64,000 nt of DNA from Phaeocystidibacter marisrubri (lineage in GTDB: Bacteria > Bacteroidota > Bacteroidia > Flavobacteriales > Schleiferiaceae), in contig NZ_WBVQ01000001.1 of NCBI RefSeq assembly GCF_008933165.1, forward strand, positions 806,001 through 870,000, given 5' to 3'. The position numbers and the translations under genes were made by a program. The notes under the pieces are model-generated. The model searched no databases. It was not told the DNA's origin and saw only the letters and a list, made by a program, of their open reading frames with translations. Positions 1 to 64,000 of this stretch are shown one piece after another (position 1 is the first letter of the stretch; every line of letters starts with the position of its first letter).

Positions 1-3000
1 TTGTCCAACTCCCATCCGGTAGGCACAAATCCGTTTTGGAAATCTTCTATAAATGGAAGAGTTAATCCGTTGTTTAGAGTGATGAATCCGGCCTTGGTAA
101 TGGAATCTGACCCCACAGAATTGCTAGCCACGAGCTTGATGTCATAGTTCCCCAAAGCGGTAAACTGAACTTCAGGATTTTGACTATTTGCTGTAGTACC
201 ATTCACAAAGTTGAAGGTAGAAGGAGTGATGCTCCAATTCCAAGAAGAGGCTACATTCACACTTTTATCCTCAAGGCGAACGGTTTCGCCCAAACAAGGA
301 GTATTCTTATCGGCGATGAAGTCGGCCGTAGGAGCTACATTGGATTCAATGACACTCAAATCGTCAATGGCTAAGTCGCCTTGGTAATCACCACCAGTTG
401 ACCCTCTAAATCGAACAGAAACTACTTTTCCAGCCCAAGGAATCAAACTCGTAGAAACACGCATCCAAGCATTTCCTTGTGGTCCCGTTAGTGGGGTAAT
501 GACATCTAAATACCAAATGCCTTCGCTGAAAATATCCACGCGAAGTTCACCAATATCTGCACCATTCATGTGGTACCAGAAGGAAAGCTCAGGTTGATTA
601 GCAGCTGTAATATCGATACATGGACTCATCAATACGGCTTCTTTGAAGTTACATGAGCCGCTGGCTTCCAAGTAGAGATATTTGCCCAATGAATTTCCTT
701 GGGTGTGATCATTTGAAGGTCCTGTTCCACTGGACGAAGTGGAGCCGTTGTTGGTTCTCCAATCGATATCATCAATCACACCATTCGCGAGATTTTCGAA
801 ATCATTGAATAGTGAACAAACCGTTGCTCCACAGTCGGTGGCAATTCCACAGTTGGTCCATGAATCGAAGGTTTCCACAAAAGGTATGGCTTTAGCCGAT
901 CCAGAAGTTACTACTGTGAAATTCACTTCTGCTGTATCGTTGTATCGGTTGCCGTCATTTGACAATTCACTCCAAACTTTCACATCAAAACTACCTCCTA
1001 CATTTCCATTAATGGTAGTGGAAAGTGTCATTTGGGTTGAACCCGAAGTGTTAAGCGTCGTGAAAAGGGTGTCGCGATACAGCGTACTATTCACCGAATA
1101 GGCAATCGGCAAGGTATCCAAAGTACTCAACCCTGCATTGGATAGCTCAATGATGATAGGCATCGCACTTAGATCATGACAACTCTGAATGTTTCCAGGT
1201 TGTGGACTCGAAATTTCAAATGCTGCTAAGTCGCGATAGATTGCACAGTTTTGAAGTCCAGTGGCCTTGGTCTTGGCAATGGCACGTTGGCCTGCTTTTC
1301 CTCCAACCGTAGGAACGGCTGAAACGGAATACCAAATTTCGTTGTTTGGCGAGTAACCGCGGAATACGTAGAAGGTATCGGTAGTTCTACCAATACTGTC
1401 CATGTATTTGTTGCCCAAAGTGTATATCTCGTATTCATTAGCGCCAATTACCGGCTGCCAACGTACCGTGAAACTGTCGGGACAAGCTTGAACCACTCCA
1501 ATTTGATTGGGTCTACCTACAACTACAAGTGGACTGTTTACCACATCGGTTTGAGTTCCACGAGAAATTCGAACAAGCGCCTGATCGGTTGCGAGGTTAC
1601 TCGGTACATTCCATGTTGCTCGTCGAGCATTGGCACCAGCGGTGGTCAAGGCCGACCAGCTCGAGCCGTTATCATCCGAGAATTCAATCGTAAATGATGA
1701 AGTTCCCGGAGAAGCATCCCAGTAGATTTCGGTCTGAGTTCCAGCAATGATAGCCTCACCACCAAATGGATAGGTCAACTCAACGGCATCAGGTACAAAA
1801 GAGTAAACGATGTAATATTTCTGAGGACCAAGTGGAACGTTTGTTCCCTCCACCTTTACATAAACATCACCAGCACTTGGGTTATCAATGGTGATTTGTT
1901 CTGTATTATTCAATGAATCTGTTGCACGAACAGCAGGAGCATTCAAATTGGCCACTTGTGGGGTAGGGTCGAGTACCCAAGGTTGATATACCGTGCCATT
2001 GGAAGTTACTACGGTTGCGTTGAGATCGTTCACCAAAGGACGGGCAGAATTGATAGATCCTGCAGGATCGGTCCAATAAACCATCACGCGCAATTCGGCG
2101 GTGTTAGGTGGAACAGATACAAGGAAACTATCGCGTTGACTGGTGGTTACTGAGTCAGTGATGTAATTCCCATCTTCGATATCGCGAACCGCACGTAGGT
2201 TGTTGATTCTACCGTAACCATAAATGAAGTCCGGTCCGGCGTTACCGAGGTCGTCCGCAGTATTCATCATAAAAGCCTTGAGCAAACCTCCATCGGGTTC
2301 AGAACCTTGATTTTCAACAAAGGCTTGAAACAATTGGGCAGCTGCACCAGCCACACCAGGAGCGGCCATGGATGTTCCCGTTTTGTAACCGTAGGTGTTA
2401 GGATCAATTGTAGAGTAAACGGAAGTACCTACACTTGCTACGTCTGGCTTGAGTCGGCCATCTGCCGCTGGACCTCTAGAACTAGAGCCAGCAATCTGGT
2501 CGGCAGCTGTGACGTTTGCAGTTGCAATGACATTTTTGCCGATTTTATGACCACCGGTAATATTCCCCCAACCAGCACCAGCTCCGTATCCACAGTTTGA
2601 TGCTCCGTCGTTTCCGGCACTGAAGACATGAAGAAGTTTTGGGTTTTGCAATCCATCTTCATCCACTTGTTGGGTGAAGGCCGTGTAACCGGCATTACAA
2701 CCGTTGGAGTAACTTGAGTTAGTAATGCGAACGGCATCACTTTGGTAATCTGCATCCACGTTATTCAAGTTGCGTGGGTAGCGATAGTAGTAGAGGTCTG
2801 CGCCAGGGGCCATACCTTCTGCAAGAGGATTGATATTTCCCGCGCCAAAGATGGTTCCTGCCACGTGGTCACCGTGATCTCCGCTACTTGCGTTTGTATT
2901 TCTTGCGATAATCCGACCGGTGTAGTCAATGTGCGGTCCAATGTCGCCATCATCACCATGGCCTACAACTACGCCAGATCCATCGTAATGTCTACCTCCT

Positions 3001-3671
3001 GCAAACCGATTTTTGATGGTGGTTGAACGTGCACTGCGAATCGCGTTGAAATTTTCCGGTTCTGCAGGAGCTTCGCCAGGTTGAATAAAGAGGATATGAG
3101 GATGAGCGGCTAGAACCGTTCTGTTGTCTACATCTATTTCCAGAGTAATGGTTCGTTGTTGTACGTTGTATTCAACTACAGTAAAACCAGCGGCAATGAG
3201 GTTTTGAGAGATAACCTCGGCGTTGGCATACTTATCTAGACCAGCCACTACTTCTATTCTGCGGTCGCCTCGCCATGCATAGTCTGGAATATCCATGTGA
3301 TACAGGCGATGAGTCATTTTCATTTCCGGAGACAAGCGCGCAACACCATACAGGGGAAGTCCCTCAAAGTCTTCAAGACGTACGTCGCTTTTCAGAATCA
3401 TGATGTACGCGTTCTCTGGAAGATAACCGAGGATTTCACCCAACTTAAATTCGGCCAATTCTCGTTCTTCTTGAAGAAGTGGACGTTCGAATTGAACAAT
3501 TCGAATAGCGGTTAAACCTTCAGCTTCATTCAGCGTTAAGGCTTCTGAAATAGCCGATGGCTGTAATTCGTAGGTGCCACTGTTAAGTAGCAATCGCGGC
3601 GACTCTTGTGCGAAGAGTGAATGGGTAGCCATGAATGCTGTTAACAGTGCTGTAGTGTAAAGCTTATTCAT
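1..3671 (-). CDS. Secreted S8 (subtilisin-like) serine protease, C-terminus cut by window edge
   Basis: An exported protease whose reading frame stays open from an ATG at 3671 down to base 1, so about 1223 residues are visible and the C-terminus is missing. The start is followed by a signal peptide ending near AHSLFAQ-type residues. The catalytic triad is readable: Asp in GHGDDG (about residue 239), His in DHGDHVAG (about 269), the oxyanion Asn in SAGNDG, and Ser in GTSMAAPG (about 434). Further on come a beta-sandwich region, a fibronectin-III-like stretch (about 730-800), a MAM/anchor-J-like lectin fold (about 935-1105) and a PKD domain (from about 1112). The GHGDDG form resembles Kp43-type subtilases. 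Such Bacteroidota proteins usually end in a T9SS sorting domain, which here would lie outside the window (inference). No clear promoter box was found in the divergent gap. Confidence 0.93.
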   Translation of the reverse strand, partial: MNKLYTTALLTAFMATHSLFAQESPRLLLNSGTYELQPSAISEALTLNEAEGLTAIRIVQFERPLLQEERELAEFKLGEILGYLPENAYIMILKSDVRLEDFEGLPLYGVARLSPEMKMTHRLYHMDIPDYAWRGDRRIEVVAGLDKYANAEVISQNLIAAGFTVVEYNVQQRTITLEIDVDNRTVLAAHPHILFIQPGEAPAEPENFNAIRSARSTTIKNRFAGGRHYDGSGVVVGHGDDGDIGPHIDYTGRIIARNTNASSGDHGDHVAGTIFGAGNINPLAEGMAPGADLYYYRYPRNLNNVDADYQSDAVRITNSSYSNGCNAGYTAFTQQVDEDGLQNPKLLHVFSAGNDGASNCGYGAGAGWGNITGGHKIGKNVIATANVTAADQIAGSSSRGPAADGRLKPDVASVGTSVYSTIDPNTYGYKTGTSMAAPGVAGAAAQLFQAFVENQGSEPDGGLLKAFMMNTADDLGNAGPDFIYGYGRINNLRAVRDIEDGNYITDSVTTSQRDSFLVSVPPNTAELRVMVYWTDPAGSINSARPLVNDLNATVVTSNGTVYQPWVLDPTPQVANLNAPAVRATDSLNNTEQITIDNPSAGDVYVKVEGTNVPLGPQKYYIVYSFVPDAVELTYPFGGEAIIAGTQTEIYWDASPGTSSFTIEFSDDNGSSWSALTTAGANARRATWNVPSNLATDQALVRISRGTQTDVVNSPLVVVGRPNQIGVVQACPDSFTVRWQPVIGANEYEIYTLGNKYMDSIGRTTDTFYVFRGYSPNNEIWYSVSAVPTVGGKAGQRAIAKTKATGLQNCAIYRDLAAFEISSPQPGNIQSCHDLSAMPIIIELSNAGLSTLDTLPIAYSVNSTLYRDTLFTTLNTSGSTQMTLSTTINGNVGGSFDVKVWSELSNDGNRYNDTAEVNFTVVTSGSAKAIPFVETFDSWTNCGIATDCGATVCSLFNDFENLANGVIDDIDWRTNNGSTSSSGTGPSNDHTQGNSLGKYLYLEASGSCNFKEAVLMSPCIDITAANQPELSFWYHMNGADIGELRVDIFSEGIWYLDVITPLTGPQGNAWMRVSTSLIPWAGKVVSVRFRGSTGGDYQGDLAIDDLSVIESNVAPTADFIADKNTPCLGETVRLEDKSVNVASSWNWSITPSTFNFVNGTTANSQNPEVQFTALGNYDIKLVASNSVGSDSITKAGFITLNNGLTLPFIEDFQNGFVPTGWELD

Positions 3672-3803
3672 CTATACAGACTGTGATGTTAAACGTGCGA
3701 GTTCCGGCTAAGGTAACGAATACGAGAGAGTAAGGTTCAATTTTCATAGCCGTTCTTCGGCAGGCCTTCGCTATATTCGAAAGTTCAATGACCACCATTA
3801 TAT

Positions 3804-6269
3804 ATGATGAAGAGATTTAGTTTGTTCGTTTTTGCCAGTGTTATTAGTGTTTCGCTCAACGCTCAATCGTCCGGACAAATTCAAAAGAAGATAGAAAAGC
3901 TCAATACTTTTCAGAAGGTTCTATATATCGCCGCCCATCCCGATGACGAGAATACTCGAGTAATTGCATGGTTGGGAAATGGAAGAAATGCAGAGGTTCG
4001 CTACTTGTCTCTCACTCGTGGGGATGGCGGACAGAATATGATTGGTACTGAGCTAGGGCCGCATTTGGGAATCTTGAGAACACAGGAATTACTGGCGGCT
4101 AGAAGTATTGATGGAGGAACACAAGCATTTAGTAGAGCGGTAGACTTTGGGTATTCAAAAACATCGGATGAGACTTTGGAGAAGTGGAATCACGATGTGG
4201 TACTCGGCGATGTTGTTCGAGCCATTCGCACATTTCGTCCCGATGTGATTGTGACGCGTTTCCCGCCCGATTCACGAGGAGGGCATGGTCACCATACAGC
4301 TAGTGCAATGTTGGCGTTAGAAGCCTATGAATTAGCGGCTAACCCAGATGCTTTTCCTGAGCAATTGAACAATGAGATTGAACCATGGCAGCCCAAATCG
4401 GTCTATTGGAATACCTATAGCTGGAGATGGGATCCGAACTTGGATTCTCTTGCCGCAAATGATCCGAAGTACATCAAATCGGATATTGGTGGGTACGATC
4501 GATACCTAGGTGAATCGTATGTAGAAATTGGATCTAAAGCCCGCAGTCAGCATAAATGCCAAGGGTTTGGCGTAAGCATTACTATGGGGGAAACTTTTGA
4601 ATATTTCCAACACTTGAAAGGGGATGTAGTAGAAGAGGATTTGCTAGAGTCCATTGATAGAAGTTGGGAAACAGTTGGTGCTACGCCAGAAGTCGCTCGC
4701 CTCGCTGAAGCGATTCAAGAGGAGTTTGATCCACAGCACCCGGAGGCCAGTTTGCCTAAGCTATTGGCACTTCGCGCGGGCATTGTTGATCATTTAGAAC
4801 AGCACTGGGCACAGATTAAGCTACAACAGGTTGATGAGCTTATCGCTGATTGTGCTGGACTTTATGTGGAAGTGATCGCGGAAGATTGGTCGGCCTTACC
4901 CAGCGTATACTTCAATGCCAAAGCTCGATTGATAGCTCGTGGAACCGATGGATTAAGCGTTACTTCTGTTACCTGGCCTAATGGTGGTTTAACATTAAAG
5001 AAGGCGGAAGAACTACCCTTGAATCGCTTCTTTACACAATCACTACAGATCAAAACTCCTATGGAAGTGAGTCAGCCATACTGGTTACGCGCACCGTTTG
5101 ATGCAAGCTATCACGTGACGGATCCCACGCTTATAGGACTTCCGCAAAACCCTCCTGTCTGTGAAGTTGAATTCCGAATAGAGTATGAGAATGCGGGCTT
5201 CTTTGTTCGAGTTCCCGTCGATTATAAGTGGAGCGATAGAGTAGAAGGTGAGCAACGACGTCCATTTGTGGTTTCCCCTCGTGCAACCGCTACTTTTGAC
5301 GAACCTGTCTTCATTTTCGCAAGTGATGAAAGTAAGACCGTCCGCATTCGAGTAAAGAGCTTTGAAGATAATTTTTCAACGGCAGCTCGACTAAAAGTAC
5401 CGGAAGGGTGGTCGGTTTCACCGCGGTCTATCCCACTTGATTTTACCGATAAATATGAAGAAAAGGTAGTGGCCTTTGAGGTAACACCGCCTGCAGAGAG
5501 CAGCGAAGGAACCCTTCAGCCCGAGTTGGCTTTTGTGAGTGATCCAATTCAAGAGTTCACCGAAATTGCATATCCACACATTCCTACTCAAGTTGTTTTT
5601 GGAAATGCACAATCCAAGGTCGTTCGATTGAATTTGGTGATTGATAAAGGAACCATCGGTTACATTCAAGGAGCAGGAGATGAGGTAGATGTGGCCATCC
5701 AGCAAATGGGCTTTCATGTGGTGAACTTGAGTGAGAATGACTTGGCCAACTCGGACGATCTAGGAATGTTTCAAACCATTGTCATTGGCATTCGAGCTTA
5801 CAATGTTCATCCTTGGCTATTGAACTACAAGGAGAAGTTGATGAAGTATGTGGAGAATGGCGGAAACTTGGTGGTTCAATACAATACCGCCACCCGCGAT
5901 TTGCTCTCATCTGATATCGGTCCCTATCCTTTTACAATTGGTAGAGATAGAGTAACCGAGGAAGATGCTCGTGTGCGGTTTATAGATCCTGCACATCCCT
6001 TCTTCAACAATCCCAATGCAATTTCGGAAAGTGATTTTGAAGGATGGGTTCAGGAAAGAGGACTTTACTTTGCCACAGATTGGGACAAGAAATACCAACC
6101 TTTGCTCTCTTGGCATGACGAAGGAGAGCCTGCTCGAATTGGTGGACTGATTTTTGCCCCGTACGGAAAGGGAAGTTTCACCTATGTGGGAATTAGTTTC
6201 TTTAGAGAATTGCCAGCAGGTGTTCCTGGAGCATTTAGATTACTAGCCAATATCCTCTCTTATGAGTAA
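3804..6269 (+). CDS. PIG-L family deacetylase with C-terminal GATase-like domain
   Basis: An 821-residue exported protein with a signal peptide ending near LNAQ (residue 21). The N-terminal third is a PIG-L/LmbE domain: AHPDDE at 44-49 and a second metal-binding stretch HGHHTAS at 161-167, the usual zinc ligands of N-acetyl-sugar deacetylases. The middle (about 420-600) looks like beta-sandwich domains of the NEW3/NPCBM type. The last 220 residues, from IQGAGDEVD on, resemble a class I glutamine-amidotransferase/ThuA-like alpha-beta fold. Family knowledge points to removal of an acetyl group from an amino sugar or its conjugate in the periplasm; the substrate cannot be read from sequence. It is the first gene of a coupled operon with a small membrane protein, a symporter and a patatin lipase, which suggests uptake of the product (inference). 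A weak -7-like box, TATATTCG, lies at 3772-3779. Confidence 0.9.
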   Translation: MMKRFSLFVFASVISVSLNAQSSGQIQKKIEKLNTFQKVLYIAAHPDDENTRVIAWLGNGRNAEVRYLSLTRGDGGQNMIGTELGPHLGILRTQELLAARSIDGGTQAFSRAVDFGYSKTSDETLEKWNHDVVLGDVVRAIRTFRPDVIVTRFPPDSRGGHGHHTASAMLALEAYELAANPDAFPEQLNNEIEPWQPKSVYWNTYSWRWDPNLDSLAANDPKYIKSDIGGYDRYLGESYVEIGSKARSQHKCQGFGVSITMGETFEYFQHLKGDVVEEDLLESIDRSWETVGATPEVARLAEAIQEEFDPQHPEASLPKLLALRAGIVDHLEQHWAQIKLQQVDELIADCAGLYVEVIAEDWSALPSVYFNAKARLIARGTDGLSVTSVTWPNGGLTLKKAEELPLNRFFTQSLQIKTPMEVSQPYWLRAPFDASYHVTDPTLIGLPQNPPVCEVEFRIEYENAGFFVRVPVDYKWSDRVEGEQRRPFVVSPRATATFDEPVFIFASDESKTVRIRVKSFEDNFSTAARLKVPEGWSVSPRSIPLDFTDKYEEKVVAFEVTPPAESSEGTLQPELAFVSDPIQEFTEIAYPHIPTQVVFGNAQSKVVRLNLVIDKGTIGYIQGAGDEVDVAIQQMGFHVVNLSENDLANSDDLGMFQTIVIGIRAYNVHPWLLNYKEKLMKYVENGGNLVVQYNTATRDLLSSDIGPYPFTIGRDRVTEEDARVRFIDPAHPFFNNPNAISESDFEGWVQERGLYFATDWDKKYQPLLSWHDEGEPARIGGLIFAPYGKGSFTYVGISFFRELPAGVPGAFRLLANILSYE

Positions 6270-6375
6270 AAGTAAATCGGTTTTTAAGCGATGGAGCCAA
6301 GCGTACACTTTGGTGTTGCTCGCTCTATTGGCTGAAATTGTGGTCTTTTCAGTACTAACCTATATGTACAACTGA
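6262..6375 (+). CDS. 37-residue single-span membrane protein between PIG-L and symporter genes
   Basis: A short gene that is easily missed. ATG at 6262 overlaps the end of the PIG-L gene by 8 bases, and its TGA at 6373-6375 shares its last base with the ATG of the symporter. The 37 residues have a basic N-terminus (MSKSKSVFKRW) followed by one hydrophobic helix of about 18 residues (LVLLALLAEIVVFSVLTY) and a three-residue tail. The double overlap, the positive-inside layout and the lack of any other use for the gap make translation likely. It could be an accessory subunit of the symporter or simply a coupling peptide; no known family is recognised. Confidence 0.72.
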   Translation: MSKSKSVFKRWSQAYTLVLLALLAEIVVFSVLTYMYN

Positions 6376-8141
6376 TGCAAACGTTAGATTGGATTGTATT
6401 GGGAATTACCCTGGTTGGTATTGTACTATACGGTGTTTGGAAATCTAGAAAGGACCAAAACCTAGATGGATTCCTTCGGGGTGAGAAAATGTCGTGGTCA
6501 ACCATAGGCCTCAGTATTATGGCTACCCAAGCCAGTGCGATTACGTTCTTAAGTACACCCGGACAAGCGTATGAAGAAGGGATGGGGTTTGTTCAATTCT
6601 ACTTCGGACTTCCAATTGCCATCGTCATTATAAGTGCTTTCTTCCTTCCGGTTTACTACAAGATGAAGGTGTTTACGGCCTATGAGTATTTGGAGAAGCG
6701 TTTTGATCTTCGCGTTCGGCTCTTTACAGCTTTACTCTTCTTGGTTTCCAGGGGATTAGCGGCTGGAATTACCATTTATGCTCCAGCTATTATATTGTCG
6801 AAAATCATGTCTTGGAATCTCCAGATGACCATCTTAATTGTGGGAATACTGGTGATATTATATACGGTTTCAGGAGGGACCAAGGCCGTCTCTATGACCC
6901 AGAAATGGCAGATGGTCGTCATACTCTTTGGGATGGTTCTGGCCTTTTTCTTAATCGTTCACGAACTTCCAGATAGCCTGTCTTTTGCCAGTGGAATGGA
7001 ACTAGCGGGAGTGCTAGGAAAGATGGAAATCATAGACACTTCACTAGAACTCGACAATCGATATACCCTTATATCGGGATTGACAGGGGGTGTCTTCCTC
7101 ATGCTGAGTTACTTCGGAACAGATCAGAGTCAAGTACAGCGATATCTCGGAGGTAAATCATTGAAAGAAAGTCGACTCGGTTTGATTTTCAACGGACTTT
7201 TCAAAGTGCCCATGCAGTTCTTTATCCTTCTTGTGGGGGTAATGGTCTTCATTTTTTACCAAGTCGTTTCTCCTCCCATTTTCTTCAATTCCTCCGGTTT
7301 GGAGCGCGCTGCAGATTTGGGATACAATGGGCAAATCGAGATCCACAAAGATCATTTCAACGAGATTCAATTCCAGAAGCAAGAAGCTATTGCCAAGTGG
7401 TTAAAAGCAGAGGGACATGCAAAGTTGGAATTAGAGGATGATATCCGACATTTTGAAGCGGAAGCTCAAGAAGAAAGAGAAGAAGTAAAAGACTTCCTTC
7501 AAGCCGTTGATCCTGGCATAGAACGCAAGGATAGTGACTATATCTTCCTAACTTTTGTTTTGGACTACATGCCTGTTGGTATTGTTGGACTTCTCTTGGC
7601 CGTGATAATGTCGGCCGCCATGTCTAGTACTGCCGGTGAACTCAACGCCCTCGCTTCAACTACAGTTGTCGATTTTGTGCAGCGACTCCGGCTGACAGGA
7701 AAGGATGAGTCTATTGATTCTAACTATGAATTGAGAAGAAAGGAATTGGACGAAGATTCCGAAGGTTCCATACTGTCTATGTCAAAGATGTTTACCGCTC
7801 TTTGGGGATTGCTTGCCATTGTGATTGCCCTGAGTGCAAACTTGGTAGATAACCTCATACAGCTGGTCAATATTTTAGGATCTCTGTTTTACGGAACCAT
7901 ATTAGGTATTTTCATCATTGCGTTTTTCCTCAAGAAAATCACAGCTCGCCCCGTGTTTATTGCGGCTATTGTTGCTGAGATTGCCGTCCTGGTTACCCAT
8001 ACCTTGAACATCATGGATGTTATTGAAATTGGCTATTTGATGTACAATGTGATTGGTTGTGGTGTGGTGTTGTTTTTGGCTTTACTGCTATCGGCCATCA
8101 ATCCTGACTCTCCCTATGATTATATTGATGCAGAAGATTAA
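6375..8141 (+). CDS. Sodium:solute symporter (SSS family)
   Basis: A 588-residue inner-membrane transporter with about 13 hydrophobic helices. The N-terminal part carries typical SSS features: a GxW-K-rich loop, then SWSTIGLSIMATQASAIT in the first core helices, and a later YFGTDQSQVQRYLGGKS segment characteristic of the family. It should import a solute with sodium. A strongly charged insert of about 70 residues (roughly 320-390, many Glu and Lys) sits between two membrane helices and is longer than in compact family members. It is translationally coupled upstream to the 37-residue protein (shared A at 6375) and downstream to the patatin gene (TAATG). The operon suggests that the substrate is a product of the PIG-L enzyme, but this is inference; the exact solute is unknown. 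Confidence 0.92.
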   Translation: MQTLDWIVLGITLVGIVLYGVWKSRKDQNLDGFLRGEKMSWSTIGLSIMATQASAITFLSTPGQAYEEGMGFVQFYFGLPIAIVIISAFFLPVYYKMKVFTAYEYLEKRFDLRVRLFTALLFLVSRGLAAGITIYAPAIILSKIMSWNLQMTILIVGILVILYTVSGGTKAVSMTQKWQMVVILFGMVLAFFLIVHELPDSLSFASGMELAGVLGKMEIIDTSLELDNRYTLISGLTGGVFLMLSYFGTDQSQVQRYLGGKSLKESRLGLIFNGLFKVPMQFFILLVGVMVFIFYQVVSPPIFFNSSGLERAADLGYNGQIEIHKDHFNEIQFQKQEAIAKWLKAEGHAKLELEDDIRHFEAEAQEEREEVKDFLQAVDPGIERKDSDYIFLTFVLDYMPVGIVGLLLAVIMSAAMSSTAGELNALASTTVVDFVQRLRLTGKDESIDSNYELRRKELDEDSEGSILSMSKMFTALWGLLAIVIALSANLVDNLIQLVNILGSLFYGTILGIFIIAFFLKKITARPVFIAAIVAEIAVLVTHTLNIMDVIEIGYLMYNVIGCGVVLFLALLLSAINPDSPYDYIDAED

Positions 8142-9031
8142 TGAGTTGGTTAAGTGATATTTGGAAGAGCAAGGATAAAGACCCTGTAATTGGAGTTTGT
8201 CTTTCTGGTGGAGGGGCTCGCGGTGTAATCCACATTGGATATTTAAAGGCCTTGGAGGAGCGTGATATTCCCATTCATTCGGTTTCTGGAACCAGTATGG
8301 GCGCTATTGTTTCTCTGTTGTCGGCATCAGGATTGAACGCAGACGACATGTTAGAAGCCTTTATCGACTTGGATATAGACAGCAATACCAAGCGGTTCAA
8401 ACTGTTGAAAGCTGCATTTCAACAAGGCTTGAATACCTTATACGACAGGCTACATGGTATCGTGAGGGTAGATGATTTCTCAGAACTTCAGAAGGATTGC
8501 TATCTGACAGCTAGTGAATTGAGGTCTGGAAGTCCTGTGATCTTTAAGAGTGGAAATCCCGTTCACGCTGCCTTGGCTAGCGCATCCATCCCGCTGATCT
8601 TTCACCCATATAAAATGGGGGACAAGGTTTATGTAGACGGAGGATTGTTCAACAACTTTCCCATTGATCCACTGATTGAATCGTGCACACATATTTTGGG
8701 CTCCCATGCCAATCATTTGGCAGAAGACGACGACTTGGGAAGCACCATGAAAATTGCCGATCGGGTATTCCGCTTGGCCATTTTTCAAAACGTTCGATAC
8801 CGAATGGAGTTATGTGATTCCTTCATCGATCCTTCTGAGGCGAGGAAGTATACCACGTTGGGTTTTGATCCATCCATTTTACGCGAATTGTTCCAAATTG
8901 GATATGAAGCGGGAAAGGCAGAATTGGATCAAATCGAGAAGATATTGAAGAGTGAAAGCGAAAAACACGAGTCACGATCCAATTTTACAGAGATCATCAA
9001 GATCACTCATACCGAGATGAAAGAGAAGTAA
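8141..9031 (+). CDS. Patatin-like phospholipase family protein
   Basis: A 296-residue cytoplasmic or membrane-associated lipid acyl hydrolase. The glycine-rich oxyanion motif SGGGARG is at 22-28, the nucleophile elbow GTSMG at 50-54 (Ser52), and the dyad Asp in VDGG near residue 166. This is the bacterial RssA/YlbK-like patatin group. The start ATG overlaps the symporter stop by one base, so it is co-translated with it. The C-terminus is a charged helix. What connects a patatin to a symporter and a PIG-L enzyme is not evident from the sequence. Confidence 0.92.
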   Translation: MSWLSDIWKSKDKDPVIGVCLSGGGARGVIHIGYLKALEERDIPIHSVSGTSMGAIVSLLSASGLNADDMLEAFIDLDIDSNTKRFKLLKAAFQQGLNTLYDRLHGIVRVDDFSELQKDCYLTASELRSGSPVIFKSGNPVHAALASASIPLIFHPYKMGDKVYVDGGLFNNFPIDPLIESCTHILGSHANHLAEDDDLGSTMKIADRVFRLAIFQNVRYRMELCDSFIDPSEARKYTTLGFDPSILRELFQIGYEAGKAELDQIEKILKSESEKHESRSNFTEIIKITHTEMKEK

Positions 9032-9112
9032 TTGGCAGCCATTGGATTGCAGGTTTAACCTTTCTATAACTCGGAAATCCTTGATTTTCATGGCATTTCG
9101 AACTAGTAGCCC

Positions 9113-9120
9113 TACCTTTG
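9113..9120 (+). promoter_or_regulatory. Bacteroidota -7 box (TACCTTTG) for the FKBP gene
   Basis: An exact match to the TAnnTTTG -7 element lies 25 bases before the FKBP start codon, predicting a leader of roughly 20 bases. The -33 element is not clear. Confidence 0.6.
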
Positions 9121-9145
9121 CGGCGACTAAGAAAAAAACAAGGAT

Positions 9146-9574
9146 ATGTCTACAGCAAAAGCAAACGACAAAGTACGCGTGCACTACACAGGTAAATTGA
9201 ACTCTGGCGAAATTTTCGACAGCAGTGTAGATCGTGAACCATTGGAGTTTACCGTAGGAGCAGGACAAATGATTGCAGGGTTTGACGCTGCAGTTGATGG
9301 AATGGAAGTGAACGAGAAGAAAACCGTTACCCTTTCTCCAGAACAAGCATATGGTCCAGTTAATCAAGAACTATATCACAAAGTTGAGCGCAGTCAGTTG
9401 CCAGCAGATTTGAAGCCAGAAGTGGGTCAGATTCTCGTAGCAGGTTCACCTGACGGACGTGAGATGCAAGTGAAAGTTCACGAAGTTCAAGAAGAAGCAA
9501 TCATCATTGATGCAAATCACCCACTCGCTGGTCAAGAATTGACATTTGACATTCAGTTGGTGGAGATTGTATAG
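9146..9574 (+). CDS. SlyD-type FKBP peptidyl-prolyl cis-trans isomerase
   Basis: A 142-residue cytoplasmic peptidyl-prolyl isomerase. It begins with an FKBP half (VRVHYTGKL, then IFDSSVDREP and GMIAGFD-like residues), contains the insert-in-flap domain in the middle, and ends with the SlyD signature DANHPLAG. It lacks the histidine-rich metal-binding tail of E. coli SlyD. It is monocistronic, with a -7 box upstream and a strong hairpin terminator downstream. The role is folding of proline-containing proteins. Function by family is secure; the symbol slyD is withheld because the tail is missing. Confidence 0.93.
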   Translation: MSTAKANDKVRVHYTGKLNSGEIFDSSVDREPLEFTVGAGQMIAGFDAAVDGMEVNEKKTVTLSPEQAYGPVNQELYHKVERSQLPADLKPEVGQILVAGSPDGREMQVKVHEVQEEAIIIDANHPLAGQELTFDIQLVEIV

Positions 9575-9609
9575 TATCGGTACTGGTACTTGACGAGGTA
9601 CTAGATTGA

Positions 9610-9645
9610 AAAAAGCCCTGTGAAAGTCTTCACAGGGCTTTTTTA
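9610..9645. terminator. Bidirectional intrinsic terminator between the FKBP gene and menB
   Basis: A perfect 11-bp stem (AGCCCTGTGAA at 9615-9625 with its complement at 9630-9640), a four-base loop, and A and T runs on the two sides. It serves the converging FKBP and menB transcripts. Confidence 0.9.
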
Positions 9646-9670
9646 GTTTAGAGTTTGTATTCTCGATTCC

Positions 9671-10513
9671 TCACGGAATCCACTTGATATCTTTGAAATC
9701 TGGTTTTCTCTTTTCTAGGAAAGCATTTCTACCTTCTTTCGCTTCTTCCGTCATATAGGCAAGGCGTGTGGCTTCACCGGCAAATACCTGTTGACCAACC
9801 ATGCCGTCATCGGTTAGGTTGAAGGCAAACTTGAGCATTTTTATCGAGGTTGGTGATTTTTCCAAGATCTCTTGAGCCCATTGGAAAGCAGTATCCTCTA
9901 ATTCGTCGTGAGGAATGGAAGCGTTTGCCATGCCCATTGCGACAGCATCGTCTGCACTGTAATCTCTTCCTAGAAAAAAGATTTCACGGGCTTTCTTTTG
10001 TCCCACCATTTTCGCCAAATACGCAGAGCCATAACCACCGTCAAAGCTGGTCACATCCGCATCCGTTTGCTTGAAAATAGCGTGTTCTTTACTCGCAAGC
10101 GTCAAGTCACATACTACGTGCAGTGAGTGACCACCACCTACCGCCCAACCGGGAACAACTGCAATTACCACTTTTGGCATAAAGCGAATCAAGCGCTGTA
10201 CTTCAAGAATGTTCAATCGATGCATTCCATCTTCTCCCACATAACCTTGATGTCCACGTGCCTTTTGGTCACCGCCAGAACAGAAAGAATACACGCCGTC
10301 TTTTGGACTCGGACCTTCTGCACTCAGGAGAACTACACCAATATTGACGTCTTCTCTCGCGTCCAAAAAAGCTTCATAAAGTTCGCTTGTTGTCTTTGGT
10401 CGAAATGCATTTCGAACTTCAGGACGGTTAAATGCGATACGGGCAACACCGCCACATTTTTTATAGGTGATATCTTCAAACTCCCTTACGGTAGTCCAGT
10501 TTGCACTGCTCAT
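9671..10513 (-). CDS. menB: 1,4-dihydroxy-2-naphthoyl-CoA synthase
   Basis: A 280-residue crotonase-fold enzyme that cyclises o-succinylbenzoyl-CoA in menaquinone synthesis. MenB-specific features are RNAFRPKTT near the N-terminus, FCSGGDQKARG, AVGGGHSLH, and the conserved DVTSFDGGYGSAYLA segment. The frame extends upstream to 10558, but the ATG at 10513 (MSSANWTT) fits the family length, and a -7 box at 10558-10565 covers the longer start, so 10513 is chosen. No other men gene is adjacent in the window. It converges on the FKBP gene with a shared terminator. Confidence 0.95.
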   Translation of the reverse strand: MSSANWTTVREFEDITYKKCGGVARIAFNRPEVRNAFRPKTTSELYEAFLDAREDVNIGVVLLSAEGPSPKDGVYSFCSGGDQKARGHQGYVGEDGMHRLNILEVQRLIRFMPKVVIAVVPGWAVGGGHSLHVVCDLTLASKEHAIFKQTDADVTSFDGGYGSAYLAKMVGQKKAREIFFLGRDYSADDAVAMGMANASIPHDELEDTAFQWAQEILEKSPTSIKMLKFAFNLTDDGMVGQQVFAGEATRLAYMTEEAKEGRNAFLEKRKPDFKDIKWIP

Positions 10514-10557
10514 AAGCTGGTATTTATTTCTTTCAATAAGCGCATATACGCGGTTCA

Positions 10558-10565
10558 CAAAGGTA
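10558..10565 (-). promoter_or_regulatory. -7 box (TACCTTTG) for menB
   Basis: The plus strand reads CAAAGGTA, so the minus strand carries TACCTTTG 44 bases before the menB ATG at 10513. It decides against the longer start at 10558. Confidence 0.55.
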
Positions 10566-10600
10566 AGATGGATGGGGAGAATAGGGAAGGAAGCGAGTGC

Positions 10601-11056
10601 TTATCGCTTTAAGTTCCCTTCGTATACTTCAATCCATTTCTCAGGGGTAATCAGGGTACACAATTCCCCTATTAAATCATAGGGGATATGCTCTGGTTTC
10701 TTTAGCCGAATACAACTCTTGCCCATGTCGAGTTTAGTGGGTACTACCTTGGCGTATTCCTCCTGAAACCATTGTGTAAGTTGATGGTCGGCGTAAATTC
10801 CCATGTGATAAAACCCGATAAAATTCTTCTGTGAGGCGATACTCAAGAAGGGAAGGGGCAATTTTGGGTCACAATGATATCCGGCAGGATAAATAGAATG
10901 CGGAACTACCCAACCGATCATACCATAGGAAATACACTCTTCAAATCCCGAAGGTAAGTTCTCATTGATTACTGCCCTGAGCTTTTCGATGGGCGCTCTT
11001 CGCTCTTCTGGAATGCTTTCTATGTATTCCTCAGGAGTGTTAACCTTGTACTGCAT
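10601..11056 (-). CDS. DUF1801 domain-containing protein
   Basis: A 151-residue cytoplasmic protein of the YdhG/DUF1801 family (pattern: PEEYIESIPEERR near the start, then the conserved GFEECISYGM and FYHMGIY segments). The family has a small alpha-beta fold related to the iron-chaperone frataxin-like proteins; no reaction is established. It follows the RluA-like gene by 15 bases on the same strand and is probably co-transcribed with it and with the WYL regulator. Confidence 0.88.
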   Translation of the reverse strand: MQYKVNTPEEYIESIPEERRAPIEKLRAVINENLPSGFEECISYGMIGWVVPHSIYPAGYHCDPKLPLPFLSIASQKNFIGFYHMGIYADHQLTQWFQEEYAKVVPTKLDMGKSCIRLKKPEHIPYDLIGELCTLITPEKWIEVYEGNLKR

Positions 11057-11071
11057 GGAAGAGGTGTTTGA

Positions 11072-11722
11072 TTAGAAATTGAAGTTATCCGCAATCAATA
11101 TCATGCGTTTGTGATCCGCTGGATGATCAAATGAATAAGAGTAGGCATGAAGGCGGATTCCGTGCGTCTTGCAAACGTTAGAGCCGTAAATCTCATCACC
11201 AACTATGGGATATCCCGCCTTGGCAGCATGCGCTCGAATCTGATGAAATCTACCGGTGATAATCTGAATCTCCAAAATGGTTGAATTGAAACTTCGTTCG
11301 ATGACCCGCCATCGTGTTTCAGATTTTTTACCCAATTCACTCACGATGGCTCGCTTTCCATCATCACTGCGATCCAAACTCCAATTCCAAACTCCAGAAT
11401 CACTTTCGATTATTCCTTCCACTTCGGCGCGGTATATTTTCTTGATAGTTCGAGATTCAACCTGCTTATTCAAGTCCTTGAGGGCTGAATTTTTAAGGGC
11501 GAAGATCAAGATACCTGAAACGGGACGATCTAATCTGTAGAATACGCCTAGTCCACCTTTCATCTTTTTTGGGGGGCGGGGGAGAAGGGCCAGAACTTGC
11601 TCCACCGCGTTAGGGTGACCGTGTTTATCGGGCTCCACCATCAATCCTGCGGGTTTCTTAACCGCAATAATGTGCTTGTCTTGATACAAAATGTCGCTTG
11701 CAGTAATAATGGGATTACTCAT
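11072..11722 (-). CDS. RluA family pseudouridine synthase
   Basis: A 216-residue enzyme that isomerises uridine to pseudouridine in rRNA or tRNA. The catalytic motif is YRLDRPVSG (Asp in LDR), followed by KIYRAEVEG and the family's GRFHQIRAH segment. There is no N-terminal S4 domain, so it is the short RluA/TruC-like form. Its start overlaps the end of the upstream WYL regulator by 8 bases, indicating co-translation. The target base is not predictable. Confidence 0.92.
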   Translation of the reverse strand: MSNPIITASDILYQDKHIIAVKKPAGLMVEPDKHGHPNAVEQVLALLPRPPKKMKGGLGVFYRLDRPVSGILIFALKNSALKDLNKQVESRTIKKIYRAEVEGIIESDSGVWNWSLDRSDDGKRAIVSELGKKSETRWRVIERSFNSTILEIQIITGRFHQIRAHAAKAGYPIVGDEIYGSNVCKTHGIRLHAYSYSFDHPADHKRMILIADNFNF

Positions 11723-12611
11723 AACGATTGGCGGCTTCCTTGAGGTGGCTGTAGATTTCGGTAGCTAGAGATGAAGGTTGAGTCACTTTAACGCGAGCTC
11801 CCATCATCAAGATACGTTGAATAAATTCGTAATTGGGAATCACTTTGACTTCAAAAACGGTCTCTAGACTTCCATCGCGGATAATTCGCTGACTCTTGTG
11901 TAGCGGCAACGTCTTTAAGTATTGCGATTGAACAGGGTCACAGGTAAAGCGAACGGTTTCTACCTTTCCTCTACTGTGGTCCAATCCAACAACATGGGTA
12001 AAGCGATCGCGAGGATCTTCAGCTGGTGGATCAAACTTTTGATCGCGAATTTTTAACTCCTCAATCCGGTCGATGCCAAAGGTGCGGTCTTCTCCATTTT
12101 GCTGCTTTCCGATGAGGTACCACCTTCCCTGATACTGCTTTAAAAGTAGGGGTTGGAGGGAATAGTGTTTTACTTGATCTGTTTCGAACTTCCGGTAATC
12201 AAACCCAATCCACTTATGCTCTTTTACCGCCTGAACCAATGTGGGTAACCAGCGTGTACCTGCCCAAAGCCCCTCGTGTTCAAAGCTCACAAACGGTGAC
12301 ATTTCCTTCTGCTCGCGTAGGGCTTGACCCACAATTTCGGAAACACGCGAAACACCAAGGAAATCAAGGAACTTATCCGTCGCTTCCTGACCTTCTTCGG
12401 AAATGAAATAGCCGTCTTTTCCCTTGTGGTAGAGGATGTCCACTCCAAAAGTTTCTCGAAGGTGGGCAATGTCCCCTTGAATCGTCCGTGTGCTCACAGA
12501 AAACCCTTCATCCACCATCTTTCGATTTATCTGAATGAGTGATGGAAATTCCCCTTTATGGAGTATTTGAATCAAGACGCCAAATCTTGGTAGTGCTTCT
12601 TGCAAGTTCAT
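11715..12611 (-). CDS. WYL domain transcriptional regulator
   Basis: A 298-residue DNA-binding regulator: an N-terminal winged helix-turn-helix (about 5-60), then a WYL domain (WIGFDYRKF near 145, GRWYLIGK near 175, GIDRIEEL) that typically binds a nucleotide or nucleic-acid ligand, then a C-terminal extension. It is the first gene of a three-gene minus-strand unit with the RluA-like and DUF1801 genes. A TATCTTTG box ends only four bases before the ATG, so the transcript may be leaderless. WYL proteins control DNA-damage, defence or metabolic genes; the target here is unknown. Confidence 0.92.
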   Translation of the reverse strand: MNLQEALPRFGVLIQILHKGEFPSLIQINRKMVDEGFSVSTRTIQGDIAHLRETFGVDILYHKGKDGYFISEEGQEATDKFLDFLGVSRVSEIVGQALREQKEMSPFVSFEHEGLWAGTRWLPTLVQAVKEHKWIGFDYRKFETDQVKHYSLQPLLLKQYQGRWYLIGKQQNGEDRTFGIDRIEELKIRDQKFDPPAEDPRDRFTHVVGLDHSRGKVETVRFTCDPVQSQYLKTLPLHKSQRIIRDGSLETVFEVKVIPNYEFIQRILMMGARVKVTQPSSLATEIYSHLKEAANRYE

Positions 12612-12615
12612 TCTC

Positions 12616-12623
12616 CAAAGATA
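12616..12623 (-). promoter_or_regulatory. -7 box (TATCTTTG) immediately before the WYL regulator start
   Basis: The plus strand reads CAAAGATA. The box ends four bases from the ATG at 12611, which would place the transcription start at or beside the start codon. Confidence 0.55.
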
Positions 12624-12644
12624 AGGAAGAGGTGGTTAAAGTGA

Positions 12645-12845
12645 GCTGCGGATGTCAGACTCTAGGCTTCAGTCACCCGTCACCTATCACCTGTCATCCA
12701 TCATCCATCACCATCCTCAGCCACGCGAAAGGATTCGCGCGGCAGGACATCCGTCACCCGTCATCCATCATCTTCATCAGCCACGCGAAAGGATTCGCGC
12801 GGCAGGACATCTGACATCCATCACCCGTCACATCCCCTCAAAACC
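12645..12845 (-). repeat. Dispersed intergenic repeat, inverted copies with two palindromic cores
   Basis: Two palindromic cores (CGCGAA-AGGA-TTCGCG, at 12721-12742 and 12781-12802) lie exactly 60 bases apart in a 60-bp tandem duplication. They are flanked by short reiterated phrases of the type GTCACCCGTCATCCATCATC. The same core and phrases appear in the opposite orientation at 14.4, 15.8 and 16.0 kb. No coding capacity is evident. Confidence 0.85.
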
Positions 12846-12868
12846 AACATTCTTTCTATCTTCATACC

Positions 12869-13684
12869 ATGACAACAAAGCAAAGGCTAGAGCGAATCAT
12901 ATTTGAGTCGGATACACCAGCGGGAAAAGCGTTTGATGTTATTTTGATTTGGGCCATTGTATTTTCTATACTCATTGTCCTTTTTGATAGTGTAGATACA
13001 CTCCATGCCAAGTATGGAGAGCTGTTCTTCATTTTGGAATGGGTCTTCACGATTCTCTTCTCAATCGAGTATTTGCTGCGTGTTTTTATTTCCATTCGCC
13101 CAAGGAAGTACACCTTGTCATTCTTGGGGATTATCGATTTGATTTCCATTATCCCTACGTATTTGAGCCTAGTAATTGCTGGATCTCAATACTTAGTGGT
13201 AATACGAGGATTGAGGATTCTCAGAGTTTTCAGAGTCCTCAAATTGTATCACTATTCTAGAGATGGAATTGTGATGATGAGGGCATTGATCAATAGCTCA
13301 CGAAAGATCAGTGTATTTATTCTCTCCATATTGGTCATCGTAACCATTATGGGATCGCTGATGTACGTGATTGAAGGGGCCGAAAGTGGTTTTAAGGATA
13401 TTCCTAACTCCATTTATTGGGCCATCGTTACCTTGTCTACAGTTGGCTATGGTGATATTTCTCCCGTCACTCCGTTGGGGAAAATGCTGGCTTCTGTCAT
13501 CATGCTTCTGGGTTACGGTATTATTGCTGTACCAACCGGAATTGTAACTTCAGAATTTGTTTCAGCCCGCAAGGAAGAGACAGAAAGTAGAGCTTGTACG
13601 AATTGTGGAGCAAGTGTCCATCAAGTGGATGCCGAACACTGTTACAAGTGCGGTGTAAAATTGAATCAACCAAAATCTCAATAA
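12869..13684 (+). CDS. Voltage-gated potassium channel-type ion transporter with C-terminal zinc ribbon
   Basis: A 271-residue inner-membrane protein with six hydrophobic segments. The S4-like helix carries regularly spaced arginines ([11 protein letters not shown], about 113-123), and the pore has the potassium selectivity filter TVGYGD at 191-196. After the last helix, a short cytoplasmic tail contains two CxxC pairs (Cys243/246 and Cys258/261), a small zinc ribbon. It should form a tetrameric potassium channel. The zinc-ribbon tail is an uncommon add-on but is read directly from the sequence. The gene is followed by ybjQ-like after two bases. Confidence 0.93.
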
Positions 13685-13686
13685 CA

Positions 13687-14007
13687 ATGATTGTAACTAC
13701 AACCCATTCCATCGAAGGAAAGAAGATTACCGACTACAAAGGCGTAGTGGCTGGCGAGACCATTATTGGTGCCAATTTGTTCCGCGACATCTTTGCATCC
13801 ATTCGCGATGTAGTTGGTGGACGTTCCAGCGCTTATGAAGAAGTGCTAATGGAAGCGAGAACGACGGCTATGCGTGAGTTAGAAGAAAGAGCACGTGCCA
13901 TGGGAGCTAATGCCGTAGTTGGTATTGACCTCGACTATGAGGTGATTGGCTCTGGAGGCAGTATGCTAATGGTGAGCGCGAGTGGAACCGCTGTTGTGGT
14001 GGAATAA
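13687..14007 (+). CDS. YbjQ family (DUF74) protein
   Basis: A 106-residue protein of the YbjQ/heavy-metal-binding-domain family. Typical parts are the N-terminal beta strand with HSIEGKKI, the GxNxFRD helix and the [14 protein letters not shown] segment. The ATG at 13687 is chosen because it matches the family N-terminus and lies two bases after the channel stop. Members form pentamers; the function is not established. It ends directly against the stop of the converging csaA-like gene with no spacer. Confidence 0.9.
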
Positions 14008-14349
14008 CTAAAGCAATCGTGTTCCATTTTTCACTTCTCGTTCCGGTTGAATAAGAACCACTTCAGTATCGGGGTTATCATCCTTTGGAAGTCCGAGTAC
14101 CAAACATTCAGAAGTGATTTTACCGATTTGTCGGGGTGGAAAATTCACAACTGCCAATACTTGCCGACCTACTAAGTCGCTTACATCATAAAGCTTCGTG
14201 ATTCTCGCGGAGCTTTTTTTTATTCCTATCTCACTTCCAAAATCGATGGTCATAACCCAAGCAGGAACACGGGCATTTGGCAATTCATCAGCAGATAGAA
14301 CAGTGCCTACGCGGATGTCGGATTCTAGGAAAGATTCTATGGTTGTCAT
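14008..14349 (-). CDS. csaA: CsaA-like tRNA-binding protein
   Basis: A 113-residue OB-fold protein homologous to CsaA and to the C-terminal tRNA-binding domain of methionyl-tRNA synthetase: DIRVGTVLSADELPNAR, then the conserved NFPPRQIGKITSECLVLG segment. Known members bind tRNA and have been linked to chaperone activity. It converges on ybjQ-like with zero intergenic bases. Upstream lies a copy of the dispersed repeat, which leaves no obvious promoter box. Confidence 0.92.
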   Translation of the reverse strand: MTTIESFLESDIRVGTVLSADELPNARVPAWVMTIDFGSEIGIKKSSARITKLYDVSDLVGRQVLAVVNFPPRQIGKITSECLVLGLPKDDNPDTEVVLIQPEREVKNGTRLL

Positions 14350-14355
14350 GGGAAG

Positions 14356-14545
14356 TATGTTTTGGGTTTGATGGGTTTTAGAGGTTTAAGGCGTTTTAGA
14401 GGTTGGATGACGGGTGACTGTTGATGGAAGAGGGGTGTCACTACTACCGCGCGAATCCTTTCGCGTGAGTAAGGTAGAGTGTATTGGGTTTGATGGGTTT
14501 TAGAGGTTTAAGGTGTTTTAAAGGTTGGGTGACGGGTGACTCGTA
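14356..14545 (+). repeat. Dispersed intergenic repeat, one and a half tandem units
   Basis: The unit starts with a TTGGGTTTGATGGGTTTTAG phrase, continues with a GATGACGGGTGAC phrase, and holds one palindromic core (14447-14468). The first half then recurs from about 14482. These units match those at 15.7-16.06 kb and, inverted, at 12.65-12.85 kb. Confidence 0.88.
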
Positions 14546-14571
14546 ATTTAGTGTCTGAAACTGGGTCAAGC

Positions 14572-15270
14572 TTAGCCAGCAGGATCTTTATATAGACCCT
14601 CTAGATAGGAAATTCCTTGAATAGAGCTGATTTTCCATTGGTCATTTACCTTCACAGCTGACAACGATTGATAATGTGTATACTCTCTCACGTCTGTATT
14701 CCACGTCCATTGAAAACGTGCCGAATCGCCTTCAATCTGAATATGGTGAAGAGATATGAGTTTCCAATACTCATCTGGATAGTCTTGGCAAGCGCACCAA
14801 TTATCAGCACCGGTATCCCAATGTGTTAAACCATCCAAGATGTTTCTCCATTCTATACTGGACTGTTTAATAGATTCATCAATTTCCATGGCTATGGAAC
14901 GGTGCGTTTGAAGGAAATAATTTGAGAAGTATTGAGTGGAAATAAATTCTTTCACTAATTGATTGTATGCATGCCAATCAATCCCAACAAATATGGTGTC
15001 TGAATTGTCGTATTTAAAAGGGAAGTCATCTAGAAGCTCTGCTTCGTGCCACTCAAACATGTTCTGCACTAGAGATGTAAGTTGTAAACTGTCCGACACC
15101 TGGTTTTTGTACTCTTTATAATCCACTTTTGGTATATCAGTTGTCGGTGTTTGAGAAAAGGAAGAATCCTCCAATGAAACTTCCGTTACTCTACTTCTAT
15201 CTTGCTCAGTCGTATTTTGAGGAGAGCAACTGAGCAAGGTTATTATGGTTAATGGTAAGAATAATTTCAT
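14572..15270 (-). CDS. Hypothetical lipoprotein
   Basis: A 232-residue protein with a lipoprotein signal peptide: MKLFLPLTIITLLSC, so Cys15 would be lipidated after cleavage. The ATG at 15270 is preferred over an upstream in-frame codon because it gives a proper signal peptide and starts one base after the stop of the preceding gene. The mature part is rich in Ser, Thr, Asp and Trp and has no recognised domain; a C-terminal beta-rich half (AVKVNDQWKISSIQG) looks NTF2/SnoaL-like (weak inference). The gene lies between two copies of the dispersed repeat. Confidence 0.75.
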   Translation of the reverse strand: MKLFLPLTIITLLSCSPQNTTEQDRSRVTEVSLEDSSFSQTPTTDIPKVDYKEYKNQVSDSLQLTSLVQNMFEWHEAELLDDFPFKYDNSDTIFVGIDWHAYNQLVKEFISTQYFSNYFLQTHRSIAMEIDESIKQSSIEWRNILDGLTHWDTGADNWCACQDYPDEYWKLISLHHIQIEGDSARFQWTWNTDVREYTHYQSLSAVKVNDQWKISSIQGISYLEGLYKDPAG

Positions 15271-15271
15271 C

Positions 15272-15655
15272 TTAAGCAGCTTCAATGGAGATGAAGATCT
15301 CACGTAATCTTTGTTCAGTGTATTTCATTTCAAAGAAAATAAAAACCAAAAGAATACTTAGGACTATAAAGATACTCATGAAAAAAGAGGTCACTAAAGC
15401 ATAGTCGGTGTTTTGATACGCTTCAACACAGATGAATAAGGCTATGAAGGCATAGAAGAGAAAGGCTAGAATTAATATTGGATGAACTTCGATTTTCAAA
15501 GCCAAATTTTCTTTTTCGTCGATACCAGTAACTCTTACAACTTGACTTGTAGCCCCTCTGAAGTAGTTCAATAAGGACGGCCTCATCTTGAAATGATATA
15601 TTCTTCCATTTTGCCCAGAACTAGAACGGATTGAATAAAATCCATGTTCTTCCAC
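15272..15655 (-). CDS. Hypothetical membrane protein, 5' end possibly truncated
   Basis: The visible frame encodes about 127 residues from a GTG at 15655, with two hydrophobic helices (ILILAFLFYAFIALFICV and a second at about 90-110) and a soluble N-terminal part. The frame stays open with protein-like content upstream (ITTSNFTDKEIANSVEEHGF) to a stop at 15716-15718, but no ATG, GTG or TTG is found there. That stop lies at the border of a dispersed-repeat copy, so the true N-terminus may have been lost. It is coupled to the downstream lipoprotein gene (one base between stop and ATG). No family is recognised. Confidence 0.55.
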   Translation of the reverse strand: MEEHGFYSIRSSSGQNGRIYHFKMRPSLLNYFRGATSQVVRVTGIDEKENLALKIEVHPILILAFLFYAFIALFICVEAYQNTDYALVTSFFMSIFIVLSILLVFIFFEMKYTEQRLREIFISIEAA

Positions 15656-15721
15656 CGAGTTTGCAATTTCTTTGTCAGTAAAGTTTGATGTTGTGATGTA
15701 TTTCCGTGTAAGTAGTCATTG

Positions 15722-16060
15722 AAACATGAGGGAGTATGATTTGGGTTTGATGGGTTTAAGAGGTTTGAGGTGTTTTAGAGGTTGGATGACGGGGGACTGA
15801 TGACTGTTGATCGATGAGGGGTGTCACTTCTACTGCGTGAATCCTTTCGCGTGGGTAAGGGAGAGTGTTTTGGGTTTGAGAAGTTTTAGAGGTTTGAGGT
15901 GTTTTAGAGGTTGGATGACGGATGACAGTTGACGGATGACAGTTGATGGATGAGAGGTGACACTACTACCGCGCGAATCCTTTCGCGTGGATAAGGGAGA
16001 GTGTTTTGGGTTTTAGAGGTTTGAGGTGTTTTAGAGGTTGGATGACGGATAATTGATGAC
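15722..16060 (+). repeat. Dispersed intergenic repeat, two and a half tandem units
   Basis: Two complete units with palindromic cores at 15833-15854 and 15969-15990 and a third partial unit to 16060. The second unit also has an internal doubling of a GATGACAGTTGACG phrase. The first core has two substitutions relative to the others. Confidence 0.88.
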
Positions 16061-16099
16061 TGGAACTTGCGCCAGCCCATACAAAGTCCTTGCGCAGCC
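16058..16099 (+). repeat. Seed block of the 24-bp array, shared with 16853-16894
   Basis: The stretch TGACTGGAACTTGCGCCAGC and the following bases up to TTGCGCAGCC recur almost identically at 16853-16894. The block contains a half unit (CTTGCGCAGCC) of the neighbouring array, so it is the likely seed from which the array grew. Confidence 0.75.
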
Positions 16100-16411
16100 C
16101 TTGCTCCAGCCACCTGCGCAGCCCTTGCTCCAGCCACCTGCGCAGCCCTTGCTCCAGCTACCTGCGCAGCCCTTGCTCCAGCTACTTGCGCAGCCCTTGC
16201 TCCAGCCACCTGCGTAGCCCTTGCTCCAGCCACCTGCGTAGCCCTTGCTCCAGCCACCTGCGTAGCCCTTGCTCCAGCCACCTGCGCAGCCCTTGCTCCT
16301 GCCACCTGCGTAGCCCTTGCTTCAGCCACCTGCACAGCCATTGCTCCAGCTACCTGCGTAGCCCTTGCTCCAGCCACCTGCGTAGCCCTTGCTCCAGCTA
16401 CCTGCGCAGCC
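16100..16411 (+). repeat. Tandem array, 13 units of 24 bp
   Basis: Thirteen head-to-tail copies of CTTGCTCCAGCCACCTGCGC followed by AGCC, with no spacers. Variation is almost all C/T at two positions (CCA or CTA in the middle; GCGCAG or GCGTAG near the end). The unit is a multiple of three, so frames remain open across it on both strands without being genes. The last unit supplies the stop codon (16398-16400) of the neighbouring minus-strand gene. Confidence 0.95.
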
Positions 16412-16787
16412 CTTCTTTCTCAATCACATACGAAGTGATAGATTTTATCATTTTGCCACTTGCACTTGTAAACTCGTAGAAATCGGCGAAGCCAAAGACC
16501 TTTCCATCCTTCATCTTCATTTCTCCATTTACAGAAGCAGCTTTTCCGTGCGTTACTAAGTTAAAAATTGAGAGCTCCATAACAGTGTTATCTGCCATTT
16601 TTATGAGCTCTTCTTTAAAGGCCTTTTTTCCCTGTATCGGCTGATGGCCAACCAAGGTCCAAAGAATGTTCTCATCCAAGAATTCCACGGCTGCATCTAC
16701 ATCGTACTTAGCGAAGAGTAGCGTTAAGTTCTTTATGAGTTCGCCTTTCGGAGAATTTCCACAGTGAGAAGGAATGTGAGTTTTCAT
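16398..16787 (-). CDS. NTF2/SnoaL-like protein with repeat-derived C-terminus
   Basis: A 129-residue cytoplasmic protein of the NTF2/SnoaL superfamily: N-terminal helices, the FLDENILWTLVGHQPIQGK segment and the curved beta sheet ending in DFYEFTSASGKMIKSITSYV. Members act as small-molecule isomerases, hydrolases or ligand binders; no catalytic pair is evident, so activity is uncertain. The last codons (GLRR and the TAG stop) lie inside the final unit of the 24-bp tandem array. Units of the other variant would read TGG in place of TAG, and the frame would run on as GLRRWLEQ repeats. Confidence 0.82.
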   Translation of the reverse strand: MKTHIPSHCGNSPKGELIKNLTLLFAKYDVDAAVEFLDENILWTLVGHQPIQGKKAFKEELIKMADNTVMELSIFNLVTHGKAASVNGEMKMKDGKVFGFADFYEFTSASGKMIKSITSYVIEKEGLRR

Positions 16788-16814
16788 AGAGCGGAGAAAG
16801 AAATGAATTGAACA

Positions 16815-16900
16815 GTTTATGAGGTTTAAAGGGTTTTAGGGGGTGGAAGACTGATGACTGGAACTGCGCCAGCCCTTACAAAGCCCTTGCGCAGCCCTTG
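16815..16900 (+). repeat. Degenerate copy of the dispersed repeat plus seed block
   Basis: GAGGTTTAAAGGGTTTTAGG-like bases are followed by GACTGATGACTGGAACTGCG and the seed block (16853-16894) seen before the 24-bp array. It has no palindromic core and no expansion of the 24-bp unit. It sits just beyond the stop of the YkgJ-like gene. Confidence 0.7.
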
Positions 16901-16922
16901 TGAAACCATTCTGCAGCCCCTC

Positions 16923-17411
16923 TCACCTTTCCAGTACCCTCTCCAAAATCGTAAATACAGCCGGACAAATACTGGCATTTTTACGCGTAAGGTGCAGGAT
17001 CTGTTGCTGTTTATCCCTGTCGGTGTGTGGATATTCGCGGCAAGCTTTAGGACGAACATCGTAAATGCTACAATAGTTGTCTTCTCCTAAGAAGGTACAT
17101 GGAACGGATTGAAGGACATGATCGCCGTCTTCGTCTACTCTGAGGTATTTTTCTTCGAAGTCGGCAGCTTTCATTTTTAGATGTTTGCTGATTCGATCAA
17201 TGTCTTTTCGGGTAAAGAGAGGGCCTGTTGTTTTACAACAATTCGCACATTGCAGACAATCCGTGCAGGCAAATACTTCTTCGTGCAATTGATGTATTTC
17301 GCGATCGAGCTTTTTTCCATCTTCCTTCGCTAATTTTCGCACGAGTTTTTGATGCGCCTTTTTCTTGGCAGCAGCAGCTTGTTTGAGTTGGGGAAGGAGT
17401 TCGTGCGACAT
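16923..17411 (-). CDS. YkgJ family cysteine cluster protein
   Basis: A 162-residue cytoplasmic protein with the zinc/iron-chelating cysteine cluster of the YkgJ/UPF0153 family: CTDCLQCANCCK (about 49-60), then PCTFLGEDNYCSIYDVRPKAC, with the RPxxCRxYP motif. These cysteines probably bind a metal or an iron-sulphur cluster; the biochemical role is unknown. It begins two bases after the TlpA-like gene and is the last gene of a seven-gene minus-strand run starting at the TPR protein. Confidence 0.9.
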   Translation of the reverse strand: MSHELLPQLKQAAAAKKKAHQKLVRKLAKEDGKKLDREIHQLHEEVFACTDCLQCANCCKTTGPLFTRKDIDRISKHLKMKAADFEEKYLRVDEDGDHVLQSVPCTFLGEDNYCSIYDVRPKACREYPHTDRDKQQQILHLTRKNASICPAVFTILERVLER

Positions 17412-17413
17412 GC

Positions 17414-18646
17414 CTAGTTGATGAGTAGACTTTCAATGAGGGCGTCGGTTTCTTCTACATATCCATCGTATTTACTGGTGCCTGGGCCTGCAAAACCTGT
17501 GTGAATAGAAACGACATTTCCGTTCGCATCTAAGATGATGGATGTAGGGTACGACATGAAGTTGTCTATGGCCGGTAGTACTTCTGCGATGCTTTCTCCT
17601 GTCGCGCGACCAGCAAAGTATACATCATAAGGAATATTGAGGTCCGCTACCATCTTGGCGATTGTTCCCTTTGCTACTTTGTAATCTGCTGAACGCTCAA
17701 AAGAGAGTCCGAGAATAGTCAGACCTCTATCTGCAAATCGAGAGTGTAGGGTTTTGAAGTATTGAGTTTCATCAATACAATTCGGGCACCAGCTTCCCAT
17801 GATTTGGATGATAACGGGACCCGTGTTTTGAGTAGAGTTGTAGGAAAAGGTCTCGTCGGTTTTCGCATGGATTGCCTCAAATGAAACAGAGGTATAGCCT
17901 TCCTTTAGATGAGTCAGTTGTGTTGGATCAGGAAGTTCAAACCCTGGTTCAATCCAAGCCTTCCACGGTTGGGCATAGGTGAGGCCGCTGTAGTGCATTC
18001 CGCGAAGCGTATCACCATCTATTGTTCCGGTAAAGAGGTAGGCCAAAGTTCCATCAAACTTGCTTAAGTTGAAGGTGTTGCCGTTAACAGCCCCTTGTAA
18101 ATAGCGGTAATCACCAGTCGTTGTGCGGAAGGTACCGTACAATATTCCTTCGTCGTCTTGTTGAAATTCTCCGATAGCATCTTTCGGATTATCGGTTCCC
18201 GTGCGGAATTCTACTCGGTAGGTCGATTGCAGTTTGCTATTTTCAGATGGATTTCCCGTTGCAAAACGAGCTTCATTCATCATTGCTGTGAATGGCACGC
18301 GATAAGGGGTTTCAGTATCGTATTTGACCCATTCACCCTTCCATTCATCATTGAGGAATTCGGCTTCTATTCCCGCTTGAAAAACTGGCATCTTGATGTA
18401 GAAACTGTCATTTGATCTCTTAATATCCGTAGCTTCTATTGTCTCTTCACCATTATGGATCACAAAAGAAGATTCATCCCAGTCAAAGTTGAATGGAACA
18501 CGTGTAGAATCATTCAAGTGAAGGTAACCGATAAATGATTCCGAATGCTCATGAGGCGCTGTATCCTCCATAGCAGATTCGGTCTTTTCAGAAGAGTTAC
18601 AAGCCGTTAAACAGGCTAGTGACAGGAGGAAGATCGTATTTTTCAT
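17414..18646 (-). CDS. TlpA-like thioredoxin-fold lipoprotein
   Basis: A 410-residue periplasm-facing lipoprotein: signal MKNTIFLLSLACLTAC with the lipidated Cys16. Residues about 35-240 form a beta-rich domain of unknown type; residues about 250-410 are an AhpC/TSA-TlpA thioredoxin fold with the redox motif WCPNC (Cys287 and Cys290) in IMGSWCPNC. It probably acts as a thiol-disulphide reductase on envelope proteins. It is in an operon with a GT39 glycosyltransferase upstream (12 bases) and a YkgJ-like gene downstream (2 bases). Confidence 0.92.
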   Translation of the reverse strand: MKNTIFLLSLACLTACNSSEKTESAMEDTAPHEHSESFIGYLHLNDSTRVPFNFDWDESSFVIHNGEETIEATDIKRSNDSFYIKMPVFQAGIEAEFLNDEWKGEWVKYDTETPYRVPFTAMMNEARFATGNPSENSKLQSTYRVEFRTGTDNPKDAIGEFQQDDEGILYGTFRTTTGDYRYLQGAVNGNTFNLSKFDGTLAYLFTGTIDGDTLRGMHYSGLTYAQPWKAWIEPGFELPDPTQLTHLKEGYTSVSFEAIHAKTDETFSYNSTQNTGPVIIQIMGSWCPNCIDETQYFKTLHSRFADRGLTILGLSFERSADYKVAKGTIAKMVADLNIPYDVYFAGRATGESIAEVLPAIDNFMSYPTSIILDANGNVVSIHTGFAGPGTSKYDGYVEETDALIESLLIN

Positions 18647-18658
18647 AACGTCCTTATT

Positions 18659-20356
18659 TTAAGGAAGAAGCTTTACCAAATTGGCCTGTCCAACAACTTC
18701 GTTTCGCGTCTCTGGATTGAGGAATTGCAAACTGAGTTTTGTGACATGGAATGTGGGATAGGTATGAATAACCTGATAATCGATTCCATGTTCACGCAAC
18801 ATTTCTAATTCGCTGTTACTACCGTAGTAGAAACTGTTTCTTGGGAATTCAGTGGTATCCAAACTCTCTTCTCGAATATTGGTCAGGTTGAAGCCTGTGT
18901 AATAAGCCAAGCTAAAGCCACCGGGAGGGAAGGATACAAAGAAGTGATCCTCATCAATATTTAAACGTTTGATATCAGCTGCAACACGATCACTTGGTTG
19001 GTATTTCATCAATTCAGGATAGAACTGACCATTCAAGTACACGTTAGCCGTTAGCATGCAGAATAGGGTAGAGAGGATGAGTTTGTCAATTGCCGCTCCT
19101 TTCCAATAGAAGTAAACACCTGTTCCCAATCCAAATACACCAAAGATCGTCCAGGGCACAGCTGTGTCTGGAAAGAACCAAAATTGACACAGGGCGTAAA
19201 TCAAAATCAATGCGAGAATGTTTAAGCCTTGGATAATATAGGCCGCACGGTACCATCCTTTGGATTTTTCATACACCACTCGAAGGGTAAACTCAGAAGT
19301 GATGATCGCCGCAAATGGAAGAATCACATTGATGTAATGGGGTAACTTGTATTGGGATAAGCTGAAAGCGATAAACGGAAGAATAAATCCACCCAAGGTT
19401 AACCACTCTTGTTTTTTCTGACCCTTGATGATGTCGTTTGTCGTTACTATGACACGCCAAAAGATGGCCCAAACAGCTAAAATCGACCAAGGAATAAAGC
19501 TCCATAGGAAAGTGTGAATGAAAAAGTCTGGGCCGGAATTATTCGACCAAACATTCTCTCCGGTAATCCGCCCAAAACTCTGATCCCAGAAGTAGAACTT
19601 GAGTCCGCTTACTGAATCCTTCCTAACTACGCCAGCATCACTATTGAAGGCGAGAACTTTTTCGGGGTGTTGGTCAAATTGAGTGTAGAGACCGTAGCTC
19701 ATCGGAAGGAGTAGCACCAGTGTAATCCCCAATCCGATCAACCATTCCACCTTGAAGAGATCGCGATAGCGTTTTCTGCCAATGGCATAGCTACCTAGAG
19801 CTAATATAGGTACCATCAAACCGATGGGCCCTTTGGTCATCATCGCGATAGCAATTCCCACAAATCCCCAAACGAGGTTTCGCTTTTGTTTGTAGTATAG
19901 GAATTCTGTGAGTTGCCAAACCGAAAGCACCACAGCCGAAGCAAGAATCGTATCCGTACGAACGTCTTGGTTCATGGATATGAATGCTTGAGAGCTCATC
20001 AACATCAAAGCTGCAAGAAAGCCTATACGTTTGTTGTACAACAGGTTGCCAAGCTTGTAGGTTGAAATAACACCTACAGCACTAAATAGCACACTGCCCA
20101 ATCGGAACGACCAATTGGCATATCCAAATAGTTTGAAGGAAAGGGCCGAAATCCAGAACAACAAGGGGGGTTTGTCGAGATAATTATTCCCTTGAAGGTA
20201 GACTTCCAAGAAATTGCCCGACTCCAGCATTTCTCTACTTATCAGCGCATACTGAGCAGAATCTACATCCATTATTTCCACTAGCATGCCTAACAAGTAG
20301 ACCAATCCAGCTAGGGCAAAGATGAGATTGATGGACCACCTTTTAAATAATCCCAT
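18659..20356 (-). CDS. Glycosyltransferase family 39 (ArnT-like) membrane protein
   Basis: A 565-residue inner-membrane protein with 10 or more helices. The N-terminal loop with the essential acidic residue is readable (MDVDSAQYALISREML), followed by the NNYLDKPPLLFW segment typical of ArnT/PMT-type lipid-linked sugar transferases. It transfers a sugar from a polyprenyl carrier to a lipid or protein; acceptor and sugar are unknown. It sits 10 bases after the phospho-sugar mutase gene, which may supply activated sugars (inference). Confidence 0.9.
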   Translation of the reverse strand: MGLFKRWSINLIFALAGLVYLLGMLVEIMDVDSAQYALISREMLESGNFLEVYLQGNNYLDKPPLLFWISALSFKLFGYANWSFRLGSVLFSAVGVISTYKLGNLLYNKRIGFLAALMLMSSQAFISMNQDVRTDTILASAVVLSVWQLTEFLYYKQKRNLVWGFVGIAIAMMTKGPIGLMVPILALGSYAIGRKRYRDLFKVEWLIGLGITLVLLLPMSYGLYTQFDQHPEKVLAFNSDAGVVRKDSVSGLKFYFWDQSFGRITGENVWSNNSGPDFFIHTFLWSFIPWSILAVWAIFWRVIVTTNDIIKGQKKQEWLTLGGFILPFIAFSLSQYKLPHYINVILPFAAIITSEFTLRVVYEKSKGWYRAAYIIQGLNILALILIYALCQFWFFPDTAVPWTIFGVFGLGTGVYFYWKGAAIDKLILSTLFCMLTANVYLNGQFYPELMKYQPSDRVAADIKRLNIDEDHFFVSFPPGGFSLAYYTGFNLTNIREESLDTTEFPRNSFYYGSNSELEMLREHGIDYQVIHTYPTFHVTKLSLQFLNPETRNEVVGQANLVKLLP

Positions 20357-20366
20357 GTACGTTTTC

Positions 20367-22085
20367 TTAGTTTACTCCTAATTCGGAAGTCATTTTGCCA
20401 ATAATGCGATTCAATTCTGCTTGAATTTCCGATTCCGATTGAGTGGTCCAAGGTCGCATGACAGAGAAATAGAACTTGATTTTAGGTTCTGTTCCACTCG
20501 GTCGTGCCGTGGCGATATCACCGTTTTCGTTTACAAATTGAATCACATTACTCGAAGGCATGTGAGTGGGAGAGGTTTTGCCAGTTACCGTGTTTGTAAT
20601 GATTCCCACTTGATAATCGCGCACCTCTATAACTGGCATTTCGGCGAGTGTTTTAGGCGGAGTAGATCGGAAGTTTTCCATCATTTTTTCGATTTCCTCT
20701 GCCCCTGACTTTCCAGTCTTTACGATCGAAATGAGTTTTTCTTGGAAGTAGCCGTGTTCTTTGTGAATCTTCATCAACTCGTTGTAGTACGAACTTCCCT
20801 TAGCCAATGCGGCTGCGGCAGCTTCTGCAATGAGAACTGTTGCGGAAATGGCATCCTTGTCGCGAACAAAATCGCCAATCATATAGCCATAACTCTCTTC
20901 GCCTCCTACGATGAACTTCTTTGCACCTTCATTGACGCGAATCAAATCGGCAATCCATTTAAATCCAGTTAAACAGCGAAGAACCTCTACTTTGTAACCT
21001 TGGGCAATGCGTTCCATCAAATCACTGGTTACAATGGTGATGGCAGTGAATGCATTGCTCGGTAGTTTTCCCTTATCACTCAGAGTGCCCAACATGTAAT
21101 CAAAGAGGACCGCGCCTGTTTGATTGCCGTTCAAGAGAACCAATTTACCTTCGTTGTCGCGTACGGCAATACCTACTCGATCCGTGTCTGGATCACATCC
21201 AATCACGATGTCGGCCTTTTCTCGTTCTGCTTGATCCACAGCCATGCTTAAGGCCTCCGCTTCTTCAGGGTTAGGAGACTTCACCGTAGGGAAGTTGCCG
21301 TCAGGAGTGGCTTGTTTCTCCACGACGGATACATTTTTGAAACCGCATAAAGTCAGTGCGCGTTCCATCAATGTAACGGAAGTTCCATGCAGTGGAGTGA
21401 AAACTATTTTTAGTTGATCTTTTCCGGAGTTGCCTAGTGATTGCTGTTGGATTTGATCCAAATACGCACGGTCTACTTCTTCACCAATCAGAGTGATATA
21501 TGCGTCATCATTGGATGAAAATACTTCTGAAAGTTGGACTTGGCGAACTTGCTCAATAATCGCTTTATCGTGAGGAGGAACCAGTTGACCACCATCATTC
21601 CAATACACCTTGTAACCGTTGTATTCTTTTGGATTGTGAGAAGCGGTAAGTACAATACCCGCCTGACATTCTAAATGTCGAACGGCAAAGCTCAACTCTG
21701 GAGTTGGTCGGAGTTCTTCGAATAGATAGACGTGTATGCCATTTCCTGCAAAGACCTTCGCTACTTCACGAGCCAGGGTAGAGCTATTGTTTCGGGAATC
21801 ATAGGCAATGGCCACCTTGATAGATGTGCTGAACGATTCCTTTAAGTAATTCGACAAACCTTGAGTGGCTTGACCTAGGGTGTACTTATTAATGCGATTG
21901 CTTCCCACTCCCATAATACCTCGCATTCCGCCTGTTCCAAAGTCGAGGTCTTTATAGAAGGCTTCCGTCAATTCATGGGATTCGGTGTGAATCCAATTCT
22001 GTATGATGGCTTTTGTATCCGTATCAACAGCGTCGTCATTCAGCCAGCTATTTGCTTTAGCCAGTACGTTTGGGTCAATTGACAT
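20367..22085 (-). CDS. Phospho-sugar mutase (phosphoglucomutase/phosphomannomutase)
   Basis: A 572-residue cytoplasmic alpha-D-phosphohexomutase. The catalytic phosphoserine is in LTASHNPKEYNGYK (Ser149), the metal loop is DPDTDRVG (about 297-304), the sugar-recognition loop is GGEESYGY, and the phosphate-binding loop is ARPSGTEPK near the C-terminus. The length and the early SHNPKEYNGYK form match the PgcA/PGM2-like group acting on glucose-1-phosphate or mannose-1-phosphate. It interconverts hexose 1- and 6-phosphates. It is co-transcribed with the head-GIN protein and GT39. Confidence 0.94.
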   Translation of the reverse strand: MSIDPNVLAKANSWLNDDAVDTDTKAIIQNWIHTESHELTEAFYKDLDFGTGGMRGIMGVGSNRINKYTLGQATQGLSNYLKESFSTSIKVAIAYDSRNNSSTLAREVAKVFAGNGIHVYLFEELRPTPELSFAVRHLECQAGIVLTASHNPKEYNGYKVYWNDGGQLVPPHDKAIIEQVRQVQLSEVFSSNDDAYITLIGEEVDRAYLDQIQQQSLGNSGKDQLKIVFTPLHGTSVTLMERALTLCGFKNVSVVEKQATPDGNFPTVKSPNPEEAEALSMAVDQAEREKADIVIGCDPDTDRVGIAVRDNEGKLVLLNGNQTGAVLFDYMLGTLSDKGKLPSNAFTAITIVTSDLMERIAQGYKVEVLRCLTGFKWIADLIRVNEGAKKFIVGGEESYGYMIGDFVRDKDAISATVLIAEAAAAALAKGSSYYNELMKIHKEHGYFQEKLISIVKTGKSGAEEIEKMMENFRSTPPKTLAEMPVIEVRDYQVGIITNTVTGKTSPTHMPSSNVIQFVNENGDIATARPSGTEPKIKFYFSVMRPWTTQSESEIQAELNRIIGKMTSELGVN

Positions 22086-22093
22086 GGGAGAGA

Positions 22094-22774
22094 CTATTTT
22101 TTGGTTAAGCTGGAAGCATAGGAAATATCGGAATCCACGGTGGGGTTTCCTCTGTAGGTAACACTACTTGCTCCAGAAGCTTCAACTTCAAGGGTTTCTA
22201 TAGCGTGAACATCGGCACTAGATGCACCACTAATTTCAATAGACATACGGCTTACTAGCCATTCTTCGGCATCTAAACTCGATGATCCTGAAAGTTCAAT
22301 TTGGCATGATCGAGCTCTTCCTTCAAGGTTGATTTCCGCAGCGCCACTTGCCGATACTTTCACATTGCTCATGTCCACCTTCAGATCCATATCGGCAGCT
22401 CCAGAGGCTTCGATATCTAAATCACTTCCATCAATGCGGTTTTTAGCTTCCAACGAAACAGCACCGCTAATAGAAATGGACTTGAGTTGAGTAACTGTAA
22501 TGAACAAACGGACATCAGAATTTGATGTGTTTAGAAACCCCCGCGTGGATATTTCAAGTTGTCCGTTGCTGACTTCCACCTTCAATCCGTCAATGGCATC
22601 TTCCGAGCCAATGGCTACCACTTCTTGGGTGGGACCTTGACGAATGAATACACGATACGCACCCGAAACTTCGAGGCGATTAAAAGTTGAAACTTCTAAT
22701 GTCTCACGGACCGTTTGCCCAAAAGCGAGAACGCTTAAGGTTAGGGCGATGGTAAGAGTAATGAGCCTTTTCAT
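22094..22774 (-). CDS. Head GIN domain (DUF2807) exported protein
   Basis: A 226-residue exported protein: signal MKRLITLTIALTLSVLAFGQ, then a single right-handed beta-helix of the DUF2807 'putative auto-transporter adhesin, head GIN' family, visible as repeating Ser/Ala-Asp strands (ISGAVSLEAKN, ASGAADMDLK, ASGAAEINLE, LSGSSSLDAEE). The ATG at 22774 gives the signal peptide; the frame extends 16 codons further without it. The family is common in Bacteroidota, with no settled function. It is 57 bases after ribH and 8 before the mutase. Confidence 0.92.
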   Translation of the reverse strand: MKRLITLTIALTLSVLAFGQTVRETLEVSTFNRLEVSGAYRVFIRQGPTQEVVAIGSEDAIDGLKVEVSNGQLEISTRGFLNTSNSDVRLFITVTQLKSISISGAVSLEAKNRIDGSDLDIEASGAADMDLKVDMSNVKVSASGAAEINLEGRARSCQIELSGSSSLDAEEWLVSRMSIEISGASSADVHAIETLEVEASGASSVTYRGNPTVDSDISYASSLTKK

Positions 22775-22831
22775 CGTGAATGGTTTTAGCTGCGCCTTAA
22801 AGGTACTGAACCCACCGTTCACGTGGAAGTG

Positions 22832-23329
22832 TTAGTTGGAGAGTCTTCTGCGCTTTAAGTCGGCCATTTTTACCGCTGCTACCGCGGCTTCTACACCTTT
22901 GTTACCGTGCTCGCCACCAGAGCGCGCTCGACTTTGCTCGATATTCATATCGGTGAGAACGCAGAACATGGTAGGAGCAGAGTAGGTATTATTCAACTCT
23001 ACAATTCCCTGAGTAACCCCACTACAAACAAAATCGAAGTGCTTGGTTTCTCCTTGAATAACCACACCAATGGCAATAACGGCGTCTACTTTCTCCGATT
23101 CGAGAATGCACTTTGCTCCGAATGGAAGTTCAAAGGAACCTGGTACGTTCTCCCGAATGATATTGTGTCGTGCGACCCCTAAATCAATTAAGGTATCATA
23201 GGCTCCACGAAAGAGCCCTTCGGTGATTTCTTCGTTCCATTCAGAAACTACAATGCCGAAGCGCATACTTGATGCGTTCGGCATTGTGTTTTTATCGTAG
23301 TTCGAAAGATTCTTGTTGGCTGTAGCCAT
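22832..23329 (-). CDS. ribH: 6,7-dimethyl-8-ribityllumazine synthase
   Basis: A 165-residue enzyme for the penultimate step of riboflavin synthesis, joining the pyrimidinedione to the butanone phosphate. Key parts are RFGIVVSEWNEEIT, the GSFELPF loop, AIGVVIQGETKHFDFV, and the catalytic-site region with GVLT-like CVLTDMNIEQSRAR. It overlaps the TPR gene stop by one base (TAATG). Other rib genes are not next to it. Confidence 0.96.
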   Translation of the reverse strand: MATANKNLSNYDKNTMPNASSMRFGIVVSEWNEEITEGLFRGAYDTLIDLGVARHNIIRENVPGSFELPFGAKCILESEKVDAVIAIGVVIQGETKHFDFVCSGVTQGIVELNNTYSAPTMFCVLTDMNIEQSRARSGGEHGNKGVEAAVAAVKMADLKRRRLSN

Positions 23330-24024
23330 TAAGCGTTTTCTTTCTGTTCACAATAAGAGATGAATTTTTCAATCTCTCTTGATTCTTGAGCGTCAGGATA
23401 CTCCTTTTGAAGTCTCTTGTACATTTTGAGTGCGGTGCTCCATTTGCTCAACATTTCAGCTGTTTGAGCTGCTTTCTTGAGAACGACAGGAGTGCTGAAA
23501 TCGTTACCGTCGAGGTTAGCCGCTTTGGTGTAATAATCCAATGCTTCCTCTGGCTGATTCAATTCGTGGAATGCATCACCGATACCCGCAACAGCTTGAA
23601 CGTTCAAAACACCATCGTTGCTTGAAAATTTATCCAAGTGTTCAATGGCCTTTTCGAACTCACCCATTTGCAAGTAGCACATGCCTGCATAATAGTTAGC
23701 CAAGTTACCCGCTTTCGTGCTAGAGTACTCGTCTGCAACTTCAACAAAACCCATTTGGTTGATGTTGCCCTCTACAGCCAAGCGAAGAGAATCGTTTTGA
23801 GCTGCGCGTTGCGCTGGGAAAATAGCGTGCTGAGCTTCGTCTTCAAGAGGAGCCACGATGTATTCACCGTATCCCCAGTATCCAAGTACGATTGCGATAA
23901 CTGCACCGAGTCCAATAAGGACTTGCTTCAGGTTGTTTTCGATGAATTGTTCAGCTCTGCTGAGTGTAGCATCTACGTTGTCGATTGCAGTTTCAGTCTG
24001 CTGGATGTTCTTCTTCTTAGCCAT
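23329..24024 (-). CDS. Tetratricopeptide repeat membrane-anchored protein
   Basis: A 231-residue protein with one N-terminal membrane helix (VLIGLGAVIAIVLGYWGYG, about 36-54) and a periplasmic part of TPR repeats (NYYAGMCYLQMGEFEKAIEHL, EALDYYTKAANL, TALKMYKRLQKEYPDA). It resembles YfgM/BamD-like ancillary TPR proteins. The ATG at 24024 is chosen because a -7 box (TATTTTTG) at 24046-24053 covers the alternative start. It is the first gene of a seven-gene minus-strand operon down to the YkgJ-like gene. Confidence 0.9.
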   Translation of the reverse strand: MAKKKNIQQTETAIDNVDATLSRAEQFIENNLKQVLIGLGAVIAIVLGYWGYGEYIVAPLEDEAQHAIFPAQRAAQNDSLRLAVEGNINQMGFVEVADEYSSTKAGNLANYYAGMCYLQMGEFEKAIEHLDKFSSNDGVLNVQAVAGIGDAFHELNQPEEALDYYTKAANLDGNDFSTPVVLKKAAQTAEMLSKWSTALKMYKRLQKEYPDAQESREIEKFISYCEQKENA

Positions 24025-24045
24025 TTGAGTCTTTTTGACAGAGGG

Positions 24046-24053
24046 CAAAAATA
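24046..24053 (-). promoter_or_regulatory. -7 box (TATTTTTG) of the TPR-ribH operon
   Basis: The plus strand reads CAAAAATA, 21 bases before the ATG at 24024, giving a short leader. The divergent recF promoter lies about 50 bases away. Confidence 0.6.
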
Positions 24054-24100
24054 ACGTTTTTTAGATATGGCGCAAGTATGATTCTACGTAGTGTTTCTCG

Positions 24101-24108
24101 TACTTTTG
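24101..24108 (+). promoter_or_regulatory. -7 box (TACTTTTG) just before recF
   Basis: The box ends five bases before the ATG at 24114. It lies inside the longer possible reading frame from 24078, so it argues for the start at 24114 and for a leaderless or nearly leaderless message. Confidence 0.55.
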
Positions 24109-24113
24109 CTGAC

Positions 24114-25235
24114 ATGAGTACTGCCGTCCTGAAAAAGCTGCATCTTGTTGATTTTAAGAACTATCCAGACGCTGAGCTTTCGTTTTCTTCCAAAGTAAAT
24201 GCCTTTGTAGGTAACAATGGCGTTGGAAAGACGAACGTTTTGGATGCTATTCACTACCTCGCAGTGACCAAAAGTTACTTTAATCCGGTTGATTCTCAGA
24301 ATATTCGACATGGCAAACCATTTATGGTGGTTGAAGGTGCTTTTGAAACCGAAAATGGAACGGATACGGTTTACTGTGCCCTTCAGCGGGGGCAGAAGAA
24401 GGTGTTCAAGCGGAATCAAAAGGATTATGAGCGCTTAGCCGATCACATCGGTCTCTTTCCTTTAGTGATGATTTCTCCTTCAGATAGGGATTTGATTTTG
24501 GAAGGAAGTGAAACCCGGAGGAAGTTTATGGATGGGGTAATATCTCAATCTGACAAACTTTATTTGGATGATTTGTTGGCTTATAACAAGGCACTTTCTC
24601 AGAGAAATAGTCTACTGAAATACTTCGCAAAAAACAGGAAGTGGGAAGAGGCTACCTTGGAGATATACGATGAGCAGCTCATCGAGCGGGGAGTTCGGAT
24701 CAACGAGAGGCGCACGCTTTTCATGGATCAAATGAAGCCTATCATGCTGGAGGCGTATTCGAAAATTGCTTCCGAAAATGAAGATGTAAATCTCTCTTAT
24801 GCCTCTCAATTGAACGAAAAGTCCATGAAGGAATGTCTACTCGAATCAAGAGATAAGGACAAGATTCTTCAGTACACCACAGCGGGAATTCACAAAGATG
24901 ATTTGAAGTTTGAATTGAATGAGTACCCGCTGAAGAAAGTTGGATCTCAAGGTCAGCAGAAGACCTTCACCATCGCATTGAAATTGGCTCAGTTTGAGTT
25001 TTTAAAGCACGTTACAGGAAGAAAGCCGATCTTGTTACTCGACGATATTTTTGACAAACTCGATGAACAAAGAGTAGAAGCTATTGTGTCTATGGTAAAC
25101 GATCATCAGTTTGGGCAAATCTTCATCACCGATACCCATGCGGATAGAACGAATGAAATCGTGAAGCGCATTGTAGAGGAAAGTGTTGTTTTTGAAGTGA
25201 ATAGTGAAGGAGTTATTAAAGAATTAGAAGCGTGA
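24114..25235 (+). CDS. recF: DNA replication/repair protein RecF
   Basis: A 373-residue SMC-like ATPase that loads RecA at single-strand gaps. The Walker A motif is GNNGVGKTN (33-41), the signature and Walker B region near the C-terminus read GSQGQQKTF and LLLDDIFDKLD, and the D-loop/His region is ITDTHADR. The ATG at 24114 gives the family N-terminus (KKLHLVDFKNY). It overlaps the downstream DUF721 gene by four bases (GTGA). The recF-DUF721 pairing is common in Bacteroidota. Confidence 0.96.
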   Translation: MSTAVLKKLHLVDFKNYPDAELSFSSKVNAFVGNNGVGKTNVLDAIHYLAVTKSYFNPVDSQNIRHGKPFMVVEGAFETENGTDTVYCALQRGQKKVFKRNQKDYERLADHIGLFPLVMISPSDRDLILEGSETRRKFMDGVISQSDKLYLDDLLAYNKALSQRNSLLKYFAKNRKWEEATLEIYDEQLIERGVRINERRTLFMDQMKPIMLEAYSKIASENEDVNLSYASQLNEKSMKECLLESRDKDKILQYTTAGIHKDDLKFELNEYPLKKVGSQGQQKTFTIALKLAQFEFLKHVTGRKPILLLDDIFDKLDEQRVEAIVSMVNDHQFGQIFITDTHADRTNEIVKRIVEESVVFEVNSEGVIKELEA

Positions 25236-25525
25236 AAAAGTCGAACGAACAATCTCTAGGTGACGCCATCCGCTCCTTTTTGAAGCAACATGAGTTGACG
25301 GGTAAGTTGGCAGAGGCCGAAGTAGTCGCTGCTTGGTCAAAGGTCTTGGGGCCTGCAATTGACCGCAGAACTGTGAGTATCCGATTGGACAAGACAGGTA
25401 GAATTTATGTGGAATTGACCAGTGCCTCATTGCGCAACGAATTGTCGATGCAGCGCACTCGCCTGGCAGAAGCATTGAATGAAACGATTGGTCGTGAAAT
25501 AGTGAAAGATATTATATTAGTCTAA
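25232..25525 (+). CDS. DUF721 (DciA-like) protein
   Basis: A 97-residue basic protein of the DUF721 family, related to the KH-like domain of DciA, the helicase-loading protein of bacteria without DnaC. Features are LGDAIRSFLKQH near the start and the alpha-beta core VVAAWSKVLGPAIDRRT. It starts with GTG overlapping the recF stop by four bases. Involvement in DnaB loading is an inference from the family. Confidence 0.88.
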   Translation: MKKSNEQSLGDAIRSFLKQHELTGKLAEAEVVAAWSKVLGPAIDRRTVSIRLDKTGRIYVELTSASLRNELSMQRTRLAEALNETIGREIVKDIILV

Positions 25526-25553
25526 TTCGATAACCAACTACTAGCCCATCGAT

Positions 25554-26663
25554 TTGAAAAGAAGTCTACTTCTCCTCTTATTCGCTCTAACCAGTGGGGT
25601 GATATTCGCGCAACCGGATTCACTGAGTACCATGAATGATTCTACCCTTGCCGAACTTCAAGCGGTACAGGCTGAGAATGCGGCAGAAGCGGCGCGAAAG
25701 GAGCCGGTTTTTGATACTTTATGGCTCAGAAACGGATTGTACTTATACGGCGAATTTACCTCTATAGATGTCGGTCTCATCAATTTTGACGCTGAAGTGA
25801 TAGGAGACGTAACCTTGAAGCATTATGAGGTTAGTACCTTCCGTGCTTCGAGTAATATTTACCGCATGAAGACCCTGTATGCAGGGGAATTCTTGGGTTG
25901 GGTGTTGCCGGGAGAGCCGGGAACGGTTCGCATTTACGACTTAAACGATACGGTTGTGGTTCCGTTTACCGAATTGGTCTATTTGGTCAGTTTCGAGAAT
26001 TCCTTTTTGAAGAGATGGAGTGGTCTTTTTAGTGCGGGCTACTCGTATACCCGGAGCAGCAACATCAGTCGCTATAATATGTCGGGTTCCGTGAACTATG
26101 CCGGAGAACACTTAGATATGGCATTGTCAGGTTCTATGATTGTTACAGGGGAGGGCGATAGCTTAACGAGGGAACGTGAAGAACTTCACTTCACGTCCAA
26201 TTTCTACTTTGCCAATCGCTGGTCCATTTTTGGCGTATTGAGCTATCAACGAAACGTAACCTTGGGACTTAGGTATCGTTACCAGGAGGGCCCCGGTGTG
26301 ACCTACACTAGATACCTCACGAATCAAATGCGAATTGCGGGTGGAGTGGGTGCAGTAATCAACCAAGAAGAAAGTTTTGCAGGTGCTAGATTAAATTCAA
26401 TAGAGGTACCTGCACTAATTCGCTTCCATTTCTTTCGCTATAGAAATCCTAAGATCAGTCTAACCACTAGTCAGTCAGTATACTTTGGTGTAACTGAAGT
26501 TGGGCGTTTTCGTCACGATGGCGAAATCCAATTGGCGTGGGAAATTGTAGATGATCTCTCTCTTACCCTTACGTTGTATGACAGTTACGATACCCAATCG
26601 CCATCAACTGGAGGAGCGCTTTTGGATTATGGCACTGTGACAGGTTTGTCATACTCGTTCTAG
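25554..26663 (+). CDS. DUF481-type outer-membrane beta-barrel protein
   Basis: A 369-residue outer-membrane protein: signal peptide (LLLLLFALTSGVIFAQ), a linker rich in Ala and Glu, a small beta domain (about 55-140), then about 10-12 amphipathic strands typical of the DUF481/YdiY group (FSAGYSYTRSSN, GSVNYAGEHLDMALSG), ending in a strand with terminal Phe. It starts with TTG. It follows DUF721 by 28 bases and ends in a strong terminator. Substrate or partner is unknown. Confidence 0.85.
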   Translation: MKRSLLLLLFALTSGVIFAQPDSLSTMNDSTLAELQAVQAENAAEAARKEPVFDTLWLRNGLYLYGEFTSIDVGLINFDAEVIGDVTLKHYEVSTFRASSNIYRMKTLYAGEFLGWVLPGEPGTVRIYDLNDTVVVPFTELVYLVSFENSFLKRWSGLFSAGYSYTRSSNISRYNMSGSVNYAGEHLDMALSGSMIVTGEGDSLTREREELHFTSNFYFANRWSIFGVLSYQRNVTLGLRYRYQEGPGVTYTRYLTNQMRIAGGVGAVINQEESFAGARLNSIEVPALIRFHFFRYRNPKISLTTSQSVYFGVTEVGRFRHDGEIQLAWEIVDDLSLTLTLYDSYDTQSPSTGGALLDYGTVTGLSYSF

Positions 26664-26670
26664 ACAATAA

Positions 26671-26697
26671 AAAAAGGGGCTCTTTCGAGGCCCCTTT
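26671..26697. terminator. Intrinsic terminator between converging outer-membrane protein genes
   Basis: AAAGGGGC and its complement GCCCCTTT form a GC-rich stem with a short TTTC loop and a one-base bulge, flanked by an A run on the left. It lies between two converging genes. Confidence 0.8.
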
Positions 26698-26718
26698 GCG
26701 TTTCAATAAGGTTGAGAC

Positions 26719-27306
26719 TTACTCCCAAGCAAATCCCACACGCACACCCCAATAGGAGTGGCTGTCTAAGTCGCCTCGAGCAAACATATAATTGTAATAG
26801 GCAGATAGGGTGAATAAGGTGCTTCCACCCATATCGTATGTAACTCCCACTTCCGGAGCGAGCATCACTGGCCATTCATCATCTATAATGCTAATAATCC
26901 CAACATCTTTACGGCGTTCTGCGTAGCTAATTCCAGCACCGCCCGCGGCAAAAGGGCGAATACTACCTGTAGTTTCAAAGCGGTAGGTATATTTAGCGAG
27001 GATGGGAATGACGTTGAAATAGCGGTATTGCGTACCTCGAATCGTGGTATTCTCGTTTTCCAATGTTTCGATGTAATCGGGTAGCTTGTCGTATAACGTT
27101 ACCCATCCGCTTTCGAATCCAAAGTGTGAGTTTTTGTGAACAGCGTGACCAAATTCTATGTGTAGACCCACCCAACTGGTATTGCTGATGAAGTCGTTCG
27201 TAGCGCCAGCTCCCCAACTGATGGGATAAGAAAGGCGAGTGTAGGATTGCGCGCCTGCGATGAAGGCTAGCAACACAAATGTGGTTGTGAAGAGTACTTT
27301 TTTCAT
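26719..27306 (-). CDS. Small outer-membrane beta-barrel protein
   Basis: A 195-residue exported protein: signal MKKVLFTTTFVLLAFIAGAQ, then about eight amphipathic strands (FGFESGWVTLYD, FNVIPILAKYTYRFE, VMLAPEVGVTYDMGG, HSYWGVRVGFAWE) ending in a Trp-Glu C-terminal strand, as in OmpW/OmpX-type barrels of Bacteroidota. It starts 10 bases after the DUF4136 gene and probably forms an operon with it. No ligand can be inferred. Confidence 0.88.
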   Translation of the reverse strand: MKKVLFTTTFVLLAFIAGAQSYTRLSYPISWGAGATNDFISNTSWVGLHIEFGHAVHKNSHFGFESGWVTLYDKLPDYIETLENENTTIRGTQYRYFNVIPILAKYTYRFETTGSIRPFAAGGAGISYAERRKDVGIISIIDDEWPVMLAPEVGVTYDMGGSTLFTLSAYYNYMFARGDLDSHSYWGVRVGFAWE

Positions 27307-27316
27307 CGTTCAGGTT

Positions 27317-27973
27317 TTAAGGCACAAGGTATGAGGATTGATCATAAGCATCATCAATCGCATTGATTACTCGGTTTTGATCGGCATTGGTTCGTCCGGA
27401 AGCAAGCCCATTGAGTAAGCCCACCCACACTACATTGTATTGGCCGTCTTGCGTGTTCGGGTTGGCGTAATCTACCATCTCAATAACGAGAGTACCAATG
27501 TCGTAGCTATAGCCTGAACCACACCAGGTGTATCCCCAACCGTAGCCCGGGTAGCCGCCCCAATAGCCCCAACCACCCCAATAGCCCCAGCCGCCATAGC
27601 CCGGGTAATAGTCGCAATAAACAACGTCTGCAGTCAATTTCATGGCTGAAACGCGGAGTACATAATCGGGTGGGGTAGAAGAAGGGGAAGATACAGTGTC
27701 GTATTTCGTGTAGCCCAAGTCCATCATATTTTGATCGATTCGATCGAGGATATCTTCATCAAAACCTCTCTTAATTACGGAACCATCGGTTCCAATATGG
27801 AGAACAGAATCGATGAGGGCGTAGGAGGTTTTACCTGTAAAATTGTGATTGGCATCGTATTGTGTAACCACTAAATCGAGATCCTCCACATAGTCTGCCC
27901 CTCCGGGATAACAACTCGTGATTCCCAAGGCAGCCAACGCAAACAGTAAGGCTAACGTCTTTCGTTTTTTCAT
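27317..27973 (-). CDS. DUF4136 lipoprotein with Gly/Trp/Tyr-rich insert
   Basis: A 218-residue lipoprotein: signal ending in ALGITSC (lipidated Cys21), then the DUF4136 pattern VVTQYDANHNFTGKTSYAL near 37-55 and the C-terminal NQNRVINAIDDAYD segment. In the middle (about 128-155) is a low-complexity run of YPGYGGWGYWGG-like repeats between two cysteines. The family is probably involved in outer-membrane maintenance, without an established function. It is followed closely by the small barrel protein. Confidence 0.88.
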   Translation of the reverse strand: MKKRKTLALLFALAALGITSCYPGGADYVEDLDLVVTQYDANHNFTGKTSYALIDSVLHIGTDGSVIKRGFDEDILDRIDQNMMDLGYTKYDTVSSPSSTPPDYVLRVSAMKLTADVVYCDYYPGYGGWGYWGGWGYWGGYPGYGWGYTWCGSGYSYDIGTLVIEMVDYANPNTQDGQYNVVWVGLLNGLASGRTNADQNRVINAIDDAYDQSSYLVP

Positions 27974-28090
27974 GAAAGTTAGTTGATGATTGTCACCGTT
28001 AAGGTACGATGAATGGATGTATTCTTAAACATACATATTTTCTATTAGAATGAGATAGAACCGCCTAGGTCGGTTTTGTATCATTGTGTA

Positions 28091-28816
28091 ATGAATTCTG
28101 CCTTCCTCAAAAAACTGCAGTTTGTTCTTTTTACACTGGTGTTTTCCCCTGCTATTAGCGGGCAGATCGTCTCTTGGCAGGATGTTAATGTGAACATGGG
28201 GTTTGGCGAGTATCATTCACTGAATACTGAGTTGAGTATTCGAACACCATGGAATTCTGAGGTGCTAGGAAATAAGGGAGTACTTCGATTTACTTATCAA
28301 AAAGAGAATAGTAATCATTCGCTTTGGGAAGTTGCGGCGGGTTATTTTCAAGAGAGTTTAGAGAAGGATATTTTAAGTGAGGACTTAGCTCGACGTGAAT
28401 TTCGCTTGGCATTGGGAAGCCGATGGAGCACTGATCCAGAACTTCGGTTTGCCTATCGATTGCACATTCGGGCGGAGATGCGCGTATTTGATGAGGTGCA
28501 AATCAACAACTGGTATGGACAAGTTCGACTCCGAGCGCGACCAGAGTTCGCAGTGGCCATCACCAAGCCCACATTGACGCAAAACAAGGCTTTGCAAGGA
28601 TCGTTGGATGCCGAATTTCTTCAAAGTGGCCTAGGCCCTTGGTTGGATACAGAGCCGCGAAGTTCAATTCGTTGGCGAGGTGGGCTGACATGGAGACAAG
28701 ATTACCACTGGCGATTTGGGCTGTCTTACTTTGTGGAAACCAATTTGAACGATGGGTTCACCGCTGCGTCACACGTGTTTAAGCTCTTTGTAACGTACAA
28801 TCTTCTTAGCTTTTAA
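28091..28816 (+). CDS. DUF2490 outer-membrane protein
   Basis: A 241-residue exported protein of the DUF2490 family: signal peptide (LKKLQFVLFTLVFSPAISGQ), SWQDVNVNMGFGE near the start, then strands of a 12-strand barrel (LRFTYQKENSNHS, EFRLALGSRWSTDPELRF, YRLHIRAEMRVF) ending in a Phe. The ATG at 28091 is chosen over an upstream TTG because it fits the signal peptide. Barrel fold and location are secure; the function is unknown. Confidence 0.85.
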   Translation: MNSAFLKKLQFVLFTLVFSPAISGQIVSWQDVNVNMGFGEYHSLNTELSIRTPWNSEVLGNKGVLRFTYQKENSNHSLWEVAAGYFQESLEKDILSEDLARREFRLALGSRWSTDPELRFAYRLHIRAEMRVFDEVQINNWYGQVRLRARPEFAVAITKPTLTQNKALQGSLDAEFLQSGLGPWLDTEPRSSIRWRGGLTWRQDYHWRFGLSYFVETNLNDGFTAASHVFKLFVTYNLLSF

Positions 28817-28857
28817 CATCGTGGAAGTCGTAATCCCAAGGCTTGCAAGATCTCGAA

Positions 28858-28893
28858 TGAAAAAAGCCCCACTGGTAAACCAATGGGGCTTCA
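28858..28893. terminator. Bidirectional terminator between the DUF2490 gene and ndk
   Basis: AAGCCCCA (28864-28871) and TGGGGCTT (28884-28891) form the stem, with an inner CTGGT/ACCAA pairing and an A run on the left side. Confidence 0.85.
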
Positions 28894-28911
28894 TTATATC
28901 AAGCAGTCTTC

Positions 28912-29331
28912 TTAGTAGCGCTCGCGACCAGAGAAGAAGAAGTTTCCTTCGATTGCAGCGTTTTCATCGCTATCAGAACCGTGAACGGCGTTAGCAGCAA
29001 TACTAGTTGCAAACATTTTACGGATCGTACCTTCGTCAGCTTTAGCTGGGTCAGTGTTACCGATAAGGGTACGGAAGTCTTCTACAGCGTTGTCTTTTTC
29101 GAGGATAGCAGCTACAATGTGACCTGAAGTCATGTATTCTACCAATTCTCCGAAGAATGGACGCTCTTTGTGTACCGCGTAGAATTGTCCGGCGTCACGA
29201 CGGCTCAATTGAGTCATCTTCATTGCAACGATACGGAATCCAGCTTCGTTGATTTTAGCAAGGATAGCACCGATGTGTCCGTTTTCAACGGCATCAGGCT
29301 TAAGCATTGTGAATGTTCTGTTTCCAGCCAT
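28912..29331 (-). CDS. ndk: Nucleoside-diphosphate kinase
   Basis: A 139-residue enzyme that moves the gamma phosphate between nucleoside di- and triphosphates. The N-terminal motif [14 protein letters not shown] and the catalytic histidine in NAVHGSDS (His117) are present, with the RPFF and MTSG segments of the family. A near-match -7 box (TACTTTCG) lies at 29366-29373 on its strand. It is monocistronic and shares its terminator with the DUF2490 gene. Confidence 0.96.
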
Positions 29332-29429
29332 AGCTTCTTCAGTGTCAATTATCTGATTTCGGGCGCGAAAGTAGGAAAAAGCTGTGAATATTTACCCCTT
29401 TGCCTAAAGATGGTAATCACAATTTAATA

Positions 29430-30287
29430 TCAAGAGACCAAGCAGTTGAGCGTATGTAAGATCAGATTCTCCATAGCTCCTTTGGGATCGTCGTGGAATT
29501 CTCCATTCATTCGATTAGCGAGCAGCACGGAAATACTCACAGCTCGATGCCCTAGTAATTCTGCCAATCCATACAATCCCGCTGTTTCCATTTCCAAATT
29601 GGTCAGCCGACTCCCGTCTTCCAACTCAAATTCTGCAAACTTGTGGAAGATATCTGCAGTAGGATTACCGATGCGAAGCGCGCGGCCTTGCGGGGCATAG
29701 AACCCAGGCATGGTGAGTGTATGTCCCCGTTTATAATCCGTCTCTGGAAATACTTCAGATAGAGATGTTGATGCTGCAGCCCGATAAGGAAGAGGTAATC
29801 TGCCGATGTACTTCTGTAAGTCTTCAGCAGCTTCTTGCGAAGTATTCAGTTCCGAATAAAAATGTAACAAATCATCATATCCAAAGGCGGAAGAAGAGAG
29901 AAGCCACGTACCTAAGGGGATGTCGGATTGAAGGGCTCCTGAAGTTCCGATTCGTACAAAATCAAGTGAAGTCAATTCAGATTTCGGCATCCGAGCATTT
30001 AGGTCGATATTGACAAGAGCGTCCAATTCATTGAGGACGATATCGACATTATCGGTACCGATACCCGTAGAAATAACTGTGATTCGCTTTCCTTTATAGG
30101 TCCCCGTGTGAGTGACGAACTCGCGGTTTTCACGCACTAACTCAATCGCGTCGAAGTGTTTAGAGACTTCGCCCACGCGATGAGGGTCGCCTACGGTTAT
30201 AATAGTTGTAGAGATATCCTCTGGTAAGAGGTTCAGATGATAGACACTGCCATCGGAATTTAGAATCAATTCGGAAGGCCCAAGCAT
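29430..30287 (-). CDS. Nucleoside phosphorylase (uridine phosphorylase-like)
   Basis: A 285-residue PNP/UDP family enzyme that splits a nucleoside with phosphate into base and ribose-1-phosphate. Typical parts are TVGDPHRV near the start, VISTGIGTDNVDIVLNELDAL, the RIGTSGALQ segment and the C-terminal NLEMETAGLYGLAELLGHRA. The ATG at 30287 is used: the longer frame starts with GTG and covers a near-match -7 box at 30304-30311. Which nucleoside is preferred cannot be told. It is divergent from the universal stress protein gene. Confidence 0.9.
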   Translation of the reverse strand: MLGPSELILNSDGSVYHLNLLPEDISTTIITVGDPHRVGEVSKHFDAIELVRENREFVTHTGTYKGKRITVISTGIGTDNVDIVLNELDALVNIDLNARMPKSELTSLDFVRIGTSGALQSDIPLGTWLLSSSAFGYDDLLHFYSELNTSQEAAEDLQKYIGRLPLPYRAAASTSLSEVFPETDYKRGHTLTMPGFYAPQGRALRIGNPTADIFHKFAEFELEDGSRLTNLEMETAGLYGLAELLGHRAVSISVLLANRMNGEFHDDPKGAMENLILHTLNCLVS

Positions 30288-30375
30288 ATTTCGTTTCACT
30301 GTCCGAAAATACGTATTCCGTTCATGGGTAAAAAGTTCTACATTTGGTTTCAAGTTCAAACTAGTCTTCACAATT

Positions 30376-31254
30376 ATGACTCAAACCACCAATCGTATCC
30401 TCGTGCCAGTTGGATTTTCAGAACAATCCATTCTCGCACTAGACCATGCCGTTATTTATGCCAAGAAAACGCAAGCTGAAATTGTACTTCTTTCTGTGAT
30501 GGAAGATGCAGGTCTGTTTGCACGTCTTTTCAGTAGTGAGGCAGAAAAGCAAATGGAAAGATTGAAGGAAGAGACACTCAAGCAACTAGATGAATTGATC
30601 GAAAAGCACAAGTCTGAAGGCATTCGTATGTCGCACATGACCGCTTCTGGATCTGTGCACGAAGAGATTGCTGAGGTAGCCAAAATGCTAGATGTTACTC
30701 TTGTGGTGATGGGTACCAACGGTAAGCCAGGTAACTTCAAGAAATCTACACTGGGATCGAACGCTTATCGAGTAGTCAATAACGTTAAGCCACCTGTTAT
30801 TACAGTAAATGGTGGGGTTGCGCCAGCAGAACCGAAGAAGATCATTTTCCCAATTGTATTGGACAGAAGATCTCGTGAAAAAGTGGGAACTGCTCTTCAT
30901 TATGCACGTCTTTTCGGTTCTGAAATTCAGATTGTAGGTGTTTCTAGATCGAAAGAAGAAGCTCAGAAACTTCAAGTGAGCCTCAAGCAAACCATGACAT
31001 TTATTGCGGAAGCTGGTATTAAAGTCGCGGGTGAGGTAATTCGCGAAGAAGGTAAGAGCGTGGCAGAAGCGACGTTGAACTATGCCGATTCTCAAAATGG
31101 TGATATGATCATCATCATGGAGGAAGGTGAACAAGGAAAAGGCCTTCGCATTTTCAGCAATGATGTAGAGAAGATCATCTACAACGCGAATATGCCCGTA
31201 ATGTCTGTTACTCCATCGAAAGTGATGTACGAAAATCAGTTCCAGAATCTGTAA
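30376..31254 (+). CDS. Universal stress protein, two UspA domains
   Basis: A 292-residue cytoplasmic protein made of two UspA-like domains in tandem, about 1-145 and 150-290. The first carries RILVPVGFSEQS and the nucleotide-binding-like GTNGKPGNFKKSTLGSNA; the second (KIIFPIVLDRRSR) is more divergent and lacks a clear GxxGxGxG-type loop, so it may be the non-binding half. The role is stress survival by family. It is transcribed away from the nucleoside phosphorylase and ends in a strong terminator. Confidence 0.92.
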   Translation: MTQTTNRILVPVGFSEQSILALDHAVIYAKKTQAEIVLLSVMEDAGLFARLFSSEAEKQMERLKEETLKQLDELIEKHKSEGIRMSHMTASGSVHEEIAEVAKMLDVTLVVMGTNGKPGNFKKSTLGSNAYRVVNNVKPPVITVNGGVAPAEPKKIIFPIVLDRRSREKVGTALHYARLFGSEIQIVGVSRSKEEAQKLQVSLKQTMTFIAEAGIKVAGEVIREEGKSVAEATLNYADSQNGDMIIIMEEGEQGKGLRIFSNDVEKIIYNANMPVMSVTPSKVMYENQFQNL

Positions 31255-31293
31255 AAGCAACAGGTTTTAGAGTGATAGAATAGATATAGAAGT

Positions 31294-31326
31294 AAAGCCC
31301 CATCAACACGGTTGGTGGGGCTTTTT
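31294..31326. terminator. Bidirectional terminator after the universal stress protein gene
   Basis: A stem AAAGCCCCA at 31294-31302 and TGGGGCTTT at 31317-31325, with CAAC and GTTG continuing the pairing around a short loop and T residues after it. Confidence 0.9.
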
Positions 31327-31337
31327 CGTATCTGAGC

Positions 31338-31616
31338 TTAGGCTTGGAGTGATAAGACCGGCAAAGACTGAGTGTAAATGTTGTCGCTCGCAATTTGTTG
31401 CATCACGTATTCCATGGTTGTAAGTATCAACTCAAGATGGCGATAGAAGCGGGGTAATTTAAATGATGAACGACTTCCCGTAATCCCCATACAAGCAGAG
31501 GTGTTGGTACATTCCTTTTCTGTAATCGCAATATCAGCCGTTTTGACATGATAGGTGATAATGGAGTCGCAGTCATGTGCGCCAGGGGGTGGTATCTCTA
31601 TAGGCTCCCAGTTCTG
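31338..31616 (-). pseudogene. Start-less open coding remnant
   Basis: Between two terminators, the minus strand stays open for 92 codons with protein-like composition (residues such as NWEPIEIPPPGAHDCDSI, then DIAITEKECTNTSACM and LPRFYRHLELILTTMEYVM) down to a TAA at 31338-31340. It follows a stop at 31617-31619. There is no ATG, GTG, TTG or CTG in the first 42 codons; the first possible start is ATG at 31490, giving only 50 residues. It may be the 3' end of a decayed or frameshifted gene. No family is recognised. Confidence 0.4.
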
Positions 31617-31652
31617 TTACGGTCATGGCAATGCATGTGAGTGTATACAACA

Positions 31653-31677
31653 GAAGGTCGCCCTAGGGACGACCTTC
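31653..31677. terminator. Hairpin terminator downstream of creD
   Basis: GAAGGTCG (31653-31660) and CGACCTTC (31670-31677) with CCC/GGG in the loop form a stable stem, 30 bases beyond the creD stop. The minus strand after it lacks a long T run. Confidence 0.65.
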
Positions 31678-31707
31678 ATTGATACTTTTAAAAGGAAAGA
31701 AGATAAA

Positions 31708-33018
31708 CTAGCTCTCTTCCGTTTCATTCGATTCTTGTAATTGACGTGTGAAATACATCAATACAGCGAGCGCAACGAATAGAATGATAGAGCCTGCGAT
31801 GAGGGCTAGATCTTCAAGTTGCATCACGATAAAAATGAATCCATAAGTGATTACTAGCGTACCTGCGAGTGCACTTACCGGACCTCTCTTCTTATAGATT
31901 CCTTTAGCATACCACGAAATCAGGGCGGTAGTCATTAAGGCAGCAATCGCATAAGCCAATGTGAATCCAATTTGCTCCGCAAAGGAAACAAGGAGGAGGT
32001 AGAAGACGACGAGGCCAATGCCCACCATGATATATTGCACACTGTGAACGCGCAGTTTTACAACCAACTGAATCAGCAAGAATACCACAAAAGTGAGTGA
32101 GATGATGAGAATCCCATACTTGGCAGCACGAAAACTCATTGCATAGTGGTCTACGGGCTGCATAAATTCAACTCCAAAGTTGCTACTGAGTAGTGAATAA
32201 TCCTTGTTCAGAAAGACTTGAGGATATTCACGGTTGATTTCAAGAACTCTCCATTTACCGGATGAGCCTTCAGAACTGATTTGAGGTTCTTCGGAAGTCA
32301 CGAAAGCTCCTTCATAATGCGGATGAGGCCAGTCTGATACGATGGTAGCTTGTGTTGTGGATCCTAATGGCAGTAGGTGTAGTCTGCTAGTTCCATTTAA
32401 CTCTATGCTTCCAGAAAAGCGAATGGGTTTATTCAGACTATCAATAACGATAGGGGAAGAGAGATTGATTCCGGGAAGGACACTTGTAGAGCGCACGGAA
32501 CTCAGTTTGTACGTCTTGTTGTCAATGGTCAGTTTTGCATTTGAAGCCAGACCTTTCACATCCGAAATGTGAAGAATTACGCGCGCATTGGCGTAGTCAT
32601 ATTCATATTGCGAAGGAAGTTTATTCTCGATGTCTTCCACCTCGATTGAACCTGTGAACTCAATGGTTGATCGATAAACTGGGACCTCGTAAATCCCTCT
32701 TTTCTTGGTTTCGGTAGAGACATTTACATTGTAATTTAATTCGAGAGGAAGTACTTGCAAGTTTCCATTTTGTCGATTGGATCCTGGTAAATGAGCAGGA
32801 ATAACCAGCATTGGACCCGCAAACGTTTGTGAATCTCCCCATTTGTAGCTTACCTCATTAATGGCAGAGGCAGAACGATCTTCTCGTTCAGAAATGATGC
32901 CTTTGACCAATTCAAGGGGAATGAGGAGGATGAGAGTGAGTACGGCCACTAGTGCGACCCGATAGGTAAGTGATTCGCGCATCCAGTTGAGAAGCGACTT
33001 CATGTTTGAAGATGACAT
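31708..33018 (-). CDS. creD: CreD family inner-membrane protein
   Basis: A 436-residue membrane protein of the CreD/cell envelope integrity family: one N-terminal helix (RVALVAVLTLILLIPLELV), a large periplasmic domain (WGDSQTFAGPMLVIPAH and long beta-rich part), then five or six helices in the C-terminal third. In E. coli CreD belongs to the CreBC regulon and affects envelope integrity. Here no CreBC genes are nearby. The ATG at 33018 is preferred over one nine codons upstream; another start at 33003 is also possible. Confidence 0.92.
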   Translation of the reverse strand: MSSSNMKSLLNWMRESLTYRVALVAVLTLILLIPLELVKGIISEREDRSASAINEVSYKWGDSQTFAGPMLVIPAHLPGSNRQNGNLQVLPLELNYNVNVSTETKKRGIYEVPVYRSTIEFTGSIEVEDIENKLPSQYEYDYANARVILHISDVKGLASNAKLTIDNKTYKLSSVRSTSVLPGINLSSPIVIDSLNKPIRFSGSIELNGTSRLHLLPLGSTTQATIVSDWPHPHYEGAFVTSEEPQISSEGSSGKWRVLEINREYPQVFLNKDYSLLSSNFGVEFMQPVDHYAMSFRAAKYGILIISLTFVVFLLIQLVVKLRVHSVQYIMVGIGLVVFYLLLVSFAEQIGFTLAYAIAALMTTALISWYAKGIYKKRGPVSALAGTLVITYGFIFIVMQLEDLALIAGSIILFVALAVLMYFTRQLQESNETEES

Positions 33019-33179
33019 AGGCTTGTTGTTGAAATTGCCAATCAAACGCTACCATGTTCGGATAACTTGTGCAAAGAGAGTACCTTTAACCTACTTTTAT
33101 ACACCTCTCGTCTAGAGGGAGGACTACCTTCAACTGAATGTCGCATCTGCGACGAACAATTCGCTGAAACGCCTTCACT

Positions 33180-33929
33180 ATGAAAACTCTTGGCATCATC
33201 CCAGCTCGCTATGACTCCACACGTTTCCCTGGAAAACCCCTTGTTGATTTGGAGGGTAAAACCATGATTCGAAGAGTTTATGAACGGGCATCGCAAGGAG
33301 TAGATGTGGCCGTTGTTGCTACTGATGATGCGAGAATTGAAAGTGAAGTAAAGCGTTTTGGAGGTAATGTTGTGATGACAGCTAAGCATCATTCTACAGG
33401 AACTAATCGCTGTTTAGAGGCTTTTGATATTTGGACGGAGAAGTCAGGTGATACGTATGATATCATAGTCAATGTTCAAGGAGACGAACCACTTTTGGAT
33501 CCGGCAAGTCTTCGTACCATCATCCAACCTTTTACCGATATGGAATGCGAGATGGCCACGTTGGTCACCCATGTCACGAATGCCGCCGATTTGGAAAGTT
33601 CAAACAATGTGTTTGTCACCTTAGATCAGAATGGAAAGGCCCTTTATTTTAGTCGTCATCCCATTCCATTTGTTCGTGGCTATGATCGTTCTGAATGGTT
33701 GAAACGCGCTGATTTTTATCGTCATATAGGTCTGTATGCTTTTCGTCCTTGTGCCCTTCGCTCCTTTGCATCGATGGCCATGGGCGAATTGGAAAAAGCA
33801 GAGTCTTTGGAACAGTTGCGCTGGTTAGAAAGTGGCAGAGCTCTGTACTGTGGAATTGTGAATGAAATTTCCGTAAGTGTAGACACTCCCGAGGATGCAG
33901 ATGCCGTGAGAGCTTTGCTCAATTTGTAG
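33180..33929 (+). CDS. kdsB: 3-deoxy-manno-octulosonate cytidylyltransferase
   Basis: A 249-residue cytoplasmic enzyme that activates Kdo with CTP for lipopolysaccharide synthesis. The family motifs are present: IIPARYDSTRFPGKPL at the start, VNVQGDEPLLDP near 100, YFSRHPIPF and HIGLYAFR. It shows that the organism makes Kdo-containing LPS. It is divergent from creD, followed after about 70 bases by a methyltransferase gene. Confidence 0.96.
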   Translation: MKTLGIIPARYDSTRFPGKPLVDLEGKTMIRRVYERASQGVDVAVVATDDARIESEVKRFGGNVVMTAKHHSTGTNRCLEAFDIWTEKSGDTYDIIVNVQGDEPLLDPASLRTIIQPFTDMECEMATLVTHVTNAADLESSNNVFVTLDQNGKALYFSRHPIPFVRGYDRSEWLKRADFYRHIGLYAFRPCALRSFASMAMGELEKAESLEQLRWLESGRALYCGIVNEISVSVDTPEDADAVRALLNL

Positions 33930-34003
33930 CGACTTGTTCGTCAGAACAATTGGTTCTATCTTACAGAAAGTAAAGATAGAATCCTTGTGACAAATTGTTT
34001 GCT

Positions 34004-34801
34004 ATGACGACTTCCACGGATACGTTTGAAAATCTCAAAGCGGGAGATCAACACTACAAAGCGTATGTTGGTCCTCCTTTGAAATATGACCTCGTAGGTG
34101 CGATGCAATTCAAGTTGCTCACTTCCCTTGGACTGAGAGATTCGCACAAACTTTTGGATATTGGTTGTGGTTCGCTTCGAGCGGGTAAGCTCTTCATTCC
34201 CTATCTGAGAAAGGGGAATTATTACGGCATAGAACCCAATTCTTGGTTGGTGGAAGAGGGAATCGCAAATGAGTTGGGTAAGGAGTTGATTCGCATCAAA
34301 AAGCCACTGTTCAATTCTTCGGATTCTTTCGAAATGAGTTCCTTTCGAACCACTTTCGATTTCATGATTGCTCAATCTATTTTTTCGCATACCTCAGTTT
34401 CTCAAATCAAACAGTGTTTTGCAGAAGCGTCAAGAGCATTGCATTTCTCTGGGATTTTTGCTGCCACTTTTGTTTTGGGAGATGAAAATTACGAAGGAGA
34501 TGAATGGGTGTATCCAGGCTGCGTAACCTTCACAGAGAAGTACATTCGTGAGTTAGCAAGAGAATTTGGCTTTGGAGCGATTAAAACCGATTGGTATCAT
34601 CCCAATGGACAAACCTGGTTTGTAATTTTTCACGAAGGGAATAGAGCTGGTGTGGAGGATGTAGTTCGCAAGCTACACACAGCAAATAAGTTGACGAAAG
34701 AAAAAATGCCAATACCTCAAGTGAAGCATTGGCATTATTCCTGGTACGGCAGAATCTACCGCAAAATTATTTGGCTATCATGGGCCAAGTGGAGGGCTTA
34801 G
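34004..34801 (+). CDS. Class I SAM-dependent methyltransferase
   Basis: A 265-residue cytoplasmic methyltransferase: the glycine-rich SAM loop is LLDIGCGSLRAGK (about 45-57), the acidic residue after strand 2 is in YYGIEPN, and strand 4 is in FDFMIAQSIFSH. Substrate is unknown; the C-terminal part is basic with WY-rich residues. It lies next to kdsB and ends four bases from the stop of metK on the other strand. The ATG at 34004 is chosen over an upstream TTG. Confidence 0.85.
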   Translation: MTTSTDTFENLKAGDQHYKAYVGPPLKYDLVGAMQFKLLTSLGLRDSHKLLDIGCGSLRAGKLFIPYLRKGNYYGIEPNSWLVEEGIANELGKELIRIKKPLFNSSDSFEMSSFRTTFDFMIAQSIFSHTSVSQIKQCFAEASRALHFSGIFAATFVLGDENYEGDEWVYPGCVTFTEKYIRELAREFGFGAIKTDWYHPNGQTWFVIFHEGNRAGVEDVVRKLHTANKLTKEKMPIPQVKHWHYSWYGRIYRKIIWLSWAKWRA

Positions 34802-34804
34802 GGA

Positions 34805-36055
34805 TTACAATCCGAAAGCTTTGACGATATCGTCTACTCGATCCTCTTTTTCCCAAGTAAAGAGTTCAACTTCAACTTCCTTCACTTCAGGACCTCCGCC
34901 ATCTGGGCGTTCAAAGCGCTTGGTAACAACTTGAGGTTTTCTTCCCATGTGTCCATAAGCTGCAGTTTCGCTGTAGATCGGATTTCTGAGTTTGAGATTC
35001 TTCTCAATCAATCCCGGACGTAGGTCGAAGAGCTCTTGAACCTTCTTAGCGATTTCGCCATCGGTCATGTTCACTTTAGCCGTTCCATACGTATCCACAA
35101 ACACTCCGGTAGGTTCTACAACACCAATGGCGTAAGACACCTGCACAAGCATTTGATCGGCAACTCCAGCAGCCACCATGTTCTTGGCGATGTGACGTGC
35201 GGCGTACGCTGCAGAGCGGTCTACTTTACTCGGATCCTTACCTGAGAATGCGCCTCCACCGTGGGCACCTTTACCGCCGTAAGTATCAACAATAATCTTA
35301 CGACCAGTAAGACCTGCATCACCATGTGGACCTCCAATTACGAAGTTTCCAGTAGGGTTGATGTGGTAGGTGATATCGTCGTTGAATAGGGCCTGAATAT
35401 ATTCTGGCAACTGAGCTTTTACTCGAGGAATCAACGTGTTGATAATAGACTGTTTGATTTCCTCTTGCGAAACGTCCTCATCGTGCTGTGTACTTACTAC
35501 AATGGTCACGATGCGTTGCGGTTGATGATCGTCGCTGTACTCCAAAGTAACTTGCGCTTTTGCATCAGGACGCAACCATTTAATGTCCGTCATTTCCCTG
35601 CGAATCGCTGCAAGTTCACGAAGCAAACGGTGACTCAAATCAAGAGCCAAAGGCATGTAATTTTCGGTTTCGTTGGTTGCGTAGCCGAACATCATGCCTT
35701 GATCACCAGCGCCTTGTTCTTCCAAAGCACCTCTGTCTACACCTTGGTTGATGTCGGATGACTGCTCGTGAAGTGAAGACAAAACTCCACAACTATTGGC
35801 TTCAAACATGTATGCGCTCTTGGTGTATCCAATATTGGAAATCACCTCGCGTACTACTTTTTGAACGTCGATGTACGTTTCACTTTTAATTTCTCCAGCA
35901 AGAACCACTTGACCTGTAGTAACAAGCGTTTCACAAGCTACTTTGGAATGGGGGTCGAATGCTAAGAAATTATCGAGGATGGCATCGCTAATTTGGTCAG
36001 CGATTTTATCTGGGTGCCCTTCAGAAACGGACTCGGAAGTGAAGAGATAACTCAT
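34805..36055 (-). CDS. metK: S-adenosylmethionine synthetase
   Basis: A 416-residue enzyme that makes SAM from methionine and ATP. All signatures are present: [18 protein letters not shown] at the start, [12 protein letters not shown], and [20 protein letters not shown]. The ATG at 36055 (MSYLFTSE) gives the family length; the frame extends 30 codons upstream into what is better read as leader. A -7 box lies at 36191-36198. It is separate from the SAM-I-controlled methionine operon at 39.3 kb. Confidence 0.97.
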
Positions 36056-36198
36056 ATTCTCCGGTGCATTTTTTGCGATTAATTGAAATCGTGGGGAAGT
36101 TGACCGAGAAGATGCCGAGGTAGTGCAGATGCACTGCTTTAGCATTTTTTAAAGTGGTTGCAATCAGTCAAATCTTTCCACGTATGTGGACAAATGTA
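36056..36198 (-). promoter_or_regulatory. metK promoter (TACATTTG) and about 130-base leader
   Basis: The plus strand reads CAAATGTA at 36191-36198, so the minus strand has TACATTTG. The leader that follows contains a small perfect hairpin (AGTGCA-TC-TGCACT at 36122-36135) and a Shine-Dalgarno-like GGAGAAT directly before the ATG, which is unusual in this phylum. No known SAM riboswitch consensus is seen in it. Confidence 0.5.
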
Positions 36199-36254
36199 GC
36201 GCATGAGTTTGAGCGGTGCAAGGAGGGAAGAATCTTTAGTCTTGTGTTAGGACT

Positions 36255-37334
36255 TTACCGTTCCTCCATCTCTTGAACTTCTGCAATGAACTCACGTTCC
36301 CAAGTAGTAAGTTGAATATCATCCATCTTCAAATTTGGATTCGGGATATACCATCCAAATTGTGAGAAATATTCTTGTAAGTCCGGACTTGAAAAGACGT
36401 ATCCGTGCTGAGCGTAAATCGTGTTTCTCTTGATTCGGAGCTCAGATTTAGAGTAGGAGGAAGGGTCTCCGAAAAGAGATGTGGTAATGACTTCCCCCGA
36501 TTGGATTTTTTCAGCGTAAACTGGATAAGAAATGAAGGAATTTCTATTGATGATTCCGAAATGGATATTCTTGGTGGGGTTGAAATCGTGAACTGAAATC
36601 TTCAAGAATCCCGATAGAATTCGTACCATTTTAGAAGTGTCTGGTGGGTCATAACCAAACTTTTCATCCGTGACTATTCCAGTCCCAATGATGGACCAAT
36701 CGGCGTTTTCTCCAAAAATATCGTTGACATAAAAGAACTGATTATCACCTAAGTCGAAGTTCATCTCTAGCTTTCGAATTTTTCCACCTGCCCATTTGCT
36801 CCCTGTGGTAAGAATATAATCGTACATCTCTTCCATATATACTGATGAACTCGCGCGAAATGAGTAGCTGTGATTGATCTTATTGACCCCAGGAGCAAAC
36901 GTAATCTCAAACAGGTAAACGTAAACACCTGAATACAAATCACTTGATTTAATATCTGAAACCCTTTGAAGTACACAATCCTCACATTCTGCAATCATCA
37001 ATCGGTAGGGAAGAACAGCCCCTTGAGACATGATGGTAAAATTCTGAATCGGATTGTATTCCTGAATGTTAAACTGCACATCTCCCGAAGGAAATGGCGC
37101 TTGAAAACCAACGAGAAGAGTTTTGGGACTTTCATCGAGATTGATAAAAGTGAATTCAATATTTACATGAGCCAGGTCCTCATCAACCTTAAAAGTAAGG
37201 ATCTCTTTATCTAGGGTAATACGAGATTCCTGAATGGGATAGATGACACCACCACTGCTCCAATAAACTCCATCATTGGCGATGGCCATGAAAGGAAATA
37301 CTAGAAGAAATAGCAGAGGGAAGAAGTATTTCAT
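36255..37334 (-). CDS. YARHG domain exported protein
   Basis: A 359-residue exported protein: signal MKYFFPLLFLLVFPFMAIA, a long beta-rich body (about 20-285), and a C-terminal YARHG domain (RIKRNTIYAQHGYVFSSPDL then YFSQFGWYIPNP). The body has a pair of close cysteines (AECEDC). YARHG domains occur in extracellular or envelope proteins, probably in peptidoglycan or polysaccharide contexts; the function is not settled. The ATG at 37334 is chosen as it starts the signal peptide. Confidence 0.88.
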   Translation of the reverse strand: MKYFFPLLFLLVFPFMAIANDGVYWSSGGVIYPIQESRITLDKEILTFKVDEDLAHVNIEFTFINLDESPKTLLVGFQAPFPSGDVQFNIQEYNPIQNFTIMSQGAVLPYRLMIAECEDCVLQRVSDIKSSDLYSGVYVYLFEITFAPGVNKINHSYSFRASSSVYMEEMYDYILTTGSKWAGGKIRKLEMNFDLGDNQFFYVNDIFGENADWSIIGTGIVTDEKFGYDPPDTSKMVRILSGFLKISVHDFNPTKNIHFGIINRNSFISYPVYAEKIQSGEVITTSLFGDPSSYSKSELRIKRNTIYAQHGYVFSSPDLQEYFSQFGWYIPNPNLKMDDIQLTTWEREFIAEVQEMEER

Positions 37335-37367
37335 GAGGCGAGAAGTGTTGAGTGAGCGATGTGGCAT

Positions 37368-38126
37368 GAGAAAATTGAAAATTGTAGGAAGGGTGTTTAA
37401 GCCATTCGTGGTATGTTCGGAGTGTTAGTGGAGAATGTAATCTTGAGCATTACCCTTAGTTACATCCTTAATCTGAGACTGGGGTTGGGCAATTCCCCAA
37501 GGGGCCAGCCCGCTGACCCCACTTTCAAATTAAACAAAATATAGTTGAAAGACGGATTCTCAACAGTCTAAATGAAGAAGTGGATAACTAGCCGTATTTA
37601 AACGTTTATCGTACAAGTACAATGCAGCGCTTTTGTACCTTGATGCTGGGGCAGCGGGAGCTGGCCCCGGGCAGGAGCACCCAACTAACTTCATTTCCAT
37701 TACCGCCCATAATTCTCATTCTAAACCTTTCATCTTTATCCTAAGCCTTTCATCCTTAAGTTTTTAATCTCTTCCTTTCTCCTCCACCTTGCGCTTTACA
37801 TTTACAACGTTGCTTCCCACTTTGTCTAGCTCTTCATTTCCCTTTTTAATTTTCGTCTAAGTCTTGTTCCCCAACGTTCATGAACATTTACGCTCCAATC
37901 TCTAGTGTTCCAATTCACAAACACTAACTAAGCTTCCATTCGCATGTAGTGACTCCTTACATTGTGCATTATCAGCGCATTTGCAACGGAGCCGAGGATT
38001 CAATTCCGGAAGGATAAAAGTTTATCAAGTCGAAATGAATCACGTGAACGATAAGCCAGAGAATACTTGAAGTGCAAGTGAAGTCTAGTAGAATGAAGAG
38101 AGTACATGGTCAGCCGCTCAATTATT
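37368..38126. other. About 760 bp of non-coding DNA
   Basis: No convincing gene on either strand. It contains an inverted-repeat element (37481-37690) and, from about 37690 to 37900, a stretch rich in pyrimidines on the plus strand with short reiterations of the type CTTTCATCTTTATCCTAAG. The rest looks like ordinary AT-rich spacer. No tRNA or known ncRNA was recognised. Confidence 0.6.
37481..37690. repeat. Inverted-repeat element with GC-rich arms
   Basis: A GC-rich left arm (about 37485-37522, core GGGGCCAGCCCGCTGACCCC) and a right arm (about 37649-37685) that is its near-perfect reverse complement, including GTTGGG/CCCAAC at the outer ends. The arms are about 40 bp and enclose about 120 bp of AT-rich sequence with a CTTTCAA/TTGAAAG mini-hairpin. 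No reading frame and no clear target duplication. It could be a MITE-like insertion or a large folded RNA. Confidence 0.75.
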
Positions 38127-39047
38127 CTAGGGCTTGACAAAGACGAATTTGTAGTACTTCATTACGTTGTTATACAGGAGGTAAGTTCCCGTCATTCCCG
38201 ATGCAAACTGTTTGATATAGACCAAAGGGATAATTCGCAGTTTGATCAAAGTTTTTAGAAGCAATGGGTATTTCAAGGCAGATTTAGAGCCGCGATCAAA
38301 GGTCTTGACATTGGGCAGAATGTTCGGAGTAAGATCCACTTCACTTTCCAACTTCAGTGAGGTAGAATGAACGATGTTTCTCGCTTCAACCAAGCTTTGG
38401 TATTCATAGAGGGCAAACCCCCATGTATTGATTTTATAGGCTTCGAGGAATCTTTTATTGGTTAGATCTGCATCATCTGCTATGTAGCCGTCAAAGATGA
38501 CAATCCGACCATTACTGTTGAGCATTCGAGAAGCCTTTTCAAGCACAGCTGTTAGATCGAGAGAGTGACACAGTGTTTCTACTGCAAAAATCAAATCGTA
38601 TTTCTCGGAGTCAACTTCTAGCTGATCAAAGTCGGCACAACGGAAGTTTACATTGGACAAATCTTTGGAGCTCTTCTTCGCAAACTTGATACTTTGAGGA
38701 GTTAAATCAATCCCACTGAAATGTACATCTGGAAGAGATTGTGCGAGATGAGTGGTATTGAAGCCCATTCCACATCCTAACTCCAACACCTTGGAATAGC
38801 CGTGTTTTTCTATCTCAAGACGAACCGTTTCCGCTTGGTACTTGAGCTTATTGGCATGTGAATCTTTTTCAAATTCTATGGGAAGGTGCATGGCTCCCGC
38901 TGGAGAATGAAACTTCTTATAGAGGAAAGCACTTTTGTGGTAATACTCGGCAACGGAACGTGGTGAGTTCAAGTTCTCAAAGATGGTACGCTTATCTACA
39001 ATCTTATAAAGGTTGTTGATATGCTGATCTATGTTGTCGTTCGTCAT
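38127..39047 (-). CDS. Class I SAM-dependent methyltransferase
   Basis: A 306-residue methyltransferase: SAM loop VLELGCGMGFNT (about 86-97), acidic residue in FSGIDLTPQSI, and strand 4 in YDLIFAVETLCHSLD. This arrangement is seen in small-molecule or sterol/carotenoid-type methyltransferases and in cyclopropane-synthase relatives (weak inference). The ATG at 39047 is used; an upstream TTG at 39131 would add 28 residues. It is divergent from the SAM-I-controlled operon, with no obvious link. Confidence 0.85.
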   Translation of the reverse strand: MTNDNIDQHINNLYKIVDKRTIFENLNSPRSVAEYYHKSAFLYKKFHSPAGAMHLPIEFEKDSHANKLKYQAETVRLEIEKHGYSKVLELGCGMGFNTTHLAQSLPDVHFSGIDLTPQSIKFAKKSSKDLSNVNFRCADFDQLEVDSEKYDLIFAVETLCHSLDLTAVLEKASRMLNSNGRIVIFDGYIADDADLTNKRFLEAYKINTWGFALYEYQSLVEARNIVHSTSLKLESEVDLTPNILPNVKTFDRGSKSALKYPLLLKTLIKLRIIPLVYIKQFASGMTGTYLLYNNVMKYYKFVFVKP

Positions 39048-39261
39048 GCGATTTGAAAGATTCTTTCCACGAAGGAATGACCCTGAAGGTGGAGTGATAT
39101 TGAGGCTGTAAATATTGAATTTTTTATGCAATCATGGGATGAAAAGGCCTCATTTACGAACGAGGAAGTCGAAAGAATAGATAAAGTAGACTTTTGTTGA
39201 CATCAATAGAAGACATTCAGTAGATTGTTAATCAGCACTTTAGTAAATACTTCGTCTGAGA

Positions 39262-39295
39262 TTTGGATTTTTCAGTTCTTTATCCTCTATCTTTG
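39262..39295 (+). promoter_or_regulatory. Promoter of the methionine operon (TTTG-N22-TATCTTTG)
   Basis: A -33-like TTTG (39262-39265) and an exact -7 box TATCTTTG (39288-39295) are separated by 22 bases. Transcription would start around 39300, about 20 bases before the riboswitch. Confidence 0.7.
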
Positions 39296-39319
39296 CGACA
39301 TCGTTCTACGACATATTGG

Positions 39320-39429
39320 CTTATCTAGAAAGGTGGAGGGACATGGCCCTACGAAACCTTAGCAACCTGGCCGCACGGCATAAGGTGCTAATTCCTGTTT
39401 CCGCAACAAATATGCGGGAAGAAGATGAG
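39320..39429 (+). ncRNA. SAM-I (S-box) riboswitch
   Basis: A 110-base aptamer with the SAM-I consensus readable in order: P1 CTTATC (39320-39325) pairing with GATGAG (39424-39429), the AGGTGGAGGGAC segment, the conserved CCTTAGCAACCT core (39357-39368), the AAGGTGCTAATTCC segment, and GAAGA before the closing strand. It binds SAM. High SAM should lead to terminator formation downstream and shut off methionine synthesis. Confidence 0.95.
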
Positions 39430-39494
39430 TGAGTGGAGACTTCATTGCACATGCAAATTCGTGAATATCTCTTCTGACTTAATCAGGAGATGAC

Positions 39495-39533
39495 AAGCCG
39501 TACCGTTGATTTTCATCAACTCGTGCGGCTTTT
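39495..39533 (+). terminator. Riboswitch-controlled intrinsic terminator
   Basis: A long imperfect hairpin, AAGCCG...CGGCTT with an inner GTTGAT/ATCAAC stem, followed by TTTT. It lies 66 bases after the aptamer and about 280 before the hom start, the arrangement expected for transcription attenuation. The alternative antiterminator pairing was not resolved by eye. Confidence 0.85.
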
Positions 39534-39539
39534 GATATT

Positions 39540-39813
39540 TCCTGTACACCAAAGTTGACTTTGCATTTCTGATAAGCTATGCGTCTTTGAAAAATTTAAA
39601 AGAGACAGAAATGCGACTAGAATCACAATGGATTCAACCAACCCAAGGATGTCAGCAGAAGGGCTTGATGAATACGCCCAGCGATCTGAAATCCACATTC
39701 AAACAGAGGGATCTCAGAAAGAGCTCAGGCTTGTGGGCGATCCACTGGGAGGGAGGGAATTACAGCAATGTTCCCGTGAAATCACTTTTACAAACGATCT
39801 CAAAGAAAGAAGA
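39540..39813 (+). other. Unassigned segment between terminator and hom
   Basis: About 270 bases without a recognised gene. Two frames are open: one gives an N-terminal extension in frame with hom (from ATG 39628), the other a short frame from a TTG at 39587 to 39832. Neither translation resembles a known family. In many Bacteroidota this position after the SAM riboswitch holds metX/metY-type genes; none is present here. Confidence 0.5.
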
Positions 39814-41037
39814 ATGTCGAACAGAAGCTTAAAACTTGGAATCTTTGGTTTCGGCTGCGTGGGCAGCGGACTTTACGAAACGCTGCAAGCCTCAAAATTT
39901 AAAAGAGCCGAAGTAGTTCGTATTTGTATTCTCGATCCTTCTAAGCCAAGAACTGCGCCGCGCGATCTCTTCACCACTGTTCCTGAAGAGTTGCTGGACA
40001 ACGAGGATATTGATGTGATTGTAGAGCTGATAGATGATGCCGAAGCTGCGTATGAAATCGTGACCAGAGCCCTGCGCTCTGGGAAAGATGTGGTTTCAGC
40101 AAATAAGAAGTTGGTGGCAGAACATCTCGAAGAGCTTATCCAAATTCAGAGAGAGACTGGAAGGTCGTTTTTGTATGAAGCAGCTTGTGCGGCCTCTATT
40201 CCCATCATTCGAAATTTGGAAGAGTACTACGATAATGATTTGGTTCAGAAAGTAGAGGGAATCTTAAATGGATCTACCAACTACATTTTGTCAGCCCTTC
40301 AGAATGGTGGAGATTTTGATTCGGTTTTGAATGAGGCGCAAGAGGCAGGTTATGCAGAATCCGATCCTACGCTGGATGTGGATGGATGGGATGCGAAGTT
40401 TAAATTGACACTCCTTATCGCGCATTCATTCGGGTTGGTTGTTCCTCCTTCTAGTGTTCCACACCATGGAATCCGCTACATAACACCTCGCTTACAACGC
40501 ATTGCAAGAGAGAGAAATCAGCGGATTAAACTGATTGCTCGATGTTGGAAGGAAGACGATAGAGTTCGTGCTTATGTGCTTCCAAGCTTTGTAGATTCAG
40601 ATGAAGAGCTTTTCGCAGTAAACGATGCCTTGAACGGTGTTGTGGTGGAAGGAGCGTTTTCAGAGCGACAGTATTTTAGAGGAAAAGGAGCTGGCAGTTT
40701 ACCAACGGGTGCAGCAGTGTTGAGCGATATTTCAGCTCTTACCTATGACTACCGGTATGCCTACAAAAAACTAAACAGTGATTTAGAGTTTGAAAATGAT
40801 TTTCCGGTTTGTGTTCATTTGAATGGAAATCAATCTGGACCTCTTCCTATCTATGCTTTTGAAGAGGTATTCGGTACATTTAGATCGGTAAAGGAATCTT
40901 ATGTAGAAGGGCGAATTGGAATTCGCAACCTGTTGGAATTACTAGAGACAGGCCTTTGGTCGGCAGCCCTTCTTTCGGAACAGACTTTACAAAGCCTCGA
41001 GCAAGATCAGAGTTCAATTTTAGCAGTATCTCATTAA
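39814..41037 (+). CDS. hom: Homoserine dehydrogenase
   Basis: A 407-residue NAD(P)-dependent enzyme that reduces aspartate semialdehyde to homoserine, feeding methionine and threonine synthesis. Features are LGIFGFGCVGSG (dinucleotide loop), ANKKLVA, the family's EGILNGSTNYIL, DPTLDVDGWDAKFKL with catalytic acidic residues, and GKGAGSLPTG. It is a stand-alone enzyme, not fused to aspartate kinase; the last 60 residues look like a short regulatory tail. The ATG at 39814 fits the family; the frame continues 62 codons upstream. It is the first recognised gene of the SAM-I operon, zero bases before the metH half. Confidence 0.94.
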   Translation: MSNRSLKLGIFGFGCVGSGLYETLQASKFKRAEVVRICILDPSKPRTAPRDLFTTVPEELLDNEDIDVIVELIDDAEAAYEIVTRALRSGKDVVSANKKLVAEHLEELIQIQRETGRSFLYEAACAASIPIIRNLEEYYDNDLVQKVEGILNGSTNYILSALQNGGDFDSVLNEAQEAGYAESDPTLDVDGWDAKFKLTLLIAHSFGLVVPPSSVPHHGIRYITPRLQRIARERNQRIKLIARCWKEDDRVRAYVLPSFVDSDEELFAVNDALNGVVVEGAFSERQYFRGKGAGSLPTGAAVLSDISALTYDYRYAYKKLNSDLEFENDFPVCVHLNGNQSGPLPIYAFEEVFGTFRSVKESYVEGRIGIRNLLELLETGLWSAALLSEQTLQSLEQDQSSILAVSH

Positions 41038-42045
41038 ATGAATAGATCAGACCAGCTTTACGATATCGCTCGTAAGCGCATTCTTGTGCTTGATGGAGCC
41101 ATGGGGACGATGATTCAACGTCACAAACTCTCTGAAGAAGATTTTCGCGGTAACCAGTTTGCGGATTGGAACCAGCCGCTTCAAGGGAACAATGACCTGT
41201 TGTCTATAACTCAGCCCGATATCATTCGTGACATCCATCGTGCTTATTTTGAAGCGGGAGCTGATCTCGTAGAGACCAATACCTTCAATTCCAATCGAAT
41301 TTCACAGGCCGATTATGGTCTGGAAGAAGAAGTGCGAAACATCAATATCGCATCTGCTAAACTTGCTCGTGAAGTGGCAGACGAATTATCGACACCAGAA
41401 CGACCACTTTTTGTTGTGGGATCTATAGGTCCCACAAACCGCACTGCATCTTTATCTCCAGACGTAAATAATCCGGGCTTCAGGGCGATAACTTTTGATG
41501 AACTGGTGGAGAATTATACTGAACAAGTGGATGCCTTGCTTGAAGGAGGTGTCGATTTGTTGATGGTGGAAACCGTATTCGATACCTTGAATGCGAAGGC
41601 TGCCCTTTTCGCCATTCAAGATGTTTTCGCTGAGAGAGGAGTTGAAGTTCCCATCATGGTATCTGGCACCATTACAGATGCTTCAGGAAGAACGCTGAGT
41701 GGTCAAACGGCGGAAGCTTTCTTGATTAGTTTAGAGCATATTCCTCTTTTCTCCATTGGCTTGAACTGTGCCCTGGGAGCTGAACAATTGCGTCCCTATG
41801 TGCAAACGTTATCCGAGAAAGCAGAATTTTTGGTGAGCGCTCACCCCAACGCTGGTTTACCAAATGCCTTTGGTGAATACGATGAAACCCCTGAGAAGAT
41901 GGGAGCCCAAATTGTTGAATTTTTGGAGAGAGGAGCGGTCAATATTATTGGAGGATGTTGTGGAACTACACCAGAGCACATTTCTGAAATCGCACGTTTA
42001 GCCGCGAAGTATGAACCGCGTTCTGTCGTTAAATCGCACGTTTAG
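41038..42045 (+). CDS. metH: Methionine synthase, homocysteine-methyltransferase half (split MetH)
   Basis: A 335-residue homocysteine-binding (S-methyltransferase) domain that in E. coli is the N-terminal module of MetH. The start is [11 protein letters not shown]; zinc-binding cysteines are in GLNCALG and in [11 protein letters not shown] near the C-terminus. It begins directly after the hom stop and is followed after three bases by the second half. The two proteins must work together for B12-dependent methylation of homocysteine. The split form is typical of Bacteroidota. Confidence 0.95.
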
Positions 42046-42048
42046 TCT

Positions 42049-44691
42049 ATGGCTTATTTACGCTTATCTGGATTAGATCCTCTCATTGTTACTGATGATT
42101 CAAACTTCATCAATATAGGAGAGAGAACCAATGTAACAGGTTCTCGAAAGTTCCTGCGCTTGATTAAAGACAATTTGTTTGATGAAGCGATTGAAGTGGC
42201 ACGTGATCAAGTGGAAGGCGGAGCCCAAATTCTGGATGTGAACATGGATGAAGGGATGATTGATGGCGTTGAAGCCATGACAACCTTCTTGAATTTGATT
42301 GCGGCAGAACCAGATATTTCGCGAATTCCCATCATGGTTGATTCTTCAAAATGGGAAATCATTGTTGCGGGATTGAAGTGTATACAAGGCAAGGCCATTG
42401 TCAATTCCATCAGTCTAAAAGGTGGGGTTGATGAATTTATTGCTCAAGCTACTTTCATTCGCAGGATGGGAGCCGCTGTGATCGTGATGGCCTTTGATGA
42501 AAAGGGTCAGGCAGATACTTACAACCGACGAATTGAAATTTGTGAACGCGCCTATCGCATTTTAGTCGATGAGGTAGGGTTCCCACCAGAGGATATCATC
42601 TTTGATCCGAATATTTTTCCAGTGGCAACAGGGATGGAAGAGCACAGACGAAATGCGCTTGACTTCTTTGAGGCAACCCGTTGGATCAAAGAGAATCTGC
42701 CATTTGCAAAGGTGAGTGGTGGAGTGTCGAACGTGAGTTTTTCTTTCCGTGGAAACGATACTGTGCGAGAAGCGATTCATGCAGCCTTCTTATATCATGG
42801 CATTCAGTATGGCATGGACATGGGGATTGTGAATCCTTCTCAATTGATTGTTTACGAAGAGATTCAACCAGAACTCAAAAAGAGTATTGAAGATGTCCTT
42901 TTTGATGCAGATGAGAACGCCGCCGAGCGACTCTTAGAATTGGCTCAGTCAATTTCGGGTTCTCGCAAAGAGAAGGTTAGAGATCTATCTTGGCGGGAAG
43001 TGCCGGTTGCAAAGCGAATTGAGCACGCATTGGTGAATGGTATTTCTGAATTTATTGAGGAGGATGCGAAATTGGCCTTGGAAGAATTGGGCTCTCCACT
43101 TTCTGTGATCGAAGGACCGTTGATGGACGGTATGAACGTAGTAGGGGATCTGTTTGGTTCTGGAAAGATGTTTCTGCCTCAAGTGGTGAAAAGTGCACGT
43201 GTGATGAAGCGCGCTGTTGCTTGGTTGGAGCCTTTCCTCTTGGAGTCGCAGCGCCTCAATCCAAACGAGCGTCAAAATCGTCCAAAGATTTTACTGGCAA
43301 CGGTGAAAGGAGACGTGCACGACATCGGAAAGAATATCGTAAGTGTGGTGCTGCAATGCAATGGTTTCGAAATCGTGGACTTAGGGGTGATGGTTCCCCC
43401 AGAGAAAATCCTAACCACGGCTGTAGAAGAGAAAGTAGACATCATTGGTTTGAGCGGTTTGATTACACCGTCTTTGGATGAAATGGTATTCTTAGCCAAG
43501 GAAATGGAAGCTCGTAACTTGTCGTTGCCTCTATTGATTGGTGGAGCAACTACATCTAGAGCGCACACAGCCGTTAAAATTGCTCCGGCCTATTCAGGGC
43601 CCGTTATCCACGTAAATGATGCCTCTCGTTCGGTGCCCACCGCACAAAAATTATTGAGTGAAGATTCGAATACTTACCACGGCGCAATTAAAGAGGAGTA
43701 TTTGAAACTGGCTGAACAATATGCGAAGCGAAAAGAACAGAAGCCCTTGCTTTCACTGGAGAAATCAAGAGCTCGAGCCTTCCGCCTTAATCCAGAAGGC
43801 AAGGCCAGTAAACCTCGACAATTAGGGGTGTATTCGCTCACCACCGATGTGCGAACCTTGCGAACCTATATCGATTGGACTCCATTTTTTCAAACATGGG
43901 ATTTGCATGGGAAATTCCCTCGAATTCTTGAAGATCAGGTAGTAGGAGAGCAAGCCAAAGCACTATACCAAGATGCGGTTCGCATGCTCGATCAAATGGA
44001 GCGAGAACGTTGGGCTAAACCAAAGGGAGTGTATGGAATTTTTCCAGCTCATAGAGAAGGGGATGACATTGTATTCGCCCATAAGGATGAGCAGAAGCGC
44101 TTCATCACCTTGCGTCAGCAGAACGATAAAGCGGGAGATACACCCTTGTATGCCCTTGCTGATTTTATCGATACAAGTGAAGATTACGTGGGTGGGTTTG
44201 CCGTAACAGCAGGAGGAGAGTTAGCAGAGCGTGCAGATGAACTAGAACGCAAAGGTGATGATTACAACAGTATATTAATCAAAGCTTTAGCGGATAGATT
44301 AGCAGAGGCTTTTGCCGAGTATCTGCATCAGCAAGTTCGCGTTAATTATTGGGGATATGCTTCTGAGGAAGAGCTCAATAATGCTCAACTTATTGCCGAA
44401 GAATACAAGGGAATTCGCCCCGCGCCAGGTTACCCAGCATGTCCAGATCACCTGGAGAAAGACACGCTGTTTGAAGTTTTGAATGCAACTGAGCACACTG
44501 GGGTGATTCTCACCGAGCAAAAAGCGATGTATCCAGCGGCTTCTGTGTGTGGCTACTACTTTGGTCACCGCGATGCGAAGTACTTCGGGTTGGGAAAAAT
44601 CAATAAAGATCAAGTTGAAAACTATGCTCAACGCAAAGGTATTTCCGTAGAAATTGCGGAAAGATGGTTGGGCCCGAATTTATACTACTAA
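42049..44691 (+). CDS. metH: Methionine synthase, folate/B12/reactivation half (split MetH)
   Basis: An 880-residue protein with the remaining MetH modules in order: pterin-binding domain ([14 protein letters not shown] near the start), cap domain (about 320-400), cobalamin-binding domain with the His ligand in [11 protein letters not shown] and the [21 protein letters not shown] segments, and the SAM-dependent reactivation domain ending with [12 protein letters not shown]. It carries the methyl group from 5-methyl-THF to homocysteine through B12. It is translated directly after the homocysteine half. Confidence 0.96.
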
Positions 44692-44692
44692 G

Positions 44693-45655
44693 ATGCGTGT
44701 AGATCAACATATTAAAGATGCAGAAGCGAGGAATGAAACACTGTTTACCTTTGAAATCTTACCTCCTCTAAAGGGGCAAACTATTCATGATATCTATTCT
44801 AATATTGATCCTTTAATGGAGTTTAAACCTCCATTTATCAATGTTACCTATCACAGAGAACAAGTTGTTTACAAGCGTTTGCCCAACGGTTTATTGGAGC
44901 AGAAAGTAGTGAGAAAACGACCGGGGACTGTTGGGATTTGTGCCGCTTTGATGAATAGATACCAGGTGGATCCCGTTCCGCATTTGCTCTGTGGAGGTTT
45001 TGACAAAGAAGACACGGAAAACGCGCTCATCGATTTACACTTCTTAGGGGTAGAGAACGTCTTGGCCCTTCGAGGCGACGGGATGCAAGACCAAGTTTAT
45101 TTTGTTCCTGAAACCGATGGTCACGCTTATGCTTCTGAATTGGTTGAACAGATCGTCAATATGAATCAAGGAATTTATCTAGACGATGAGCTCATCAACA
45201 ATTCTGCAACCAACTTCAGTATTGGTGTAGCGGGTTATCCGGAGAAACACTTTGAGGCGCCAAGCCTGAATGTGGATGTTTCCAACCTGAAGCGAAAGGT
45301 GGATGCCGGTGCGAATTACATCGTTACCCAACTGTTCTTTGACAATTCAAAGTATTTTGAGTTTGTGGACAAGTGCAGAGCAGCAGGCATCACTATTCCC
45401 ATCATTCCGGGGTTAAAACCCATTGCCACTAAGAAACAATTGAGCATGTTGCCGCATAGGTTTCACGTTGATTTGCCAGATGAACTTGCACTAGAAGTAA
45501 TGAAGGCTAACGACAATGCTGCCGTTCGTCAAATTGGAGTTGAATGGGCCATTAAGCAAGCTGGCGAGCTGAAAGCCGCAGGAATTCCGGTCATCCACTT
45601 TTATTCCATGGGTAAGAGCGACAACATCTACAATATCGCGAAAGAGTTATTCTGA
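44693..45655 (+). CDS. metF: 5,10-methylenetetrahydrofolate reductase
   Basis: A 320-residue FAD enzyme that makes 5-methyl-THF, the methyl donor for MetH. The N-terminus FTFEILPPLKG, the ALRGDG segment, GVAGYPEKHFEAPS and the QLFFDN motif are typical. The start at 44693 follows the MetH stop by one base; the longer frame from 44654 overlaps the MetH coding region. The last gene of the SAM-I operon, so both folate and B12 arms are under the same switch. Confidence 0.95.
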   Translation: MRVDQHIKDAEARNETLFTFEILPPLKGQTIHDIYSNIDPLMEFKPPFINVTYHREQVVYKRLPNGLLEQKVVRKRPGTVGICAALMNRYQVDPVPHLLCGGFDKEDTENALIDLHFLGVENVLALRGDGMQDQVYFVPETDGHAYASELVEQIVNMNQGIYLDDELINNSATNFSIGVAGYPEKHFEAPSLNVDVSNLKRKVDAGANYIVTQLFFDNSKYFEFVDKCRAAGITIPIIPGLKPIATKKQLSMLPHRFHVDLPDELALEVMKANDNAAVRQIGVEWAIKQAGELKAAGIPVIHFYSMGKSDNIYNIAKELF

Positions 45656-45707
45656 GTATTGAAGTGAGGAGGGTAAAGTGCTATCTTGAACCATCCATCC
45701 TCAACCT

Positions 45708-46523
45708 ATGAAAGACGACACTACTCAACCCCGTGTTTGCATCAATTGTAGCCATGATTTATCAGACAACATGGCCGACCTATATTGCCCTCATTGTGGA
45801 CAATATCAAGTACATAAACGGCTGACTATTCGCGTCATTTTACTGGAAATGCTTTCGGTATTGACGAATGTAGAGCGCGGATTATGGCGGACGATAGAGG
45901 ACCTCACACTCCGACCAAGCGCAGTGGTTAAGGGGTATTGGTCGGGAATGACGCGAACGTATTTCAATCCTTTTCGCTACGCATTTTTAATGGCAACTTT
46001 TAGCGCTTTGCTTACTCTATCAACTGGAGTGTACGACAAGCAAATGGGAGAGATGCAGTCGGAGGGAATTGTTTCTGGAGATCTTGCAGATCAACCGTCT
46101 GATGAGGCTGCTTTTCAAGCGGAGATCAATCAAAAGATACAAACCTTCATCAGGAAGTACCTTTCGTTTTTCACCTTGATGATGATACCATTTGGCGCCT
46201 TTTGCCTCTGGTTGTTATTGAAGGGCAAAGGGATCTATCTAGGCGAACATATGGTAACATCAGCCTACTACTTTGGTCACACTTCTTTGCTGGGCATACC
46301 GCTCATAGTACTGTCGTATTATGATGTACTTCACGCTCTAGGCCAAATGACAATCTCTATGGTGATCAACTTAGTTTACGGAGCCATCCTCATTAAAAAG
46401 GTCAATGATATTTCTTGGGGTAGAACGATTCTCACTGTTCCCGTACTCACTATTTTGTTGTTGGTTATCTTGACGCTCATGTCGGTGAGCATCGGCTTTT
46501 TCATTGCAATTCTCTTACGATAA
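45708..46523 (+). CDS. DUF3667 membrane protein
   Basis: A 271-residue inner-membrane protein with an N-terminal zinc ribbon (CINCSHDL and CPHCGQ, about 11-37), the conserved RGLWRTIEDLTLRPS segment and about four hydrophobic helices in the C-terminal half. The DUF3667 family is widespread in Bacteroidota and lacks a known role. A promoter is not clear; the gene is 52 bases after metF and is followed directly by the Nudix gene. Confidence 0.9.
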   Translation: MKDDTTQPRVCINCSHDLSDNMADLYCPHCGQYQVHKRLTIRVILLEMLSVLTNVERGLWRTIEDLTLRPSAVVKGYWSGMTRTYFNPFRYAFLMATFSALLTLSTGVYDKQMGEMQSEGIVSGDLADQPSDEAAFQAEINQKIQTFIRKYLSFFTLMMIPFGAFCLWLLLKGKGIYLGEHMVTSAYYFGHTSLLGIPLIVLSYYDVLHALGQMTISMVINLVYGAILIKKVNDISWGRTILTVPVLTILLLVILTLMSVSIGFFIAILLR

Positions 46524-46525
46524 TT

Positions 46526-47014
46526 ATGGATGTAGCGGTAGACTTAATTGCATTTGCTTGGGATGAATCGGAGTGGAAGATTCTCTTGATTGAAAGAAAA
46601 TATCCACCTTTTGAAGGGAAGTGGGCTTTGCCCGGCGGTTTCGTGGAAAAGGATGAAGATTTACCCGATGCGGCCCGTAGAGAATTGTTGGAAGAAACAG
46701 GCGTTCAACTGCAAAGCCTTGCACAAATTGGTACGTTTGGTAAGCCCGATCGAGACCCCAGAAAGCGTGTCATCTCGGTGGCCTATTGCGCTATTCTTCA
46801 CGAATTGTTTGACACACAAGCAGGGGATGATGCCGCAAAAGCGATTTGGTTTCCATTGGATGCCTTGCCGGAATTGGCTTTTGATCACGATGCAATTGTT
46901 CGGATGGCGCTCCATAAGATGCAGGATATGTACACATTGTCCAAGTATTTGCCGGCAAGTGGACCATTGTCGAGCGAGGCCATCTTTGGTTTTAAAGGAA
47001 TCGTTTTGAAATAA
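46526..47014 (+). CDS. Nudix hydrolase
   Basis: A 162-residue enzyme that hydrolyses a nucleoside diphosphate linked to another moiety. The Nudix box is complete: GGFVEKDEDLPDAARRELLE continuing with ETG (about 37-59) with the REL..EE pattern for metal binding. The N-terminus (VDLIAFAWDESEWKILLIER) and the later GKPDRDPRKRVISVAY segment resemble the ADP-ribose pyrophosphatase/NrtR-like group, but no DNA-binding domain is present. It follows DUF3667 after two bases. Confidence 0.92.
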   Translation: MDVAVDLIAFAWDESEWKILLIERKYPPFEGKWALPGGFVEKDEDLPDAARRELLEETGVQLQSLAQIGTFGKPDRDPRKRVISVAYCAILHELFDTQAGDDAAKAIWFPLDALPELAFDHDAIVRMALHKMQDMYTLSKYLPASGPLSSEAIFGFKGIVLK

Positions 47015-47062
47015 TTATTTCAGAGTTCCTATATTGGTTTCACCAAACCAAAGAAATAAACC

Positions 47063-47902
47063 ATGAAAAAGTCAACATTAACGATGTTGGGTTTCTTCAC
47101 GGCCTATTGTGCCGTGGGGCAAATTGACGAAAATCGTACCCGCTCCTACGTAGATCATCCTGTACTTTACATTATGCCGTATGGAGGCTATATGATGAGC
47201 TTCGCGAATTCTACTGACCCGTTGTGGCAGAACAATCAACTCGGTGAACCTTTCAATGCTCCAGATTGGGACCCCTATACCGATGGATATGAGTTGAACG
47301 AGCAGCCAACGGTTCAAAATGTTGAGTCATCACCCGTTTTTGGTGTTGAAGTTGGGCTACGTTTCGATCGACTTGATCAAGATGAAACAAGCACGTATTT
47401 ATCCGTAGGGTTTGAATACCAAAGAAGAAGTTATACAGGGTATCAACAATACGATAATGGTTCCGTTGTTGGCGAAAATTACCTCCGTGGTACTGAGTGT
47501 AAGACCACTGTAAGACTCAATCTAAACCAAACCATGGACGCCATAGGATTTCACATGGGGCTGTGGTATAGATTCAGCGATCTCGGGGATAGAACGGTGC
47601 ATTTTAGATCGTATAAAGATGGAAATCTCGAGTATCAAGAGCGCGTATATCCATACACTGTAACATCTACAAGTCCAGCTTATTCGTATTCAGTTAATGA
47701 TGAATGGTTTACCTCACGATCTGGGGTTGGATTTTCCTTGGGAGTACTGTTTCAACCTGTGGAGTATGCCCGAGTTTTTACCCGTTACGAATACAGCCAT
47801 ATCCCAACCACTATGTTTTCAGGTGGTTGGTTTGAATTCGGAAGAAATGGATTGGACACCCATACTTTAACAATAGGGGTTGGGGTGCCTATTGTCTTGT
47901 AA
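47063..47902 (+). CDS. Putative outer-membrane protein, paralogue 1
   Basis: A 279-residue exported protein: signal peptide MKKSTLTMLGFFTAYCAVGQ, then a beta-rich body with strands ending in GVGVPIVL at the C-terminus, as in outer-membrane barrels. It is clearly paralogous to the next gene: shared PYGG, QQYDNGSVVG versus QQYNNGSVVG, GLWYRFSDLGDRT versus GIWYRLSDVSDRT, and the final GVGVPIV. The family is not recognised. It precedes the paralogue by 20 bases. Confidence 0.8.
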   Translation: MKKSTLTMLGFFTAYCAVGQIDENRTRSYVDHPVLYIMPYGGYMMSFANSTDPLWQNNQLGEPFNAPDWDPYTDGYELNEQPTVQNVESSPVFGVEVGLRFDRLDQDETSTYLSVGFEYQRRSYTGYQQYDNGSVVGENYLRGTECKTTVRLNLNQTMDAIGFHMGLWYRFSDLGDRTVHFRSYKDGNLEYQERVYPYTVTSTSPAYSYSVNDEWFTSRSGVGFSLGVLFQPVEYARVFTRYEYSHIPTTMFSGGWFEFGRNGLDTHTLTIGVGVPIVL

Positions 47903-47922
47903 TTCTTAAAGAATTGAGAACT

Positions 47923-48762
47923 ATGAATTACATCCGAATATTGATCATGATGGTGCTTGGGTTTGTTGGAGTTTTGGATATATCCGCCCAAACTCAGAAC
48001 TACGAAGAACTCCGTAAGGTACCACCTGTGAAGTCTCTCTACATTCTACCTTATGGTGGTTTTGCCACTCATTTTGTGTTTAGTAATGACAATGAAGTTT
48101 CGCCTAGCAGCGGCTCTACTCCCACTAATGTACCCGATTGGTCTGAACAAGTTGATAATGAGAATCTCCTTAATCAACCCTCTAATCAGAAGGTTAGTCC
48201 GGGGGGAATGCTTGGATTGGAAATAGGTCAGGTTTGGGAGTACGACGACAGTGCCACCTTTGGTCGATTTTACATTGGGATAGCTTATGAGTATCAATCT
48301 CGAGCTTATTCAGCCGTGCAGCAGTACAACAACGGTTCGGTAGTAGGTCAATACTCTTTAGAGGGAAAAGAAGTGAAATCGATTGTAAGACTTCAAATGA
48401 GTTCAGCATTCCGGAAAGTTGGAATAAACTTTGGGATATGGTACCGACTTAGTGACGTGTCGGATAGGACTTACACCTTTAATTCGTACCGCAACGGCAA
48501 CTTGGAATATTCTCAAGTTTTGCATCCAACACCAATGACAGAAGGTAGCGATAGATGGCGTGACAGTAGAGGCGGAATGGGTTTCTCTATTGGAGTAAAC
48601 TATGAACCTTGGAAGTATTTAAGGTTGTTTGGTCGCTTCGAATACAGTGTCATCCCAACAAATACTAGAGAGAATTTTTCCTTTGAACCTGTATTTCCAG
48701 ACGCTGGAATAGCAACTTATTCTCTTCATCTAGGTGTAGGTGTTCCCATAGTTTTCAACTAA
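47923..48762 (+). CDS. Putative outer-membrane protein, paralogue 2
   Basis: A 279-residue exported protein: signal MNYIRILIMMVLGFVGVLDISA, the same strand pattern as its neighbour and the same final GVGVPIVFN strand. The ATG at 47923 is used; an upstream TTG exists. Compared with paralogue 1 the first 80 residues are more divergent (Ser/Thr-rich loop). It ends overlapping the converging hydrolase gene by eight bases. Confidence 0.8.
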   Translation: MNYIRILIMMVLGFVGVLDISAQTQNYEELRKVPPVKSLYILPYGGFATHFVFSNDNEVSPSSGSTPTNVPDWSEQVDNENLLNQPSNQKVSPGGMLGLEIGQVWEYDDSATFGRFYIGIAYEYQSRAYSAVQQYNNGSVVGQYSLEGKEVKSIVRLQMSSAFRKVGINFGIWYRLSDVSDRTYTFNSYRNGNLEYSQVLHPTPMTEGSDRWRDSRGGMGFSIGVNYEPWKYLRLFGRFEYSVIPTNTRENFSFEPVFPDAGIATYSLHLGVGVPIVFN

Positions 48763-49411
48763 TTCGTTGAAGAATGACCTCAGAGATCACTTTAGCGTGT
48801 GTTAGAATTATTAGGTGACCACCATTTAGCTCTAAATCGACCGACATGCCTTTTCGAATGGGCAGCACGTGATCTACTGTCCCATGTATGTGAAAATATT
48901 GGGAAGGTTGATCCGAGTTTCTCCATTCCAAGAGCTCTTTTACTGCCCAACGATTGAAGCTCACTGAACTGGATGTTACAATGGTGATCAACCATCTTTT
49001 TAAAGCGGGAGTGGAAGCTCCAAATGCCTTTATAAGAAGTGGGGTTGGGGTGATGTATAGAATGGGAGGAATAAGGGCATAGAGTTTTAGTCGCCCCGCG
49101 ATACGCATGTATCTGGGGAGATGGGAACTTTTTACAACTGAAGAAATCAAGATGATCTCTGCGTCTACAAGGTGCTTGGCTACTTCAATAGCGAAGATTC
49201 CTCCAAAGGATAAGCCCATGAGAATTGGCGAGTCTTCACGAATGGTCTTGGCCACTTCAAGGGCGAATTCCTCCATACGGACATGCGGCATTTTCGCAGG
49301 CCAGGGGTGATAAATGATGGAATGTGGAGCCAGTTGAAGTTTATCGAAAGCGGTCTCATCCGCTCCAAGGCCACTAAATGCGTGGATGTTTCTCGATTCT
49401 ATTCTCATCAT
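48755..49411 (-). CDS. Alpha/beta hydrolase
   Basis: A 218-residue serine hydrolase of the alpha/beta fold: N-terminal FSGLGADETAF, nucleophile elbow GLSFGG (Ser at about 70), and C-terminal catalytic-triad-like GTVDHVLPIRKG and NGGHLIIL (probable Asp and His). Substrate is unknown; the compact form resembles small esterases/thioesterases. It converges with the outer-membrane paralogue with an eight-base overlap. Confidence 0.88.
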   Translation of the reverse strand: MMRIESRNIHAFSGLGADETAFDKLQLAPHSIIYHPWPAKMPHVRMEEFALEVAKTIREDSPILMGLSFGGIFAIEVAKHLVDAEIILISSVVKSSHLPRYMRIAGRLKLYALIPPILYITPTPLLIKAFGASTPALKRWLITIVTSSSVSFNRWAVKELLEWRNSDQPSQYFHIHGTVDHVLPIRKGMSVDLELNGGHLIILTHAKVISEVILQRIS

Positions 49412-49421
49412 GACATAAAAA

Positions 49422-49452
49422 AAGACAGATGACTTACACAGTGCATCTGTCT
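49422..49452. terminator. Intrinsic terminator between the small membrane protein gene and the hydrolase
   Basis: AAGACAGATG pairs with CATCTGTCTT around a 10-base loop, with A residues to the left and T residues to the right. It ends the minus-strand transcript of 49486-51774. Confidence 0.8.
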
Positions 49453-49485
49453 TACTTCTTGTATAAATTCAATTTCGCCCGACCT

Positions 49486-49680
49486 TTATCTCACAGCCAC
49501 TCTTGATTTTTTCAAACTCAAATACCCAGCATAGCCAAGGGCCGAAATCTGAGACAGCAAGCCGATTGTCATGATTAAATTGGCTCCAGCAAGATTTAAA
49601 ATACGGACGCAAGCACCCAAAATAAATTCAATGGTTCCTGTTAGGACAAGTACGAGTAGAATTCTATGTGAGCGCTTCAT
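49486..49680 (-). CDS. Small membrane protein, 64 residues
   Basis: Two hydrophobic helices (ILLVLVLTGTIEFILGACV and IMTIGLLSQISALGYAGYL) with basic ends. It starts six bases after the stop of the T9SS protein and precedes a terminator, so it is probably expressed with it. No family is recognised; the length and placement make it a plausible true gene. Confidence 0.6.
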   Translation of the reverse strand: MKRSHRILLVLVLTGTIEFILGACVRILNLAGANLIMTIGLLSQISALGYAGYLSLKKSRVAVR

Positions 49681-49686
49681 TCCTTT

Positions 49687-51774
49687 TTAGTTTTTGATGA
49701 TTCTTTCGGTGTAGATAGATTCGTCACCTTGGAGTATGTTCAAAATGTAAACACCAGATGCCACTGGTGCCAAATCAAACTCAAGGTAATGTTTTCCAGT
49801 TGAAATTGCCTGTTCTGTCACTACCCAAACCTGTTTTCCAGTCATATCCGATAATTGTACAACAACCTCACCGGCATTTTGTGCATTAAATACTACACCT
49901 ATAAACCCGGTGGTTGGATTTGGATAGGTCATGGTGTTGTTTGGAATGTTGAATGGAACCACATAATCCAACGTCGTTTCACAACCTCTTGCATCACTTA
50001 CCATCAATTGAATGGTATCCATGCCACAAGAAGTGTAGGTGTTATTGCCAGCCACACCATTCCACCAATAGGAATAGGGTTGAACCCCTCCACTGACTTG
50101 TGCATCCAAATATTGATTGCATTTCTGAGGAGAGGAGGTATGAACCAGATTCACCGATAGTTTAGAGGAGTCGGGGGATGTAAGTTGAGCGAAAAATGCC
50201 GAGTTACTATTGTCGGATGTACCATAAAAACCAGCTACATAAACATTTCCGGGGTGGGCGAAATCATGTTGAATTCCGAAGTAATCGCCCCAACGATCGC
50301 CGCCCGCAAGTCGCTTCACTACGCCTTCGCCTTCTTTGATTCTCAAAACGTCGGAATATTGACCATCATTGGAGTAGTACACAGCACTTACTCCAGCAAA
50401 GTCGGTTGCAGAGGTGTGGTTAAAGCCGATAATAACTTCGTGGTCGCATTCTTCATTACCTGACCATGCGATATTTGGGTAGCCAAAATCGAGTTGAGGA
50501 TCGGAAATGAGCTGAGCTGTAATGGATGGTTGTCCAGCTGGATCTACAATGGTACCGTGATAAATGGAGGATCTTCCCGTCGTGAAGTTTCTCGTATTGG
50601 ATACAAATTGAATGGAACCATCACTCATTTGAATGGCTCCTAAAACACGGCCATCATTCGTTTGTAACCCGTCCGTTGGATCATTGGGGTCGGTGTCTTG
50701 TTGTTGACCATTCGGTGGAACACCGTAGTTAATGTCCGACTTTGCAACATCGATGGACAAGTCTTCTGTACCTGTTATATCGGAACGAACCGAAAGGATA
50801 AAGATGCTGTCGTTCTGCATGTCAAAATTTCGATTGGACAAGAAGAAGGCGGTATCAATGTCACCATTGTATCCTTTTACAGGGTGGAGGTTTCGGATGT
50901 ATTTAGTGCCGAATTTGATATCGTGATAAAGACGGTTCGGCATGACTGTATCTCCATTAAAACCTGCTTGCTTATCCAATTGCCAAATAATGCTGCCATC
51001 AAAACCAACCTGCCAAGAAACATTGGGAATAATCAAGTTACCCGTTATGAAGAGATGATCTTCTGTCATGCTGATCGCAGGGAAATCGGTCCATCGGTTA
51101 TTGTTCAATGGATTACCTGGCAGAATATACGTGTACCAAGGATCGTTCGGGTCATTCGTAGATGAGAAGCAAACGGCAATCTTGCTGGTTGCCGCAGTAT
51201 TGTTTTTAAGGAAGACCAGTACGAAGCGATCAGCTTCTTCATCGTACATCAATTTCGGATCAAATCCTCTATCGTTGCCCGCATCGGGACCAACTGCGTC
51301 TAATCCAATAAATGAATTGACAATATGTACAGTATCATTCTTTGTGTCATAGGCCCAAAGCATGGAGTTTACAGCTGCAAGCATAATTCCATCCTTGCTA
51401 AAAGCTAGGGTATTGTCATTCGGAATGCCTCCGTAAAGTGGACCTGTAGTTCCAATAGTTGTAAATACACGGTACATCTTTGATGTCCATTCAATTCCTG
51501 GGGTAGGAACATTTTTGAATTGTTCAACTGGAGTTGTTTCTGCTGCAGGATAGGCTTCCGCAGCAGCTCTCTTTACCTCGTTGAGTTGTGCTCGCCAACT
51601 CATGGCATCTGGCGCTTCTAAGGAATATATATTGGCATTAAAGCCAGGCTCCACTTCTCGCGGGACAAAGTCGTTTTGTCTCGATATTGAAAAAGTGGAG
51701 GATTCAACATGAACCTGTCCAAACGCAGGAATTGCAAGGAGTCCAGATAAAAGGACAGCGTAATATTTCTTCAT
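49687..51774 (-). CDS. T9SS-exported protein with type A sorting domain
   Basis: A 695-residue secreted protein: signal MKKYYAVLLSGLLAIPAFGQ, a long beta-rich body (about 60-560) with repeated N-D-P-type turns, a loop-rich section with paired cysteines (QKCNQYLD, CGMDTIQL, GCETTLDY), and a C-terminal type A sorting domain (MTYPNPTTGFIGVVF to the end VYILNILQGDESIYTERIIK). The body may be a beta-propeller; no enzymatic motif is recognised. The ATG at 51774 is chosen because a -7 box at 51796-51803 covers the alternative start at 51798. Confidence 0.9.
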   Translation of the reverse strand: MKKYYAVLLSGLLAIPAFGQVHVESSTFSISRQNDFVPREVEPGFNANIYSLEAPDAMSWRAQLNEVKRAAAEAYPAAETTPVEQFKNVPTPGIEWTSKMYRVFTTIGTTGPLYGGIPNDNTLAFSKDGIMLAAVNSMLWAYDTKNDTVHIVNSFIGLDAVGPDAGNDRGFDPKLMYDEEADRFVLVFLKNNTAATSKIAVCFSSTNDPNDPWYTYILPGNPLNNNRWTDFPAISMTEDHLFITGNLIIPNVSWQVGFDGSIIWQLDKQAGFNGDTVMPNRLYHDIKFGTKYIRNLHPVKGYNGDIDTAFFLSNRNFDMQNDSIFILSVRSDITGTEDLSIDVAKSDINYGVPPNGQQQDTDPNDPTDGLQTNDGRVLGAIQMSDGSIQFVSNTRNFTTGRSSIYHGTIVDPAGQPSITAQLISDPQLDFGYPNIAWSGNEECDHEVIIGFNHTSATDFAGVSAVYYSNDGQYSDVLRIKEGEGVVKRLAGGDRWGDYFGIQHDFAHPGNVYVAGFYGTSDNSNSAFFAQLTSPDSSKLSVNLVHTSSPQKCNQYLDAQVSGGVQPYSYWWNGVAGNNTYTSCGMDTIQLMVSDARGCETTLDYVVPFNIPNNTMTYPNPTTGFIGVVFNAQNAGEVVVQLSDMTGKQVWVVTEQAISTGKHYLEFDLAPVASGVYILNILQGDESIYTERIIKN

Positions 51775-51795
51775 AGTTTGTGCGAGCCTAAACAT

Positions 51796-51803
51796 CAAAT
51801 ATA
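51796..51803 (-). promoter_or_regulatory. -7 box (TATATTTG) for the T9SS protein gene
   Basis: The plus strand reads CAAATATA, 21 bases before the ATG at 51774. Confidence 0.6.
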
Positions 51804-51884
51804 ACCAATGGTTTCGGACGATAGAGCAGATTTCCGTTTCAATGGTAAGTATATCGAGACAGAAATGAAAGAAGGTGATTTCAT

Positions 51885-51918
51885 TTTGTGGGAATATCCT
51901 TGCTTATGAATACCTTTA
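51885..51918 (+). promoter_or_regulatory. Probable promoter TTTG-N22-TACCTTTA for the GH-like T9SS protein
   Basis: TTTG at 51885-51888 and TACCTTTA at 51911-51918 with 22 bases between them, the same spacing as at the methionine operon. One mismatch in the -7 box (final A). Confidence 0.45.
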
Positions 51919-51937
51919 GTTCAAACTACAACCCTCC

Positions 51938-54460
51938 GTGAAATACGCCTTACTTCTTGCAGCACTTATCGCGACTACCTCTTCATTTGCACAGTCCGAT
52001 TCCATTTCTGAAGCTGTTCCTTTTTCGACGAATTCTACACATCTTACAGCGTGGAATGGTTCGGAATACGTTCCCATTTTTATCAAAGGAGTGAACTTGG
52101 GGGTGAGTGTGCCGGGTACTTTTCCAGGTGAGCTGGCCGCAACTTCAAGAGATTACAAGAACTGGTTTGAGCAAATTCACGAGGCAGGTTTCAACTGCAT
52201 CCGTTTATACACGCTTCATTATCCAAGATTTTACGATGAACTAAAGAGTTATAATGAGGCACATCCTCAAACGCCCCTCTACTTTTTTCAAGGCGTTTGG
52301 CTCGAAGAGGAAGTTCCGAATTACAATCACGACCTGTTTTTTCTGACCAACTATTTCCATCGTGAAATGGAAGAGAACGTTGGAGCCGTTCACGGAGATA
52401 TTCAAATCGGACAACGATTTGGAAAGGCCTATGGTAGCTATACTTCGGATGTTTCCGATTGGTGTGTAGGTTACTTGATGGGCAGAGAGATTTACCCGGA
52501 AGAAGTGTGGAATGCCAATGCTTCTCATCCTACCTTCACTCAGTACAATGGTGCATATTTATCGATCGCAGGAGCGGATCCAGCCGAAGCATGGTTGGTT
52601 GCGCAAATGGATTCACTCATTCAACATGAATGGAACGAGTACGAAACCATGCGTCCAGTGAGTATGAGTAGCTGGCCTACTTTGGATCCTCTTCCGCACC
52701 CTGTGGAAACTCATCGAGAGGAAGATTCTGCCCAAGTGGATCTCTCTAAGGTTGATATTAGTAAGGCTCCCGCGGGATTATTCGTGAGTTATCACGCTTA
52801 TCCCTACTATCCAGATTTCATCAGCGCTACTCCGCAGTACCGTTCTTTTTCGGATCAATACGGGATGAATTCGTACTTGGGATATCTGACTGATTTAAAG
52901 AATCACTATCCGAATTTGCCACTCATCATTGCAGAATTTGGCGTTCCATCAAGTTGGGGTGTAGCGCATTATTCAGCCAGTGGCATGAATCATGGCGGAC
53001 ATACCGAAGAGGAGCAAGGTGTGCTTGGAGCTCGGATGCTACACAATATTGAAACGGCTCAATGTGGTGGCGGAATTTACTTTGCTTGGATTGATGAATG
53101 GTTTAAGAGCACGTGGATTACAGATCCCATTGAAGTAAACTCATCTACCCGTGTGTTGTGGCCCAATTTTGCTGCGGCAGAGCAGAACTTTGGATTGATG
53201 GGGTATGAAGATACTGTGGCGACTTGGACTTCTTGGATGACCCCCTGTGTAGGTTGTAATATCGAGGAAGTATACACAAAACCTACCGTTGGACTCTTTG
53301 AACTCTACCTCGAAACGGGCAAGCCCTTTGGTCCGGATGATACGCTACTCATCGCATTTGATACCTATGGTGATACAGAAGGGGAAATTCTCCAACCCAA
53401 TGGAGATTCTCTGGATATTCGAGCTGAGTTCTTGTTGGAGATTACGAGTGGAACTGCGCATTTACAGGTTATGCGAGCGTATGACCTCTTTGGGATCTGG
53501 CATGGCATTCGAGAACCAGATCAACTGTATCACAGTGTACCTTCAGCCACTGGAGACTGGCGAATGGTTCGATGGAAGAACAACAGCTCCGTACAAGATG
53601 TCCAATACATTGGAAATTTGAACGTGGCAAAAGGATTTTCAAAGGTGACCAGCACAGATGCGGTGATCATCGATACCAATTCTATTCACATCCGTCTTCC
53701 CTGGATTTTACTGCAATTCTCAGATCCGAGTCACCGAGTAGTTTTCTCGGATGATGTCAATACCGCCGTTCGTGAATATGACACGACAGCGGGCGTTCGA
53801 CTCCAATTTATCTGGGGGAATCAATCGGAAACGGAAGCAAACAGAGTAGGGTGGACCAATTGGAATGTAGTGAATCAAGTAACCCAAAGCGAGAAGACGA
53901 GTTATGCTATCATGCGTTCTGAGTTGCCTGATCTTCCTGATTTTACCCTTGCCCGAAAGGATGCCTATACTGGAATCACAGGTTCTAGCTACTACGATGA
54001 TGTAGAGGGGGTATTGGCCAATGACGAGCAGTGGAGTCACGGCGAGATGCAAGCCGTTTTAGTAGATGCTCCCACCAAAGGATTCCTTCAGTTAAATTCC
54101 GATGGAAGTTTTTCGTACCTCCCTTCTGATGTGTGGGATGGCACAGATGAATTTTCCTATAAAGTGATCTCTTTAGGAGATGAGAGTGCGGTGGCTCATG
54201 TAACGCTTAGTGGCGATTCTGACCTCGAAACGGTACTACTAACCGTGAGTCCAAATCCTGTTAGCGATGTACTGTCTATTCAGTCAAGCCTTGACATCAC
54301 TTCTGTAGAACTGTTCAGTGTGGGGGGAAACTCTGTATTGAACAACTCCGTGAATGCATCCAATTACTCCATTGACGTAAAAGGTCTAGCGGCAGGAACA
54401 TATGTCCTCCGTATTGCTATGGGAGAAGATTACTTGTACAGGAAGATTACAGTGTTGTAG
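51938..54460 (+). CDS. T9SS-exported glycoside-hydrolase-like protein
   Basis: An 840-residue secreted protein starting with GTG. The signal peptide ends near SSFAQ. Residues about 35-430 resemble a TIM-barrel glycoside hydrolase (FIKGVNLG; FNCIRLYTLH; LIIAEFGVPSSWG, where the Glu is in the usual nucleophile place). The counterpart acid/base in the middle is not obvious (GREIYPEE may hold it). A beta-sandwich and a tandem-95/cadherin-like domain (GVLANDEQWSHG... SFSYLPSDVWDGTDEFSYKV) follow, then a type A sorting domain (SPNPVSDVLSIQ to the end). It probably acts on a polysaccharide outside the cell; the GH family is not assigned. Confidence 0.82.
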   Translation: MKYALLLAALIATTSSFAQSDSISEAVPFSTNSTHLTAWNGSEYVPIFIKGVNLGVSVPGTFPGELAATSRDYKNWFEQIHEAGFNCIRLYTLHYPRFYDELKSYNEAHPQTPLYFFQGVWLEEEVPNYNHDLFFLTNYFHREMEENVGAVHGDIQIGQRFGKAYGSYTSDVSDWCVGYLMGREIYPEEVWNANASHPTFTQYNGAYLSIAGADPAEAWLVAQMDSLIQHEWNEYETMRPVSMSSWPTLDPLPHPVETHREEDSAQVDLSKVDISKAPAGLFVSYHAYPYYPDFISATPQYRSFSDQYGMNSYLGYLTDLKNHYPNLPLIIAEFGVPSSWGVAHYSASGMNHGGHTEEEQGVLGARMLHNIETAQCGGGIYFAWIDEWFKSTWITDPIEVNSSTRVLWPNFAAAEQNFGLMGYEDTVATWTSWMTPCVGCNIEEVYTKPTVGLFELYLETGKPFGPDDTLLIAFDTYGDTEGEILQPNGDSLDIRAEFLLEITSGTAHLQVMRAYDLFGIWHGIREPDQLYHSVPSATGDWRMVRWKNNSSVQDVQYIGNLNVAKGFSKVTSTDAVIIDTNSIHIRLPWILLQFSDPSHRVVFSDDVNTAVREYDTTAGVRLQFIWGNQSETEANRVGWTNWNVVNQVTQSEKTSYAIMRSELPDLPDFTLARKDAYTGITGSSYYDDVEGVLANDEQWSHGEMQAVLVDAPTKGFLQLNSDGSFSYLPSDVWDGTDEFSYKVISLGDESAVAHVTLSGDSDLETVLLTVSPNPVSDVLSIQSSLDITSVELFSVGGNSVLNNSVNASNYSIDVKGLAAGTYVLRIAMGEDYLYRKITVL

Positions 54461-54533
54461 GAGCTTTATTGGCGGCACATAGCTCTATTTACCATGTGAT
54501 TCGACTGTATCCAGAACCTTTAACTTACAACTC

Positions 54534-55064
54534 CTAATTCTCCTCACTCACATCTGGAGAAAGTATGTTCACGAGTTTCTCATGGAGATACCAGAGCGCT
54601 ACACCAACAATAATGTTATAGGTAGAATATGAAGAAAGAAGCGTCTGAAGTAAGGTGGTGCGTTTTGTTTCTGGACTAACAAGAGACGGGTCCAAGTTCA
54701 CATAGTTTCCAAACTGTGTCAATGAGCCGATTAATCCGTTGACAATGAAATAAGTAGCTAGAATGATGATGGATGCTCTTAACAGAGAGCGAGCGTCCAG
54801 GCTACCCAAATTGATTTCCTTGGCATCAAATCCTTTGTCGAGTTTTAGGAAACCAACAATTTGATGGGCCTTAAAAAGGAAGAGATAAATAACCAACACT
54901 TGAACGGCTATTATAATAATCAAGGCCATGCTTCCATAACCCATAAGACCAAAGCCACTTCCAACCAAAATCGATGGAATTCCCATTAGCATGGTAACGA
55001 GTCCTGTCAACTGATAAAGTCCAACGAGCTTAAAGACGAGAGCGAAGAAGTCTCTAAAATTCAT
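54534..55064 (-). CDS. Hypothetical membrane protein, four helices
   Basis: A 176-residue inner-membrane protein with four hydrophobic segments (about 10-35, 45-68, 93-115, 150-165) and an acidic C-terminus. No family is recognised; the arrangement resembles small DUF2975-type proteins, but this is a guess. It is alone on its strand, converging towards the GH-like gene. Confidence 0.65.
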   Translation of the reverse strand: MNFRDFFALVFKLVGLYQLTGLVTMLMGIPSILVGSGFGLMGYGSMALIIIIAVQVLVIYLFLFKAHQIVGFLKLDKGFDAKEINLGSLDARSLLRASIIILATYFIVNGLIGSLTQFGNYVNLDPSLVSPETKRTTLLQTLLSSYSTYNIIVGVALWYLHEKLVNILSPDVSEEN

Positions 55065-55442
55065 AATACGAGAAAGTTTGGAGCGAATTTATATAAACCA
55101 CACCATACGTTCTCGTTCGCACAGAAGATTAGTGTTTACAGTGATTTGTCTGCAGTTTGCTTCGAGTCAAGAACTGAATGAGCCATAATAAGTCCTTTAC
55201 TTCCGCGTGAATCTACTCACAGGGTTATTTCCTGCTTACATCTCACTTATGGTAGTCTACAACCTATTCGCATTGCAAATTCCAAGTGAAAGAATTACCG
55301 GGGGAGGATGTGAATCAAGCGGACATGCTCTCGGCCAAACTCCGACAACCTCAATACAGTGAAGGTTCGGTTGACAAACAGAGATCTGAGCTTTCGTCAG
55401 TAAACGAAAGCCCACCGATTCCATAACTCTCAAGAAGCCTCA
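55065..55442. other. Intergenic stretch without a recognised gene
   Basis: About 380 bp. One plus-strand frame stays open for some 55 codons but shows no family resemblance. A small hairpin GCTTTCG/CGAAAGC lies at 55390-55411, downstream of the carboxylase gene, without a T run. Nothing else was seen. Confidence 0.5.
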
Positions 55443-57059
55443 CTACGCCTGAATAATACCAGGATTGTATTCTTTCTCTATTGGAGATTGGTTAGCTGCT
55501 TCAATTCCCATGGAAATCCACTTTCGGGTATCCAAAGGGTCAATAATAGCATCCACCCAAATTCGTGAAGCGGCATAATACGGCGACATTTGCTCGTCGT
55601 ATCTCTTCTTGATTTTATCGAGAAGTGCTTGTTCTTGTTCTGGAGTCAATTCTTCATTAGCCGAAGCTTTCTCGATGGAGAGCATCACTTTAGAAGCTTG
55701 ATCGCCACCCATTACTGCAAGTTTGGCGTTGGGCCAAGCTACAATGAGACGAGGATCGTATGCCTTGCCGTTCATCGCGTAGTTACCTGCACCAAAGCTG
55801 TTTCCAATAATTACGGTGAATTTCGGTACCACAGAGTTCGAAACGGTATTCACCATCTTCGCTCCGTCCTTAATAATTCCCCCGTGTTCTGAGCGGCTAC
55901 CCACCATAAAGCCAGTAACATCTTGCAGGAACACCAATGGTATTTTCTTTTGGTTACAGTTGGCTACAAAGCGAGAAGCTTTATCGGCAGAGTCGCTGTA
56001 GATTACACCACCAAACTGCATTTCTCCTTTTTTGCTCTTTATGATTTCTCGGTTGTTGGCCACAATTCCAACTGCCCAACCATCCATTCGTGCATAGCCC
56101 GTAATGATAGTTTTACCGTAACCCGCTTTGTATTCTTCCCATGAGTCGGCGTCAATTAAGCGGTGAATGACTTGCATGGATTTGTAGGGCTTGCCATCGC
56201 GAGGAATGAGTCCGTAAATTTCTTTCTCATCAAATTCTGGCGCTTTCGATTCAATGCGGTTGAATCCGGCGTTTTTAGGAGCACCCATCTTGTCCATGAT
56301 ATTGCGAATGGACTTCAATGCCTCTTTGTCATTGGGCATCTTATAATCGGTCACTCCACTAATCTCACAATGGGTGGTGGCACCGCCCAAGGTTTCATTG
56401 TCGATGTTTTCCCCAATCGCCGCCTTAACGAGGTAGCTACCTGCTAGGAAGATTGATCCTGTTTTGTCCACAATCATGGCTTCATCACTCATGATAGGGA
56501 GGTAGGCACCGCCAGCCACACATGATCCCATGATGGCAGAAATCTGTGTGATTCCCATGGAGCTCATCACAGCGTTGTTGCGGAAAATTCGACCAAAGTT
56601 TTCTTTGTCCGGGAAAATTTCATCCTGCATTGGGAGAAATACACCAGCGCTATCAACCAAGTATACAATTGGAATGCGATTCTCCATGGCAATTTCTTGA
56701 GCGCGCAAGTTCTTCTTACCCGTGATTGGGAACCATGCACCCGCTTTTACAGTAGCGTCGTTGGCAACTACGATGGTCAATCTTCCTTTAATATATCCCA
56801 TCACCACTACTACGCCGCCACTTGGACAACCGCCGTATTCCGCATACATGCCTTCACCAGCAAATGCACCAATCTCAATTTGTGGCTTGCCACTGTCAAG
56901 TAGGGTAGAGATGCGTTCGCGGGCTGTGAGTTTCCCTTGAGCATGTTGTTTGGCAATACGTTTTTCACCACCTCCGAGAGCTACTTTTTTGAGGCGTTGT
57001 TTCATTTCTGAAACGAGCAACTTTAGCGCATCTTCGTTTTTGTTGAATTCGATATCCAT
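55443..57059 (-). CDS. Acyl-CoA carboxylase, carboxyltransferase (beta) subunit, MCC-like
   Basis: A 538-residue carboxyltransferase subunit that moves CO2 from biotin to an acyl-CoA. The segments QDEIFPDKENFGRIF and GITQISAIMGSCVAGGAYLP follow the methylcrotonyl-CoA carboxylase beta type; the C-terminal half carries QDVTGFMVGSRSEHGGIIK and SFGAGNYAMNG. The alpha (biotin) subunit is not in the window. Leucine catabolism is the likely context (family inference); propionyl- or other acyl-CoA substrates are possible. Confidence 0.93.
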   Translation of the reverse strand: MDIEFNKNEDALKLLVSEMKQRLKKVALGGGEKRIAKQHAQGKLTARERISTLLDSGKPQIEIGAFAGEGMYAEYGGCPSGGVVVVMGYIKGRLTIVVANDATVKAGAWFPITGKKNLRAQEIAMENRIPIVYLVDSAGVFLPMQDEIFPDKENFGRIFRNNAVMSSMGITQISAIMGSCVAGGAYLPIMSDEAMIVDKTGSIFLAGSYLVKAAIGENIDNETLGGATTHCEISGVTDYKMPNDKEALKSIRNIMDKMGAPKNAGFNRIESKAPEFDEKEIYGLIPRDGKPYKSMQVIHRLIDADSWEEYKAGYGKTIITGYARMDGWAVGIVANNREIIKSKKGEMQFGGVIYSDSADKASRFVANCNQKKIPLVFLQDVTGFMVGSRSEHGGIIKDGAKMVNTVSNSVVPKFTVIIGNSFGAGNYAMNGKAYDPRLIVAWPNAKLAVMGGDQASKVMLSIEKASANEELTPEQEQALLDKIKKRYDEQMSPYYAASRIWVDAIIDPLDTRKWISMGIEAANQSPIEKEYNPGIIQA

Positions 57060-57101
57060 GGGGAATTTGACTTTTGGGGTTTGAACGCTATACTGCGGTG
57101 G

Positions 57102-58493
57102 TTAGTCGCATGTTTCAATGGTCCATGTTGAACCAACGGTATAGAGTCCTTCTTCAAGTTGTGTATTGGAAAGGAGAAGTGTAAATACGTTCTTCTTTTT
57201 GTTTGCTGCTACGTATACGAGTTCTGGATAGTTGTCGCCGTTGAGGTCGCCAAACCAGTACATTTCAGGCATACCACATTCGCCCAAATTGCCAAAAAGG
57301 GGCGTGATATCTTGAATGATCTCACCACGTGGACCTTGGGTGTTAATGCGCATTTTGTAGTTGTCAATTACCGGACAAGCACCCACTTCTACTACGCTTC
57401 CCGTAGCTGAGATGAATACGTTGGCGGCACTCGGACGATTGTACTGCGCAAATGCTTCCATTTGCTGACCAGGGAAAAGAGCTGGTGGGATATGCACAAA
57501 TCGTTCAGGAGAGAGTTGATAGAACTTGTTGGTGTCTAACAAGCGATTCACTCCAAATAGGAAGTGCGCGTAATTTCCCGAACTATTGCGAATGTCGAAC
57601 TCCATAGAAGAACCTAAACGCGTTTTACTCACAACAAGTTCAAGGTCGATTCGCTTTAGGAAATATCCACCCATTGGTTCGTCGGGGAATAGTCCATACC
57701 AATTCATACTAGGATCAATCTGATTGATATCTCCACAATAGTTGTAAGCCTCAGTTGCTAATTGAATGGTAAAAGGAGGTGGTCCTTTCGGTGTTTCTTC
57801 TACTGGACTAGAGGTAGTAGGGGCTTCAACCTCGGTTGAAGAGAGGTTTTGGTGGGATTGAATTCCTCCTGGCATGCCTGCATCAATCCATGCAATAACA
57901 GAATCCTGACTTCCCAAGGTTGGGAGCTCATAAAGGAATGAAATCAAGGAATCTCTGCGAAGTTCTGTTTTATTCAATACGGTCGCCAACGCTCTAATTT
58001 GCTGACGATCTAATCGACCGTTTGATGGAATGCTGTCACGTTTCGTACGATCCCAAACGAAGTAAACGGTGTCTTTCACTATCGCTTCGACGAGGGAACT
58101 ATCATTGACCATGGATATTGAATCCGTTGACCATACAGGAAGAGAATCGGAGGAAAGCGTGTCCATGGATAGGGTATCCATCGGAACAGCGAGGGTATCC
58201 ATACGCTTCAAAAACCCGTCGAACATATACCCGACCTTGTCTTTGTAGCGCACCCTTCGCCAGTCACCTTTAATTTCTTCAAACTCAGCCTGACCAAATG
58301 AAATGTCACATGCTTCCACAATGGAATCGAACATAACGTAGGTAACAACGGGAGTTCCTGCTTGCGGTTGAGATCGCATTTTCATTCCAGATTCAGCTGA
58401 AATGGAGTACGTTCTAGTGAATTCACATTCTTCTTGCGCCCAAGCTGGCAGGGTAAACAGAAGTGCAAATAAAATGGAAATGGTGTGTTTCAT
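57102..58493 (-). CDS. SH3 domain exported protein
   Basis: A 463-residue exported protein: signal MKHTISILFALLFTLPAWAQ, a bacterial SH3 domain (about 32-95, SGMKMRSQPQAGTPVV and RRVRYKDKVGYMFDGFL), a Ser/Thr/Asp-rich linker with repeated MDTL/STDS steps, a low-complexity Pro/Ser region and a C-terminal beta-rich part that resembles integrin-like FG-GAP strands (YWFGDLNGDNYPELVYVA). Bacterial SH3 domains often bind cell-wall peptides; the role is unknown. It stands alone with about 60-base gaps on either side. Confidence 0.85.
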   Translation of the reverse strand: MKHTISILFALLFTLPAWAQEECEFTRTYSISAESGMKMRSQPQAGTPVVTYVMFDSIVEACDISFGQAEFEEIKGDWRRVRYKDKVGYMFDGFLKRMDTLAVPMDTLSMDTLSSDSLPVWSTDSISMVNDSSLVEAIVKDTVYFVWDRTKRDSIPSNGRLDRQQIRALATVLNKTELRRDSLISFLYELPTLGSQDSVIAWIDAGMPGGIQSHQNLSSTEVEAPTTSSPVEETPKGPPPFTIQLATEAYNYCGDINQIDPSMNWYGLFPDEPMGGYFLKRIDLELVVSKTRLGSSMEFDIRNSSGNYAHFLFGVNRLLDTNKFYQLSPERFVHIPPALFPGQQMEAFAQYNRPSAANVFISATGSVVEVGACPVIDNYKMRINTQGPRGEIIQDITPLFGNLGECGMPEMYWFGDLNGDNYPELVYVAANKKKNVFTLLLSNTQLEEGLYTVGSTWTIETCD

Positions 58494-58552
58494 CGGAGCG
58501 CTAAGTTAACGAACTCAAGGCAGTATAAAAGGGGAGATGAAAAACGGTTTTA

Positions 58553-59155
58553 TCAGAGGTCGCTTGAAACGAGTTTGTATTGTTCCGTGAGGATGTCGTA
58601 TGCCAATGGACCTTCATTCATCAAGAGATCGAGGACACTCAAATTCCCAATAAAGCCGTGCTTTGAAGCAAAGACTTGTCGGTATGCAATAGTGTCGAAT
58701 TTCTCGTTGGGTTTCATTACTGTGGGGTGCATGGGAAGACCATCATTGTACTCCAATGAAGTGGGGAGTTGGAGCTGTTCCAAGACCCATTTCATACTGG
58801 CCTCACATCGTTCTAAAAGTGAAGAGTGCGGATGAGATACAATGGGTTGCAGCTCGGGAGATAAGGCTTCAAAGAAAGCTGCGTTTCTATAGGCCGTTTC
58901 GATGGATTTCCACTCTTTATTGACCCAATCGTGTTTGTGATCAAGCTCTACTTTAGAGAAGACGGACTTATCCGATTGATGATTAATCTGAGCGCTTAAA
59001 TCTTGGGCACCATTTGGTCCCAAGATCCGGTAGCGGTTTCTCCAACTGCGCTTTTCGTATTTGCGTTCTACATTCCAAGCTACGTCTTCTCCTATCCACA
59101 GTGACATATACACAATGGGAGGGAAAAGAGCCGGGGGAAGTACCGTTTTCGGCAT
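58553..59155 (-). CDS. WbqC family protein
   Basis: A 200-residue protein of the WbqC family: FPPIVYMSLWIGEDVAWNVE near the start, then QKRSWRNRYRIL-like residues and the LDHKHDWVNKEWKSIETAYRNA segment with conserved His and Trp. The family is associated with sugar biosynthesis and surface polysaccharide loci; no reaction is established. The ATG at 59155 starts three bases before the lepB stop, overlapping context, so it is co-translated with lepB. Confidence 0.9.
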   Translation of the reverse strand: MPKTVLPPALFPPIVYMSLWIGEDVAWNVERKYEKRSWRNRYRILGPNGAQDLSAQINHQSDKSVFSKVELDHKHDWVNKEWKSIETAYRNAAFFEALSPELQPIVSHPHSSLLERCEASMKWVLEQLQLPTSLEYNDGLPMHPTVMKPNEKFDTIAYRQVFASKHGFIGNLSVLDLLMNEGPLAYDILTEQYKLVSSDL

Positions 59156-59158
59156 CAA

Positions 59159-60841
59159 TTACGCAGCTTTCGCCTTCTTCTTTTTGCGGAAATGAGCAAT
59201 CACATTCCAAATGACAACTACAGCCATGAATGGCCAGAAGTAATGAACGCGTTCGCCTGAACCATTTACAGTTGTGAAGATACGGTCGGTTCTCAATTTC
59301 TTGAATCCACTTTCGTAGCCATCTAAACTCATCCAGATGAACACAGGTTTCCCCACAATGTGATCTTCAGGAACAAATCCCCAATACCTACTATCGTGTG
59401 AATTGTGACGGTTGTCGCCCATCATCCAATAGTAATTTTGGGCGAAGGTATAAGAGGTCGCTACAGCGCCATCAATCATGATATTGCCGTCTTTCACTTC
59501 CAAGCTATGATGCTCGTAGTCTTCAATGATTTTCCGATAAATGGAAAGGTTCTCCAAGTTTAGATCTACTGTAGCACCTTCTTCAGGAATCCAAAGTGGA
59601 CCGTAATCGTCGCGTGTCCAAACATGTTGAGCCGGAGCATGGGAACTCAAATTTGGAAAAAGACTAAGCGACCAGCGGCTGTTTGCCACCTCATCATAGT
59701 TGCTGGAATCTACTCTTTGAATAAGTTTTTCAAGTCGAAGAACTTTTGGGTGCTGAGCGAGCTTCTCTGCATTCTCTTCTGTGAGGTCGATGGCATAGAA
59801 GTTATTCGTGGTGACGATTCCGAATTCATCAAAAACGCCTCTTGGATAAATGCGAACATCTCCGGCAGTTTGATTGGTCATCTCTTGTGAACCTCCCGCA
59901 AATTCAATGTCGTATTCTTCCTTCATAAATACAGGATCGAGGTAGAAAGCAGGATCGAATTCCACTAAGTATTTAAACTGAGGTTTAGCGCGATCTGGAA
60001 GTTCACTTTTCACACCATTGATGAAGATTTGTCCATCATCAATAACGAGTGTATCACCGGCCACGGCTACAGCTCTCTTTACGAAGTTGGTTTTCTTGTC
60101 TACTGGTGGAACGGTTACTTCAAGTGGAGTAGGACCGTTGGCAGTTTGGCGCCCCCCTTGAGTGTTGATTTGTGCGGGATAGTTAAAGACCACGGGATCG
60201 TTTTGTTGAATCTCGTTGATCTTTGGCAATCGAATGTAAGGTAACTCAATAAAGTCGGTGTATGCCGGAATACCCAACACAGGAATGGTGTCGTGGACCA
60301 ATGGAACTGTTAATGGAGTCATTGGAAGTCGAACACCATATTGCATTTTGCTCACAAACAGGAAGTCGCCTACCATGAGCGATTCTTCCATGGAACCCGT
60401 TGGAATCGTGTAAGATTCGAACGTTGTGGAGCGAATGAGGGTAGCTGCCACTACCGCGAATAAAACGGCATTCACCCATGAACCTAGGTTTTTCTTTATC
60501 CAAGAATCATCTCGACCATGATACTTAAGTGGTTCCGTGTAGTTCAGGTAGGCGAGGTAGAGTCCAAGGGTTAGTACACAAAGGATGGCATACTTGATTT
60601 CACGGAATTTAAAAACGTGAAGAAGTTCATAGGTGAGAATGATTGCCATCACGTTATCGACTACAGGAACGTAGTACAACAGAATCCACCATTTTGGTCG
60701 GTCGGTGATTTTGAGTAGAACCCAAACGTTGTAGAAGGGAACGAATGCCTCCCAAGCTTTTCTACCGGCTGCCACGTAGAACTTCCACGAGATGAGTCCG
60801 CGGTAAATAGCGAGTCCGATAAAGAGATACAAGTACATCAT
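59159..60841 (-). CDS. lepB: Signal peptidase I with N-terminal membrane domain
   Basis: A 560-residue inner-membrane protease that removes signal peptides. Residues 1-105 are a four-helix membrane domain of the DUF5684 type (AFVPFYNVW, DNVMAIILTYELLHVF). The catalytic Ser is in TGSMEESL (Ser150), the general-base Lys in KRAVAVAGD (Lys255), and the final box is MGDNRHNSHDSRYWG. A long insert (about 280-460) separates the boxes, typical of Bacteroidota. It lies 20 bases after dapB and overlaps wbqC. Confidence 0.95.
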   Translation of the reverse strand: MMYLYLFIGLAIYRGLISWKFYVAAGRKAWEAFVPFYNVWVLLKITDRPKWWILLYYVPVVDNVMAIILTYELLHVFKFREIKYAILCVLTLGLYLAYLNYTEPLKYHGRDDSWIKKNLGSWVNAVLFAVVAATLIRSTTFESYTIPTGSMEESLMVGDFLFVSKMQYGVRLPMTPLTVPLVHDTIPVLGIPAYTDFIELPYIRLPKINEIQQNDPVVFNYPAQINTQGGRQTANGPTPLEVTVPPVDKKTNFVKRAVAVAGDTLVIDDGQIFINGVKSELPDRAKPQFKYLVEFDPAFYLDPVFMKEEYDIEFAGGSQEMTNQTAGDVRIYPRGVFDEFGIVTTNNFYAIDLTEENAEKLAQHPKVLRLEKLIQRVDSSNYDEVANSRWSLSLFPNLSSHAPAQHVWTRDDYGPLWIPEEGATVDLNLENLSIYRKIIEDYEHHSLEVKDGNIMIDGAVATSYTFAQNYYWMMGDNRHNSHDSRYWGFVPEDHIVGKPVFIWMSLDGYESGFKKLRTDRIFTTVNGSGERVHYFWPFMAVVVIWNVIAHFRKKKKAKAA

Positions 60842-60861
60842 GGTAGGTAGAGGATATAGGT

Positions 60862-61581
60862 TTAAGCCAGTCCAAGGACATCCTTCATGGTGCGGATGCC
60901 GGGATTCTGTAGCAGGTATTCGGAAGCAATAACGGCGCCTAGTGCAAATCCATTGCGGTTGTGCGCGGTGTGCTTGATTTCAATGTCGTCAATTTCAGAA
61001 GAGTACTGAATGATGTGAGTGCCTGGAGTAGGGTCAATTCGCTCAGCCTCAATGGGTAACTGATTTTCGTCAGCGAGTTCGCCGTTTTCAACCAGCTTCC
61101 AAGAACTGTAATTTTCTAAATTCTTTAACATTCCTTCGGCTAGAGTGATGGCTGTTCCACTTGGGGCATCTAGCTTTTGAGTATGGTGAATTTCAGTCAG
61201 TTTGGCATTATAGACCTCATGACCGTTCATCAGTTTTGCCAAGTGCTCATTCAGGGCGAAGAAGAGGTTCACGCCTAGCGAAAAATTCGAGGCATAAATG
61301 AAGCTGCCATTGCGCTCTTTGCAAAGGGCTTCAATTTCAGACTTGCGATCCAACCAGCCTGTGGTTCCACTAACAACGGGAACATCGTTTTCGATGCATC
61401 GTTGGATATTCGAAAATGCAACGGAAGGTAGGGAGAAGTCGATGGCTACATCTGCACGACGAAGTTCTTCGTCGGTACAGCCATCTCGTCCAACGCGGAG
61501 TACCACTTCGTGACCGCGTTCAAGAGCCATCTTTTCAATAATAACTCCCATTTTCCCATATCCGAGCAGTGCAATTTTCAT
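60862..61581 (-). CDS. dapB: 4-hydroxy-tetrahydrodipicolinate reductase
   Basis: A 239-residue enzyme of lysine and meso-diaminopimelate synthesis. The nucleotide loop is LLGYGKMG (5-12) with a short ID-type strand (AIDFSLPSVA), SGTTGW, and the catalytic EIHHTQKLDAPSGTA with the paired His and Lys. The overall length is shorter than the E. coli form, as usual for Bacteroidota. It abuts the DUF5683 gene and precedes lepB in the chromosome-partition operon. Confidence 0.95.
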   Translation of the reverse strand: MKIALLGYGKMGVIIEKMALERGHEVVLRVGRDGCTDEELRRADVAIDFSLPSVAFSNIQRCIENDVPVVSGTTGWLDRKSEIEALCKERNGSFIYASNFSLGVNLFFALNEHLAKLMNGHEVYNAKLTEIHHTQKLDAPSGTAITLAEGMLKNLENYSSWKLVENGELADENQLPIEAERIDPTPGTHIIQYSSEIDDIEIKHTAHNRNGFALGAVIASEYLLQNPGIRTMKDVLGLA

Positions 61582-62229
61582 TTAAAATCGTATTCGAAAT
61601 GACGCTCCATAAACCGCTCCCAATCTTGGGTCAGCTACAAAGGTAGGTTCCCAATGGAGCGAAATATCATCAGATACGTCAAAGTTATATAAGTGCGCAT
61701 CTACGTTGGCGTCTAGAATTTGTAGACCGTAGATGGCCACGGTAATAATGATACTCAAGTCTCGGTAACGTCGGTAGCTATTTTGAATGGTGAAGAGCTG
61801 ATTGTCCGAGTAAATTCCTTCGTATTCGTCGGTTTGGGTAGAATCAAGGCGTTGATTAATGATATTCGTCCAGAACCGAAGTTGTTGGTTGTTGTCGTAA
61901 ATGAAGTATCCTGAGGTAGCTAAGCCACCATAAATGATCGGAACTTTCCACCATTTATCGTTGTAAATCTGTCCGCCGCCTGGGATCAAACTCAGGAGAG
62001 TGGCTTTGGTAGGGGAGTGCCCTGTATCTTCTTCCACCTCCGTCTTGGGAGCCTCTAAGTCGCTGGATTGTCCAAATCGGAAGAGATTGGGGTCGGCTTC
62101 CAAGTTGGGCAATTCGTGGATAGAATCGTTTTCGGTTTCTCCCTCTTCTACTTGAGCGGTGCCAGAAAACGACAACAGCAGCACAAAGGCCGCTGTCAAA
62201 AAGGGTAGGATGTTATTCGAATGTCTCAA
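61582..62229 (-). CDS. DUF5683 domain-containing exported protein
   Basis: A 215-residue exported protein: signal (NNILPFLTAAFVLLLSFSGTAQ), an acidic linker, then the DUF5683 core with SLIPGGGQIYNDKWWKVPIIYGG and two hydrophobic helices. The family is specific to Bacteroidota and frequently stands next to parB and dapB. The function is not known. It overlaps the parB stop by four bases (ATGA) and directly abuts dapB, so it is coupled to both. Confidence 0.9.
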   Translation of the reverse strand: MRHSNNILPFLTAAFVLLLSFSGTAQVEEGETENDSIHELPNLEADPNLFRFGQSSDLEAPKTEVEEDTGHSPTKATLLSLIPGGGQIYNDKWWKVPIIYGGLATSGYFIYDNNQQLRFWTNIINQRLDSTQTDEYEGIYSDNQLFTIQNSYRRYRDLSIIITVAIYGLQILDANVDAHLYNFDVSDDISLHWEPTFVADPRLGAVYGASFRIRF

Positions 62230-63116
62230 CGGTTGATCAACTCAAGGATTCGTTCTAAATCTCGATCGGAATCGAACTTAATAACGAGACTTCCTTTGCC
62301 TTTCGCATTTCTCTTCACCTCAACATTGGAATCGAAGTATCCGGCCAATTGGCTGCGGATATCGCGAATGGCAGGTGGAAGTTCATCCTGAACCGGTTTT
62401 GATTCTGGTTTAGGGTCTTTCATCTGACGTACGCGTTCTTCTACTTGACGTACGCTCAAGTCTTCCGCAATGATGTCGCGGTAAATCTTGAGTTGTTCCG
62501 TTTCATCTTCAATATTCACCAAGGCACGAGCGTGTCCCATGCTCAACATTCTATCGCGGATACCCGCTTGAATGAGCGGTTGAAGTTTGAGTAGACGAAG
62601 GTAATTTGTAACGGTAGAACGCTTTTTCCCAACACGATCGCTCATTTGCTCCTGTGTAAGGTTACATTCTTCGATAAGTCGCTTGTAGCTCAATGCTATT
62701 TCAATGGCATCGAGGTCTTGACGTTGGATATTTTCCACCAAGGCCATCTCCAACATCGCCTGATCATCTGCCAAGCGAATGTAGGCAGGGATTGCCTTGA
62801 GTCCGGCCAATTTACTGGCGCGGAATCTTCGCTCACCTGAAATGAGCTGGTATTCGTTGAATCCAACTTTGCGAACGGTAATCGGTTGAACAATCCCCAA
62901 TTCGCTAATGGAATTCGATAAATCCTCCAAGGCCTCTTTGTCAAAATGCGTACGAGGCTGGAATGGATTTACTTCAATACTGTCAATATCAATCTCCGCA
63001 ATATGACCTACCACTTCTGGTGCGCGTTCATCTTGTGCTGAACTCACATCTGACGATGGATCTTTGAGGAGGGCGGAAAGTCCCTTTCCGAGTGCGGGCT
63101 TTTTCTTTGCGGTCAT
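62226..63116 (-). CDS. parB: Chromosome-partitioning protein ParB
   Basis: A 296-residue DNA-binding CTP-dependent clamp. The N-terminal segment GLSALLKDPS is followed by the ParB/sulfiredoxin fold (NPFQPRTHFDKEAL; LISGERRFRASK with the GERRxR box), the helix-turn-helix (LTQEQMSDRVGKKRSTVTN) and a C-terminal dimerisation region. It works with ParA in chromosome segregation. No clear parS palindrome was found in the window. It starts one base after the parA stop. Confidence 0.96.
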   Translation of the reverse strand: MTAKKKPALGKGLSALLKDPSSDVSSAQDERAPEVVGHIAEIDIDSIEVNPFQPRTHFDKEALEDLSNSISELGIVQPITVRKVGFNEYQLISGERRFRASKLAGLKAIPAYIRLADDQAMLEMALVENIQRQDLDAIEIALSYKRLIEECNLTQEQMSDRVGKKRSTVTNYLRLLKLQPLIQAGIRDRMLSMGHARALVNIEDETEQLKIYRDIIAEDLSVRQVEERVRQMKDPKPESKPVQDELPPAIRDIRSQLAGYFDSNVEVKRNAKGKGSLVIKFDSDRDLERILELINR

Positions 63117-63117
63117 C

Positions 63118-63909
63118 TTATGCTTCTGCAGTTGCTTTTTGGGCGCTGCCGTTACGCGACAGGAATTCGCGGGCTAAATTAAGATAATTCACCGCTCCAT
63201 TGCTCGTTGCATCGTACATGATGATGGATTCACCAAAGCTAGGAGCTTCACTCAAGCGCACATTGCGTTGAATGATGGTGTCGAATACCATTTGTTGAAA
63301 GTGATTCTTCACTTCGTCTACTACTTGATTGCTCAAGCGCAAACGCTGATCGTACATGGTAAGCAGTAGCCCTTCAATATCGAGATCGGGGTTGTGCAAT
63401 TGTTGAATGCTCTTGATGGTGTTGAGTAGCTTACCCAAACCTTCGAGTGCAAAATATTCACATTGAATAGGAACAATGACTGAATCGGCTGCAGTAAGAG
63501 CATTAATGGTAATCAAACCGAGTGAAGGCGCGCAGTCGATTAGAATTACATCGTAAGCTTCGCGAACGTTCTTCAATGCTGATTTGAGCATGTACTCGCG
63601 ACGATCTTTGTCTACCAATTCGATTTCTACGGCAACCAAATCTAGGTGAGCCGGAACCAAGTCTACATTTGGAGTTTCCGTTTTGAGGATGATATCCTTA
63701 ACGTCAGCCTCGTGTTCGATGGCTTGGTAGGTTCCGAGTTGGATATTGTCTGGATCGAAACCCAAAGCAGAGGTTGCGTTTGCCTGTGGATCTGCATCAA
63801 TCAACAATACCTTTTGCTCCAAAACGCCCAGTGATGCAGCTAAGTTTACTGCAGTTGTCGTTTTTCCTACACCGCCTTTTTGATTCGCTATTGCAACGAT
63901 TTTACCCAT
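63118..63909 (-). CDS. parA: Chromosome-partitioning ATPase ParA
   Basis: A 263-residue ATPase of the Soj/ParA type: deviant Walker A in ANQKGGVGKTTTAVNL (8-23), LLIDADPQANAT (Walker A' region), and YDVILIDCAPSLG (Walker B). It lacks an N-terminal DNA-binding domain, so it is the chromosomal form. It is the first gene of the coupled operon parA-parB-DUF5683-dapB-lepB-wbqC. Confidence 0.96.
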   Translation of the reverse strand: MGKIVAIANQKGGVGKTTTAVNLAASLGVLEQKVLLIDADPQANATSALGFDPDNIQLGTYQAIEHEADVKDIILKTETPNVDLVPAHLDLVAVEIELVDKDRREYMLKSALKNVREAYDVILIDCAPSLGLITINALTAADSVIVPIQCEYFALEGLGKLLNTIKSIQQLHNPDLDIEGLLLTMYDQRLRLSNQVVDEVKNHFQQMVFDTIIQRNVRLSEAPSFGESIIMYDATSNGAVNYLNLAREFLSRNGSAQKATAEA

Positions 63910-64000
63910 TCTCGGTTATATTTCTGAATTTCGCCTTTTATCTCTTGCACAGAGAGGTGTTGTGAACTTCATCCGTGATCGAAATTAGGTTGACACACCT

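Follow-up and report, generated by a model that had tools for sequence, protein, structure and literature searches.

An intergenic 24-bp minisatellite likely reached the tolerant end of an NTF2-like gene in Phaeocystidibacter marisrubri

The stop codon and the last four codons of a gene for an NTF2-like protein lie inside a 24-bp tandem array in the 64,000-nucleotide stretch of P. marisrubri DNA analyzed here (the window). We think it likely that a minisatellite in the space between genes expanded as far as the end of a probably acquired gene, where changes are tolerated, and a little way into it. The overlap between the array and the gene is in all likelihood harmless, a by-product of repeats spreading between genes in this genome.

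Results

The array and the gene end

The array was delimited by TRF, a table of its units and column counts (16091..16414, minus strand; gene-sense unit GGGCTGCGCAGGTGGCTGGAGCAA). TRF gave a period of 24, 13.5 copies, 93% matches and a score of 543. The identity of the array at lag 24 was 0.93, where the best of 200 single-base shuffles over lags 10–59 reached 0.41, and the array is far above chance expectation. An earlier note on this DNA had correctly recognized an array here, but its edges (16100–16411) were too narrow. The same note took C/T at the stop-forming base to be the main difference between units. Unit position 21, which decides between TAG and TGG in the gene's reading frame, has a T in 4 of 13 units and a C in 9, but position 5, which falls in a silent Leu codon in that frame, varies more (7 of the 13 full units have a C and 6 have a T).

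The NTF2/SnoaL_2-like gene (16398..16787, minus strand), assigned from its ORF, Pfam and homologues, encodes 129 aa and has its end inside the array. The protein ends with ...YVIEKEGLRR followed by TAG, and GGGCTGCGCAGG-TAG is repeat sequence. Among the terminal codons GAA GGG CTG CGC AGG TAG, the part GGG CTG CGC AGG TAG belongs to the repeat, placing both the GLRR codons (16401..16412, minus strand) and the TAG stop (16398..16400, minus strand) in the array. Here the unit table and the ORF agree with the earlier note, whose prediction that a TGG in place of the TAG would continue the frame as WLEQGLRR was confirmed by the reading frame.

The SnoaL_2 Pfam match of the protein (E 2.4e-5, 25.3 bits) is under the curated cut-off of 27. 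The best PDB match, 3f14 (NTF2-like), is weak (E 0.093), and its chain stops at the position of SYVI, the last conserved motif. A single-sequence structure model had a mean pLDDT of 46.3, too poor for use in judging whether the protein has the cone-shaped alpha+beta fold of NTF2-like proteins.

Homologue ends

One search located homologues of the 129-aa protein in 8 of 60 genomes, and another, over 395 genomes of the order sampled from a larger group, located them in 24; the own genome is counted in both cases. Local tblastn was run on 24 homologue loci, and seven without an alignment were dropped (L016, L288, L289, L290, L292, L293, and L294). The 17 aligned homologues run 2–11 residues past the SYVI position, with a median of 3; the tail has at most 4 residues in 14 of them and at least 7 in 2. 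In the window protein, SYVI is followed by EKE (3 residues) and then by the array-derived GLRR, which means that the array begins about where the protein normally stops. GLRR is likely an extension added by the array; since 2 of the 17 homologues also have tails of at least 7 residues, the 7-residue tail of the window protein is inside the homologue range, and the extension is likely rather than proven.

The earlier note had regarded homologues ending in the same place without an array as evidence against a role of the array in setting protein length. This is nearly what was found: the 17 alignable homologues share their end, and no AGCCC-type repeat was seen by eye in the 220 bp behind each of the 7 homologues checked.

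The insert around the array

The gene order around the array is common to the own genome and two same-genus genomes, G001 and G002. The genes at 16923–17411 (CxxCxxCC family) and 14008–14349, the latter of which we take to be CsaA-like, are 2573 bp apart in the window. By eye, their counterparts overlap by 1 bp in G001 and by 14 bp in G002, where the 14-bp figure assumes the nearest in-frame upstream ATG as the start and the upstream gene ends with TGA. The intervening 2573-bp insert (14350..16922; tblastn synteny, junctions by eye) is missing in both same-genus genomes, as is the NTF2-like gene, which is thus either a gain here or a loss in both relatives.

The insert contains three same-strand ORFs and three composite repeat blocks that share an orientation, one at each end and one in the middle. 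Block A (14350..14571, plus strand) shares 86% identity with block B across 197 bp by blastn. Block B (15740..16050, plus strand; TRF and blastn) has a 136-bp period, and block C (16812..16920, plus strand), behind the CxxCxxCC gene, matches block B by blastn (78% over 81 bp). Part of block C, a short segment with a core match at 16889, is related to the array family. The insert looks as if genes came in with or between repeats.

A second repeat type, with GGATGAC-like stretches, AACCCCTAA-like 9-mers and the palindrome-like CGCGAAAGGATTCGCG, was observed in several intergenic regions, namely at 12672–12831, 14350–14571 and 15740–16050 of the window and at 1529–1899 and 12212–12978 of locus L103.

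The repeat family in the genome

The array belongs to a GC-rich family with the core AGCCCTTGC / GCAAGGGCT and units of 24–25 bp and other lengths. When at most one mismatch was allowed, the 13-mer core matched 47 times in the own genome versus once for the reversed control. The own genome contains 48 pairs of the core, G001 and G002 contain none, and 2 of the other 116 genomes contain one each, with one genome per species in the comparison set. A scan of the collection for three AGCCCYTGC cores returned at least 119 stretches in many unrelated groups, so the core taken alone does not single out this genome. A search of the contig collection for related loci found none.

Related arrays are dispersed in the own genome and are mostly non-coding. 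The clusters at C1:685k, 822k, 873k and 1191k and at C2:433k and 542k were read directly, and the other clusters were placed against ORF calls. Single core matches within called genes (L083 12538, L090, L091, and L092) appear to be fortuitous. In two large sister arrays the unit is 25 bp long, and the unit of exactly eight codons stressed in the earlier note is not a feature of the family.

TRF rows with a period of at least 9 numbered 43 in 464 kb of the own genome (window included) versus 28 in 400 kb of G001, counts in which overlapping rows are separate and some rows are coding. Both genomes are rich in tandem repeats, with differing units, and the difference between them suggests a possibly rapid turnover of repeat sequences from one species to the next. 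G001 (L113–L132) has tandem repeats of its own, such as TCTAACCATCTAACCC and GAAAGGATCCCGCTGGCGCGG. At L110 13683–16292, a long ORF holds two coding arrays of 186-bp units, with 9.0 and 3.3 copies.

Effect of copy-number change on the protein

According to the earlier note, changes in unit number could lengthen or shorten the protein. We modeled slippage as whole-unit deletions of 1 to 12 units and duplications, placed at each possible offset within the array. The protein stayed at 129 aa in all 2028 duplications and in 1884 of the 2028 deletions; the remaining 144 deletions lengthened it by 8–56 aa, and none shortened it. Among single-unit changes, the protein was unchanged in 285 of 301 deletions and in all 301 duplications. 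No modeled deletion shortens the protein because the stop sits at the gene-proximal edge of the array, and this position buffers the protein against copy-number change. A common effect of unit number on protein length is thus not what the model gives.

Four TAG codons, the gene's own stop included, lie in the frame of the gene within the array, with 15, 55 and 7 codons past the first stop before the successive next stops. The open frame through the units that marks a coding, phase-variable repeat is consequently absent. The later units carry three further TAG codons and several non-silent changes, and they are without sign of coding constraint. Long ORFs crossing the array in other frames were treated as spurious. 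The modeled slippage, the further stops in later units and the positions at which homologues end led us to reject a phase-variable C-terminus as the main reading.

Family arrays at other gene ends

A second gene ends in a family array at C1:685k. There, a MotA_ExbB gene (L082 9376–9738; Pfam E 2.2e-9) ends with ...LLIWVGLRR-TAG inside an array of 530 bp with 25-bp units. Neither G001 nor G002 has a close match to this small MotA/ExbB-like gene, the best showing 41% identity. Its closest homologue (L263, 57% identical) has seven more residues where the own protein has RR, and the array may thus have slightly shortened the protein. The sequence GGGCT-N-CGCAGG-TAG occurs 9 times in the genome, and 2 of these occurrences are at the two gene ends.

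At C1:873k, a 190-aa ORF, for which a Pfam search gave no match at E 0.1, ends with ...LAQPL-TGA in repeat sequence, and the gene facing it, presumably SpoT-like, stops 3 bp from the array. One further gene of the family flanks, which we assume to be Crp-like, stops 5 bp before an array. The L085 gene, which we regard as peptidase-like, is 27 bp from its array by TRF but adjoins it at its TAG by eye.

Using gene calls from our own heuristic, which missed the gene at 16923–17411 that is backed by Pfam and orthologues, a family array edge was found at most 5 bp from a gene end or inside it in 5 of 9 flanks, versus none of 14 flanks of the other repeats found in these sequences, with distances by TRF edges (Fisher one-sided p 0.004). 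Adding the by-eye contact of L085 gave 6 of 9 flanks (p 0.0008), and adding an omitted family flank, which is 693 bp away and behind another array, gave 5 of 10 (p 0.006). With arrays behind other arrays omitted in both groups, the counts were 5 of 9 versus 0 of 10 (p 0.011); with the window omitted, 4 of 8 versus 0 of 14 (p 0.010); and with both the window and the unsupported ORF omitted, 3 of 7 versus 0 of 14 (p 0.026) or versus 0 of 10 (p 0.051). As an after-the-fact comparison, this excess at gene ends is a hint.

Discussion

The sequence of events that we propose starts from repeat DNA that would spread between the genes of the lineage by slippage and recombination. The NTF2-like gene would have been acquired first, with the array arriving later and filling the non-coding space behind it, expanding until further change would hit the conserved part of the protein. 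The array would run about four codons past the native protein end; the native stop would have been replaced, and the gene would now use the first in-frame TAG, which the first unit provides by chance. The four added residues come after the last conserved motif and are probably neutral.

Two functional explanations of the array were weighed. The array could be a contingency device, in which slippage toggles the protein between its 129-aa form and versions extended by WLEQGLRR repeats and so tunes its function. A 24-bp unit equal to eight codons would suit such a device, a single TAG to TGG change would add 16 residues as far as the next TAG, and the 144 modeled deletions that extend the protein by 8–56 aa point the same way. 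However, all of the modeled duplications and 93% of the deletions are silent, the later units carry three more TAG codons and non-silent changes, the two sister arrays with 25-bp units are unable to stay in frame, and the 17 aligned homologues are without such a repeat tail, all of which makes this explanation very improbable. We give scarcely any credence to the array being a transcription terminator or an mRNA 3′-end stabilizer of the preceding genes: although arrays sit behind several genes, the predicted folding of the array transcript equals that of shuffles (z 0.07), and the L087 member lies between two gene starts.

A bias in dispersal was also considered, by which the family would spread in short units with a preference for inserting or expanding at the ends of genes, where they supply or abut the stop. 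MIRUs insert at overlapping stop/start codons, a behavior comparable to such a bias. The 5 of 9 flanks at gene ends versus none of the 14 other repeats, with L085 as a sixth by eye, argue for it, as does the ending GGGCT-N-CGCAGG-TAG shared by two genes. Family edges near gene ends are not predicted by chance overlap alone, but tolerance behind stop codons would predict them, and selection against arrays in promoters yields the same pattern. Moreover, the comparison is post hoc, with small numbers, heuristic gene calls and a p of 0.051 in its strictest version; the shared ending is at these gene ends in only 2 of its 9 occurrences; and, among other members, L088 and L086 are 66 and 159 bp away from the nearest gene ends, and L087 is flanked by two gene starts. 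On balance, such a bias appears rather unlikely. Slightly more doubtful still is a wider version, in which a mobile minisatellite family seeds or grows preferentially at stop codons, several genes now owe their stops and last residues to repeats, and the family, with the composite repeats, may mark the entry of genes into operons, as in the 2.57-kb insert.

The spread of an intergenic minisatellite into a tolerant gene end, the reading that we prefer, places the array among repeats of a known kind. PMC6749651 describes prokaryotic satellites as at least 4 head-to-tail units of 10–200 bp, some short-repeat families being species-specific and scattered in one genome. With its 13.5 tandem units of 24 bp and its family dispersed within one genome, the array resembles them and fits an intergenic minisatellite (prokaryotic satellite). 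The term “stop codon” is absent from the main text of PMC6749651, so stop-supplying arrays are not described there in those words. As far as the account in PMC9879509 goes, the repeats of Borg elements are also tandem, between genes and genome-specific, with intergenic units mostly not divisible by three; however, they are perfect, A-enriched, and carried by archaeal extrachromosomal elements, whereas the array family is imperfect, GC-rich, and situated in a bacterial-type genome, on a contig of 1.64 Mb. Mycobacterial MIRU-VNTRs, compared here by their description in PMC2734929, are likewise dispersed near gene borders and some are tandem, but their units of 40–100 bp are longer than the 24-bp unit of the array. 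In the titles and abstract openings of the papers listed by our literature searches, we found no account of the array repeat or of a stop-supplying minisatellite in this bacterial group, which leaves its absence unproven.

The gene described here is a clear small example of spreading non-coding repeats taking over a gene end. It illustrates that an in-frame repeat unit with a length that is a multiple of three need not imply that the repeat is coding or acts as a switch. Should the bias toward gene ends prove to hold in further genomes, this would suggest a mechanism by which bacterial minisatellites disperse.
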